Positions 1 through 47,023 of a stretch of DNA of 47,023 nucleotides are shown here, piece by piece. The stretch's first letter is position 1. The number at the start of each line of letters is the position of its first letter. Made by a program: the position numbers and the translations under genes. The stretch lies in NCBI GenBank assembly GCA_025358765.1, contig JANYIG010000108.1:1-47023 (forward strand), read 5' to 3'. The DNA is from Candidatus Kapaibacterium sp. (GTDB taxonomy: Bacteria; Bacteroidota; Ignavibacteria; Kapaibacteriales; UBA4661). The notes below the pieces were generated by a model, which was given only the letters and a program-made list of their open reading frames with translations, was not told the origin of the DNA and searched no databases.

Positions 1-68
1 GTGGGTGTGTGACCAAATATACAACACTATTTTGCTCCAATCAAGAGGTAGCACAGTAACGGTAGTGG

Positions 69-656
69 TCACAAACTCGCCGAAATCGCATCGGCATTGA
101 CCACCGTCATTGTGTCGTCACCCATTGCCATTGCATACACACCGCGTTTAGTTAGATATGGCACGATATTCTCCGGCATCGAAAGACTTGCAAGCACGGG
201 GATAATGCGCTTGCCACGATGTTCTGGTAGATAATCCGTAAAATCCGGCAGCCCCGCCAAAAATTCGTTCACGTCGTCAACGCGCGGCGTACTTTTTACC
301 TCGACCACCACCACAACATCGCCATAAACGGCTATCACGTCAAATTCACGCTCCTTCGAGCGGTCATGCTTATGGCGCACACGGCGGCGTACGGAAAAAT
401 CATCCGGCTCACCACTAAGCCCAAAATCTTCGCGGGCTATACGCGGCACGTTCGGAGCAACGATGTCTTCCACAATTGTTCCCATCTTCCGCGCAAGATC
501 TGACCATTGTTTGTTGATTTTTCGCATTTCCGTATCAAACTCTTTTTTGTGTTCTTGCTGCCACGAAGCTAACTCCGCATCACGTTCGTCGGCACGACGC
601 ATATACATCGCAAAAAGTTCTTCTAACGTTGCCACTCGTTCTGTCAGTTCTGCCAT
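69..656 (-). CDS. PD-(D/E)XK nuclease-like protein (DUF3782-type)
   Basis: A 195-residue protein in two parts. Residues about 1-60 are charged and helical, probably a coiled coil. The C-terminal half has the core of a PD-(D/E)XK nuclease fold: D106 in the strand EFDVIAVYGD, then E119-V-K121 in VVVVEVKST, the classic D...ExK arrangement. Proteins of this shape are widespread in cyanobacteria and FCB bacteria as DUF3782-like or coiled-coil-nuclease proteins, usually of unknown role and often near toxin-antitoxin genes, as here. The start is well supported: an AAAGGAGG Shine-Dalgarno motif lies 8 bases before the ATG, one of the strongest in the window. No signal peptide, so cytoplasmic. Nuclease activity is inferred from the motif only. 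Confidence 0.7.
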   Translation of the reverse strand: MAELTERVATLEELFAMYMRRADERDAELASWQQEHKKEFDTEMRKINKQWSDLARKMGTIVEDIVAPNVPRIAREDFGLSGEPDDFSVRRRVRHKHDRSKEREFDVIAVYGDVVVVVEVKSTPRVDDVNEFLAGLPDFTDYLPEHRGKRIIPVLASLSMPENIVPYLTKRGVYAMAMGDDTMTVVNADAISASL

Positions 657-862
657 ATCATTGCCCTCCTTTCAGAAAAATGCTTCACTGGACTATCTGT
701 TCTAACGTTGCAATGAGCGATTCAACACGCTCTTTCTACAACTAAAGTCGGCACTCGCCCAAGAAGTTGCACGACGACGCACCGCCACTATACCAATATG
801 GCAAAAGTCCGCCCCAAAAGCAACAAAGCCCCAGAAGAATGAATATTCACCCGAAAATGGCG

Positions 863-870
863 TATATTTG
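863..870 (+). promoter_or_regulatory. Candidate Bacteroidota-type -7 element
   Basis: TATATTTG matches the Bacteroidota -7 consensus TAnnTTTG exactly and lies 34 bases before the ATG at 905, a sensible place for a promoter of the DUF433/DUF5615 pair. A matching -33 TTG is not obvious, so this is tentative. Confidence 0.3.
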
Positions 871-904
871 TTTATTCTCTTCTTGACAATTTTTCTTGAT
901 TATT

Positions 905-1135
905 ATGAACCTCCACGAGCGCATCACCATTGACCCACACATTTGTCACGGCAAACCCTGTATTCGTGGCTTGCGTTATCCGGTAGCTATGATTTTGGAG
1001 TTGCTTGCCTCCGGCATGAACAACACAGAAATTCTTGCCGATTACGAAGACCTCGAACGGGAAGACATTACCGCAGCACTCCTATTTGCCGGAAAGCTCA
1101 GTCATTTTTCCACAATTGAGACCGTTGCAGCATGA
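905..1135 (+). CDS. DUF433 antitoxin-like protein
   Basis: A 76-residue protein of the DUF433 family (ERITIDPHICHGKPCIRGLRYPV, then a small helix-turn-helix-like segment, LASGMNNTEILADYEDLEREDI). Family members are usually encoded directly before a DUF5615 PIN-like protein and are regarded as antitoxins of a type II-like module. The ATG at 905 is chosen; an in-frame TTG at 896 would add three residues but sits closer to the candidate promoter. The stop overlaps the next gene by four bases (ATGA at 1132-1135), so the two are translationally coupled. Autoregulation by DNA binding is likely from the family, not shown here. Confidence 0.85.
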   Translation: MNLHERITIDPHICHGKPCIRGLRYPVAMILELLASGMNNTEILADYEDLEREDITAALLFAGKLSHFSTIETVAA

Positions 1136-1485
1136 AATGGATTGTTGATGCTCAATTACCCAAAAAACTTGCAGCTTACGTACGCGAACAAGGAGATGAT
1201 GCTGTTCACACCTTGGATATGCCTAACGGAAATGCCACGAGTGATGAGGAAATTTGCATAATTTCACTTCGAGAACAGCGTATTGTTATCTCAAAAGATG
1301 AGGATTTCATACAATCTTATTTTGTTCGGCAAACACCGTATAAATTGCTGTTTGTCTGCACAGGAAATATCAGCAATGAAGAGCTGTTACGACTTATGAA
1401 AGCAAATTACTCTCAACTCCAAACGCTTTTTCAGGAACATTCTGTGATCGAACTTCAACAAACACTGGTCTTAATTCGTGATTAA
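1132..1485 (+). CDS. DUF5615 PIN-like toxin candidate
   Basis: A 117-residue protein. MKWIVDAQLPKKLAAYV at the N-terminus, with an acidic D in VDAQLP, and the later VISKDEDF segment are the hallmarks of DUF5615/Mut7-C-like PIN-fold proteins; the acidic residues would bind metal in an RNase active site. It overlaps the DUF433 gene by ATGA and almost certainly forms a toxin-antitoxin-like operon with it. Whether members of this family are real RNases is largely inferred from fold. The length is normal and no truncation is seen. Confidence 0.8.
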   Translation: MKWIVDAQLPKKLAAYVREQGDDAVHTLDMPNGNATSDEEICIISLREQRIVISKDEDFIQSYFVRQTPYKLLFVCTGNISNEELLRLMKANYSQLQTLFQEHSVIELQQTLVLIRD

Positions 1486-1577
1486 CGAGACTCTTCACAT
1501 CCATCGAATTACCATTACGCTATAGCCGAAAGCCAAAAAAATCTGAAGACACTTCCAAAATAGTAGCACAATCCAGC

Positions 1578-1623
1578 TCCAAAAAACAACAAAGCCCCTT
1601 CCTGCACAAACAAAAAGGGACTT
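1578..1623 (-). terminator. Intrinsic terminator after the T9SS repeat protein
   Basis: Read on the minus strand: AAGTCCCTT, a 14-base loop, AAGGGGCTT (nine pairs including one G-U), then a T-rich tail. It starts about 27 bases beyond the stop at 1650 and would end the sugar-locus transcript. Confidence 0.6.
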
Positions 1624-1649
1624 GAAGGTTTTTCCTTGCAGAACTTCGG

Positions 1650-2954
1650 TTACCGAATAACGCTCATAGAACCTGTTTCGGTCACACCAGCAGTTTCCAA
1701 ACGATAGAAATATGCACCACTGCCAATTTTCACGCCAGCATTGTTTGTTGCGTCCCACTGGAAGATATGAAGCGCATTGCCACCAAACACTTGGTTGTTG
1801 ATAAGAGTTTTTACTTCATTGCCGCGTACATCAAAAATCTTCAGCGTCACATTGCCAGAAGTTTTCAAGCCAAAACCAATGCTCACATATTCCGTGAACG
1901 GATTCGGGTAGCTGTATGCTGCCGTGAATACGTCTCTGTTTTGAACAGAAGTGATCGTCAATCCAATGGGAATAAAGACATCAGATTTTTTGGTAGCATC
2001 AGTCGCATCTTGTGTGCCGCCTTCGCCTTTGCCATTACCGCCATCATTATACACGCAGCAAATTTCTGAAAGGGTTGCATCGGCAGCAGGAGGGTCGCCT
2101 GACAACTTGTAGTAGCTGGTTGGTGTCATCTTCAAGGTATAGACCGATGTTGTGCCTGTGCGCGTAAATTGGCTTGCCGATGGGTAATCTCTCCAATTAC
2201 CAACCACGCTTTTCCACCGAGTGGTGTTGTCGCCAGCTTTACCAGCGTTTACGCCAGAGTGAATGAACAGCTGCGTAGCGGATTTCAGCGTGGCATCGCC
2301 TGTGCGAGGGTAAATTTTCGATACATCCACCGTCATCGTGATGGCATCGGTTTGCTTAAACGGAAATGGTGCAACCGTAATCCCTGCATCCGAAGCAGCT
2401 TTCGGGTAGGTTGGAGCAGTACCCGTAGAAGTAATACCAACAGGAATAAAAACATCGGATTTTTTGGTGGCATCGGTGGCATCCTGCGTACCGCCTTCAC
2501 CTTTGCCATTACCGCCGTCGTTGAATACACAGCAGATTTCCGAAAAAACGGCATCGGCAGCAGGAGGATCACCCGACAACTTGTAGTAGCTGGTTGGTGT
2601 CATCTTCAAGGTATAGACCGATGTTGTGCCTGTGCGCGTAAACTGGCTTGCCGATGGGTAATCTCGCCAATTGCCAACCACGCTTTTCCATTGCGTTGTG
2701 TTATCGCCAGCCTTGCCTGCATTCACACCAGAGTGAATGAACAGCTGTGTAGCCGATTTCAACGTAGCATCACCCGTGCGGGGATAGATTTTCGATACAT
2801 CTACCGTCATCGTGATGGCATCGGTTTGCTTAAATGGAAACGGTGCAACCGTAATCCCTGCATCCGAAACTGCTTTCGGATAGGTTTGTGCAAAAGCAGC
2901 AGCGCTGATGGATAGCACACCGACCGCCGCAAGAAGTAATTGTTTCGTTCTCAT
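1650..2954 (-). CDS. T9SS-exported tandem-repeat protein, SusE/SusF-like starch-binding candidate
   Basis: A 434-residue secreted protein. The ATG at 2954 follows a GAGGAG ribosome site; residues 1-22 (ending AAAFA) are a Sec signal peptide. Two nearly identical 150-residue modules follow (24-173 and 182-331; six differences), each with a QLFIHSGVN motif, conserved W residues, and a C-terminal SDVFIP strand. This pattern resembles the Ig-like carbohydrate-binding modules that precede amylase domains in Bacteroidota; the assignment is by eye. Residues about 341-434 (YSYPNPF, LKIFDVRGNEVKTL, GAYFYRLE) form a typical T9SS C-terminal sorting domain. It is the last gene after SusC and SusD, the place of SusE/SusF, so a surface polysaccharide-binding role is inferred. 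Unlike SusE/SusF it has no lipobox. Confidence 0.75.
   Translation of the reverse strand: MRTKQLLLAAVGVLSISAAAFAQTYPKAVSDAGITVAPFPFKQTDAITMTVDVSKIYPRTGDATLKSATQLFIHSGVNAGKAGDNTTQWKSVVGNWRDYPSASQFTRTGTTSVYTLKMTPTSYYKLSGDPPAADAVFSEICCVFNDGGNGKGEGGTQDATDATKKSDVFIPVGITSTGTAPTYPKAASDAGITVAPFPFKQTDAITMTVDVSKIYPRTGDATLKSATQLFIHSGVNAGKAGDNTTRWKSVVGNWRDYPSASQFTRTGTTSVYTLKMTPTSYYKLSGDPPAADATLSEICCVYNDGGNGKGEGGTQDATDATKKSDVFIPIGLTITSVQNRDVFTAAYSYPNPFTEYVSIGFGLKTSGNVTLKIFDVRGNEVKTLINNQVFGGNALHIFQWDATNNAGVKIGSGAYFYRLETAGVTETGSMSVIR
1962..2885 (-). repeat. Two 450-bp tandem coding repeats
   Basis: Copies at 1962-2411 and 2436-2885, period 474 bp, encode the two binding modules. Proteins match at 144 of 150 positions. 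The DNA is patchy: 2101-2168 and 2575-2642 are identical over 68 bases, whereas flanking stretches differ at many silent sites, which suggests local gene conversion. Confidence 0.9.
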
Positions 2955-3039
2955 GAAACTCTCCTCGAAAAAATAAAATAAAAAATGAGGAATTAGGATG
3001 AAATCTATATTTTCTTTTGGTAATGTCTCAACAAAATTG

Positions 3040-3068
3040 AATTTACTGTAGTTCCCTGTAAAAGTCAA
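3040..3068 (-). promoter_or_regulatory. Candidate sigma70-like promoter before the repeat protein
   Basis: On the minus strand TTGACT (3063-3068) is followed after exactly 17 bases by TAAATT (3040-3045), about 85 bases before the ATG at 2954. It would let the repeat protein be expressed apart from SusD. It is a sequence match only; Bacteroidota sigma factors often use a different consensus. Confidence 0.3.
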
Positions 3069-3165
3069 GTATCCTTTTCTGGTATGCCATTTCTCTGCTG
3101 CTCGTGGCACAGCCGCACTATTTATTATGCAGCGACGTATACCACGAGACAGAGACACTCTCACA

Positions 3166-4545
3166 TCAGTTAGGGTTTTGTGCACAGAGCGTATTGGCAT
3201 TCACTTCCACGTCAGGAATCTTAAAGATGAGTTGTGCATTGTTCCACGGCGTACCACGCACATTTTGTTTGGTGCGCTTGAGTTCATGGAATCTGTTGCC
3301 CTCGAACATCAGCTCAAAGCGGCGTTCAAGACGAATGGCGCTCACCAGCGCATCACTTGTCAAGCCCTTCAATGCTGGCAGCCCTGCACGAGTGCGAACA
3401 GCATTTGCGTCAGCCAGCGCTGTGGTTGTGCTTGATTGTGCTGTAGCTTCCGCACGAATGAGCAAAATCTCGGCGTAGCGAATGAGCGGTACATTCATCA
3501 CCAAACGGTCGTATTTGCTCACATACGTTTGGCCATCACGTTGCACCACCAGCGATTGACGATTGTCGCCTTTGTTGGCAAAGAGCAACGCTGAGAAATC
3601 TGGGTCAACAATGAAGGATTGCGAATCGTCCACTTGGCGGAACGTGCCAACGACAGCGCCGCTTGCATCATTTTGATCGGTGCTTTGCAGTTCAAAGATA
3701 GCTTCGGATGTGCTGTTGTTATCAAACGGGTCGCGGACACCGGGCGTAAGAGCATAGAGTCCGCTGTTAATCACACGAGTGGCAGCAGCAGCAGCGTTGG
3801 TAAAATCATTTTGCTGAAAATACACTCGCGCCAAAAGCGCCGCCGCAGCACCTTTGGTTGCTCTTCCGGTCGGATGGGACGCGGGCAAGATGGCTTCAGC
3901 ATCGGTGAGGTCTTTGATAATTTGGTCGTATGTTTCTTTCACCGTCGAGCGGGCTTTTGCCTGACCAGAGCCACTGCGCGTTGAGGTCAGACGAATAACA
4001 ACACCCGGATGGCTATTGTCCGCAGTGAACCCCCACGGCTGGGCGAAATAGCTTACAATCTGGAGGTACATCCATCCGCGCAAAAACAGGCTTTCGCCTT
4101 TGATAAGGTCACGATTTTTAATCGTAGCGCCCGGAGCTGCTGCAGCATCAATCTGTGCATCGCTGACTGTGGGAAGCGCATCCAGCACGTTATTCACGCG
4201 GTTAATAACACCATAGCTATTTTGCCAGATAGGGCGACCTTGGTCATTGAAAAAATTCAAGGTTCGCGTAACGATTTGTTGCTGCCCAAAACCTGGACTG
4301 AGCGCCAATGCGTTATCCGCCCATAGTTCGCCAGTTGTGATGCCATTTCCGGCAAGCATACTACCGTCAGAGATGCCGCCGCTTGTGCTGTATGCACCCG
4401 TCAGCGCCGTTTGCAAACCGCGCGTACTGGTCAGAGCGACTTCATTGGCAAGGTCAAGCGGCGGGAGAATATTGAGCGTACTCTCGCATGATGCCAGACC
4501 GACCACAAGAGCCGCTGTTGCTAAAAGTTTAGAAAATGTTTTCAT
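3166..4545 (-). CDS. susD: SusD/RagB-family outer-membrane lipoprotein
   Basis: A 459-residue lipoprotein. The signal peptide ends in the lipobox LASC with C20 as the lipidated cysteine. The family core is clear: the helical segment around RGWMYLQIVSYFAQPWGF, a TPR-like ATKGAAAALLARVYFQQNDFTNAA segment, and the C-terminal RLERRFELMFEGNRFHELKRT motif. SusD proteins sit on the cell surface as a lid over the partner SusC barrel and hold the glycan. The gene lies 130 bases downstream of susC on the same strand, as usual. At 459 residues it is slightly short for the family (about 500-600). The substrate is taken as starch or maltodextrin from the neighbours, not from the protein itself. Confidence 0.93.
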   Translation of the reverse strand: MKTFSKLLATAALVVGLASCESTLNILPPLDLANEVALTSTRGLQTALTGAYSTSGGISDGSMLAGNGITTGELWADNALALSPGFGQQQIVTRTLNFFNDQGRPIWQNSYGVINRVNNVLDALPTVSDAQIDAAAAPGATIKNRDLIKGESLFLRGWMYLQIVSYFAQPWGFTADNSHPGVVIRLTSTRSGSGQAKARSTVKETYDQIIKDLTDAEAILPASHPTGRATKGAAAALLARVYFQQNDFTNAAAAATRVINSGLYALTPGVRDPFDNNSTSEAIFELQSTDQNDASGAVVGTFRQVDDSQSFIVDPDFSALLFANKGDNRQSLVVQRDGQTYVSKYDRLVMNVPLIRYAEILLIRAEATAQSSTTTALADANAVRTRAGLPALKGLTSDALVSAIRLERRFELMFEGNRFHELKRTKQNVRGTPWNNAQLIFKIPDVEVNANTLCAQNPN

Positions 4546-4675
4546 GGTTATCGAATTAAGGTATCGTTGATAATGCTCTGGTTAGAAACTCGTCGTGCGC
4601 TGTTTTATTTACTGTTTTTATGTGGATTGGTACGACACACACAACGAGCTATGAACAATGGTTGAACTCTTGGCA

Positions 4676-7600
4676 TTAGAATCCGACACTCACCCCAAAG
4701 GTAAAGCTCTTTGTTGGCGGCGGTGTCAGATAGGTAACGCTTGCGCCGAGGTTCGCTTCTGCTCTGTTATACACGTCACGATAAATTTCAGGATCCCAAC
4801 CCGGATATCCCGTGATAACGAACAAGTTTGTGCCTGTAGCATAAAAACGAACGTTCGTTACCCCAAGCGATTCAAGCACACCGCTCGGCAGTCTGTAGCC
4901 AAGAGTAATCTGACGCACACGGGCAAACGAGCCTGAATACATCCAACGGTCAGTGTTAATGTCGCGGTTCTCTGTTGCCGACAAGCGTGGAACATCGGTA
5001 ACATCGCCTTGTTTTTTCCAGCGTTTTTCCGTTTCGTTGATGCGTTGGTTCCAGCCAAACGCCATGTTAGCGACCTGACGTTTTGCAGCATCATCATAGA
5101 TGGTGTTGCCGATGGAAAAATTCACCAAAACAGTCAAATCAAATCCAGCGTAGGTAAACGTGTTCGATACCGCACCAAATGCTGTTGGATACGGCTGACC
5201 GAGCGGCACACGGTCTTGTGTGTCATATGTATCGGTAAGTTCGCCGTTGAGATTGTAGAACAAAGGAGAGCCACCTCGTACCAGTACCGTTTTTTCACTC
5301 CATTTTCCCGAGACATTCGCTTTATTATTTGGTTTATTGGGATCAAACGTTGTGGCATTGCCTTGAACAGAAATCGCACCATTGGCATCTCTAAGCTGTA
5401 CTGTATCGCGGAATTGTATTTTAACCATTCCATCGCTTGGCTGCACATATGCAAAGCGGTTAATAAAGTAGTTGCCAATCGGGTAGCCAGGCAGAATGCG
5501 AGTTTCACCCGGTCCGCCAACTGCATCAGGCGGCAATCCTGCGTTAGAAATTACTTTGTTGCGGTTAAAGGCAATATTAAAATCTGTTGCCCACGTAAAG
5601 TCGCCAACTAAGTTTTTCGAGCCGAGAGAAATTTCAATACCACTATTACTAATCTCGCCGATGTTTTGAAGCACCGAAGCAAAGCCAGTCGAGGCAGGGG
5701 TGCTCACGTTCAGCAGCAAGTCGGTTGTTTTCTTGTTGTAGTACGCAAACGTGCCAGAGAGACGACCGCCCCAAAGAGCAACGTCTAAGCCCAAGTCCAA
5801 TGTTGCCGATTTTTCCCAACCAAGTCGCGTGTTCGGCAAGCGTCCGGGGGAAATACCCGGCTGGCTGTTGTAGTCAGCGCCAGCAGCATATGTACCAAAA
5901 CGGTCAAAGTTCGGAATCTCGGCATTACCCGTCAAGCCGTAGCTACCACGAAGTTTCAGGTTCGAGATGACTTCGTTATCTTTCAGGAAATCTTCTTCGG
6001 AAATAATCCACCCCAAGCCCACTGCCGGGAAGATACCAAAACGGGTGCTGTCTCCAAAGCGGGATGAGCCGTCACGACGGATACTCAACTGTGCCAGATA
6101 GCGGTCTTTGAATTTGTAATCCAAACGAGCAAAATATCCAACAAAGCTGTATGCTGTTTGGTCGGAGAAACCAGCTTTAATAGCGGCGCTGTTAGGGTTT
6201 TGGAAATAAGGGTTCGGGAAATCTTTGCCGTTCGCACCCACATCTTGTTGGTCGTAACGGTTGACGCTCATACCCACCAAAGCAGACAGCTCATGGTCTG
6301 CAGCGAGCTTTGTGTTGTAGTTCAAGGTCGTGTTTGTGTTCCAGTTAACGGCGTTCACATTGCGGCGCTCTGAAAATGCTCTACCATCGCCACGAATTGC
6401 AGCGCCTTGATAATAGGACTCTTCACGTTCCATGCGGTCAATACCAGCCTCCACACGTAGAGCAAGACCCGAGATGCCTACCCCCGCAAACCGATACTCG
6501 CCAAAACCAGTAGCAAGTAAGCGCGTGGCAGTCTCAATAAAGCTGTAGTTATTCGGGTCTGTCTGTGCAACGGAATTGTTGCCAGAGGTCGGTATAAAAT
6601 ATGAGCCATCGGTTTTAGTCGGGTCATAGATTGGGAAAATAGGCAGAGCCGAGCTTTGCGCCGAACCCATACCGCCCGCCCATGCTACCGGAGTCCGGAA
6701 GTTTTGAGAGCGCGTCACACTTGCATTAAAGCCAATCGTCAGATCTTCTGTTGCTTTGTGGTCCAAATTCAATCGCCCACTAATCCGTTCAAAATTTGAG
6801 GTTTTCACATAGCCTGTTTCGTTGCGGTAGGTAGCACCAGCATAAAAGGTTGTTTTTTCCGTACCGCCGCTTGCCGACACATTATATTCATTCACGCGAC
6901 CCGTTTGTAACACTTGGTCGAGCCAGTTTGTGTTCGCAGGGTCAATTTGACCAGTACGTTTCGCCAGCCCACTCGTTGGGTCATAGATATTATACGGGAG
7001 GTTCTTCCGTTTGAATCGGGATCCCAAGCCAGAAACAAGACTATCATTCGTATTTGCTTCATTCCAAAGTTTAAGCCATCCTGGACCGTCGTAAAGTTGA
7101 ACACGATTCGTTAGATTACTGAATGTCGTCAAATAGCTTGCCGTAAATTTCGTTGTTCCCGCCTGACCACGTTTGGTCGTGACTAATACTACGCCATTTG
7201 CAGCACGGGCACCGTAAATAGCAGCAGCAGCAGCATCTTTGAGGACTTCCATGCTTTCGATGTCGTTTGGATTAATGTCCGACAATGCGTTTGATGTAGT
7301 CGCTGTTCTGAAATTTGCGCCGAAATTGCCCGATGTAATCGGCACGCCGTCAACGATGTACAGAGGTTCGCTGCTTGCGCTAATGGAACCTGTGCCGCGT
7401 ACACGAACTGCTACGGTCGAGCCCGGCAACCCATTGGAGGTAATGACCTGCACACCTGTGGCACGGCTTTGCAACATCTGATCAAAACTCGGCAGCGGTT
7501 GATCCTTGATTTCCGATGCGTTAATAGAAGAAATGGAACCCGTTATATCCTTCCGTTGCTTCGTTCCATACCCAATAACAACCGCTTCTTCCAAAAGCAG

Positions 7601-7951
7601 CAAATCAAGTTGCAACTTGTAATCAACCACCGCATCAGCGCCATCGGAAACGGTCACTTTTTTTGTTTGCGACTTAAACCCGATATAGTTCGCCGAGATA
7701 TCATATGTTCCCGCGGGAACGTTCCGAATCTCGTAGCTACCATCTCTGGCAGCAAACGCGCCAAGGATTTTACCACCCTCAATCTTGAGCTTAATACTCA
7801 CACCGCCAAGCGGTGCGCCAGAATCGCCGTCGGTCACCTTACCGGTGATGCGCCCTGCGGCAAGGGCATATGCAGCAGTCAGGCCAAAGGCTATGAACGA
7901 TATAGCCAGCGCCGAAAGTGCTGTTCGCAACAATGTAGAGCTTCTTCGCAT
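4676..7951 (-). CDS. susC: SusC/RagA-family TonB-linked outer-membrane transporter
   Basis: A 1091-residue TonB-linked barrel. Residues 1-32 are a signal peptide; about 34-112 form a carboxypeptidase-regulatory-like domain (GRITGKVTDGDSGAPLGGVSI); VVIGYGTKQRKDITGSISSI (124-143) is the SusC signature leading into the plug, with LYIVDGVPI at about 197-205; the rest is beta-barrel ending in an aromatic residue (VSVGF). SusC imports glycans across the outer membrane with SusD, powered by TonB-ExbBD (not in this window). It is followed by susD after 130 bases. A palindrome at 7987-7998, 36 bases before the start, is a possible regulator site. Full length and intact. Confidence 0.95.
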   Translation of the reverse strand: MRRSSTLLRTALSALAISFIAFGLTAAYALAAGRITGKVTDGDSGAPLGGVSIKLKIEGGKILGAFAARDGSYEIRNVPAGTYDISANYIGFKSQTKKVTVSDGADAVVDYKLQLDLLLLEEAVVIGYGTKQRKDITGSISSINASEIKDQPLPSFDQMLQSRATGVQVITSNGLPGSTVAVRVRGTGSISASSEPLYIVDGVPITSGNFGANFRTATTSNALSDINPNDIESMEVLKDAAAAAIYGARAANGVVLVTTKRGQAGTTKFTASYLTTFSNLTNRVQLYDGPGWLKLWNEANTNDSLVSGLGSRFKRKNLPYNIYDPTSGLAKRTGQIDPANTNWLDQVLQTGRVNEYNVSASGGTEKTTFYAGATYRNETGYVKTSNFERISGRLNLDHKATEDLTIGFNASVTRSQNFRTPVAWAGGMGSAQSSALPIFPIYDPTKTDGSYFIPTSGNNSVAQTDPNNYSFIETATRLLATGFGEYRFAGVGISGLALRVEAGIDRMEREESYYQGAAIRGDGRAFSERRNVNAVNWNTNTTLNYNTKLAADHELSALVGMSVNRYDQQDVGANGKDFPNPYFQNPNSAAIKAGFSDQTAYSFVGYFARLDYKFKDRYLAQLSIRRDGSSRFGDSTRFGIFPAVGLGWIISEEDFLKDNEVISNLKLRGSYGLTGNAEIPNFDRFGTYAAGADYNSQPGISPGRLPNTRLGWEKSATLDLGLDVALWGGRLSGTFAYYNKKTTDLLLNVSTPASTGFASVLQNIGEISNSGIEISLGSKNLVGDFTWATDFNIAFNRNKVISNAGLPPDAVGGPGETRILPGYPIGNYFINRFAYVQPSDGMVKIQFRDTVQLRDANGAISVQGNATTFDPNKPNNKANVSGKWSEKTVLVRGGSPLFYNLNGELTDTYDTQDRVPLGQPYPTAFGAVSNTFTYAGFDLTVLVNFSIGNTIYDDAAKRQVANMAFGWNQRINETEKRWKKQGDVTDVPRLSATENRDINTDRWMYSGSFARVRQITLGYRLPSGVLESLGVTNVRFYATGTNLFVITGYPGWDPEIYRDVYNRAEANLGASVTYLTPPPTKSFTFGVSVGF

Positions 7952-8252
7952 AGCAGTACAAATTTTGTTGAATGAATAAAAGAATTACTTGATCAAGTGA
8001 ACTGAAATATCTAACAGTTTGAATTTTCGTAAGCCAATGATTTTTCAGCGTATATTCTCAAAATTACCGTACACTTAAGGACGGGTTACCTGCTTACCAC
8101 GAACAAAATATGACATGGACAAGGTAAATTCAAGGGGCGAGGGGCGAGTGTTTTATGAATCGGAGTAAGCGTTGCAATTTTGGGAGTGAACGCGAACATA
8201 GTTAGCGTACTGTTATGATTAATATTGTTGGTACATTCTGAAATATACTCCA
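7952..8252. other. Intergenic region between permease and susC
   Basis: A 301-bp gap. It holds a 12-bp palindrome at 7987-7998 and a doubled GGGGCGA (8134-8147). No convincing terminator for the permease gene and no gene is seen, so readthrough from the permease into susC is possible. Confidence 0.6.
7987..7998. promoter_or_regulatory. Palindrome upstream of susC, candidate operator
   Basis: ACTTGATCAAGT is a perfect 12-bp palindrome centred 41 bases before the susC ATG, close to where a promoter should lie. It could bind a dimeric regulator. No regulator gene is in the sugar locus, and no second copy was found upstream of the GH31 or permease genes. Confidence 0.3.
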
Positions 8253-9566
8253 CTACTCGTGTTTCCAGCCTTTTAAAGCGAAATACACAATATACACGTA
8301 GCAAAAAATGGGTAGCACAAACGCCCGTTGGAGACCGAACGCATCGGCAAGCGCCCCTTGAACAAGCGGCACGACTGCCCCGCCCACAATCGCCATCGTA
8401 ATAATGCTCGACGCATACCCCGTGAGCTTGCCAACACCATCTATACCAAGCGTGAAGATATTTGGAAACATAATCGAATTGCAAAAGCCAACAGCTATCA
8501 ACGCCCACATTGCTAATGAACCAGAGGAGAGAATAGCCGTCGCAACAAGCATTGCTGCCAATGCAGCATACGCCGCAAGCAATACGCCCGGCGGTGTGCG
8601 GCGCAATAACACGGAACCAATAAAACGCCCGACCATTGCGCCACCCCAATAATAGGAAACAAATACGGCGGCAGATTGTTCGCTAATGCCCGCAATCGAA
8701 GGTTGCGTAATAAAACTAATCAAAAAACTGCCTATTGCCACTTCTGCACCAACGTAAGCAAAAATTCCTAATGCCCCAAGCCGTACACGCCGCACCGACC
8801 AAGCCTCACGCAGACTTCCGGCACCTTTTTCTTCCACCGATGCAATCACTGGCAATCGCAACAGCGCTATCACCGCCGCCAAAACGCACAACACGCCTGC
8901 AAATACAATGTACGGCGTTTGAACGGACGCGGCTTCTGCCAACCGATGTGCGAGACGTTCAGCCTCCGTCATGGAAACAAGTTGTGATGCGGTGAGTACA
9001 GTCGCGGAAAGAATAAATAATCCGCCAACACGAGGAGCAATAAAGGTTCCAAGAGAGTTAAAGGCTTGCGTGAGCGTAAGGCGGCTTGAAGCGGTTTCGG
9101 GCTTGCCAAGCACCGCCGCGTAAGGATTGACAGCCACTTGCAGCACGGTAAACCCCGAAGCCAGCGTAAAAAGTGCAGCAAGAAAAACGGGGTAGGCAAG
9201 AATCAATGATGCGGGATAAAAAAGCAATGCACCCACGGCAGACGTTCCCAAGCCAACAACAATCGCTCGCTTGTATCCAAGCCCAGCAATCACCTTGCCC
9301 GCAGGAATAGACATCGCAAAATATGCCGTAAAAAACGTGAATTGAATCAGCGCCGCTTGCGTGTAATTCAAATCGAAAACGGATTTCAAATGCGGCACAA
9401 GAATATCATTCAGGCACGTCAGGAAACCAATCATGAAGTGTAATGCCATCATCGCGGCAAGTGCGCCCGTGTACTTGGATTGGTTGGGTTGTGCAGCATT
9501 ATCTGAAAGCATCGCGCCATTGGGTAAAGCGCCGAAGCGTGTTGTCGCAGACGTATCAACAGCCAT
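8253..9566 (-). CDS. FucP/GluP-family sugar:H+ symporter (MFS)
   Basis: A 437-residue major-facilitator permease with about 12 hydrophobic segments. The segment VLQVAVNPYAAVLGKPETASSRLTLTQAFNSLGTFIAP is the signature of the fucose/glucose-galactose permease family, and LNDILVPHLKSVFDLNYTQAALIQFTFFTAYF is the usual first-helix region. It should import a monosaccharide across the inner membrane. Located between the GH31 gene and susC on the same strand, its likely substrate is glucose released from maltodextrin, although family members also take fucose or galactose. The N-terminal 30 residues before the first helix are longer than usual, and no Shine-Dalgarno is evident at the ATG. Confidence 0.88.
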   Translation of the reverse strand: MAVDTSATTRFGALPNGAMLSDNAAQPNQSKYTGALAAMMALHFMIGFLTCLNDILVPHLKSVFDLNYTQAALIQFTFFTAYFAMSIPAGKVIAGLGYKRAIVVGLGTSAVGALLFYPASLILAYPVFLAALFTLASGFTVLQVAVNPYAAVLGKPETASSRLTLTQAFNSLGTFIAPRVGGLFILSATVLTASQLVSMTEAERLAHRLAEAASVQTPYIVFAGVLCVLAAVIALLRLPVIASVEEKGAGSLREAWSVRRVRLGALGIFAYVGAEVAIGSFLISFITQPSIAGISEQSAAVFVSYYWGGAMVGRFIGSVLLRRTPPGVLLAAYAALAAMLVATAILSSGSLAMWALIAVGFCNSIMFPNIFTLGIDGVGKLTGYASSIITMAIVGGAVVPLVQGALADAFGLQRAFVLPIFCYVYIVYFALKGWKHE

Positions 9567-9782
9567 TTGTATCTTGTATTACAGACGTAAAAAAAAGTGC
9601 ATCAGGTATCAACGCTATTTGAGGCGACGATTCGTACCACGAAGCAGATAATATCCACACAGTCGCAAAAATGAACACCTGTTCATAATTTCGACACGAA
9701 CAAGTTAAATAATGGATACAGATTTGTCAAGTCTTTTTTCGATTGCCTAGAATCTATAAAACCTACAGCGTTCCATAAACAC

Positions 9783-9812
9783 AAAACGCCACATACATAC
9801 AATGTGGCGTTT
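9783..9812 (-). terminator. Terminator-like hairpin downstream of GH31
   Basis: AAACGCCACAT (784-794 of this kilobase) pairs perfectly with ATGTGGCGTTT (802-812) around a 7-base loop. On the minus strand it is followed by TTTT-G-TTT. It lies about 210 bases beyond the GH31 stop, which is far, but nothing closer is convincing. Confidence 0.5.
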
Positions 9813-9879
9813 ACGAAAAACCTCTTGAAACATATACAGCTTATTCCGATTACTGTTGTAGGTCATTTTACTGTTGTCT

Positions 9880-9959
9880 GTCATTCCAGCCCCAGCCTTC
9901 GCTGGGGTAAACTGGCTGGAATCCAGATGTAGTGCGGACTCCGGCTGGGGCTGACATGA
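9880..9959. repeat. REP-like palindromic repeat unit
   Basis: Begins GTCATTCCAGCCCC, forms a 7-bp hairpin CCCCAGC-CTTC-GCTGGGG, then GGCTGGAATCCAG, and closes with an imperfect inverted copy of the start (CTGGGGCTGACATGAC). The first 26 bases recur inverted at 20348-20373 with two mismatches. It resembles the widespread bacterial GTCATTCC...GGAATCCAG class of dispersed repeats. Confidence 0.75.
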
Positions 9960-10023
9960 CGATCCCTATAAATAATCGGAAAAACTCTACTGTAGGTTTC
10001 AGCAAGCATTTTCTAAAAAACAC

Positions 10024-12534
10024 TTACCATTCAATTTTTATCATTTCCGTTGTATTTGGAATGGTAATGAACTTTTTGTTAGCGCCGCGTGTTGTTTGTG
10101 CTTGCGAACCAAGCGGGTCGTATCCGGCAAGAGGTTTGAAAAGAGTTGTTGCTTCTTTGTTACTATCTTGGCTCAAAGCCATTTTTTTACCACCCACGCT
10201 GATTTCTGGCGGTAGTGCTTCAAATCCGTGAAAGATGAATGTAATACTCGTGAATTTTGATGTGCGATTCCCCTCGACACTTGCCAGAATGATTTTTTTC
10301 TGAGCACTTTCAAAACTCATTTCACGTTTAGCAAAATCTTTTGTTTGATATTTGTATGTTTCACCATCATCTTCATAATACGTAAAGATGGATTTTTTGC
10401 CCGATTTATCGTTGTAAACGTGGAGATACAAGATTCCATCGGTCTTCTGTGCAGCGAATTGCACAACGGATTGCATAGGGATCATGCTTCCGCCCTTCAC
10501 AAACATCGGAAGACGCTCAAGCGGTGCTTCGACAACAACTTCTTGTTTGCCACTCAGAGCCTTGTCGCTGTGGGCATCGTACCACTCTCCTTCGGGCAGA
10601 TATACTTTCCCGAATTTTTGACGGCTATCCACCGGAGCCACAAGCAGGCTTCCACCGAACATATACTGCGTATGATAATGGTCGTTGTAGATGTTCTCGT
10701 CGAAGGGATGAGAGAACGCAAGGCTCCGCGCGACGGGCATTCCTGTTTGTGAGGCTTCGTAGAACGCTGAATAAAGATACGGCATCAGACGGTAGCGAAG
10801 CTCAATATAATTTTTGCAGATTTCTTCCACGTCCTCCCCAAACGACCATGGGTCTTGCTCTTTGGTGTTGATGGCAGCATGAACACGAAAAAACGGCGAC
10901 AACGCACCAATCGTCATCCACCGCGCAAAAAGCTCACGCGTCGCACCACCATTAAACCCGCCCACATCCACACCCGTGAACGGAATGCCGGATAATCCCA
11001 TAGATGTTAGCAGCCGCACACCGAGCATCATATGGTCATCCGTCGCAGTGTTATCGCCCGTCCAAATTGCCGCATAGCGTTGAATGCCAGCGTACGAGGC
11101 GCGGGTAAGAACGAACGGACGTTTTCCGCTGTGCTTTTTGCTGCCCTCGAACGTCGCACGTGCCATTTGCATCCCAAATACATTGTGTCCTTTTTTGTAG
11201 GTGGCTTTGTTGTTCGCAGCATTGCTTTCAAACGGGGAAGAATCAAAGTCAAATTCTAGCATATGAGGAATACTCTGCCCCCACGCGGCGGGTTCATTCA
11301 TGTCTGTCCAAAAACCATCAATACCGTCGTCAATCAGGCTTTTGCATTTATCGCCCCACCACGCGCGGCTTGCAGCTTTGGTGAAATCGGGGAAATGACA
11401 CGAACCGGGCCACACATCGCCTCGGTACAACACGCCGTCGGGATATTTCAGGAAAATATCGTTTTTCACACCATCTTCATACGCTGCATACCCTTTTTCG
11501 ACTTTGATGCCTGGGTCAGTAATCACCACGTTTTTGAAACCCATTCCTTCAAGCTCTGCCAGCATTTGTTTTGGCTTTGGAAAGCGCTCCGGATGCCACG
11601 TGAACACCTTATACGCATCCATATAGTGGATATCAAACCAAATCACATCCGCGGGAATCTGCTTGTCCCGAATCGTGCGGGCAAGGTTCATCACTTCTTT
11701 ATCGGGAAAATAACTGTAGCGGCATTGGTGATAACCGAGCGCCCATATCGGAGGCAACTCCATGCGCCCAGTAAGATATGTGTAATCCTCGATTATCTGC
11801 CCAACCGTCGGTCGGAAGATAAAATAATAATTCATCTCGCCGTCTTCAGCCGCAAACGAGGAATATCGCTCGGTTGACGCTCCAAAAGAGAAATGTGTTT
11901 TGTAGCTATTATCAAGAAAAATGCCGTACATCAGGCTTCCAGAGTGCAACCCGATATAGAATGGATGCGAACCGTACATTGGGTCGGAGCCGCGAAAATA
12001 ACTTGGGTCGTCGGTATTCCAATTTGTGTACGCATTGCCGCGACGGTTCAAACCGCCTATTTTTTCACCTAAACCAATAAACTTCTCGTCAGGGATGAGT
12101 TTTTTATACGTCGTCACTTCACGCCCTTGCCATGCGGTTCCGAATGCAGGCTCGTCCTCGTTAATCACCTTGCCTTGTTTGGTCAGGAAGCGGACGCGCA
12201 CTGGATTTTTGGTAATAATCATATCCAGCGCATCGGTCGAAAGCGTGAGACTTTCAGTGTTTTCTTTTGTGGTAAATTTCACGCCATTTTGCGGGTTGGC
12301 AATAACGGCGAACGAATGATCATCCCATCGCCCCTCTTTCGCAATACGAACGCGAACAATCGTGGGTGAATATACAACCGCACGGAGGCTACCCGTCGGC
12401 GTTTTGAGCGATAATCCGCTTGGCTCTGCTTTCCACTCGGTCAGCTTTCCCAGCGTTTCAAAAGGGGAGTTTTGCGACAATGCTGGCATGAAAAAGCCCA
12501 GCAATGCGGTGATGAGAAGAATACAATGCTTCAT
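10024..12534 (-). CDS. Glycoside hydrolase family 31 alpha-glucosidase
   Basis: An 836-residue secreted enzyme. The signal peptide ends near residue 20 (PALSQ). A beta-sandwich N-domain (about 30-240) precedes the TIM barrel with GH31 motifs: IWALGYHQCRYSYFPDKEV and DVIWFDIHYMD at about 263-306, the nucleophile D411 in GFWTDMNEPAAWG, and the acid/base D494 in WTGDNTATDDHM. A C-terminal sandwich follows. GH31 enzymes of this type release glucose from the non-reducing end of alpha-glucans; SP-dependent export suggests a periplasmic site, the role SusB plays in the classical Sus system. It is the first gene of the sugar locus on this strand. Other GH31 activities (isomaltase-like, alpha-xylosidase) cannot be excluded from sequence alone. 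Confidence 0.92.
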   Translation of the reverse strand: MKHCILLITALLGFFMPALSQNSPFETLGKLTEWKAEPSGLSLKTPTGSLRAVVYSPTIVRVRIAKEGRWDDHSFAVIANPQNGVKFTTKENTESLTLSTDALDMIITKNPVRVRFLTKQGKVINEDEPAFGTAWQGREVTTYKKLIPDEKFIGLGEKIGGLNRRGNAYTNWNTDDPSYFRGSDPMYGSHPFYIGLHSGSLMYGIFLDNSYKTHFSFGASTERYSSFAAEDGEMNYYFIFRPTVGQIIEDYTYLTGRMELPPIWALGYHQCRYSYFPDKEVMNLARTIRDKQIPADVIWFDIHYMDAYKVFTWHPERFPKPKQMLAELEGMGFKNVVITDPGIKVEKGYAAYEDGVKNDIFLKYPDGVLYRGDVWPGSCHFPDFTKAASRAWWGDKCKSLIDDGIDGFWTDMNEPAAWGQSIPHMLEFDFDSSPFESNAANNKATYKKGHNVFGMQMARATFEGSKKHSGKRPFVLTRASYAGIQRYAAIWTGDNTATDDHMMLGVRLLTSMGLSGIPFTGVDVGGFNGGATRELFARWMTIGALSPFFRVHAAINTKEQDPWSFGEDVEEICKNYIELRYRLMPYLYSAFYEASQTGMPVARSLAFSHPFDENIYNDHYHTQYMFGGSLLVAPVDSRQKFGKVYLPEGEWYDAHSDKALSGKQEVVVEAPLERLPMFVKGGSMIPMQSVVQFAAQKTDGILYLHVYNDKSGKKSIFTYYEDDGETYKYQTKDFAKREMSFESAQKKIILASVEGNRTSKFTSITFIFHGFEALPPEISVGGKKMALSQDSNKEATTLFKPLAGYDPLGSQAQTTRGANKKFITIPNTTEMIKIEW

Positions 12535-12679
12535 ACAATAGGAATAAAAAGTTGAACTGGTGTGAATATTTTTTGTCCTGATTATTTAATACCCAACGAT
12601 TTCCGATGAAATGACCGCAGAGGTGCTGAGTACGCGGAGTTTGGAAATGAAATTTAAACTTTTCTTTTCACCTGCTCTT

Positions 12680-12718
12680 GATTCTCTGCGCTCTCTTGAC
12701 GGTTTCCGTCAGCCTCTG
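12680..12718 (-). repeat. Dispersed 39-nt repeat, copy A
   Basis: Its reverse complement matches 20270-20308 at 38 of 39 bases (starting CAGAGGCTGACGG and ending GCAGAGAATC). Neither copy is in a gene. A looser relative, ACCGCAGAGGTGCTGAGTACGCGG, lies just upstream at about 12613-12638. Confidence 0.85.
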
Positions 12719-12749
12719 GGGTAAAATCCGTTGGGTACGAAAATCCTGA

Positions 12750-13289
12750 TTATTTCACATTCAGAAACCCGCGCATAGCCTGAAACTTCTTCACGCCGAT
12801 GCCCCGAACCTGCATGAGGTCTTCGGTTCGACGGAATTTCTGCTCGGCGCGGAAAGCGATAATATTCTCTGCTGTTACCTCGCCTACGCCCGGAAGCGCC
12901 ATCAATTCTTGCTTCGAGGCGGTGTTGATGTTCACTGTTCCCGACGTAATTTTTTTGCTCTTTGCGGCTTGCGGAAACAATGATTCTTTTTTCACAACCG
13001 TATCCATTGCCGCAAGCTCTGGAACAGGCATTCCGTCGGGCGTTGTACCGGAAAATGTTGTTTCTTCTGCCTGTGCAAGACTGTCCACGAGATGCTCTAA
13101 CTCTGTGCGGAGGGTTTGATTATATTGTGTTTGAGCGGTGGGCAGTTGAAAAAGCCGAACAGCCGCGCCAACACACAATCCCGTGAGCAAAACCACCACG
13201 AAGAGGAACTCACTCCGTGTCGTGTTCGTGAACGATTGGAGCTTTTTGAGGAAGGATTTCATTCGATATTTTTTTCGTAAACCAGTCAC
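12750..13289 (-). CDS. comEA: ComEA-like helix-hairpin-helix protein, membrane-anchored
   Basis: A 179-residue protein with one N-terminal membrane helix (about 28-48), a polar linker with a short heptad-like stretch (56-78), and a C-terminal pair of helix-hairpin-helix motifs: GTVNINTASKQELMALPGVGEVTAENII and LMQVRGIGVKKFQAM (118-175). This is the layout of ComEA, which binds incoming DNA in the periplasm during natural transformation; homologues are also found in bacteria not known to be competent. The GTG at 13289 has a GGAGA site seven bases before it; an ATG at 13262 (MKSFLKKLQSF) is the alternative without such a site. No other com genes are adjacent. Confidence 0.8.
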   Translation of the reverse strand: MTGLRKKYRMKSFLKKLQSFTNTTRSEFLFVVVLLTGLCVGAAVRLFQLPTAQTQYNQTLRTELEHLVDSLAQAEETTFSGTTPDGMPVPELAAMDTVVKKESLFPQAAKSKKITSGTVNINTASKQELMALPGVGEVTAENIIAFRAEQKFRRTEDLMQVRGIGVKKFQAMRGFLNVK

Positions 13290-13316
13290 CGTACATTCTC
13301 CGCGCCATTCGTATCG

Positions 13317-15119
13317 TTATCGAAACGTCGTGCGGCGCGGAAGTTGTGGTACGCTTGTTTGATGGCTCAACTGGTTATGGAGGACACGAGAAGCTGTGTG
13401 TTCAGCATCCAAATGGAATCGTTCAATAGATTGCTGAAGCTGCTCCGTCAAACGGCTCAGGCTCTCTGCGGTGGATGCAATCTCACGGGTTCCAACAGCA
13501 GATTCACGAGTCACACCGCTAATAAGTTCCACATCACGCACAATCACTTGGCTTGCGGTAGATTGCTGTTCACTTTCGTTAGCAAGCTGCGAAATCACGT
13601 CCGATACGTGACTTGTGCGCTCAATAATACGCTGTAGAGCCTCTGCCGTCTTTGCTGCGAGCGTCTTGCCTGCCTCAACGGTTTGCCTGCCTTCGTACAT
13701 CACATTCACTGCTTTATCAGTATCTTGCTGAATTTTCTTGATGGTCGAGGCGATTTCCTTCGTGGCTTTCTGTGTGCGCTCGGCAAGCTTGCGAACTTCA
13801 TCGGCAACCACCGCAAATCCGCGCCCTGACTCGCCCGCACGAGCCGCTTCAATGGCTGCATTCAAAGCGAGCAAGTTTGTTTGGTCAGCAATTTCCTCAA
13901 TCACCTGCACGACTTCGCCAATCTTCCCACTTGTTTGCCCAAGCGATTCAATCACGCCCGCAGCCTGCATTACTACGTGCGCTACAGTGTTCATACCTTG
14001 AATCGTCTTAAGAACAACCTCGCCGCCTTCTTTCGCATCCTCGTTCGCCTCTGCCGCCTCGAACGCCGCACGGGATGAACGTTCCACGCTGTTGGCAATC
14101 GTCTGCGTCATCTGCTCCATCGCGCTTGCAATTTCTGTTGTTTGCAATGTTTGGCGCGTCATCCCCTCTGCCATACTTTCCGTGCTGGACGAAATCTGGA
14201 TACTCGCACTTGCTGTTGCATGAACGGATTCAGAAACCTTTTGCAGCATGGTTCGCAAGTTTCCAACAGCATCGTTAAAGCTAAAACACAAGCGCCCAAT
14301 ATCATCCCGTCCGGCACCGTCAACACGTCCAGCGCTCATGATTACTGTCAAGTCACCACTGGCGAACCGTTGAATCGTTTTTAGCATATCTTCAACGCTT
14401 TGGGTCAGATACTCCTTTTGGAGGGCGATTTCGCGGACAGCTTGCTCAACTGCCTGTTTTTCACGCTCAAGTTCTTGTGCTGTGTTTTGTAGCTCGGCTG
14501 CGTACCGTTCAGCCTCCTCGCGGGCTTTATGGGCATCATTCAGCGCGGCATCTTTCAGGCTTTCAAACAACCCAGCGAAAATAATCGCCAACACTCCACC
14601 GCCAATAGCAGACATCATGTACCGCGCAATCAGTTTCGACGGGTCGCCCATAAACGGAAACTCAAAACCTTTGCCCCACATCACCGCAGCTATAACCAAT
14701 TCAAGCGTAATAACTCCAAGCCAAAACCATGCAATCCTCTTATTGCAAACCAACACCGCCACAAGAGGAATCATCGTGAGCCAAGGAATGGCAGGCGATG
14801 TAAGCCCGCCCGACGTAACGCACATTACGCTCATCATCCACACACAGGCAATCAGAAAATTCTGCCCAGCAGCAATCACCGACCCCGTACCGCGCAAAAT
14901 ATAAAGCGAACCCCAGATTTGAAGCGTTGCCACAAGCAATGCCACTGCCCCAACCGGATGCTTCGAGGAAAAATACGTAATTGCTGCGTAGATAACCGCC
15001 ACGATACACGTGGTCACGGTCATGCGGGCGCTGAGTCTCGCTTTGCGACGCAACTCCGTATCTGCAAGCAATGGTGCGGGTATGAAAGAATCCGCGTAGG
15101 CATATAAACGATTAAACAT
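13317..15119 (-). CDS. Methyl-accepting chemotaxis protein without periplasmic sensor
   Basis: A 600-residue chemoreceptor. The ATG at 15119 ([12 protein letters not shown]) is preferred over the longer frame because AAAGGG lies six bases upstream. Residues about 33-188 contain roughly six membrane helices with only short loops, so there is no extracytoplasmic ligand domain. A coiled coil (195-245) and a HAMP-like linker (246-295) follow, then the signalling domain with the conserved hairpin [21 protein letters not shown]...[18 protein letters not shown] at about 408-448. It would act on CheA/CheW, not seen here. The multi-helix sensor suggests it detects membrane or intracellular state rather than a periplasmic ligand; this is inference. 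Confidence 0.88.
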
Positions 15120-15294
15120 AAAAAACCCTTTGAAATAATTCTTTGGAGCGTCTTTGACGACAAATGATAGAAAACCGATGCTCCCTCGCATTAGTTTCCA
15201 TGCTATAAAATCGACAGTGAGCTTTGGCGTGCTGCTCACCCATTAAAAATGCGGGATTTAAAACCTAAACCTTCCCCAGCGCTTCGCGTTTTTC

Positions 15295-16653
15295 TCACAC
15301 TTCCTCGACGATGATTTCCGGCGTAATCACCGTTTTGCTAATCAACGCCGGAAAATACGCCACTACCTCGCTCGGCTTCGGACGACCACCAGCAAAACCT
15401 GTCGCGCTTGGCGGTCCGGTAAGGATGAGCGGTGCGAGTTCTTTGCCAAACCGTTCGACGGATTTGTAATCCCTCGACCGCACTCCCACTCGCATCATCA
15501 CTTCGTTCGGGACGATAGGCGCGGCAATACCCCCATGACACGCATTCATACCCACAAACTCCGTGCGAACCTCCTCGAACTGCAAACCGAGGTTTTGCAG
15601 GCGTTCGCGGAGAATACGGTCGGCAAACTGCGCTTTGTCGAGTGCATCCGGCGCAGAATACGTCAGCGTTCCAAACGCGATGAAGCCGTCGGCGTAGCTT
15701 GCCGACACCTTCAAAAATGGCGTTGCGGGCTTGCCCGTAATGTCATAGACGCGAACACGATTTTCGCCCACGTCTTCTATTTTAATGCTTGTAAAATCCG
15801 CCACACAATCGGGCGTGATATACTCTGCGGGATTGCCAATTTCATACAAAAGTTGTTCACTCACAGTTTCACGGCTCACGCGCCCGCCCGTGTTTTCATG
15901 TTTTGTGACGATGAATGACCCATCGGGAAATGCCTCAATAATCGGGAACCCCACGTTTGCCATATCCGGCAGCGAACGCCAATCACCCAAAAAATTTCCG
16001 CCCGATGCCTGTGCCCCGCACTCATTGATATGTCCAGCAACCGTACCCGCCGAGAGTTTGTTCCAATCATCCGCCGCCCAGCCAAACTCATGAATCATCG
16101 GAGCGAGTGTTAATCCCGTGTCGGTGGTGCGTCCCGTCAGAACAATGTCTGCACCTTGTTTCAGCGCTTCGACTATCGGAAAAGCACCAAGATACACGTT
16201 TGCACTCAAAAGTTTGTCCTTCACCGTTGCAATCGCCTCGCCTGTTTCCATATGCTTCATCACGTGACCTTGCTCCACAAGTGCATCAACACTATCAAGG
16301 ATGTTATCGCCGAGAACAACACCGATTTTCAAACCCTTTATGCCTAACTTTCGCGCAACAGCAAAAATAGCATCCCGCGCAGCAAGAGGATTCACGCCGC
16401 CGCCATTGGTGATGAGCTTTATTTTATTTTTTACTAAATGCGGCAAAATCTGCTCGCACGTCTCAACTAAATCTTTTGCATAACCGAGCGCAGGGTTTTT
16501 GAGTTTTTGCTTTTGCATGATAGACATCGTCACCTCTGCGAGGTAGTCCATCATTAAATAATCAATAGGACCTTTTGTGACCTGAGCAAGCGGGGCGGAG
16601 AGTAAATCACCCCAGAAACCTTGTCCCGATGCGATACGGATAGATTGTTTCAT
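15295..16653 (-). CDS. DUF1446 / AtuA-family protein
   Basis: A 452-residue cytoplasmic protein of the DUF1446 family, recognised from the opening IRIASGQGFWGDLLSAPLAQV, the YLMMDYLAEVTMSIM segment, ITNGGGVNPLAA, IVLTGRTTDTGLTLAPM and the ECGAQASGGN stretch. The family includes AtuA of acyclic terpene utilisation in Pseudomonas, but most members have no assigned reaction, and the other atu genes (carboxylase subunits, CoA ligase) are absent here. Length agrees with the family's AtuA-like part alone. It stands by itself: the chemoreceptor gene is downstream on the same strand after 175 bases, and a terminator separates the next gene upstream. Confidence 0.8.
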   Translation of the reverse strand: MKQSIRIASGQGFWGDLLSAPLAQVTKGPIDYLMMDYLAEVTMSIMQKQKLKNPALGYAKDLVETCEQILPHLVKNKIKLITNGGGVNPLAARDAIFAVARKLGIKGLKIGVVLGDNILDSVDALVEQGHVMKHMETGEAIATVKDKLLSANVYLGAFPIVEALKQGADIVLTGRTTDTGLTLAPMIHEFGWAADDWNKLSAGTVAGHINECGAQASGGNFLGDWRSLPDMANVGFPIIEAFPDGSFIVTKHENTGGRVSRETVSEQLLYEIGNPAEYITPDCVADFTSIKIEDVGENRVRVYDITGKPATPFLKVSASYADGFIAFGTLTYSAPDALDKAQFADRILRERLQNLGLQFEEVRTEFVGMNACHGGIAAPIVPNEVMMRVGVRSRDYKSVERFGKELAPLILTGPPSATGFAGGRPKPSEVVAYFPALISKTVITPEIIVEEV

Positions 16654-16740
16654 TTTGAAATGAAAATAATGAACATTAAAATATTGTATGATGAGAGGAT
16701 TGCTGCAAATATATCGTTTTTACGGAGCTACACACAAAGA

Positions 16741-16774
16741 AAAAAGCCCGCAGATGGTGAATCTACGGGCTTTA
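16741..16774 (-). terminator. Intrinsic terminator after the beta-barrel receptor
   Basis: On the minus strand AAGCCCGTAGAT pairs with ATCTGCGGGCTT around a 6-base loop (one G-U), followed by TTTTTT. It starts about 20 bases past the stop at 16795 and also works moderately on the plus strand. Confidence 0.8.
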
Positions 16775-16794
16775 TTTTATTGAATCGCCGCATG

Positions 16795-19281
16795 TTATTG
16801 GAAATTCTCATCCGGCGATTGGTCACGCTCTTCGCGCTCGCGCTTGCGTTGCTGGCGTTTTTCTTGGGATTCAATGCCACCGCTAAAGCGGTACGAAATG
16901 CCAAGAAAGAGAATTTGCGATTCCCGTTTGCGCGTAAAATCTTGCGAGAACCCAGCACCGTTGGTCGTGATACCAAATTGGCGCGTGTCGAACACATCGC
17001 TCATACGCAGCGTTACCGTAAGTCTGTTCTCAAGAAAATCCTTCTTCACCGCAGCATCCCACGCTTGGAACGGCTTGAATGTACCTTGTGCAAGCACTGT
17101 CGGCAAAAAATAATTGTAGCTTATTTGCACATCAAAATCTTCCCACGTGCGAATATTTGTTGTCAGCCGCGCATTGCCGCCGGAACTTTTATTCGACAAA
17201 CCCGTTTCGATATTGTTCGCATTCACTTGTGCGAAAAAATAACTTCCCGCCGCATTCAATTTCCACCACTTCGCAATTTCCCACTGCGTAATGATTTCTG
17301 CGCCCACGGAATTCGAGGTGTTCAGGTTTTCGGGGCGTGTTTCTGTCACGCCTTGAGCATTAACCGTGCGAATCGGGGAAATAGCACCATCGGTAAACCG
17401 ATAAAAGACGCTTGGATTCAACGAAAACGAGCCGAAAAACTTGAGGTACGAAACCTCTACCGACGAGATGTACTCAGGCTTCAACTGCGGATTACCCGTA
17501 CGAAGGTTGTACGGGTCGGTGTATTGCGGAAACGGATTTAAGTCGTTCGATGACGGGCGACGAATACGACGACTGTAGCTCAAGCCTATTTCGTGTTCGT
17601 CCGGCAGCTTGTATTTAAGCGCTAACGAGGGAAAAAGGTTAAAATAGTTGTTGTCAAATTTCTGATTCGTCGTCTGCTGGTCGCCTGTACTCAGAGTTTG
17701 TTCCGCCCGTAAGCCTACGCTGTAGCTCAAATTGTCGAACGCACCTGTCAACACCCCATACCCACTATACACCTGTTCGTCGTAGATAAAATGATTCGTC
17801 AAATTCGCATCCGGTTTGAATTCCGGCGGCACACCCGTTGCGCTTTCCGAAAGAAAATCGTTGTCGAGGCGGCGCACAATAGTTTTTATGCCCGTTTCGA
17901 GCTTCATACCGTTGTCGAACGGATGTTCGTAATCTGCTTGAATATTTATCACATAATTTTTTTCGTTGCTGCGTGTGTCTTGGAATCTCGTTTGTGAAAT
18001 ACTGCTTGCCTGTGCCGCCGTTAGCGTTGACACTGCCGTACCGCTCGAAAACCGTGCATCGGCAGTGAAGAGTTGTTGCGGGTTGGCAAATGTTTTTTTG
18101 TACACCAGATTCGCTTCCCAGTTATGACCATTTTCGTCGTTTTGGTTTGTCCGTTTTTGGGTGCTATCCAATGTTTGTGCGGCATTCAGAAAATCATACG
18201 TAACGAGGTTAAAACTTGGTTGCTGACGTGTATTGTAACCAAACGAAGTCGTTAGCGTGTTAAAATCATCAAGAAAAAAATCAAGCCCAGCGCGTACACC
18301 ATGACCGTCGCGTTTGTTCGTGCCATCTGTATATTGGGTAATATAAAATGGATTGCTGATCGTATTTTTCTGGAAATTATCACCGCGAAAGAAGAATGAG
18401 TTGGCATTGTAATTGTAATTCACGAACGCATTCAGGCTTTCATTGCGGAAATTGAGGTTCGTCGAGGCGTTGTATTTATCGCGTATGCCAGCGCTCAGGG
18501 AAACATTGCCGTTGTAGCCAGCCTGCTGATTTTTTTTGAGAATGATGTTCACAATACCCGCCGTACCATCGGGGTCGAACTTCGCCGACGGGTTCGTGAT
18601 AACCTCAATGCGCTCAATATTGTCCGCCGGAATCTGTTCCAACATAAGCGTTGACGGTCGCCCGTCCACCAAAATCGTCACATTGTTGCTGCCGCGCAGC
18701 GAAATATTGCGGTCAACATCCACCGTTATTGATGGAATATTTTGCAGCACGTCCACCGCAGAGCCGCCTGTGGTGGTCAAGTCTTTTTCGACGTTATAGA
18801 TTTTGCGGTCAACGGCATACTGAACAGCTTCTTTTTCGGCTGTCACTTCCACGTCTTTGAGTGCCGTTATGTTCGGCTCAAGAAGAATTGTTTCAAAAAA
18901 GCGTTCCGGCGTTTTCGGCGTGATAACAACGGAGTCAATAAACTTTGCGGTGAAGCTGATAAACGAGATTTTAAGGCGATAGCGTCCGGGCGTGAGTTTG
19001 TCAATTGAAAAATAACCTTGTTTGTTGGCAATTGCACCTGAAACTGGTTTGGGGTCACCTCCACGAAACACGGCGACTGTAGCGAATTCAACGGGTTGTT
19101 TTGTAAGTTTGTTGACGACGGAACCGCTGATTTTACCAATTTTCGGTAATAATGCGGGGTTAAATCCAGCAGGTGGAGTACCCTGTGGCTGCGTACCGCT
19201 CGGCTGTGCAAGAAGAGCGGAATGCAAAGACACTGCGAGGAGGGCAACGAGACAGGCGTAAAAAAAACGGCGCATAATCAT
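16795..19281 (-). CDS. TonB-dependent-receptor-like outer-membrane beta-barrel protein
   Basis: An 828-residue protein. Residues 1-25 are a signal peptide; a proline-rich stretch follows; about 48-130 form a carboxypeptidase-regulatory-like domain (GKISGSVVNKLTKQPVEFATVAVF); the plug contains LRGSNNVTILVDGRPS and IPADNIERIEVITNPSAKFDPDGTAGIVNIILKK; the rest is the barrel family often called outer-membrane beta-barrel family 3. The tail after the last strand (ISYRF) is strongly charged (QEKRQQRKREREERDQ), common in this subgroup and of unknown purpose. The substrate is unknown; such proteins occur in many copies in Bacteroidota. ATG codons at 19281 and 19275 are both possible. A strong terminator follows the gene. 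Confidence 0.88.
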   Translation of the reverse strand: MIMRRFFYACLVALLAVSLHSALLAQPSGTQPQGTPPAGFNPALLPKIGKISGSVVNKLTKQPVEFATVAVFRGGDPKPVSGAIANKQGYFSIDKLTPGRYRLKISFISFTAKFIDSVVITPKTPERFFETILLEPNITALKDVEVTAEKEAVQYAVDRKIYNVEKDLTTTGGSAVDVLQNIPSITVDVDRNISLRGSNNVTILVDGRPSTLMLEQIPADNIERIEVITNPSAKFDPDGTAGIVNIILKKNQQAGYNGNVSLSAGIRDKYNASTNLNFRNESLNAFVNYNYNANSFFFRGDNFQKNTISNPFYITQYTDGTNKRDGHGVRAGLDFFLDDFNTLTTSFGYNTRQQPSFNLVTYDFLNAAQTLDSTQKRTNQNDENGHNWEANLVYKKTFANPQQLFTADARFSSGTAVSTLTAAQASSISQTRFQDTRSNEKNYVINIQADYEHPFDNGMKLETGIKTIVRRLDNDFLSESATGVPPEFKPDANLTNHFIYDEQVYSGYGVLTGAFDNLSYSVGLRAEQTLSTGDQQTTNQKFDNNYFNLFPSLALKYKLPDEHEIGLSYSRRIRRPSSNDLNPFPQYTDPYNLRTGNPQLKPEYISSVEVSYLKFFGSFSLNPSVFYRFTDGAISPIRTVNAQGVTETRPENLNTSNSVGAEIITQWEIAKWWKLNAAGSYFFAQVNANNIETGLSNKSSGGNARLTTNIRTWEDFDVQISYNYFLPTVLAQGTFKPFQAWDAAVKKDFLENRLTVTLRMSDVFDTRQFGITTNGAGFSQDFTRKRESQILFLGISYRFSGGIESQEKRQQRKREREERDQSPDENFQ

Positions 19282-19449
19282 AATGCAATTGAACCTTTGC
19301 TGAATAATGAAGTGTATGTTGATTTGTCTTACGTATAATCTGACTATAAACGAAAAAAAAACGAAAAAGTTTCATTGCACGGAATCTACCTGTCAGTCGT
19401 CTGGACTGTCAACATCAAGGAATATATTTTATCAACACTATTGAACACT

Positions 19450-20226
19450 ATGAATACCGTAAACAACCGATGGAACCTCGCCGGAAAACGAGCACTCGTA
19501 ACAGGCAGCACAAAAGGAATTGGGCTTGCCGTTGCGGAAGAATTTTTGGCGCTCGGAGCAAACGTGTGGATTTGCGCTCGCAATGCCGACGACGTGCAAC
19601 AACACCTCGAACGCTGGAAAACGCAGGATTTACCAGCCTTTGGGCAGACGGCAGACGTGACAAATGCCAAAGAGCGTGAGGACTTGATAACCAACATTCG
19701 TGAGCAATGGGGCGGTTTGGACATCCTTGTGAACAACGTTGGCACAAACATTCGCAAAAAAGCCGTTGACTACACTTTGGATGAATATCGGAAGGTGTTT
19801 GCGACGAATATGGATTCAGCATTCGACCTGAGCGCAAAAGCGTATCCACTGTTGCGGGAATCGAAAGCCGCTGCTGTCGTAAACGTACTATCCGTTGCAG
19901 GACTCACTCATCTGAGAACCGGTGCGCCCTACGGCATGACGAAGGCGGCGCTCGTGCAACTCACACGAAATTTGGCGGTGGAATGGGCTTCGGACGACAT
20001 CCGTGTGAATGCCGTTGCGCCGTGGTACACCCGTACACCGCTTGCAGAGCAGGTATTGAGCAATCCTGAGTACATGAAAGAAGTTCTATCGCGTACACCG
20101 CTTGGGCGCATTGCAGAGCCGGAGGAGGTTGCCTCTGTAGTGGCATTTTTGTGTATGCCTGCGGCATCCTATGTGACGGGACAGTGTTTAGCGGTGGATG
20201 GCGGTTTTACGGTTAATGGATTTTGA
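19450..20226 (+). CDS. SDR-family oxidoreductase, tropinone-reductase-like
   Basis: A 258-residue short-chain dehydrogenase. The cofactor motif TGSTKGIG lies at 18-25 and the catalytic set is N120, S148, Y161 and K165 (NVLSVAG, YGMTK). RNADD after the second strand fits NADP(H) preference. The protein follows the plant tropinone-reductase pattern closely: [59 protein letters not shown] and the terminal [10 protein letters not shown]. Bacteria with such proteins make no tropane alkaloids, so the substrate is an unknown ketone. The ATG at 19450 is chosen as the family starts there; an earlier TTG at 19375 would add an odd leader. It is a lone plus-strand gene between minus-strand neighbours, divergent from the receptor gene. 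Confidence 0.88.
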
Positions 20227-20269
20227 CAATACAATAGAGTAGTATTATAGCACTGAACAATTTTCACCG

Positions 20270-20308
20270 CAGAGGCTGACGGAAACCGTCAACAGAGCGC
20301 AGAGAATC
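20270..20308 (+). repeat. Dispersed 39-nt repeat, copy B
   Basis: Inverted copy of 12680-12718 with one mismatch. It lies between the convergent SDR and antitoxin genes and touches the 84-nt inverted-end element that begins at 20318. Confidence 0.85.
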
Positions 20309-20317
20309 TCAATACGA

Positions 20318-20401
20318 TTAGGACTTTCGCAAATCGCCATTGTCATGCCAACGAAGGTTGGGGCTGGAATGACGCTCAATACATATTTGCGAAAGTCCTA
20401 A
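20318..20401. repeat. 84-nt element with perfect 17-bp inverted ends
   Basis: TTAGGACTTTCGCAAAT (20318-20334) and its exact complement (20385-20401) bracket 50 bases that contain an inverted REP-like copy (20348-20373) of the repeat at 9880. The core also forms a CCAAC-GAAG-GTTGG hairpin. It may be a MITE-like or REP-derived element, or it may end transcription from both convergent genes. It has no coding capacity. Confidence 0.7.
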
Positions 20402-20425
20402 ATGTGATAATCACTCATGGCTTTC

Positions 20426-20632
20426 CTATTTATGTAGCGCTAATCCGAGCTGTTCACGTGCTTCTGCAAGCAATAGCGTTGGAGCATTCTGTTCTTGAGC
20501 CTTTGCTTCACACAAATCGTACAAATCTTCATAGTCTTCCGCTAATTCACGAAGTGCTTCAAATTCTTCATACGGCAAAACAACAAATTCATTCTTACCG
20601 TTTTTCTGTAAGATTTGGGGATGGAGTTCCAT
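20426..20632 (-). CDS. Phd/YefM-type antitoxin-like protein, no toxin found
   Basis: A 68-residue protein starting MELHPQILQKNGKNEFVVLPYEEFEAL, the usual opening of a YefM/Phd-like antitoxin subfamily, followed by an acidic helix (AEDYEDLYDLCEAKAQEQ). The normal partner, a RelE/ParE-type toxin gene, should follow within a few bases, but the downstream DNA holds only repeats. It lies 37 bases after the hsdS stop on the same strand, so it is probably co-transcribed with the restriction-modification genes. There is no clear ribosome site; an overlapping frame from 20673 crosses its start. Orphan antitoxin, or a regulator of the operon, are both possible. Confidence 0.75.
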   Translation of the reverse strand: MELHPQILQKNGKNEFVVLPYEEFEALRELAEDYEDLYDLCEAKAQEQNAPTLLLAEAREQLGLALHK

Positions 20633-20673
20633 TGTTTTTTCGATTGGGGTTTGATTTCAATAGTGTATTTCAT
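20542..20673 (-). other. Overlapping 43-codon reading frame with RelE-like beginning
   Basis: The ATG overlaps the hsdS stop (ATGA, 20670-20673). The frame encodes MKYTIEIKPQSKKQWNSIPK and 23 more residues, then a stop inside the antitoxin gene. The first 20 residues look like the start of RelE/ParE toxins, but the frame lacks everything after the first helix. It could be a coupled leader peptide, a toxin remnant, or chance. Listed because its position is striking; coding is not established. Confidence 0.2.
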
Positions 20674-22064
20674 GCGCTCTCTCCCACTATCATCCGCTCC
20701 ACTTCCGCCTTCGCTGTCTGAAGCAACTCCGCCGCCTCGCGCTCCAATGCCCGCGCCCGCTCGCGCCGCGCCTGCGCTTCCCGTGCGATGCGCTCTTGGA
20801 CGGAGAGCGGGGGAAGAGGGATGAGTAAATTTTCAATGTCTTTCGGTGAAAGATGCCCGTTTGTCGCGCCCGTGATATGCCGTTTAAGGTGAATCTGTGC
20901 CGCGAATGTACGCAAATACGAATAAAGATAATAAGGATACGCCTCCTCGCTTGTTTGAAACTTGACAATATCGCCTCCAAGCCAATACGTGTCCGCATAA
21001 TCCCAATATCCAATTTTTCCGATTGTTGCGCCTGTCACAACAACCAGAATATCATGCCACCGCAATTGCTGAGACGGAGAAAATACATTTTGCGCAGTCA
21101 GTACGTCGCCTGTCTCGATTGTGCCGTCCGACTGAATGGAGGTTATTTGAATAACGGGGTAATCGCCGCCTTTTTCTTCATTCTTTGGCAAATATCCTTT
21201 TTTCAAGCCACCTTCAATAATTGAGTGCAAATGTACGACTTTGAAGCGACCCGATTGCAGGGCGTTGTCAATCTCCATAAAATAATTCCGGTTGTATGGG
21301 GCATCAAACCTTCCACCCCGCACTCGCGAAAACGGCACACGGAACATCATTTCGCGCTGCTCTTTGGGAAGTGTGATGCCTAATTCCGAAAGCACGTAAC
21401 CGTCTATGCTCTCAAGCAGGGCGCGGGCTTCGGCTTCTTTGGCGCGTTTGGTGGCGTGGGCTTCCTGCATGATTTGGACAACGCGAGACTGAACGTCAAG
21501 CGGCGGCAAGAGAATAGCGATTTTAGTAATATCAGTTTCGCTGATATTTGGTTGTGCGCTCCCATTTGAATTTCGTCGCACGAATGTCCTAAAAATCTCC
21601 GTTGAGAGGAAATAGAACAAGTACATTCCATTACAGCGAGCGCTATTGCTTCTAATAATTCCATTCCTTTGATTCAGCAAGGCATACACAGAGTCATCAA
21701 ACAAGCCCACTTTACCAATAGTTGCGCCCGTCATAGCAATTACTATATCGTTATGATGAACCTGAAAATCGGCAAATTCTGTGTGAAATTCGTCTGGTAA
21801 AAAAGTGGGGTCACCAAAAGTAATAGTACCATCTTCAGTAATATGCTTGATTGAGAGAAGAAAGGTGCTTGACAAATCAACATAGTCTTGCGATTTAAAA
21901 GCGAAGCCAGCTTGGAAGTGCGTTATATCTCGTAGTTTGACTACCTCATATTTTCCATTTCGTAGATTTTTTTCTATTTGTCGAAATTCCGGTTCATAAA
22001 AGTACGGGTCTAATCTCCCTTCGATTTCGCCTCGACGCAGCATAAACACTTTATTTGCGTCCAC
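20670..22064 (-). CDS. hsdS: Type I-like restriction specificity subunit (HsdS)
   Basis: A 464-residue S subunit with two target-recognition domains. Each half has a variable domain beginning with a KLRD/HLHSIIEGG-type strand and closing with a conserved PLPPL-x-VQ(S/E)R segment and a helix (ILLPPLDVQSRVVQIMQEAHATKRAKEAEA at about 185-215; LIPLPPLSVQERIAREAQARRERARAL at about 415-445). The helices form the antiparallel coiled coil that spaces the two half-sites. The protein directs the methylase encoded just upstream (8-bp gap) to a split DNA sequence. The recognition sequence cannot be read by eye. The gene is intact, and no inverted partial hsdS copies were seen, so phase switching is not indicated. 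Confidence 0.93.
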   Translation of the reverse strand: MDANKVFMLRRGEIEGRLDPYFYEPEFRQIEKNLRNGKYEVVKLRDITHFQAGFAFKSQDYVDLSSTFLLSIKHITEDGTITFGDPTFLPDEFHTEFADFQVHHNDIVIAMTGATIGKVGLFDDSVYALLNQRNGIIRSNSARCNGMYLFYFLSTEIFRTFVRRNSNGSAQPNISETDITKIAILLPPLDVQSRVVQIMQEAHATKRAKEAEARALLESIDGYVLSELGITLPKEQREMMFRVPFSRVRGGRFDAPYNRNYFMEIDNALQSGRFKVVHLHSIIEGGLKKGYLPKNEEKGGDYPVIQITSIQSDGTIETGDVLTAQNVFSPSQQLRWHDILVVVTGATIGKIGYWDYADTYWLGGDIVKFQTSEEAYPYYLYSYLRTFAAQIHLKRHITGATNGHLSPKDIENLLIPLPPLSVQERIAREAQARRERARALEREAAELLQTAKAEVERMIVGESA

Positions 22065-22072
22065 GTCGAGGC

Positions 22073-24313
22073 TTAGGCGAAAAAATTATCTTCCTCGCGG
22101 GCGACGCTTTCAATAAAGCGGGCAAGTTCGGGTGTTATCGTGTCGAGGTCGTTTTGAGGAATAGTGCGCCCTGTGGCATCGTAGCCTATCTGTTCGGCAA
22201 GCGCCATGAAGATTGGGTAATCCTGAAGTTTTTCCGATGTGGCACGGATAAACTCTTCGCTCAGTGCCTCACGCACCGCATCAATGCGCTCGTTGTAGCC
22301 GGCGGATGTTTCCTCACGCCAACGTTTGTAATCGTCAGTTCGTTGGTATGCAGAAATGTTGTCTCTAACTTCCCTTTCAAGTGTACGTTGTTCATTTCTA
22401 TTGAGAGTTCCTTGTTCTCTAAGCGCTTCGATATGTCGTACCAAATCTTCTTGAAGTTTTTGAATGGTTTCATTGCCACGTCTCAATGTAACAGCTTTCT
22501 CATCAAGTAAACGCCGAATTTCTACACCGAACTCCGGCGCGTCAAACAAGGTTTCACGCTGGCGGGCTTTTTCTTCTCGAATGGCGGCGGTTGTTTCTGC
22601 CTTGTGTTTTCGCAAGAAAATGACGGATGATTTTACACCTGCATCATTGGCGGAAAACGCTGTTTGCGGCATAGACACAACAGCAAGAATACGGTAACGC
22701 TCTTCAATCCAATCGCGGACGTACTGCGAACTGGAATTGGTCAAAATCCCGTCAGGAATCACCATTGCCAGAATCCCGTTTGGCTTCAAAAACCGATGAC
22801 ATTGTTCAATGAAAAGTATCTCAGTGTCTTGGCTGTTACGGGGTTCAGGCGGCTTCACACCTTTCAACTTCGCATCAATCCAATCCATATCCTTCACACC
22901 CAAATCGTATTGCTCCAGATAGCGGTGTTCGTTGAATTTGACCGAAGAGCCAAAGGGCGGATTGGTGAGGATAAAATCAAAGCGGTTTTCGGCAAAACCT
23001 TGATGTTTGGTGAGTTCGCGGATGCGGCTTATCGGCTCAAGCCCGTCGGCAGTAACGACGTTAGTGTGTCCGTCGTCGTGGATAATCATGTTCATCTTGG
23101 CAGCACGGGCAATATCTTCAGAGATTTCAATGCCATAGAGATTTTTTTCGGCGAAGTCGTGCCAGTATTTGTAGTGCTTCACAGCATCTTTTTGATTGGC
23201 AACGCGATTTGGGAAGCGCGTACTTGCTTGTGCGCGAACTTTGTCGAGTGCATAGAGTAAGAATCCACCCGAACCGCACGACGTATCAAGCACAAAGGCA
23301 TCGTTCTTGATAGGCAGCACATCCACGATGAACTTTACGATATTGCGCGGCGTGAAGTATTGACCGAACTCCCCGCGAAAGAATGAACCCATAAACGTCT
23401 CAAAGGCTCTGCCTTTGCTGTCGAGGTCGGTGCTGGTAAGGTGAATCGGTGCGAGATAACCCACGACGGTACGCAGTTCTTGAGCGTTGAGGCGAATATC
23501 ATCTTTGAATACTTCAGCATCTTTCTCTTTGCCGTGTTGGTAAATGGTGCGAACACGCTTCAAGAGCGTTTCCGGCACTTCTCCGGCAAAGATTTGAAAG
23601 TCATACGGCTCACCATCTTCACGTTTATCGTTATTCTCATCCCACATTTTGCAGAAAATGAGTTTGTCGAGTTCATCAAACGCCGCCGAAGGATTGCGCT
23701 TGCCGCCCGCCCATAGCGCGTCGTGTGCTTGTTTGAAGCGGCGCGTCAGTTCTTGCTCGGAGACGGTTTCCAGTTCAAAGCCGCCTTGTCCGCCTTTAAC
23801 ATACTTGAATCGTGCTGTTTTTGTTTGTCCAAACTTTGGAATGTCCGCAATGAGGTTTTCTTGCCGTTCCATTGGCGGAAAATCCTTGCGGTTAAAGTAC
23901 AGCGTTTTTATGCCGGAAGTAATGATAAGATAGTGTCCGTCCAATGAGTTGATATTACCAAACCCTTGCTCAATCGCTTGTACAAACTCTGCTTCGGAGA
24001 CTTCTTCTTTTTTACACTCCACAACGATATACGGGGCTTTGAGAGCATCATCATTGTACACAACAATATCTGCTAAATCGCTTGGGGTGCGGCGCGGTAC
24101 TTTGACCTCAAAATCAATCCGTTCAGGTTTATAGCCGTAATTCAACACCAGTGAACAGTAAGTTTCCGCTCGTACCTGCTCTTCAGGGTCGGAGAAACGA
24201 TATTTTTTGTTACGGTGGGTGTAGGTGATGTTCTTTTTGTCGTTATCAAGAGCCATAATGCCGCGCTCAAGACCTTTTTGGAGAAGAGAATTGAGAGTAT
24301 TTGCAGGATCCAT
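22073..24313 (-). CDS. hsdM: N6-adenine DNA methylase with fused HsdR_N-like nuclease domain
   Basis: A 746-residue protein. Residues about 45-145 match the N-domain of HsdR-type proteins: EEQVRAETYCSLVLNYGY, then D82 in DLADIVVYND and E99-C-K101 in YIVVECKKE, a PD-(D/E)XK-type set. Residues about 270-600 are an HsdM-type methylase: FGQYFTPRNIVKFIV, SAM motif DTSCGSGGFLLYAL (343 on) and catalytic NPPFG (451-455). The tail (about 600-700) is helical. The partner hsdS follows after 8 bases. No HsdR translocase lies in the window, so cleavage, if any, must come from the fused domain, which recalls BcgI-like type IIB enzymes; or the unit may only methylate. HsdM proteins are usually about 500 residues, so the extra length is the fused domain. 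Confidence 0.9.
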   Translation of the reverse strand: MDPANTLNSLLQKGLERGIMALDNDKKNITYTHRNKKYRFSDPEEQVRAETYCSLVLNYGYKPERIDFEVKVPRRTPSDLADIVVYNDDALKAPYIVVECKKEEVSEAEFVQAIEQGFGNINSLDGHYLIITSGIKTLYFNRKDFPPMERQENLIADIPKFGQTKTARFKYVKGGQGGFELETVSEQELTRRFKQAHDALWAGGKRNPSAAFDELDKLIFCKMWDENNDKREDGEPYDFQIFAGEVPETLLKRVRTIYQHGKEKDAEVFKDDIRLNAQELRTVVGYLAPIHLTSTDLDSKGRAFETFMGSFFRGEFGQYFTPRNIVKFIVDVLPIKNDAFVLDTSCGSGGFLLYALDKVRAQASTRFPNRVANQKDAVKHYKYWHDFAEKNLYGIEISEDIARAAKMNMIIHDDGHTNVVTADGLEPISRIRELTKHQGFAENRFDFILTNPPFGSSVKFNEHRYLEQYDLGVKDMDWIDAKLKGVKPPEPRNSQDTEILFIEQCHRFLKPNGILAMVIPDGILTNSSSQYVRDWIEERYRILAVVSMPQTAFSANDAGVKSSVIFLRKHKAETTAAIREEKARQRETLFDAPEFGVEIRRLLDEKAVTLRRGNETIQKLQEDLVRHIEALREQGTLNRNEQRTLEREVRDNISAYQRTDDYKRWREETSAGYNERIDAVREALSEEFIRATSEKLQDYPIFMALAEQIGYDATGRTIPQNDLDTITPELARFIESVAREEDNFFA

Positions 24314-24420
24314 AAAAGCTAAAGAGGAAAGGAGTGTCGAAGATAGAGAGATTTATTCAGGCGCGGCGCAAGATACGGAAAAGCATTCCAAACAACAAAT
24401 TAGGGAGAAAATCTGGTAGA

Positions 24421-24448
24421 AAACAAAAACGGCTTCACGTGGAAGCCG
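24421..24448 (-). terminator. Intrinsic terminator after tRNA-Pro
   Basis: On the minus strand CGGCTTC, a 5-base loop, GAAGCCG, then TTTTTGTTTT. The stem begins 18 bases past the tRNA 3' CCA. Confidence 0.9.
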
Positions 24449-24465
24449 CTTAAATGCTGGTTTTA

Positions 24466-24542
24466 TGGTCGGACTGGCGGGATTTGAACCCACGGCCTCT
24501 ACTACCCCAAAGTAGTGCGCTACCGGGCTGCGCTACAGTCCG
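24466..24542 (-). tRNA. tRNA-Pro (anticodon TGG)
   Basis: A complete 77-nt cloverleaf with encoded CCA. The acceptor stem pairs CGGACTG with CAGTCCG, discriminator A; the D-arm holds TAGCGCAGCCCGGTAGCGCA; the anticodon loop reads CTTTGGGG, giving TGG; the T-arm contains GGTTCAAATCC. The 5' G of most tRNAs is replaced by C, as is usual for bacterial tRNA-Pro. A terminator follows immediately. Confidence 0.98.
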
Positions 24543-24638
24543 TTTCGTCTTGTGTGTCGGCACACAAAACAGTTATACAATCTGAATGTTTTTTTTTGCA
24601 AAACACCAACGTTTTTCTGTGCGTTTTCCGTGTTCTGC

Positions 24639-25175
24639 TCAGGGTTTCACGCCGAAAATGCGCCGAAGCCCCGTTTTGCCATTCGGTGCCGCACGGAACA
24701 TCTGCCAGAGCATAACGCCACCGGTCACTAACAATCCTAACAGACCCAAGCCCATCACGAAAGCCAACACTTCGCCTGCATCCCCGAGGACTTCACCCGT
24801 ATGAAGGCGGAGGAGTAAATTTTTCTCTTGCGGAGCGGCTTTGAGAATGTGTCCATCATCAGCAATGATGTAATTGACGGGATGTTCACCGCCAGTTTGA
24901 AGAACAAAACGCGGCTTCTCGTCCTTCAAGTCAATGCGGATGCGCTCGATCCGCACGTCAGGCTTTTGAACATAAACCGCTGCCAGACCTTTGTTGAGTG
25001 CTGTTGTCCATTCAGCAGGCATTCCGGAAGCAAGAGTAGAAGATGGCTGCTGTACCTTTTCTTTGCCACCACCTTCGTCCAGAAATTCCCGCACGTGCAA
25101 CAATACACCTGTTACCGTGATAACAAGCAGGAATAGCCCAAAGAGCAATGAAATACTTCTGTGATAACGACGCAT
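24639..25175 (-). CDS. PepSY-domain membrane protein
   Basis: A 178-residue inner-membrane protein. One helix at the N-terminus (after MRRYHRSISL) and one at about 135-158 flank a periplasmic part of about 100 residues with PepSY features (VRIERIRIDLKDEKPRFVLQTG, VNYIIADDGHIL) and the RLHTGEVLGDAG motif common to PepSY-associated membrane proteins. These are often linked to iron or siderophore reduction or to protease control, but no such partner is adjacent. The ATG at 25175 is preferred: AAGGA lies ten bases before it and the family normally starts MRxYHR; the ATG at 25184 is only one base from that motif. Confidence 0.8.
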   Translation of the reverse strand: MRRYHRSISLLFGLFLLVITVTGVLLHVREFLDEGGGKEKVQQPSSTLASGMPAEWTTALNKGLAAVYVQKPDVRIERIRIDLKDEKPRFVLQTGGEHPVNYIIADDGHILKAAPQEKNLLLRLHTGEVLGDAGEVLAFVMGLGLLGLLVTGGVMLWQMFRAAPNGKTGLRRIFGVKP

Positions 25176-25232
25176 AGAGAACATGTCCTTGATTATTCAG
25201 TTTGTTCAAGAATGAACAATATGGTTCTGCAA

Positions 25233-25658
25233 TTAGGTTTCAACAACTTTTGTTGCCACGCCAGCACACACGCCCGATGGGGTTTTACCGACGACATACA
25301 CATCAATATCCATCGCGCCCAAGCGGAATACTTTCACCTCACTCAGTAAATCTTGAATGACGATTTTGAGGTTTTGGAACCGTTTGACGTGTTCGTGTTC
25401 GCCGTCGTCCATCCACTCTTCTTCGCGAGTAACACCTTCGAAAAAACGGTCGAGTGTGGTTTCTTCAATGGGCGTACCAACCTTGTTGCGCGTGACTAAC
25501 AAGAGTTTTTCTTTCGTCAAATCTCGAAGACTTTGCCAATAAATAAAGGTAAACACTGCGTCCGTTTCGCTCGGATACAAGAGTCCGTCGGTTGCTTCTA
25601 AAAGTTGCGCCTGTAAAGCCTTCTCTTCCTCGCTTGGTGCGTGTATCGGAGTATTCAT
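25233..25658 (-). CDS. Nuclease A inhibitor (NuiA)-family protein
   Basis: A 141-residue protein that follows the NuiA pattern from end to end: LLEATDGLLYPSETDAVFTFIYW, the FFEGVTREEEWMDD segment, and the diagnostic tail VFRLGAMDIDVYVVGKTPSGVCAGVATKVVET. In Anabaena, NuiA is a tight inhibitor of the sugar-nonspecific nuclease NucA. No NucA-like nuclease (DRGH motif) is in the window, so the target here is unknown. No signal peptide. The ATG at 25658 has GGGA six bases upstream; one at 25670 adds four residues without a site. It sits between PepSY and FKBP genes on the same strand with no functional link visible. Confidence 0.85.
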   Translation of the reverse strand: MNTPIHAPSEEEKALQAQLLEATDGLLYPSETDAVFTFIYWQSLRDLTKEKLLLVTRNKVGTPIEETTLDRFFEGVTREEEWMDDGEHEHVKRFQNLKIVIQDLLSEVKVFRLGAMDIDVYVVGKTPSGVCAGVATKVVET

Positions 25659-25712
25659 AGATGATCCCATCGAAAATGAAAAACAAAATTTCGATTTGCG
25701 TTCAGCGCTACA

Positions 25713-26057
25713 TTAATCTACACGAATAAGTTCAACATCGAACAACAATGTTGCGTTTGGCGGAATCACCCGTCCCGCACCACGTGCTCCATAGCCAAGA
25801 TTCGCCGGTATAATCAAACGACGCTTGCCGCCAACCTGCATCGTTGCTACGCCTTCATCCCAGCCCGCTATCACTTGTCCGACACCAATGGTGAACGCAA
25901 ATGGCTCGTCACGGTCAACGGAGCTGTCGAATTTTGTTCCGTTTTCTAATGTACCGGTGTAATGAACGGTGACGCGTTGTCCGCGTTCTGGCGATGCGCT
26001 CGTTCCGACCACGATGTCGGCGTATTGCAAGCCTGACGGCATTGTGACTGTATCCAT
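25713..26057 (-). CDS. FKBP-type peptidyl-prolyl isomerase domain
   Basis: A 114-residue single FKBP domain: [91 protein letters not shown]. All the core aromatic pocket residues (Y, F, D, V-I-W, Y, F) are present, so it should isomerise X-Pro bonds. The ATG at 26057 has GGAG nine bases upstream and would make a cytoplasmic protein. However, the frame is open upstream to a TAG near 26118 and encodes FIAACSKP, the end of a lipoprotein signal, whose beginning lies in the next frame (see the entry for 25713-26173). So the gene is probably a lipoprotein gene broken by one base. Confidence 0.85.
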
Positions 26058-26173
26058 GTTGTGAAGCTCCGTGAGTTTTGCAATGGTTCTCGTTGGTTTG
26101 CTACACGCAGCAATAAACTACTTGCAAGCGATCCAACAATGAGCATTGCGATAATAAAAGATGATTTTTTCAA
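25713..26173 (-). pseudogene. Reconstructed FKBP lipoprotein gene with a one-base frameshift
   Basis: A TTG at 26173 opens KKSSFIIAMLIVGSLAS; the FKBP frame a few bases on reads [20 protein letters not shown] and then the FKBP domain. Adding one T to the TTT run (26115-26117, AAA on plus) joins them into a normal lipoprotein signal with lipobox IAAC and Cys24. This could be a true mutation, a sequencing error, or, less likely, programmed slippage. The initiating TTG has no ribosome site. The gene begins 25 bases after the pyrG stop. Confidence 0.65.
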
Positions 26174-26198
26174 GTGTTTACCATAGAGTGAATTATAT

Positions 26199-27836
26199 TC
26201 AAGCAGTAGCTTTGGAAGCGTGTACTAACGCCGCACCAATAAAATTGACAAACAATGGATGCCCTTCGACCGCACGAGATTTTAATTCGGGGTGAAACTG
26301 ACAACCGACAAACCAGGGATGGTCGGCTAATTCCATCATTTCTACTAACCGTCCATCGGGTGAAACGCCGCTTAGTATCATGCTGTGCTTCTCCAACGTT
26401 TCCCGAAATTCATTATTAACCTCGTAACGGTGACGATGGCGTTCGCGGATGATTTGGGATTTGTATGCCTCGTGCGCCTTTGTTCCTTCTTTCAGCACAC
26501 ATGGATAAGAACCGAGCCGCATCGTGCCTCCTTTGCTTGTAATAGAACGTTGTTCGGGCAGGAAGTCAATCACGCTTTGCTTCGTTTTCTTAAATTCCGA
26601 CGAATTTGCTAATTTCAAACCGCATACGTTTCGTGCGTACTCAATCACCGCGCATTGCATTCCCAAACAGATGCCGAAAAATGGGATATTATTCTCTCGC
26701 ACGTGCTGTATAGCCGTAATTTTGCCTTCAATTCCTCGCGCGCCAAAGCCCGGACCAACCAAAATACCATCCAAGCCTTTCAGCTTTTCGTCAACATTTT
26801 CGGTCGTAATGCCTTCCGAATCCACCCACTGAATGTTCACACGGGCATTATTGAGCGCACCCGCATGAATAAACGCCTCTGCGATGCTTTTGTACGCGTC
26901 TTGGTGCTGGACGTATTTGCCCACAAAGCCGACCGTCACGCTGTGTCGAGGCTTTTTTACTTTTTGCACGAACTTCGACCATGCGGTCAATTCCGGCTTA
27001 GAGCTGTGAAAATTTAACTTCCGACAGACAATATCATCCAACTTTACCTTTGCATACAGCATCGGTACTTCGTAAATCGTTTCCGCATCGGATGCCTCAA
27101 CCACTGCGTCCTCGTCCACGTTACAGAAAAGTGCAATCTTCGAGCGAACCTCTTTGCCAAGGTCTTCCTCGCAACGACACACAAGGATATCAGGCTGAAT
27201 GCCGTATTCCATCAGCATCCGAACGGAGTGTTGTGTTGGTTTGGTCTTGATTTCGCCGGCAGCTTTGATGTAAGGAACGTAGGTCAGGTGAATGAAAATT
27301 GAATTTCCCCTGCCAATCTGCAAATTCAGTTGCCGAGCAGCTTCCAGAAACGGCATAGATTCAATATCACCGACGGTTCCGCCCAATTCGATAATCACCA
27401 CGTCGTATTTTTTATCATAGACCGTCATGCGCCGCTTTATTTCATCCGTAATATGCGGTACAACCTGAACTGTTTTACCTAAATATTTTCCCTCGCGTTC
27501 GCGGGTGATGACCTCAAAATAAATCTGCCCCGTGCTAACGCTGTTGTTGCGCGACATATTTTCGTGAATGAATCGCTCGTAATGCCCCAAATCAAGGTCG
27601 GTTTCGGCTCCGTCTTCCGTCACATACACCTCGCCGTGTTGGTACGGGTTCATTGTTCCTGGGTCAACATTGATATAAGGGTCGAACTTCATAATCGTCA
27701 CCGTATGCCCGCGCTCTTTGAGCAGCAAGCCTAATGATGCAGATGTGATGCCCTTTCCGAGCGACGACAACACGCCACCCGTAATAAAAATGTACTTTGT
27801 TTTCGACCGCGATGTTGACAATGTTGACCGTGCCAC
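26199..27836 (-). CDS. pyrG: CTP synthase
   Basis: A 545-residue CTP synthase, which makes CTP from UTP, ATP and glutamine. The amidoligase domain opens [23 protein letters not shown] and contains [38 protein letters not shown]; the glutaminase domain has the nucleophile cysteine in GICLGMQ and the HPE dyad in FHPELKS near the end. The GTG at 27836 is chosen because AAGGA lies seven bases before it and the protein then begins about 14 residues ahead of the conserved KYIF; the longer frame up to 27929 adds a hydrophobic leader without sense. Cytoplasmic. It lies downstream of recX with a 108-base gap. Confidence 0.97.
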
Positions 27837-27944
27837 AGAAAATTCCTTGCTCGTATTGTGAAGTGTGAAGGTTAAGAATTGAACACACACCAAACTTGCA
27901 AACTTAACAAAAAACACCGTCTGGCTCAAATGGGAAATTATTCT

Positions 27945-28655
27945 TTATTCATCGTTGCTCGTATCGTTTTCATTGTTGCTGCTCTCCGCCTTGTTTTGAA
28001 GCACTTCTTCGAGTACTTCTTCAACAACAATACGAATCACATCCCAACCAAAACCTTGTCGTTGTAAATAACCCACAAGTGCTTGTTTGCGCTTTTCGGG
28101 GTCTTTACGAGCGAGCGAGCGAAGTTTTTTTTCGGCGACAGCACGAGCGGATGTAAGGTTTGTATCCGCCGCGGACTCGTTTGCAAAAGTTTCTGCCAAC
28201 ACATCCTCAATATCAAATTTTGCAATGCCGCGCTTGCGAAGTTCGGTTTTTAGCCGCTCTGTGCTAAATGCTTTCCGTGCGAGCGTGTCACGAATGAACA
28301 TCCGCGCATATTCCTTGTCGTCCAAATAGTCAAGCTCGTACAAGAAATTCACAGCGTAGTCAGCTTCCTCAGCTGTATAATTCTTTTTGAGCATGGCGCG
28401 GCGTACTTGCTCAGCAGTGCGCGGCTTGTAGGAAACGTAATGATACGCAGCCTGCTTGAGTTGCATGAGGTCTTCCTGCGCCTGCAATCGGTCAAGCTCG
28501 GCACGGCTCAATATCTTACCTTTGGCGAGTTTGAATTGGAGCGCTACGTCCATCTCGCATCCAAACGCAAATTCGCCATTGATAAACACCGACACCCGTG
28601 ACGGATTCCGTTTTTGTGCCGAAAGCGAGGTGACGATGAGTTGCTCGGAAGTCAC
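27945..28655 (-). CDS. recX: Regulatory protein RecX
   Basis: A 236-residue protein built of three-helix RecX repeats: LKQAAYHYVSYKPRTAEQVRRAMLKKNYTAEEADYAVNFLYELDYLDDKEYARMFIRDTLARKAFSTERLKTELRKRGI and a third repeat near VAEKKLRSLARKDPEKRKQALVGYLQRQGFGWDVIR. RecX binds RecA filaments and limits their activity. The N-terminal 60 residues (VTSLSAQKRNPSRVSVFINGEFAFG) are the usual FCB-type extension. The protein is longer than the 150-residue E. coli form but normal for this group. recA is not in the window; pyrG is the next gene downstream. Confidence 0.92.
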   Translation of the reverse strand: MTSEQLIVTSLSAQKRNPSRVSVFINGEFAFGCEMDVALQFKLAKGKILSRAELDRLQAQEDLMQLKQAAYHYVSYKPRTAEQVRRAMLKKNYTAEEADYAVNFLYELDYLDDKEYARMFIRDTLARKAFSTERLKTELRKRGIAKFDIEDVLAETFANESAADTNLTSARAVAEKKLRSLARKDPEKRKQALVGYLQRQGFGWDVIRIVVEEVLEEVLQNKAESSNNENDTSNDE

Positions 28656-28664
28656 ACGATTACT

Positions 28665-28774
28665 GGTTGATTGGTCATTGGTTAATTAGCCATTGGTCAT
28701 TGGTTGATTGGTCGTGAGACGATATTGTACAGAACGTCACCAATGACAAATGCACTAATGACGAATGACGTGTA
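28665..28774. repeat. TTGGTCATTGG-type simple repeats
   Basis: Between recX and the epimerase gene, ATTGGTCATTGGTT occurs twice (from 28670 and 28692), with GGTTGATTGGTC either side, and inverted forms such as CACCAATGACAAATG and CTAATGACGAATGAC follow at 28738-28769. The block can fold on itself. Similar degenerate ATTGGTCATTGG strings are common intergenic filler in FCB genomes. Confidence 0.7.
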
Positions 28775-28775
28775 C

Positions 28776-29714
28776 TCACAAACCCATCTTTTTCTTGAAA
28801 TACTCCAATGTCTTCGCAAGTCCTTCGCGGCGTTGCACTCGCGGCTCCCATCCAAGAATCCGTTGAGCGCGTTCGATGTTCGGTTGGCGGATTTTGGGGT
28901 CATCCTGTGGAAGCGGCTTAAACACAATATTGCTTTTCGAGCCTGTGAGTTCGATGATTTCTTTCGCAAGCTCCAGCATCGTGATTTCATCAGGATTGCC
29001 GATGTTTACGGGATCGGTCTCGTCGGACATCAGGAGGCGATAAATACCGTCCACCAAATCATCCACGTAGCACACAGAACGGGTTTGACTGCCGTCGCCA
29101 AAAACTGTAACGGGTTCGCCGCGAAGCGCTTGCGACAAAAACGCCGGAATCGCCCGCCCGTCCTCAATTCTCATGCGTGGTCCGTAGGTATTAAAGATGC
29201 GGATAATACGCGTTTCAACACCATGATAGCGATGATACGCCATTGTCATTGCTTCGGCAAAGCGCTTTGCTTCGTCATAGACACCACGAATGCCTATCGG
29301 GTTCACGTTGCCCCAATAGCTTTCTTCCTGCGGGTGAACAAGTGGGTCGCCATAAACCTCGCTTGTGCTTGCTATCAGGAACCGTGCGCCTTTTGCGTGA
29401 GCAAGCCCTAATGCTTTGTGTGTGCCAAGCGAGCCGACTTTGAGCGTTTGAATAGGTACTTTGAGATAATCAATGGGCGAGGCAGGAGAGGCAAAATGTA
29501 GAATGTAGTTGACTTCCCCAGCAACATAAATATATTCGGTCACGTCGTGTTTTACAAATTGAAACTGCGGATTGCCAATAAGGTGTGCTATATTATCCGG
29601 CTCGCCGGTGATGAAGTTATCCATGCACACAACCTCGAAGCCTTCGCCAAGAAATTTTTCACACAAATGCGACCCCAAAAAACCAGCCCCTCCGGTGATT
29701 AAGACTCTTGCCAT
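28776..29714 (-). CDS. UDP-glucuronate decarboxylase (UDP-xylose synthase)-like NAD-dependent epimerase
   Basis: A 312-residue extended SDR. GGAGFLG at 8-14 binds NAD; the catalytic set is T117-S-E119 in [11 protein letters not shown] and Y146/K150 in YDEAKR. The strings [36 protein letters not shown] and [10 protein letters not shown] are typical of the UDP-xylose synthase branch rather than GalE or RmlB (E119 is the residue that helps decarboxylation). It would convert UDP-glucuronate to UDP-xylose for cell-surface glycan. No other glycan genes are adjacent. It is divergent from the response regulator at 29939, and the 224-base gap has the promoter region of both. Confidence 0.88.
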
Positions 29715-29831
29715 ATATCACAATCCTTGCGATTTGATAGAAGAAAACAGTATATTTTTGTGTGCAAAGTTACAGATTTTTTTGAAAGCCGCTCAGGGTT
29801 CTTTATTTTGAAATAAAATTCCGCTAAATTT

Positions 29832-29905
29832 CTTGGTTCATACACGATTTCGTGCATACATTTGTGGTGCACACGAACAGTTTCGTGCGTTTATCCCGAA
29901 CCAAG
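29832..29905 (+). promoter_or_regulatory. Nested inverted repeats, potential structured leader
   Basis: CTTGGTTC (29832-29839) pairs exactly with GAACCAAG (29898-29905). Inside lie CACGA-TT-TCGTG (843-847/850-854) and CACGAA-CAGT-TTCGTG (872-877/882-887). As RNA this makes an outer stem with two hairpins, ending 33 bases before the ATG at 29939; as DNA it offers repeated CACGA/TCGTG half-sites. Either a structured 5' leader or an operator cluster. Confidence 0.4.
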
Positions 29906-29938
29906 GGCTTGTTCATGCTATCTTTAGAGGACATATCA

Positions 29939-30349
29939 ATGAAGATGCTCATTCTTGAAGACGATTTTTTTCACCGTAAACTCATGGTGCGTCTGCTGGC
30001 ACAGTTTGGCGAGTGCGATGTCTCATCCACCGGACCCGAGTGTGTTGACGTGTTCACCAAAGCGCTTGCGAATGATGTAACGTTTGACGTAGTGTTCTTG
30101 GACATCATGGTTCCGGGCATGGATGGTCAAAAAGTGCTGCGAGCTATCCGCGACATTGAGCAACAGCACGACATTGGAAAAGATCATCCACGCCGCGCAA
30201 AAGTCGTGATGGTCACGGCACTCAGCGACAAGCAGAACATCACAACAGCCTACCAAGAAAGCTGTGATGCGTATTTGATTAAGCCATATGACGAAGCAAA
30301 GCTTGTGGACACGCTCCGCAAACTTGGTTTGGATGTGGCAAAAAAATAA
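29939..30349 (+). CDS. Single-domain response regulator (CheY-like)
   Basis: A 136-residue receiver domain with no output domain. Acidic residues E7-D8-D9 open the fold; the phosphorylated aspartate is D55 in VVFLDIMVPGMDG; T (VMVTALSD) and K (AYLIKPYDE) complete the switch set. The ATG at 29939 is chosen for the GAGGA site seven bases upstream and the family's MxxLILEDD opening; the frame is open 87 bases further back through the inverted-repeat region, which argues against that extension. It precedes a receiver-kinase gene by 111 bases and may be part of the same phosphorelay. Confidence 0.93.
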   Translation: MKMLILEDDFFHRKLMVRLLAQFGECDVSSTGPECVDVFTKALANDVTFDVVFLDIMVPGMDGQKVLRAIRDIEQQHDIGKDHPRRAKVVMVTALSDKQNITTAYQESCDAYLIKPYDEAKLVDTLRKLGLDVAKK

Positions 30350-30460
30350 CGCGACACAACACAATACAGCCCACATACGGTGTTTAGAACAGCTCCAATG
30401 CTGACAATAGAGGGACTTTTCGGGTTACTTTTTGGCATTTGCATACCGTTTCAACCGATT

Positions 30461-31576
30461 ATGAAAAAGATTCTTGTTATCGAGGACGACGCAAGCCTTC
30501 GGGAATTCATGATTAAATATTTTCTGGAAAAACAAGGCTATGCTGTTATCACAGCGGAAAATGGCGCTGTCGGCTTAGAAAAAGCAAAACACGACATACC
30601 GGATTTGATTATCTCCGATATTATGATGCCACAAATGAATGGCTACGAGGTATTACGTGCGCTACAGCAAAGCCCCGACACGGCAGAAATTCCGTTTATT
30701 TTCCTCACGGCAATGAGCAACCGCTCGGACATCCGCAACGGCATGAATCTTGGTGCTGACGACTTTCTGGTGAAGCCGTTTATGAGCCAAGAACTATTGA
30801 ACGCTATCAATAAGCGTTTCGAGAAAAAAGCTAAACTCGAAATCCGTGCGAATCAAAGGCTCGAAAATCTCCGCGAGAAAATAGCCCGTGTGCTGCCACA
30901 CGAGTTCCGAACGCCGCTTTCGACGATTTTAGGTGTGTCGAACATTTTATTGGAAGAATGCGATGATATGCCGAAAGACGAACTCAAGGAAATGCTTACC
31001 TTTTTGAACGTGTCTGCAAAGCGCTTGAATAGGCTTATTGAGAACTACCTGCTGTATGTTAGTCTTGAAAATATCGTTGATTTCGAGGAACTTCGCAGTG
31101 CCTCCGTGATGGTCTCCAAAGAATTTATTCTTGAGCAGTTCGCCCAACAAGCACAGCGTTACGACCGAGTATCCGACCTTGTGGTGGAAGGTATCCCCGA
31201 TGACGACAGTATTTCCATCGCTATTTCTGAGCCACATTTTGTTAAGCTTATTGAGGAAGTCTGCGATAATGCCTGCAAATTCTCCGAGAAAGACACGCCA
31301 ATTCACATTACGTTATCCACGAGAGGAAATAGTTACGTTATATCTTGTAGCAATGCGGGCGTAGGCATGACGCACCAGCAAATTCAGGAAATCGGTGCAT
31401 TCATGCAATTCGAGCGCGAACTCCGCGAGCAACAAGGTGCAGGATTAGGATTGGTACTGGCACGAAAAATTGTGGAATTGCACGATGGCTCATTAACTAT
31501 CGAAAGCATTCCTCATGTGAGTACGACGTTCCGAATCACGCTCCCTATTGCCGTAAACGAACTTTCCTATACGTAA
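30461..31576 (+). CDS. Receiver-histidine kinase (REC-HisKA-HATPase)
   Basis: A 371-residue soluble protein with an N-terminal receiver (D53 in LIISDIMMPQMNG, K105 in FLVKPF), a coiled linker, the phospho-acceptor H147 in VLPHEFRTPLSTILG, and an ATPase domain with the N box EEVCDNACKF and the glycine box GAGLGLVLARKIVELHDG. Receiver-first kinases take their input from another kinase's phosphate rather than from a ligand. There is no membrane segment. The ATG at 30461 begins the receiver (MKKILVIEDD); the frame before it lacks sense. The kinase probably works with the CheY-like protein encoded just upstream. Confidence 0.9.
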   Translation: MKKILVIEDDASLREFMIKYFLEKQGYAVITAENGAVGLEKAKHDIPDLIISDIMMPQMNGYEVLRALQQSPDTAEIPFIFLTAMSNRSDIRNGMNLGADDFLVKPFMSQELLNAINKRFEKKAKLEIRANQRLENLREKIARVLPHEFRTPLSTILGVSNILLEECDDMPKDELKEMLTFLNVSAKRLNRLIENYLLYVSLENIVDFEELRSASVMVSKEFILEQFAQQAQRYDRVSDLVVEGIPDDDSISIAISEPHFVKLIEEVCDNACKFSEKDTPIHITLSTRGNSYVISCSNAGVGMTHQQIQEIGAFMQFERELREQQGAGLGLVLARKIVELHDGSLTIESIPHVSTTFRITLPIAVNELSYT

Positions 31577-31715
31577 GACGAATTGATGATAGTCACAGAG
31601 CATTTTTCTCTCTATCACCCGTAACCCCGTGCCGCCGTAGGCTTCATGCCTTTTTCGTGTCATGCCTCCCTTGACAGACAGGCGGACATACTTCGTAATC
31701 ACGTCTTCCATTTTC

Positions 31716-32165
31716 ATGAGTAATCGAGTATCTTTTTCTGCTCCCAAACGCAGCGATTTTCATTGTTTCGTCACTATAGATGTGCAATGGGGCGAGATGG
31801 ATGCCCTTGGGCATGTGAATAATATCATATATTTTCGCTATTTCGAGACGGGGCGCATCAAATACCTTGAAGCTATTGGTGTGGCAAATTTTGGCGAGCG
31901 AAATGACGTTCCGGTTTTGGCACATGTTGAGCTAAACTATCGCGCCCAAGTCACATATCCATCACGATTGGATGTTGGTATTCGTGTGCCTGAACTGAGA
32001 AATCGCTCATTTGTGATGGATTGTGCGATATTCTTCGCCGGCACAGACACGCTCGCCGCCGATGGAACTTCGGCGACTGTGTGGATAGACAAAACCACCG
32101 GCAAAGCAATTCCCCTGCCAGAACAGCTGCGAAGCAGGATTGCGGAGTTTGAGAAGAAAACATAG
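31716..32165 (+). CDS. Acyl-CoA thioesterase (4-hydroxybenzoyl-CoA thioesterase-like hotdog fold)
   Basis: A 149-residue hotdog-fold protein. The active-site segment is VQWGEMDALGHVNNIIYFRYFETGRIKYLEAIG, with D in MDALGHVNN as the catalytic residue of this family. VELNYRAQVTYPSRLDVGIRVPELRNRSF forms the following strands. It should hydrolyse an acyl-CoA of unknown chain. The ATG at 31716 (MSNRVSFSAPKRS) gives the normal length; the longer frame from 31662 adds 18 residues of no visible sense. No fatty-acid genes are adjacent, so a housekeeping role is likely. Confidence 0.88.
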   Translation: MSNRVSFSAPKRSDFHCFVTIDVQWGEMDALGHVNNIIYFRYFETGRIKYLEAIGVANFGERNDVPVLAHVELNYRAQVTYPSRLDVGIRVPELRNRSFVMDCAIFFAGTDTLAADGTSATVWIDKTTGKAIPLPEQLRSRIAEFEKKT

Positions 32166-32250
32166 CGCTGTGCCGAATACAATATTTATTCCCACAACGT
32201 GAGAAATCATGCGGAGTACAGACCGTTTCGTCTGCAAACAGAAGAACATC

Positions 32251-34941
32251 ATGGCATTTTCCCCGCACCACGCATTATCACTGCTTCAGAAGCATTTTGG
32301 CTACACGGCATTCCGCACGGGACAGGATGAAATCATTCGTTCCATTGTGGAAGGACACGACACGCTCGTGATTATGCCCACAGGTGGCGGGAAATCCCTG
32401 TGTTTCCAGCTTCCTGCCTTGATGCTGGACGGAGTGGCACTTGTCGTGTCACCGCTTATTGCACTAATGCAAGACCAAGTAAGCGCCCTTGCTCGTGCAG
32501 GTGTTCGTTCGTGTTTTATCAACAGCACGCTTCCGTTCGAGGAAATCCGCCAACGCCTTCATGATGCCCGTTTCGGGAAATACAAACTTATCTACGTCGC
32601 GCCGGAGCGCCTTGAAAGCAAACAGTTTCTTGAAGCATTGAACCTCGTAAAACTCTCCATTATTGCCGTGGACGAGGCGCACTGTATTTCGGAATGGGGA
32701 CACGATTTCCGCCCCGCGTATCTGAACGTTGCAGCCGCAAGCCAGCTCATCGCCGATGGGCAAGGTGTGGAGCGAGTTCCAACGATTGCACTGACCGCCA
32801 CCGCTACGCCCGAAGTGCAAGACGACATCGTAAAACAACTTGCTTTGCGAGAACCGGAGCGCTTCGCACGGGGTTTTGATCGTCCAAATCTACGCTATTT
32901 TGTAGAACACACCGGTGATAAAACGCCACGTATCGGTGATATTTGCTCGGAAGGTATAAAAGCAGACGGCGCAAATATCGTGTATTGCGGTTCACGCAAG
33001 CGCGTGGAAGAATTTACGCAAGCACTCCGCAATCAGCGCATCCCCGCAGAGCAGTATCATGGCGGGATGCAGGACAAACTACGAACGTCTGTATTGGAGC
33101 GGTTTATCGGTGGCGATATCAGCACTATTGTTGCCACAAACGCTTTTGGCATGGGCGTTGATAAGGCAAACGTTCGTAATGTTATTCATTGCGACCTAAC
33201 GCTCACAATGGAGGCGTACTATCAAGAAGCAGGCAGAGCAGGACGGGATGGCGCGTTGGCGAACTGTACGGTGCTGTACGAGCCGAAAGATCGCAAGTTG
33301 ATGGAGTTCTTTTTGAATGCGACGTATCCCGACATGAAAACGCTCGAAAAACTTACCGATGTTCTTTACGATGCCACAAACACGCCACGCGGCGCAAAGC
33401 CTGTTCAGCCCGTGCTTTTGGACGAAATGAATATTGCCAATCGTGCGGGCATTACCTCTCCGGCGGTCGGCGCGGCTCTCGCGCTGTTCGAGCGTTACGG
33501 CGTTTTGCGGCGCGGCTCCACGCAAGGCACAGGAAGAGTTCGTTTTCTTGCCACCCGTGAGCGTTTGAGAGAGTATCACGACAACGTTCCGCCAGAGCGC
33601 CGTATGGCGCTAAATGCGCTTTTCCGGCTTGTAGGTCCTCGTGCATATGACGAAGCGGTTGATTTTGATGTGAATGATTTATGGCGCAAATATAACGTTC
33701 CAATGAACCAATTTTCCGACGCAATGCGTGCCTTCGAGTACGCACGGCTTGTGCGCTACGAACCAGCCGGAACAGCCGGCGGCATCACGCTTTTGGTGGA
33801 GCGAATGCCTGTGCGACAGCTTCCGGTGGATTGGGCAGCCTTTGAAATCCGCCGCGAACGGGCAATCAAAAAATTTGAAGTGGTGCAACGGTATATGGAA
33901 ACGCCGGAATGTAAGCGCAATTTCCTTTTGCAGTACTTCGGTGAGTACGATATGACTGACTCGTGTGGGGAATGTAGTTCCTGCAAAGCGCAGAAAACAC
34001 GAAAACTTCGTCCGCTCAATCCACGACAGGAGTTTTTGCGACAGCAGATTCTGGCGGCAGCGGTGGAGCTTGATGGGCGGTTCGGGCGGACGGTGCTTGC
34101 CGAGATGCTTAAAGGCAATAAAACCCACGAAAAAGTACAAAAATTCAGGCTTACGGAGGCAAGCACCTTCGGCGCAGCCCACGAATTCTCGAAGCCGGAA
34201 ATCACGGAGGCACTGCAAATCGCCATCAACGAAGCACTGCTCTACATTAGTGCCGACCAATACCCGACGATTCACATTTCCGCGCTTGGTTTGCAAACAC
34301 TCAAAACCACACCCGCAGCCTTGCGTTTGAAGGCGTACAACCGTGATGAATGCCTGTATCCAGAGCTTTTGGAACAGTGCAAAGCTGTTCGCAAAGAACT
34401 CGCAGCCATAGACCACATCAGCGAGCATATTATTATTGACGACCGAACGCTCATCACGCTTGTGAACGTGTTGCCGCGCACCCGCGAGGACATCAAACGC
34501 GAGATTCCGCGCTTTGGCATGAGCGGTGGAATGTTCTTGAGCCGTTTTGCACCTTTGTTCTTACGCGCTGTGCAGAACTTTGCCGCCCACGAAGCCGCTC
34601 GCAATGGCGACGATGTGGCGGAGTTATCCCAAACTGTGCTGCAAACCGTAGAGATGGCGCGGCAGGGCATGAGCCTCGCGCAGATAGCCGAAAAACGCCG
34701 GCTCACGCCCGGAACCATCTCGCAGCACCTTCAGCAGGCAATTGAGGGTGGCGTTATGCTCGAACGCAGCCGATTCATTCACGACGAAATTTATAGCGCT
34801 GTGCGAGAAATTGTGCGCGGCAAAAGGGAGGCGCTGCTCAAGGACGTTCGCGCCGCATTAGATGCCGATGTGGACTGCGATTGGGCTGAACTTCGCGTAG
34901 CTGTTGCGTTTGCGCGGCGGGAATTGTTAGAGAATATTTAA
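32251..34941 (+). CDS. recQ: ATP-dependent DNA helicase RecQ with long C-terminal extension
   Basis: An 896-residue helicase. Residues 1-60 hold FGYTAFRTGQDEII (motif 0) and Walker A TGGGKS (44-49); DEAH is at 141-144 followed by the RecQ loop CISEWGHDFRPAYL; ATNAFGMGVDKANVRNVIH and QEAGRAGRDG are motifs V and VI. The zinc site has cysteines in PECKRNFLLQYFGEY...CGECSSC. After the RQC winged helix come an HRDC-like region (around 715-790) and a final helix-turn-helix (GMSLAQIAEKRRLTPGTISQHL, about 810-835) of the RecQ C-terminal HTH type. It is about 290 residues longer than E. coli RecQ, which is normal for the FCB group. The ATG at 32251 (MAFSPHHALSLLQKHFGY) is preferred over 32209. Confidence 0.95.
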   Translation: MAFSPHHALSLLQKHFGYTAFRTGQDEIIRSIVEGHDTLVIMPTGGGKSLCFQLPALMLDGVALVVSPLIALMQDQVSALARAGVRSCFINSTLPFEEIRQRLHDARFGKYKLIYVAPERLESKQFLEALNLVKLSIIAVDEAHCISEWGHDFRPAYLNVAAASQLIADGQGVERVPTIALTATATPEVQDDIVKQLALREPERFARGFDRPNLRYFVEHTGDKTPRIGDICSEGIKADGANIVYCGSRKRVEEFTQALRNQRIPAEQYHGGMQDKLRTSVLERFIGGDISTIVATNAFGMGVDKANVRNVIHCDLTLTMEAYYQEAGRAGRDGALANCTVLYEPKDRKLMEFFLNATYPDMKTLEKLTDVLYDATNTPRGAKPVQPVLLDEMNIANRAGITSPAVGAALALFERYGVLRRGSTQGTGRVRFLATRERLREYHDNVPPERRMALNALFRLVGPRAYDEAVDFDVNDLWRKYNVPMNQFSDAMRAFEYARLVRYEPAGTAGGITLLVERMPVRQLPVDWAAFEIRRERAIKKFEVVQRYMETPECKRNFLLQYFGEYDMTDSCGECSSCKAQKTRKLRPLNPRQEFLRQQILAAAVELDGRFGRTVLAEMLKGNKTHEKVQKFRLTEASTFGAAHEFSKPEITEALQIAINEALLYISADQYPTIHISALGLQTLKTTPAALRLKAYNRDECLYPELLEQCKAVRKELAAIDHISEHIIIDDRTLITLVNVLPRTREDIKREIPRFGMSGGMFLSRFAPLFLRAVQNFAAHEAARNGDDVAELSQTVLQTVEMARQGMSLAQIAEKRRLTPGTISQHLQQAIEGGVMLERSRFIHDEIYSAVREIVRGKREALLKDVRAALDADVDCDWAELRVAVAFARRELLENI

Positions 34942-35063
34942 CGTGTTAGAGACAATGGCATTGTAACCTTTTGTGTGGCAGATACACCTACGCAATAACA
35001 CCCCAGAGAAATTTTATCATCGTTACAACGCAAAGATTTTGTAATTTAGAAACTGTTTTTCGC

Positions 35064-35091
35064 GTACGCAATGATGATACAACGTGCGTAC
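35064..35091. promoter_or_regulatory. Inverted repeat upstream of the LamG-like gene
   Basis: GTACGCA (35064-35070) and TGCGTAC (35085-35091) form a perfect 7-bp inverted repeat with a 14-base spacer, 51 bases before the ATG at 35143. It is a candidate operator; there is no T-run to suggest a terminator. Confidence 0.3.
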
Positions 35092-35142
35092 TAACCGAGA
35101 GTTACACGATATTTTTTACTCATTTTCACGATTGAATCGGCT

Positions 35143-36069
35143 ATGAGCACTGCTGAACAAGCTACACAAAAAGCGCACAACAACTCCAAATCACCGGATA
35201 AAAAATCATCCGATATTTTTCTCTACCTGTTTGTAATAGGCGGATTGCTCGTAGGAGCGGCATTCATGTTTATGGCGTTCTACGCCGAAGATACACTCAT
35301 GCCGTTATATTTGGGCAAACCACAGGGAAAAACGGTTCTTTTTACGCCGCATCCGAATCTGGTCAATCCTCATCCGCAACCCGTTCCTGAGATTCCGGCG
35401 GTTATTCCACCAGCTCCAGATGAGGCGGCACTCAAGGTTCGTGACGGTTTAGCGCTTTGGTTGCGTGCAGACGCTGTTCCGAGCATTACGCAAAGCGGCG
35501 ATTTATTGCTGTATCTGCCGGATGCAAGCAAGTCACGCAATGATATTCGCAACAAATACCCCTCCGCTCGCCCGCGCTACGTCGCTACTGGCATCAATGG
35601 TAAGCCATCAATTCGTTTTGATGGTGTCGAAGATTTTTTATATCTCGAATCATTGGCTGCTAATCCGACTTTTGCCTCAATCTACGTGGTCTGGGCGCGA
35701 GTAGATTTTGGTGGCAACCCCAACCAGCCAGACGGTATGAACTTCCAGCGCTTGTATTCAAGTGGTGCGCTTGGCACAGACTACGAAAAGGGCGGTGCAT
35801 ATGCAAACGTATTCGACCCGAACGATGGCACGAATGTTATGAGAATACCCGGTAAATATTGGGCACCGCTTGTTCCAGCACAACTGCATAAAAATATTTC
35901 TAAAGCACCGCTTGATTTACGCCACTTCTTCGTCGGTCGCTTGAACACCAGCCAACAGCAATTTTTCAGCGGTGACATTGCCGAATTCCTTGTGTTCACC
36001 CGCACATTGTCGGCGCAGGAACAAGCGGACGTGGAATTGTATCTGAAAAACAAATATTCGTTGAAATAA
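35143..36069 (+). CDS. Membrane-anchored LamG/concanavalin-like domain protein
   Basis: A 308-residue protein. A hydrophilic lysine-rich head (1-24) precedes one membrane helix (25-47), so the rest is outside the membrane (N-in). A proline-rich linker (68-92) leads to a jelly-roll domain: VRDGLALWLRADAVPS, DASKSRNDI, INGKPSIRFDGVEDFLYL, and FFSGDIAEFLVFTRTLSAQEQADVELYLKNKY, the typical opening and closing strands of LamG-like domains in FCB and planctomycete proteins. These usually bind glycans or other surface proteins; no catalytic residues are apparent. It lies 73 bases upstream of the osmC start but no shared task is evident. Confidence 0.75.
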   Translation: MSTAEQATQKAHNNSKSPDKKSSDIFLYLFVIGGLLVGAAFMFMAFYAEDTLMPLYLGKPQGKTVLFTPHPNLVNPHPQPVPEIPAVIPPAPDEAALKVRDGLALWLRADAVPSITQSGDLLLYLPDASKSRNDIRNKYPSARPRYVATGINGKPSIRFDGVEDFLYLESLAANPTFASIYVVWARVDFGGNPNQPDGMNFQRLYSSGALGTDYEKGGAYANVFDPNDGTNVMRIPGKYWAPLVPAQLHKNISKAPLDLRHFFVGRLNTSQQQFFSGDIAEFLVFTRTLSAQEQADVELYLKNKYSLK

Positions 36070-36086
36070 TATACTGGTTGAATACG

Positions 36087-36506
36087 ATGAATGCAACGTT
36101 AGTTCTTGAGTCGAATATGCGGCTTGTCGGCACCAATGAAGCGGGCAAACAGACATTCTTCGATGTGAAGGAAGACAATGGCGGCAACAATTCTGCGGCA
36201 TCGCCAATGGAAGTATTGTTACAATCCGTCGCAGCGTGTTCTTCAGTGGACGTGCTTATGATTATCCGGAAAAAGCGCAAAACGATTACCAATTTCCGCG
36301 TGGAAATGGATGGCACACGCGCTGAAGAGCATCCAAAAGTTTTCACCAAGATACACTTTACCTATATCCTCGAAAGCCCTGACGCTGAAGAGGGTGATTT
36401 AATCCGTGCCGTAGAGCTTTCTCAGAACACGTATTGTAGCGCAATGGAGATGGTCAGAAGAAGCGGCTGCGAAATTACGTGGGAACAACGGATAATTCGA
36501 CCGTAA
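36087..36506 (+). CDS. OsmC-family peroxiredoxin-like protein
   Basis: A 139-residue OsmC-type protein with both catalytic cysteines, C51 in LLQSVAACSSVDVLMIIRKK and C117 in VELSQNTYCSAMEMVRRSG, which together reduce organic hydroperoxides. The SAASPMEVLLQSVAACSS segment is the family's active-site helix. The ATG at 36087 is chosen over an earlier TTG at 36078. It lies 17 bases after the LamG-like gene and 18 before uppP, so it is part of a run of closely spaced plus-strand genes. Cytoplasmic; no regulator is adjacent. Confidence 0.9.
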   Translation: MNATLVLESNMRLVGTNEAGKQTFFDVKEDNGGNNSAASPMEVLLQSVAACSSVDVLMIIRKKRKTITNFRVEMDGTRAEEHPKVFTKIHFTYILESPDAEEGDLIRAVELSQNTYCSAMEMVRRSGCEITWEQRIIRP

Positions 36507-36524
36507 GCAAGTAAGCACAACACA

Positions 36525-37361
36525 ATGACAATTATTCAGGCAATTATTCTCGGTATTATTCAAGGTCTGACGGAATTTCTTCCCGTTAGCAGTTCGGCGC
36601 ATTTGACAATTGCCGGAACCGCAATGGGCTTGATTTCGACGGAACATCCTGAACAATGGACGGCGTTTATTGCGGTGATCCAACTTGGAACACTTGCGGC
36701 AGTGTTAGTCTATTATAGCCGTGATATTATCGAGATTGTCGGCTCGTTTGTTCGGGAAAACCTGCTCGAACGCAAGCCTTTGCGCGAACAATCGCTGAAT
36801 GCACGGATGGGCTGGTATATGATTGTGGGAACGATTCCGATTGCAACGGTTGGTCTGGCGCTCAAAAAAGTCATTGAAGGACATATTTCCAAAGATTTAA
36901 CGGTGATTGCAATCGGTTTGATAGCGCTTGCAGTGGTATTGGCTATAGCGGAGCGAGTTGCAAAACACACGCGAGCAATGGAGCAAATTACGTGGCGGGA
37001 CGCACTGTTCGTTGGTTCGGCACAAGTATTAGCACTAATTCCGGGACCATCGCGTTCTGGAACAACTATTACGGCGGGCTTATTTGTTGGCTTACGGCGT
37101 GATGTAGCAGCTCGGTTTTCATTTTTGCTCAGTATTCCGGCAGTAGCGGCAAGTGGTTTTCTCGAACTTCGGCATGTTATCGGCTCGGATGCCATGAACG
37201 GTCTAAGCCTCACGACGGTTGCTGTTGCCACGATTGTTTCAGGGCTTTCAGGATATGCCGCGATTGCATTTTTGCTCCGTTACCTGAAAATGCACACAAC
37301 GATGGTGTTTATTGTATATCGTATTCTTCTTGGTATTATTCTTCTCACCGTGTTTCGTTGA
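36525..37361 (+). CDS. uppP: Undecaprenyl-diphosphatase
   Basis: A 278-residue inner-membrane enzyme with about eight helices. It has both family motifs: QGLTEFLPVSSSAH with E17, S22-S24 and H26, and PGPSRSGTT at 173-181 with R177. It removes a phosphate from undecaprenyl diphosphate to recycle the lipid carrier for peptidoglycan and other envelope polymers, and gives bacitracin resistance when abundant. It starts 18 bases after osmC; two exported prolyl isomerases follow on the same strand, giving this stretch a loose envelope theme. Confidence 0.96.
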   Translation: MTIIQAIILGIIQGLTEFLPVSSSAHLTIAGTAMGLISTEHPEQWTAFIAVIQLGTLAAVLVYYSRDIIEIVGSFVRENLLERKPLREQSLNARMGWYMIVGTIPIATVGLALKKVIEGHISKDLTVIAIGLIALAVVLAIAERVAKHTRAMEQITWRDALFVGSAQVLALIPGPSRSGTTITAGLFVGLRRDVAARFSFLLSIPAVAASGFLELRHVIGSDAMNGLSLTTVAVATIVSGLSGYAAIAFLLRYLKMHTTMVFIVYRILLGIILLTVFR

Positions 37362-37394
37362 TGTTCATTAGTCGTCATGGATGTTATTGCTGTT

Positions 37395-38123
37395 ATGAAA
37401 CGATTGACTGTTCGTGGAATATCGGTGATATGCGCTTTTCTGCTCGTAACCACGTTTATCACCGCATGTTTGCACCGCGAACAACCCGAACGCCTTGCTA
37501 AACTTCAGCAAATCGTCCCGCACCTGCCCGCAACATCCTCAGATTCTGCTACCACCGCGCAAGCACTCGTTCTTGACACTGTGCCAGTCATTACACATCA
37601 TGTTATCGTCAAAACCTCAAAAGGCTCATTCACACTCGAACTCTATGGACGCGATGCCCCGAAAGCCGTTGAAAACTTCGTTGCGCTGGCAAAACGCAGA
37701 TTTTTTGATAATATGCTTGTGCATCGGGTGGCGAAAAATTTTATGATTCAATCCGGCGATCCCAAAACGAAAGATAAACGCAAAAAAGACGAATGGGGAA
37801 CAGGTGGTGAAAGTATTTACGGCGAGCCATTTGCCGACGAAATTAACCCCGATGCGCCAAGCTGTAAAAACGGCTACAAACGTGGTACGCTGGCAACGGC
37901 AAATCGGGGACCAGATACGAACACAAGTCAATTTTTTGTGTGCGTACGTGATGTTCCTGAATTACCGCGTCAATACACGATTTTTGGCGCAGTGTCAACT
38001 GGGATGGCGATTGTGGATTCGATTTCTGTTGAACAAATTCAACCAATGATAAACGAAACAGATGGTCGCCCGCTCAAACCTGTTGTCATTCGCTCTATTC
38101 GCGTGATACCGAGCAAACGCTAA
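37395..38123 (+). CDS. Cyclophilin-type peptidyl-prolyl isomerase lipoprotein
   Basis: A 242-residue lipoprotein. The signal peptide ends with the lipobox ITAC, C25. After a linker of about 50 residues the cyclophilin domain begins VIVKTSKGSFTLELYGRDAPKAVENFVALAKRRFFDNMLVHRVAKNFMIQSGDP and includes the GTLATANRGPDTNTSQFFVCV and LPRQYTIFGAV strands. Key residues (H-R in VHRV, F-M-I-Q, Q in SQFF) are present; the usual F of FHR is V here, seen in other bacterial forms. It folds proteins in the periplasm. The ATG at 37395 is chosen as lipoprotein leaders are short; an ATG at 37377 adds six residues. Confidence 0.88.
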   Translation: MKRLTVRGISVICAFLLVTTFITACLHREQPERLAKLQQIVPHLPATSSDSATTAQALVLDTVPVITHHVIVKTSKGSFTLELYGRDAPKAVENFVALAKRRFFDNMLVHRVAKNFMIQSGDPKTKDKRKKDEWGTGGESIYGEPFADEINPDAPSCKNGYKRGTLATANRGPDTNTSQFFVCVRDVPELPRQYTIFGAVSTGMAIVDSISVEQIQPMINETDGRPLKPVVIRSIRVIPSKR

Positions 38124-38201
38124 ACCGAGCAAATATTAAATTATTCCTGATTATCAACATTTTTTCATACACCTTCGTATCCATATTTCTTATCCACGAT
38201 T

Positions 38202-39416
38202 ATGAAACAACCAGCAATAATGAGCTTCCGCGCTCGTATCCTTTGTGCCGTATTTGTGTTGATGAGCATTTCGCTCGTCGCGGCATTTGCACAAACAAAA
38301 AAATCGGCTGATAACAAACAGCCCGCCAATGCTACTACAGCACCCGCAAAAAAAAGCAAACAAACACCTGCAAAGGTAGCAGAAAAACCACCCGTTGAAC
38401 GTCCAAAATACGTCATCGCCGTGACGCATGGCGGTCGCCCGTTAGGTAATATCGTTGTTGAGTTGTTTCCTGATGTTGCACCAAAACACGTACGAAATTT
38501 CGACAGTTTAGTCAGCGCGAAGGCTTATAATGGAACAGCGTTTCACCGTGTGATTGCTGGTTTTATGATTCAAGGCGGTGACTTAAACACCAAAGACCCA
38601 AATAAACCGAAGGAAATGTGGGGCATGGGCGATCCATCGCAAGCAAAAGTTCCAGCAGAGTTTAGCGCGGTGCCGCACAAACGAGGTATCATCTCGGCTG
38701 CAAGGACACAAGACCCGAACAGTGCTACATCACAATTTTTTATCTGTCATGCTGACGCACCACAACTGAACAATCAATACACGGTGTTTGGGCAAGTTGT
38801 GTCGGGCTTAGAGCTTATTGACAGCATTGTGAAGGTGAAAACGGAATTTGTTGCGGCAGAAGGTACGTATTCGCGTCCTGTGGAGAAAGTGGAAATGACC
38901 ATTACGCGCAAAAGTCAATACGTGATTTCCGTGAAGCAAGGTAAAAAACCGCTTGGCGACATTACCATTGAAACGTTGCCGGAAGTGGCTCCAAAACACG
39001 CGGCAAATTTTGACAGCCTTGTATCGGTAAAGTTTTACGATAGCACAGCGTTTCACCGTATTATTCCGAATTTTATGATTCAAGGCGGCGACCCGAACTC
39101 GAAAAGCAAACCGAAAGAAATGTGGGGTATAGGAGACCCAACGCAAACCCGCGTTCCGGCGGAGTTCAATAAGCTGAATCATATACGTGGTATGATTTCG
39201 GCTGCGCGGACGCAAGACCCGAATAGTGCTACATCGCAGTTCTTCATCTGTCACGGCAGTCCAACCCAATTGGATGGACAATACACCATCTTTGCCCAAG
39301 TAGTAAGCGGCATCGAAGTCGTGGATAAAATTGTTGCGTTGCCGTGCGGTCAAGGCGGCGATGGCGCAATGTCCGCACCACTTGAAAAAGTGGAAATGAC
39401 GATTCGCCGAAAGTAA
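38202..39416 (+). CDS. Secreted tandem cyclophilin with two PPIase domains
   Basis: A 404-residue exported protein. The signal peptide ends near residue 30 (AAFA), followed by a Lys/Ala/Pro-rich linker (31-68). Two complete cyclophilin domains follow, 69-236 and 239-404, each with FHR(V/I)I, FMIQGGD, the long WG(M/I)GDP insert, ISAARTQDPNSATSQFFICH and the closing FxQVVSG strands. The halves are about two-thirds identical and clearly come from an internal duplication. Both keep their active-site residues. It lies 78 bases after the cyclophilin lipoprotein and ends at a terminator, so the two are probably one unit for periplasmic folding. Confidence 0.92.
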   Translation: MKQPAIMSFRARILCAVFVLMSISLVAAFAQTKKSADNKQPANATTAPAKKSKQTPAKVAEKPPVERPKYVIAVTHGGRPLGNIVVELFPDVAPKHVRNFDSLVSAKAYNGTAFHRVIAGFMIQGGDLNTKDPNKPKEMWGMGDPSQAKVPAEFSAVPHKRGIISAARTQDPNSATSQFFICHADAPQLNNQYTVFGQVVSGLELIDSIVKVKTEFVAAEGTYSRPVEKVEMTITRKSQYVISVKQGKKPLGDITIETLPEVAPKHAANFDSLVSVKFYDSTAFHRIIPNFMIQGGDPNSKSKPKEMWGIGDPTQTRVPAEFNKLNHIRGMISAARTQDPNSATSQFFICHGSPTQLDGQYTIFAQVVSGIEVVDKIVALPCGQGGDGAMSAPLEKVEMTIRRK

Positions 39417-39481
39417 GGCGAACAGAAGAATTATGACGATGTGAGCACTACGAAATCCGGGTAAAATTCAGTATATTGAAA

Positions 39482-39515
39482 ATGTCCGCCGCAACACAAG
39501 TGACGGGCATTTTTT
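39482..39515 (+). terminator. Intrinsic terminator after the tandem cyclophilin
   Basis: ATGTCCG, 15 bases, CGGGCAT (one G-U pair), then six Ts, 66 bases beyond the stop. Confidence 0.6.
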
Positions 39516-39579
39516 CGTTTCATTCGTTACAACCATTGCAACTCAACCTTTCCCACTAACCACTAACGTGTAGTGTTCT

Positions 39580-40827
39580 ATGGAACCGACTATCTTTGAA
39601 CGGGAGCAACATTCGATGTTTCAGGTCTATCGCCGACTGCCGATGGCGGTGGAGCGCGGCGATGGATGCCGCCTGTATGATATTGATGGCAGAGCATATT
39701 TAGATTTTTTGGCTGGTATTGCCGTGAACGCGCTTGGGTATAATTATCCCAAACTTACCGATGCAATTATTCGTCAGGTGCAAAGCTATTTGCATGTGTC
39801 GAACGTGTTTTTTCAGGAGCCACAAGTGCGTTTGGCTGAGTTGCTTACTGAACATACTGGGTATGCGCGTGTGTTTTTCTCGAACTCCGGAGCAGAGGCG
39901 TTGGAAGGCGCATTAAAACTTGCCAAGCGCTGGGGCAACGAGCGTGGCAAACACGAACTTTTGGCGTTCAAAGGTGGTTTTCATGGTCGCACCTACGGAG
40001 CGCTTTCCATGATGGATAAACCTTTGTACAAGGACGGCATGGGTCCGTTTTTACCAAACACGCAGGTGTTACCGCTTAACGATTCTGCTGCTCTGCGGTC
40101 GGCTGTGAACAAGGAAACATGCGCGGTTGTGCTGGAGTTTTTGCAGGGTGAAGGCGGCATCGTCTTTGCTGACCCCGATTTTGTGAACACGATACTTGAG
40201 TTGCAGGAGCAATATGATTTTCTTATCATTGCCGACGAAATACAAGCGGGCATAGGGCGTACGGGCAAGTTTTTTGGGTTTGACCATTTTATGGTAAAAC
40301 CAGATATTGTGCTGCTGGCAAAAGCACTCGGCGGTGGATTGCCTCTTGGTGCGATTTTGGGCGGCAAAAAAGTGGAAAATGTGTGGGACAAAGGGATGCA
40401 CGGCACGACATTCGGCGGCAACCCAGTAGCGTGTGCGGCGGGTGAAGTGGTGGTGAAGGAAGTCATTGCCCATCTTCAGCACAATGCACACGAGACAGGC
40501 TGCTACTTGCGAGAGAACCTCATTATCCTGCAAAACGAGTTCCCAAGCCTCATTGAGGAAGTACGCGGTTGTGGCTTGATGATGGGATTAAAACTTAGCG
40601 TTCTGGCAGCACCGTTTGTTCAAGCTATGCTTCAGCGCCGCGTGATTGTGAACGCCACTGCCGACACTGTTATTCGCTTAGTTCCGCCGCTCGTGGTCAA
40701 ACGCGCCGATATTGACGAATTTGCCATTGCCATGCGTGAATGCTTTATTGAATATTTGGCTCAAAGTAGCTCGGCAAGTACTGCTTCCAATGGTACTGCA
40801 AAAGCTAAACAACCTGCAACCGTCTAA
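39580..40827 (+). CDS. argD: Acetylornithine/ornithine-type class III aminotransferase
   Basis: A 415-residue PLP enzyme. NSGAEALEGALKLAKRWG (102-119) is the phosphate-binding helix region; LIIADEIQAGIGRTGKFF contains D219, which binds the pyridine nitrogen; K248 in VLLAKALGGGLPLGA forms the Schiff base; THGTTFGGNP-like HGTTFGGNPVACAAG completes the pocket. It fits ArgD, which transfers an amino group to N-acetylglutamate semialdehyde; related enzymes (ornithine, 4-aminobutyrate, LysJ) share these motifs, so the substrate is likely but not certain. No other arg genes lie nearby. It is preceded by a terminator, so has its own promoter. Confidence 0.88.
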   Translation: MEPTIFEREQHSMFQVYRRLPMAVERGDGCRLYDIDGRAYLDFLAGIAVNALGYNYPKLTDAIIRQVQSYLHVSNVFFQEPQVRLAELLTEHTGYARVFFSNSGAEALEGALKLAKRWGNERGKHELLAFKGGFHGRTYGALSMMDKPLYKDGMGPFLPNTQVLPLNDSAALRSAVNKETCAVVLEFLQGEGGIVFADPDFVNTILELQEQYDFLIIADEIQAGIGRTGKFFGFDHFMVKPDIVLLAKALGGGLPLGAILGGKKVENVWDKGMHGTTFGGNPVACAAGEVVVKEVIAHLQHNAHETGCYLRENLIILQNEFPSLIEEVRGCGLMMGLKLSVLAAPFVQAMLQRRVIVNATADTVIRLVPPLVVKRADIDEFAIAMRECFIEYLAQSSSASTASNGTAKAKQPATV

Positions 40828-40856
40828 ATTTTTCACGTTTAATCTAACAGCATTCT

Positions 40857-42149
40857 ATGAAACTTTTTGCTCTCGTTACCGCATTGTTCCTCGCGTTTGG
40901 TTCACTCACAGCTCAACAGAGCATCCCAACACCTGCACCGCCGCAGGCAAAACCCGTCTATCTCGTGGGCGGAACCGTCCACGTGGGCAACGGCACGGTG
41001 ATTGAAAACGCAGTTGTGGGTTTCGATAAAGGAAAAATTACGCTTGTTGGGCAATCTGGCACGGCGTTCGACCGTACTAATGCTGACGTGTTCGATGCTC
41101 AAGGCAAACATATTTATCCCGGATTGTTCGCTGCAAACACAACGCTTGGTCTTGTGGAAGTAGAAGCAGTGCGCTCTACAAACGATTTTAATGAAGTTGG
41201 TGGCATCAATCCTCACGTGCGGTCATTGATTGCCTACAATGCCGAGTCACAAATCACACCGACAGTGCGATTTAACGGTGTTTTGCTTGCACTCGTTGCG
41301 CCGCAAGGTGGCTTGGTATCTGGACGTTCCTCAATTGTCGAGCTTGACGGCTGGAATTGGGAAGATGCCACGCTCCGCGCCGATGTGGGTGTTCATGTCA
41401 ATTTCCCTACGTTGCGCCGTAACGTGACGGGTACCGACCAAGACCTAAAAACCGGTGATGAAGCTATTGCCAAGCAACTTACGGCGTTGTATCAGTTTTT
41501 CCGCGAAGCACAGGCGTATAGCAAATCTCCTGCACCGAAAGATAAAAATCTTCGTTTCGAGGCGATGCGCGGTTTGTTCGACGGCTCGAAAAAACTCTTT
41601 ATCCGTGCGGACGAGGCAAAATCTATCATTGCAGCCGTAAATTTTGCTAAAGATTTTGGTGTCACTCCTGTGCTTGTGGGTGGCGGCGATGCGTGGATGG
41701 TGACGGACATCCTTAAAGCCAATAACGTTCCGGTGATGGTCGAGCAAACACATAGCCTGCCGTCCCGCGATTACGAAGATGTTGACCTACCCTACAAAAC
41801 GCCTGCATTACTCGTCAAAGCTGGTATTCTGACGAGTCTCTGTACACGGGGAAGTTGGCAGCAACGCAATCTCCCGTTTGAAGCAGGTACGGCATCGGCG
41901 TACGGGCTTTCCAAAGAAGAGGCGCTTTCACTCATTACGCTGAATACCGCGAAAATACTTGGTGTTAGCGATCGTGTGGGTTCGCTTGAAGTCGGCAAAG
42001 ATGCGACGCTCTTTGTGTCCGAAGGCGATGCGCTTGATATGCGATTCAACAACCTTGAACATGCCTTTATTCGCGGCAAAAAATTGCAACTCGTGAACAA
42101 ACAAAAATTCCTCTACGAGCAATATAAAGCCAAGTACGGACAGAAATAA
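40857..42149 (+). CDS. Exported amidohydrolase-like protein lacking metal ligands
   Basis: A 430-residue protein with a signal peptide (cleavage near 19-20, LTAQQ). It has the amidohydrolase scaffold: an N-terminal beta-sandwich (YLVGGTVHVGNGTVIENAVVGFDKGKITLVG), the YPGL strand, and the C-terminal sandwich (RVGSLEVGKDATLFVSEGDALDM). But where active enzymes have HxH it reads FAANTTLG (N94, T96), and the final-aspartate strand reads LCTRGSW instead of xGTD/GGD. The central His strands are also not recognisable. So it is likely non-catalytic or uses an altered chemistry. The very next gene encodes an intact relative, which suggests a pair, although a terminator lies between them. Confidence 0.8.
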   Translation: MKLFALVTALFLAFGSLTAQQSIPTPAPPQAKPVYLVGGTVHVGNGTVIENAVVGFDKGKITLVGQSGTAFDRTNADVFDAQGKHIYPGLFAANTTLGLVEVEAVRSTNDFNEVGGINPHVRSLIAYNAESQITPTVRFNGVLLALVAPQGGLVSGRSSIVELDGWNWEDATLRADVGVHVNFPTLRRNVTGTDQDLKTGDEAIAKQLTALYQFFREAQAYSKSPAPKDKNLRFEAMRGLFDGSKKLFIRADEAKSIIAAVNFAKDFGVTPVLVGGGDAWMVTDILKANNVPVMVEQTHSLPSRDYEDVDLPYKTPALLVKAGILTSLCTRGSWQQRNLPFEAGTASAYGLSKEEALSLITLNTAKILGVSDRVGSLEVGKDATLFVSEGDALDMRFNNLEHAFIRGKKLQLVNKQKFLYEQYKAKYGQK

Positions 42150-42167
42150 TTGTGCATATATTCAGAG

Positions 42168-42206
42168 AACGCGCTTTGCTACTGATGTGTAGCGAGCGCG
42201 TTTTTT
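42168..42206 (+). terminator. Intrinsic terminator between the two amidohydrolase genes
   Basis: AACGCGCT and AGCGCGTT pair perfectly, with an inner GCTA/TAGC extension, followed by TTTT. It ends one base before a GTG at 42207, which argues for the later ATG as the next gene's start. Confidence 0.85.
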
Positions 42207-42233
42207 GTGACTTTTCAAAAAAACGCAATTTTC

Positions 42234-43508
42234 ATGAGACAAATTGTTGCCGTATTTTTGGTGTTTGTTTTGTGGCATCCACTTCAGGCACAACCTTTTA
42301 AACGAGCTATTACAACAATTCTGAAGCCAGCGCGTGTCTTCGACGGCTTTGCGGTGCATGAGAATTGGCTTGTGGCGGTGCGTGATTCGCTTGTCGTCTT
42401 TGCGGGTGCAGCAAATCAAGCACCAACCTTTACTGACAGCCTCGTGACGCTGGAATTACAAGGAATGACGCTCTGTCCCGGGTTTATTGAAGGGCATTCT
42501 CATATTCTGCTTCACGCTTACAACGAAACGTCGTGGGACGACCAAGTGTTACGCGAACCCCGTGCGGAGCGCATTGCACGGGCAACGGTGCATTTGCAAA
42601 AGACGCTTGCGGCTGGTTTCACGACTATACGGGATTTAGGAACCGAAGGTTCGTTGTACGACGACGTTGGTTTGAAGCAAAGCATCGAAAAGGGTATCAT
42701 TACTGGTCCACGCATGATTGTGGCAGGACGGGCGCTCGTAGCAACGGGCAGCTACGGTCCGAAAAGTGCTGTGTCGGAGTTGGATGTTCCCAAAGGTGCA
42801 GAGGAAGCGGATGGCGTGGATGTGCTTATCCGTGCCGTGCGCGACCAAATTGGCAAGGGCGCTGACCTCGTGAAAGTGTATGCTGATTATCGCTGGGGTT
42901 TGGGTGGTGAGGCGCGGGCAACCTACTCGCTCGACGAACTTAAACGTATCGTCGAGACTGCCCGTTCGAGCGGACGAGCGACGGTAGCACACGCTTCAAC
43001 GGTAGAAGGAATGCGCCGTGCGATTTTGGCGGGCGTGGAAACAATCGAACACGGTGATGCCGGAACGCCGGAACTTTTCAAACTCATGGTGGAACGCGGC
43101 ACGGCACTGTGCCCGACGATTGCCGCTGGCGATGCTATTTCGCAATACCGAGGCTGGCAAAAACGATTGCAACCAGAACCCAAGCGTCTTCAAGAAAAGC
43201 GCGTGAGCGTCAAAGCTGCATTGGATGCGGGTGTGACAATATGCTTCGGTGGCGACGTTGGTGTATTTCCGCACGGCGAGAACGCCCGCGAAATGGAGCT
43301 GATGGTGGAATACGGTATGAAGCCGCTCGACGTGCTGCGTTCTGCAACAAGCATAAATGCACGGGTATTTCACATTGAAAACAAGGTTGGCAGCATCAAG
43401 GCAGGGCTATTGGCGGATATTGTGGTAATCAAAGGTGACCCAACGCAAAACATCGGTGCTGTGCGGGCGGTACAACTTGTTATGAAAAATGGTATTATCG
43501 TTCGATGA
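42234..43508 (+). CDS. Exported metal-dependent amidohydrolase (imidazolonepropionase/Xaa-Pro dipeptidase-like)
   Basis: A 424-residue protein with a signal peptide ending at about residue 20 (HPLQAQ). All metal ligands of the amidohydrolase fold are visible: H88 and H90 in PGFIEGHSHI, the bridging K214 in DLVKVYADY, H253 in TVAHAS, H273 in IEHGD and D341 in CFGGDVG. Such exported members hydrolyse dipeptides or cyclic amides; the substrate here is unknown. The ATG at 42234 is preferred to the GTG at 42207 because the latter directly abuts the terminator and the signal peptide starts properly at MRQIVAVF. The upstream gene is a degenerate relative. Confidence 0.88.
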   Translation: MRQIVAVFLVFVLWHPLQAQPFKRAITTILKPARVFDGFAVHENWLVAVRDSLVVFAGAANQAPTFTDSLVTLELQGMTLCPGFIEGHSHILLHAYNETSWDDQVLREPRAERIARATVHLQKTLAAGFTTIRDLGTEGSLYDDVGLKQSIEKGIITGPRMIVAGRALVATGSYGPKSAVSELDVPKGAEEADGVDVLIRAVRDQIGKGADLVKVYADYRWGLGGEARATYSLDELKRIVETARSSGRATVAHASTVEGMRRAILAGVETIEHGDAGTPELFKLMVERGTALCPTIAAGDAISQYRGWQKRLQPEPKRLQEKRVSVKAALDAGVTICFGGDVGVFPHGENAREMELMVEYGMKPLDVLRSATSINARVFHIENKVGSIKAGLLADIVVIKGDPTQNIGAVRAVQLVMKNGIIVR

Positions 43509-43565
43509 ATCGCATTTGTATTTGTCAATATCGTCACAATAAAAAGCCATTATTGACGTACCTTG

Positions 43566-43587
43566 ACGTATAATTTACGTATAATTT
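43566..43587. promoter_or_regulatory. Tandem 11-bp repeat before the MarR-like gene
   Basis: ACGTATAATTT occurs twice in direct succession, ending 46 bases before the ATG at 43633. The 11-base period is one helical turn, so two proteins could bind the same face. Each copy also holds TATAAT, and TTGACG lies next to it, so the promoter may overlap. A single ACGTATAAT also occurs near 19331 before the SDR gene. Confidence 0.4.
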
Positions 43588-43632
43588 GCCGTATTCCTCT
43601 CCCTTGTTTTGTGTGCTAAACCATTAGAAGTC

Positions 43633-44427
43633 ATGCCGCACCACGACGACATTCAGGATATTCACATCGTGCTGAACCAGACGGTCGAGCTTGTCACGTA
43701 CTGGCAAGAGTACATTGCTCTGACCAATGCTGCTCCACACAGCATCCAAGATTTTTCCATCTGGCTGAATAAACGTGTGACAACACCACTTCCAGCACAC
43801 ATCCCAGCAATACCCGCCAAACAGCCCGCAAAATCATTATCTTCGCTTCTTGATCGTGCCGTAAGCAGTGATGATGCAATACATTGGAATCAGTATATCC
43901 CCATTAACTCCCGTATTTCTTCGCTTGTGGGCGGGATGTATCGGTACATGGTGTTTTACGGGCGGAAAGTATTTCAGGGAACAGAACTCACCTCTATCAC
44001 AGATTTTGGTGTTTTGGCTGCGATTTACGTACTCAAAAACCCGCGCAAATCCGAAGTCATCACCTTCACGCTGTTAGAACGCACAACGGGCATCGAGATT
44101 ATGAAACGATTGGCGAAACATGGCTTGCTTGACGACGCGGACGATGTGGACGATCGCCGTTCCAAACGCGTAATGCTCACGGACAAAGGTACAACGCTCT
44201 TCAAAGCAATGGAGTTAAAACTCGTCGAAGTTGGTGATGTTTTTGTTGCAAATCTTTCCGACGAGAAAAAACAAGAATTAGTCGAAACCTTGAACTATTT
44301 AAACAGCTTTCACCGCACAATTCACTCCACTCAATCCAACCTCAGCATTCCCGAAATCCTTGAGCGAAATATTCTACGTACCGCCGAACGCTCTAAAAAA
44401 AACTCCAAAACTCGTTCTACGGATTAA
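43633..44427 (+). CDS. MarR-like winged-helix regulator with N-terminal extension
   Basis: A 264-residue protein. The C-terminal half has a MarR-type winged helix: TSITDFGVLAAIYVLKNP, a recognition helix TGIEIMKRLAKHGLLDD, the wing DVDDRRSKRVMLTDKG, and a dimerisation helix (LNYLNSFHRTIHSTQ). The N-terminal 110 residues, with an acidic DIQDIHIVLNQTVELVTYWQEY helix, are extra: typical MarR proteins are about 150 residues. The ligand and targets are unknown. The 11-bp tandem repeat upstream suggests self-control, and it precedes a TonB-type receptor gene by 115 bases, which may be a target. The ATG at 43633 is chosen over a TTG at 43609. Confidence 0.8.
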   Translation: MPHHDDIQDIHIVLNQTVELVTYWQEYIALTNAAPHSIQDFSIWLNKRVTTPLPAHIPAIPAKQPAKSLSSLLDRAVSSDDAIHWNQYIPINSRISSLVGGMYRYMVFYGRKVFQGTELTSITDFGVLAAIYVLKNPRKSEVITFTLLERTTGIEIMKRLAKHGLLDDADDVDDRRSKRVMLTDKGTTLFKAMELKLVEVGDVFVANLSDEKKQELVETLNYLNSFHRTIHSTQSNLSIPEILERNILRTAERSKKNSKTRSTD

Positions 44428-44542
44428 ATACACTTTTTCTTGCAGTCATCAAAATACGAGCAATAAAAACAAATTTGACACGTTTTAGAATAAAATAATA
44501 CAAAAGCGTCATATTTGTCTTTATCATTTTTCTATTTTTAAG

Positions 44543-46963
44543 ATGATTACACGTACTCTTCTGCGATTATTGCTCTGTTGCACGGTGTGGACGTGGTTGA
44601 TGAGCAGTTCAACGACAGTGTTTTCTCAACAACCTGCACCTTCGGACGCGCAAGGGCAAGCGCAGGCAAAAGGTTCTATCGAAGGTATTGTTCGGAGTGC
44701 TGGAACACAAGAACCCGTCTCCGGCGCAAAGGTGGAGGTCGTGGGCAAAAAATTCGGTGCAATCAGCAACGTTGCTGGTAAATTTTCTATCAAAAATATT
44801 CCGGCGGGCGTGTATTCGCTCAAAATTTCCGCACTCAGTTTTGAGCCGTACATTCAATCCGATGTGTTCGTAGGCACGGGCAAAGCATACACGGTTACGA
44901 TTGAGCTTCGCCAAAACGTCGTGCAACTCCAAGCCGCTGAGGTGGAAGCCTCCTATTTCCGCAAAAATTCCGAAACCATTACCAGCACCCAAATGCTGAA
45001 CTCTGAGGATGTGCGCCGCGCACCGGGTGTGCAAGAAGATGTGGTGCGGGCTGTGGCACTGCTTCCGGGTGTGGGAGTAACATCTGCCGGACGCAATGAC
45101 CTTGCTGTGCGGGGTGGAGCGCCGTTTGAAAATTTGTTTTTGGTGGATAATATTGAAGTGCCGAATATCAACCATTTTGGCTCCCAAGGTTCGACGGGCG
45201 GACCGCTTTCCATCATCAATATAGATTTTGTGCGAGATGTGAGCTTTTCGACAGGTGGGTTCGGTGCAAAATACGGCGATCGCGTGTCGTCCGTTACGAA
45301 CCTCACGCTCCGCGAAGGTAGCGAAGAACGTTTTTCGGGCAAAGCAAATTTGTCTGCTACAGGTTTTGGCCTATTTGCTGAGGGTCCGATTAGCGATAAA
45401 GGTTCGTATTTGATTGGCGTACGGCGCAGTTATTTGGATTTGATTTTCAAATTGGCTGGATTTGGCTTCATTCCTCAGTATTGGGATTTGACGGCGAAGG
45501 TAAATTACCGCCTTGATAACAAAAACACCCTTTCGTTCATCACAATTGGTGCGCTTGGCACGGTTTCGTTCACCAACGATACCGAAGACAAACGAGCGAA
45601 TAATAGCCGCATCACCGCACCGGCGCAAAATCAGTATTTTTCGGGCATTACGTGGAAAACGCTGTTTGGTAATGGCTTTATGAACGTAACGCTTGGGCGC
45701 ACCTACACGAATTATACGACTTCGCAATCACAGTTTTCGCGCGTTCCAACGACGATAGGCAGCAACGACAGCATTGATGTGAGCAAACCGCTCGTTCGGG
45801 CAAACACGATGGAGGGCGAAACAAGCCTTCGCGCCGATGTGGTTCTCCAAGCCACAAACGCGCTGGAACTCAGTTTTGGTAATATCGCCAAATTTGCCTC
45901 CAAGCTTGATTATGACTTATTTGTCATTGGTTCCGGTCGTCTTGACCAAAACGGCAAACAGCGTGAAATCACGGTGGACACAAATTTTACGGCATTCCGC
46001 AACGCCACGTATTGCCAAGCCTCGTACGCTTTGACGGATGAGTTCAAGGTGACGGCGGGTGTTCGGGCGGATTATTACGGTTTTCTGACGAAAACAAATT
46101 TCGTCGTATCGCCACGTTTGTCTTTGAGCTACGCACTCACTCCCGTACAAACGGTGAACGTGAGTATTGGTCGGTATTTCCAATCACCGCAGTACATCTG
46201 GCTTGTGGGCGACCCAAGTAACCGTGCGAATCTACAGCCAATTCGCGTTGACCAAGCTGTTTTGGGCTACGAGTATATTCTTGCTTCGGACTTAAAACTA
46301 CAAATCGAAGGTTATTACAAGGTTTATGGCAACTATCCGGCGCGGGTGTATCGCCCGCAAGCCGTTCTTGCGCCTGCTGCGTACGAAGATGTGACGAACG
46401 ACATACCGTTTGGTTTGGAGCCGCTGCAAAGCGTGGGAACAGGTGTTTCCTATGGTGTAGAGTTGTTTCTGCAAAAAAAACTCAGCGAGATTCCGCTCTA
46501 CGGCTTGATGAGCCTGAGTTGGAACCGTTCGCTGTTCACGGGGTTGGACGGTGCGGAGCGCGTCGGCGCGTTTAATCAACCGCTTATTCTGAGCCTTGCG
46601 GCGGGCTATCGGTTTAGTAATGAATGGGAACTCAGTAGCAAACTTCGCGTGGCCTCGGGTCTGCCGACCACGCCGTACATTACAACCCAAGACCGTGCAA
46701 CGGCAACGGGTTTCCCAATAGGAACGCCGGACTTTGCACGTTACAATGAGGGCGACCGCCTAAAGACGTTTTATGCGATAGATGTACGCTTGGATAAACG
46801 CTGGTATCTGACGGGCTTGCAGCTTGTGACGTACATTGATGTGCAAAACGTGACCGCCCGCGCAAACGAAGCAAGCATACAGTGGAAGCCTCAAAAAGCC
46901 ACAACGGTCGTCAATACGGCTCTAGGTCTGCTCCCAAGCATTGGCGTAACGATTGAATTCTAA
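44543..46963 (+). CDS. TonB-dependent receptor with carboxypeptidase-regulatory-like domain
   Basis: An 806-residue outer-membrane receptor. A signal peptide ends near residue 28 (VFSQ); residues about 44-125 form a carboxypeptidase-regulatory-like domain (GSIEGIVRSAGTQEPVSGAKVEVV, GVYSLKISALSFEP); the plug starts around 150 with VRRAPGVQEDVVRAVALLPGVGV, RNDLAVRGGAPFENLFLVDNIEVPNINHFG and GGFGAKYGDRVSSVTNLTLREG; the barrel ends in the aromatic residue of VTIEF. This subgroup is not the SusC type and has no SusD partner here. The substrate is unknown. A TTGACA at 44475-44480 could be a -35 box. Confidence 0.9.
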   Translation: MITRTLLRLLLCCTVWTWLMSSSTTVFSQQPAPSDAQGQAQAKGSIEGIVRSAGTQEPVSGAKVEVVGKKFGAISNVAGKFSIKNIPAGVYSLKISALSFEPYIQSDVFVGTGKAYTVTIELRQNVVQLQAAEVEASYFRKNSETITSTQMLNSEDVRRAPGVQEDVVRAVALLPGVGVTSAGRNDLAVRGGAPFENLFLVDNIEVPNINHFGSQGSTGGPLSIINIDFVRDVSFSTGGFGAKYGDRVSSVTNLTLREGSEERFSGKANLSATGFGLFAEGPISDKGSYLIGVRRSYLDLIFKLAGFGFIPQYWDLTAKVNYRLDNKNTLSFITIGALGTVSFTNDTEDKRANNSRITAPAQNQYFSGITWKTLFGNGFMNVTLGRTYTNYTTSQSQFSRVPTTIGSNDSIDVSKPLVRANTMEGETSLRADVVLQATNALELSFGNIAKFASKLDYDLFVIGSGRLDQNGKQREITVDTNFTAFRNATYCQASYALTDEFKVTAGVRADYYGFLTKTNFVVSPRLSLSYALTPVQTVNVSIGRYFQSPQYIWLVGDPSNRANLQPIRVDQAVLGYEYILASDLKLQIEGYYKVYGNYPARVYRPQAVLAPAAYEDVTNDIPFGLEPLQSVGTGVSYGVELFLQKKLSEIPLYGLMSLSWNRSLFTGLDGAERVGAFNQPLILSLAAGYRFSNEWELSSKLRVASGLPTTPYITTQDRATATGFPIGTPDFARYNEGDRLKTFYAIDVRLDKRWYLTGLQLVTYIDVQNVTARANEASIQWKPQKATTVVNTALGLLPSIGVTIEF

Positions 46964-47023
46964 CGATGTTTGTTAAGAACTTGGGTGGCGCTCTACAAAA
47001 AATCGGCTCAAGCCGCTTCCGAG

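Follow-up and report, generated by a model that had tools for sequence, protein, structure and literature searches.

The window, by which we mean the whole stretch of DNA analysed (47,023 nucleotides of contig JANYIG010000108.1, Candidatus Kapaibacterium sp.), encodes on its minus strand a pair of neighbouring genes: M, the RM subunit, in which a nuclease domain is fused to an N6-adenine methyltransferase, and S, a specificity subunit with two target-recognition domains (TRDs) (Table 1). The HSDR_N_2 match in the 746-aa M scores 59.6 bits against a cut-off of 25, and the E values of the PF13588 and PF02384 assignments place both far beyond chance. The methylase motifs DTSCGSGG and NPPFG lie at residues 343-350 and 451-455 of M, and 8 bp separate its stop from the S ORF, which carries two Methylase_S stretches. 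ORF and Pfam analysis therefore located the features that the original prediction had read from the letters: D82, E99-C-K101, an HsdR_N-like domain and both methylase motifs in M, and a two-TRD HsdS 8 bp after it. The acidic residue E69, Q116 and a third gene common in relatives had been overlooked. Both the joining of nuclease and N6-adenine methylase in one chain and the separate two-TRD S encoded beside it are features of type IIB (RM + S) enzymes. M and S adjoin each other in nearly all close-family loci where both are readable, with the third gene intervening in a few.

Table 1. Coordinates of the features discussed (window positions unless preceded by a locus handle).
Feature	Position	Strand	Remark
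M ORF (RM subunit)	22073-24313	minus	746 aa, ATG start; fused nuclease and N6-adenine methyltransferase
HSDR_N_2 (PF13588) nuclease domain, residues 43-144	23882..24187	minus	Pfam E 3.8e-16
E69	24107..24109	minus	aligned to BsaXI E73
D82	24068..24070	minus	aligned to BsaXI D90; invariant in 26 close relatives
E99-C-K101	24011..24019	minus	aligned to BsaXI E105-x-K107; invariant in 26 close relatives
Q116, QxxxY-type motif of this nuclease class (here QxxxN)	23966..23968	minus	Q invariant in 26 close relatives
N6_Mtase (PF02384) domain, residues 298-578	22580..23422	minus	Pfam E 9.6e-36
Five-helix insert, residues 572-695	22229..22600	minus	predicted model; at the place of the BsaXI 'knob'
S ORF (specificity subunit)	20670-22064	minus	464 aa, GTG start, two TRDs
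First TRD of S	21453-21953	minus	Methylase_S match in genome search
Second TRD of S	20781-21245	minus	Methylase_S match in genome search
tRNA-Pro(GGG)	24466-24542		window
Third gene, examples in relatives	L044:11629-13182, L047:11665-13155, L060:10178-11725, L069:12474-13997, L096:8620-10197 and others
Accessory nucleases beside the pair in relatives	L046:11647-12735, L047:13166-15055, L054:13188-14231

Among PDB sequences, the top match of M was RM.BsaXI (E 2.3e-39, residues 173-716), ahead of every type I HsdM, the best of which came next at E 5.5e-14. With an AlphaFold2 model of M (27 sequences, pLDDT 86), Foldseek placed BsaXI first (1.6e-31), with the limitation that the structure alignment included one BsaXI relative (L026), which could tilt the model towards BsaXI; the A2 profile search was not counted as independent evidence because A2 includes a BsaXI relative. 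VIA-align superposed residues 2-738 of the model on BsaXI with Z 29-32, an alignment that spans M from the nuclease to the C-terminus, whereas for type I M subunits the alignment begins only at about residue 181. A hinge between the domains may explain why the overall rmsd to BsaXI is high. The L026 protein itself (L026:3216-6008) comes from a genome of the window's order (G023), is a full-length close relative of BsaXI with an adjoining S gene, and is likely a BsaXI-type enzyme.

BsaXI (type IIB, RM + S; PDB 8w0p, 8w2p, 8w2q; PMC11997821) and the window protein share the succession of nuclease, helical connector and N6-adenine methylase, a knob-like helical insert, a separate neighbouring two-TRD S and four proven nuclease residues, at 21-27% identity in structural alignments. 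M is about 170 residues shorter and lacks the C-terminal paddle. The BsaXI knob consists of helices inserted between strands 7 and 8 of the methylase and is followed by the paddle, whose residues D816 and E823 are also needed for cleavage (PMC11997821). In our model, the helices at 572-695 lie likewise between strands 562-569 and 702-721, whereas a two-helix paddle with counterparts of D816 and E823 is missing, as only a single short helix follows the last strand before the chain stops at 746. Shorter, knob-only homologues are described in the BsaXI paper, and other RM + S type IIB enzymes also lack the paddle (PMC11997821). With five helices at the knob position and then the chain end, the window M resembles these knob-only homologues.

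Alanine at E73, D90, E105 or K107 of BsaXI abolishes cleavage (PMC11997821), and all four residues pair with E69, D82, E99 and K101 of the window M, which carries the E, D and ExK residues of a PD-(D/E)xK nuclease as type IIB enzymes do. The predicted fold of the N-terminal region, a check proposed with the original prediction, contains a PD-(D/E)xK-like core: the strand-helix order of the model (helix 43-58, strands 66-71, 80-86 and 94-100, helix 107-124, strand 128-132) is that of this core. By sequence, the N-domain alone found no match in the PDB even at E 10, and its segment of the window-BsaXI match scores only 1.3 bits by itself, so that the alignment is bridged via L026, which aligns at the same four catalytic positions and is also matched by PF13588. 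The link between the N-domain and BsaXI thus rests on the full-length alignment, on PF13588 matching both the window protein and L026, and on the fold.

Across 26 close relatives, only nine positions in residues 1-174 are invariant (D82, I96, E99, C100, K101, Q116, T132, S133 and P159), and the presence of D82, E99, K101 and Q116 among them argues for selection holding the catalytic residues. The suggestion that the fused domain only helps assembly is accordingly disfavoured. A solitary methylase with the N-domain as a structural leftover aiding assembly would suit the change of QxxxY to QxxxN, the missing paddle and the type I M call by PADLOC, but we regard it as very unlikely, given that all four catalytic residues are kept and that the invariant N-domain residues are mainly catalytic. 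The asparagine in place of the QxxxY tyrosine also occurs in L020 and L069. E69 is not universal in the family: the members of one subclade (L019, L058, L060, L061, L064, L066, L070) have F or Y at this position, and the distant L072 has H. Given the F or Y in that subclade, cleavage may work differently in parts of the family.

A separate HsdR, said by the original prediction to be missing, is indeed absent from the window. In the source genome (4.86 Mb, 362 contigs), PF04313 matched one protein, a 922-aa HsdR on contig C258, which has a classical 477-aa HsdM 30 bp away; the genome-wide search thus detected no HsdR dedicated to this pair, as expected of a type IIB enzyme, and the HsdR that a type I system would encode together with its M and S is missing here. 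We rejected the C258 protein as a partner because it adjoins its own HsdM. That the pair is an ordinary type I M and S borrowing this HsdR, the one present in the genome, is hardly credible: besides the neighbouring HsdM, an S protein encoded on C148, a contig that has no methylase, counts against it, as does the existence of genomes that have the pair and no detectable HsdR. PF04313 went undetected in 8 of 20 other genomes carrying the pair, some of them drafts in which assembly gaps are possible. In six of these eight, PF13588 is confined to M; in the other two, the additional copies all lie in short ORFs (207 and 309 aa). These whole-genome family searches are stronger than our search for HsdR near the relatives, a weak test that used one HsdR query.

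We consider it likely that the pair is a restriction-modification enzyme of two subunits, RM + S, that belongs with BsaXI to type IIB and has the knob-only form; it is apparently a new relative of this known enzyme. Sequence, predicted fold and the four aligned BsaXI catalytic residues support the original proposal of a type IIB-like nuclease-methylase with an HsdS and without HsdR, the genes, domains, motifs, family, fold similarity and catalytic-residue alignment having direct support. The 746-aa protein probably both marks host DNA and cuts unmarked invading DNA, and the second protein sets where. Two copies of RM would assemble on one S, (RM)2S, whose two TRDs would read a split (bipartite) DNA site. 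The methylase domains would place an N6-methyl group on one adenine per strand, the expected m6A protecting host DNA. At an unmethylated site, the N-terminal PD-(D/E)xK domains would cut via E69, D82, E99 and K101, at a fixed distance on each side of the site, with neither ATP-driven translocation nor HsdR.

Counting against the type IIB reading are the absence of the paddle that BsaXI requires, the asparagine in the QxxxY motif, F or Y at the E69 position in one subclade and the type I call by PADLOC. The missing paddle also favours the alternative that the same nuclease domain cuts in a manner other than two-sided, for example on one side only, or as a nick without a partner complex; a mycobacteriophage Panchino protein with the same domain order and its S part in the same chain also speaks for it. 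We judge such a cutter unlikely: other RM + S type IIB enzymes do without a paddle as well, and with a separate two-TRD S and an expected two copies of RM, a nuclease should sit on either side.

Relatives of the pair carry downstream a recurrent partner gene of about 500 aa, found in 18 of the 26 relatives that could be assessed; two of these copies are fragmented, and one, L096, came from a search that used the third gene as query. An overlap of 4 bp with the S stop is usual, and in L060, L067 and L070 the gene separates M from S. The DGQHR domain TIGR03187 occurs in 14 of 15 third-gene members, with a weak DndB match, and a C-terminal model of moderate quality (pLDDT 75) matches SPARTA TIR and DNPH1 with Z 12-13, the TIR/DNPH1-type assignment standing at Z 12.8. 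For this gene, Foldseek returned no fold match with E under 0.001, and the profile found none among PDB sequences. Across 395 genomes of the phylum, full-length copies were found in two, both directly after M-S; none was found in the window's own genome. In the M tree, the window branches inside a clade where the third gene is common (95/96 support for a 14-row group), which makes loss the simplest reading, and the window probably lacks the gene for that reason.

The frequency of this gene suggests that restriction is linked to an effector of the abortive-infection type. The literature searched, a partial coverage, yielded no account of a restriction pair accompanied by a DGQHR-TIR gene, and the gene is apparently an undescribed restriction-linked effector candidate; the three-gene form is a more novel lead than the two-gene pair. 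We raise, as a tentative possibility, that RM-S forms the centre of a three-gene defence system not described so far, RM-S-X, which in the window is reduced to two genes. Here X, a DGQHR (DndB-like) domain joined to a putative TIR/DNPH1-like domain hydrolysing NAD or nucleotides, would act as a second, suicidal line if restriction fails. A further variant, in which RM and S read and modify the site on behalf of the lost DGQHR and TIR-like effector and the window keeps mainly modification, seems distinctly improbable. It would account for the third gene following S, or separating it from M, in most assessable relatives, for both full-length copies among the 395 genomes following M-S, and for the window's place in a third-gene-rich clade with none found in its genome; against it, the nuclease residues are intact in the window and in third-gene-free relatives, and several relatives keep M-S without the third gene.

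At the place that the third gene occupies in relatives, directly after S, the window has an orphan Phd/YefM-like antitoxin (20426-20632, minus strand, E 8.5e-6), with no toxin identified beside it. In Leisingera thetidis, plasmid pBMJM1_1 carries a gene annotated as N-6 DNA methylase (L079:6028-8271) that is a deletion fusion of the front of M with the back of the third gene, what is left of a three-gene operon.

Between tRNA-Pro and the start of the pair lie 152 bp. The neighbouring PepSY-like gene and this tRNA are kept in five of the seven sister-genus loci examined, where the RM-S pair is absent; different genes lie beyond them, indicating that the far side of tRNA-Pro is variable and possibly an insertion hotspot. 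Among these loci (L089-L095), an ORF beyond tRNA-Pro in L090 and L094 resembles, by eye, a phage-type integrase. The window also contains a 95-bp MITE-like element (20306-20400) with 15-bp terminal inverted repeats (AGGACTTTCGCAAAT), parts of which are repeated at about ten further genomic positions. In some relatives, accessory nucleases adjoin the pair; they vary by genome and include YhcG (PDDEXK), GmrSD type IV and Mrr-type proteins.

Type I HsdM and HsdS proteins (EcoKI, EcoR124I) are like the window pair in methylase core and S architecture, and type I methyltransferase was the best PADLOC model for M. Type I HsdM has no nuclease domain, whereas the window M has one, and type I cutting requires ATP-driven HsdR. 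MAD2 and MAD5 of MADS partially match M and S; we rejected membership of that system, as the scores reach 320 bits against a cut-off of 720 and 107 against 400, and no other MADS genes were seen at the locus. Fused arrangements also occur. The source genome (G000) encodes a second such enzyme near the end of contig C169 (L076:6144-9278), a 1044-aa single chain with a weak HSDR_N_2, an N6_Mtase and an S domain, and in Pseudanabaena (L058:7998-11594) M and S of the same family are fused in one 1198-aa chain.

Mycobacteriophage Panchino gp28 is reported as a single-subunit restriction system (PMC7542560). It shares with the window M the order HSDR_N_2 then N6_Mtase; the E, D and ExK residues of the two proteins align, at 26% identity over 544 columns; its restriction, modification and specificity parts lie in one chain, whereas the window has a separate S. 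By analogy, gp28 indicates that a protein with this order of domains does not need a separate HsdR to restrict. BcgI, another type IIB enzyme, has the same two-gene RM + S plan without HsdR as the window pair (PMC3874165) and a reported PE-X12-ExK motif, a comparison made by description only; with BcgI lacking a solved structure, BsaXI is the reference open to comparison. Type IIB enzymes are scarce, with 28 identified in REBASE and 16 of known sequence (PMC11997821). The pair and its relatives would add to them a widespread branch, spanning Bacteroidota, Proteobacteria and Cyanobacteria, in which the BsaXI nuclease residues are kept. With its knob-like insert and no paddle, the window protein offers a natural test of whether two-sided cutting of the BsaXI kind needs the paddle.
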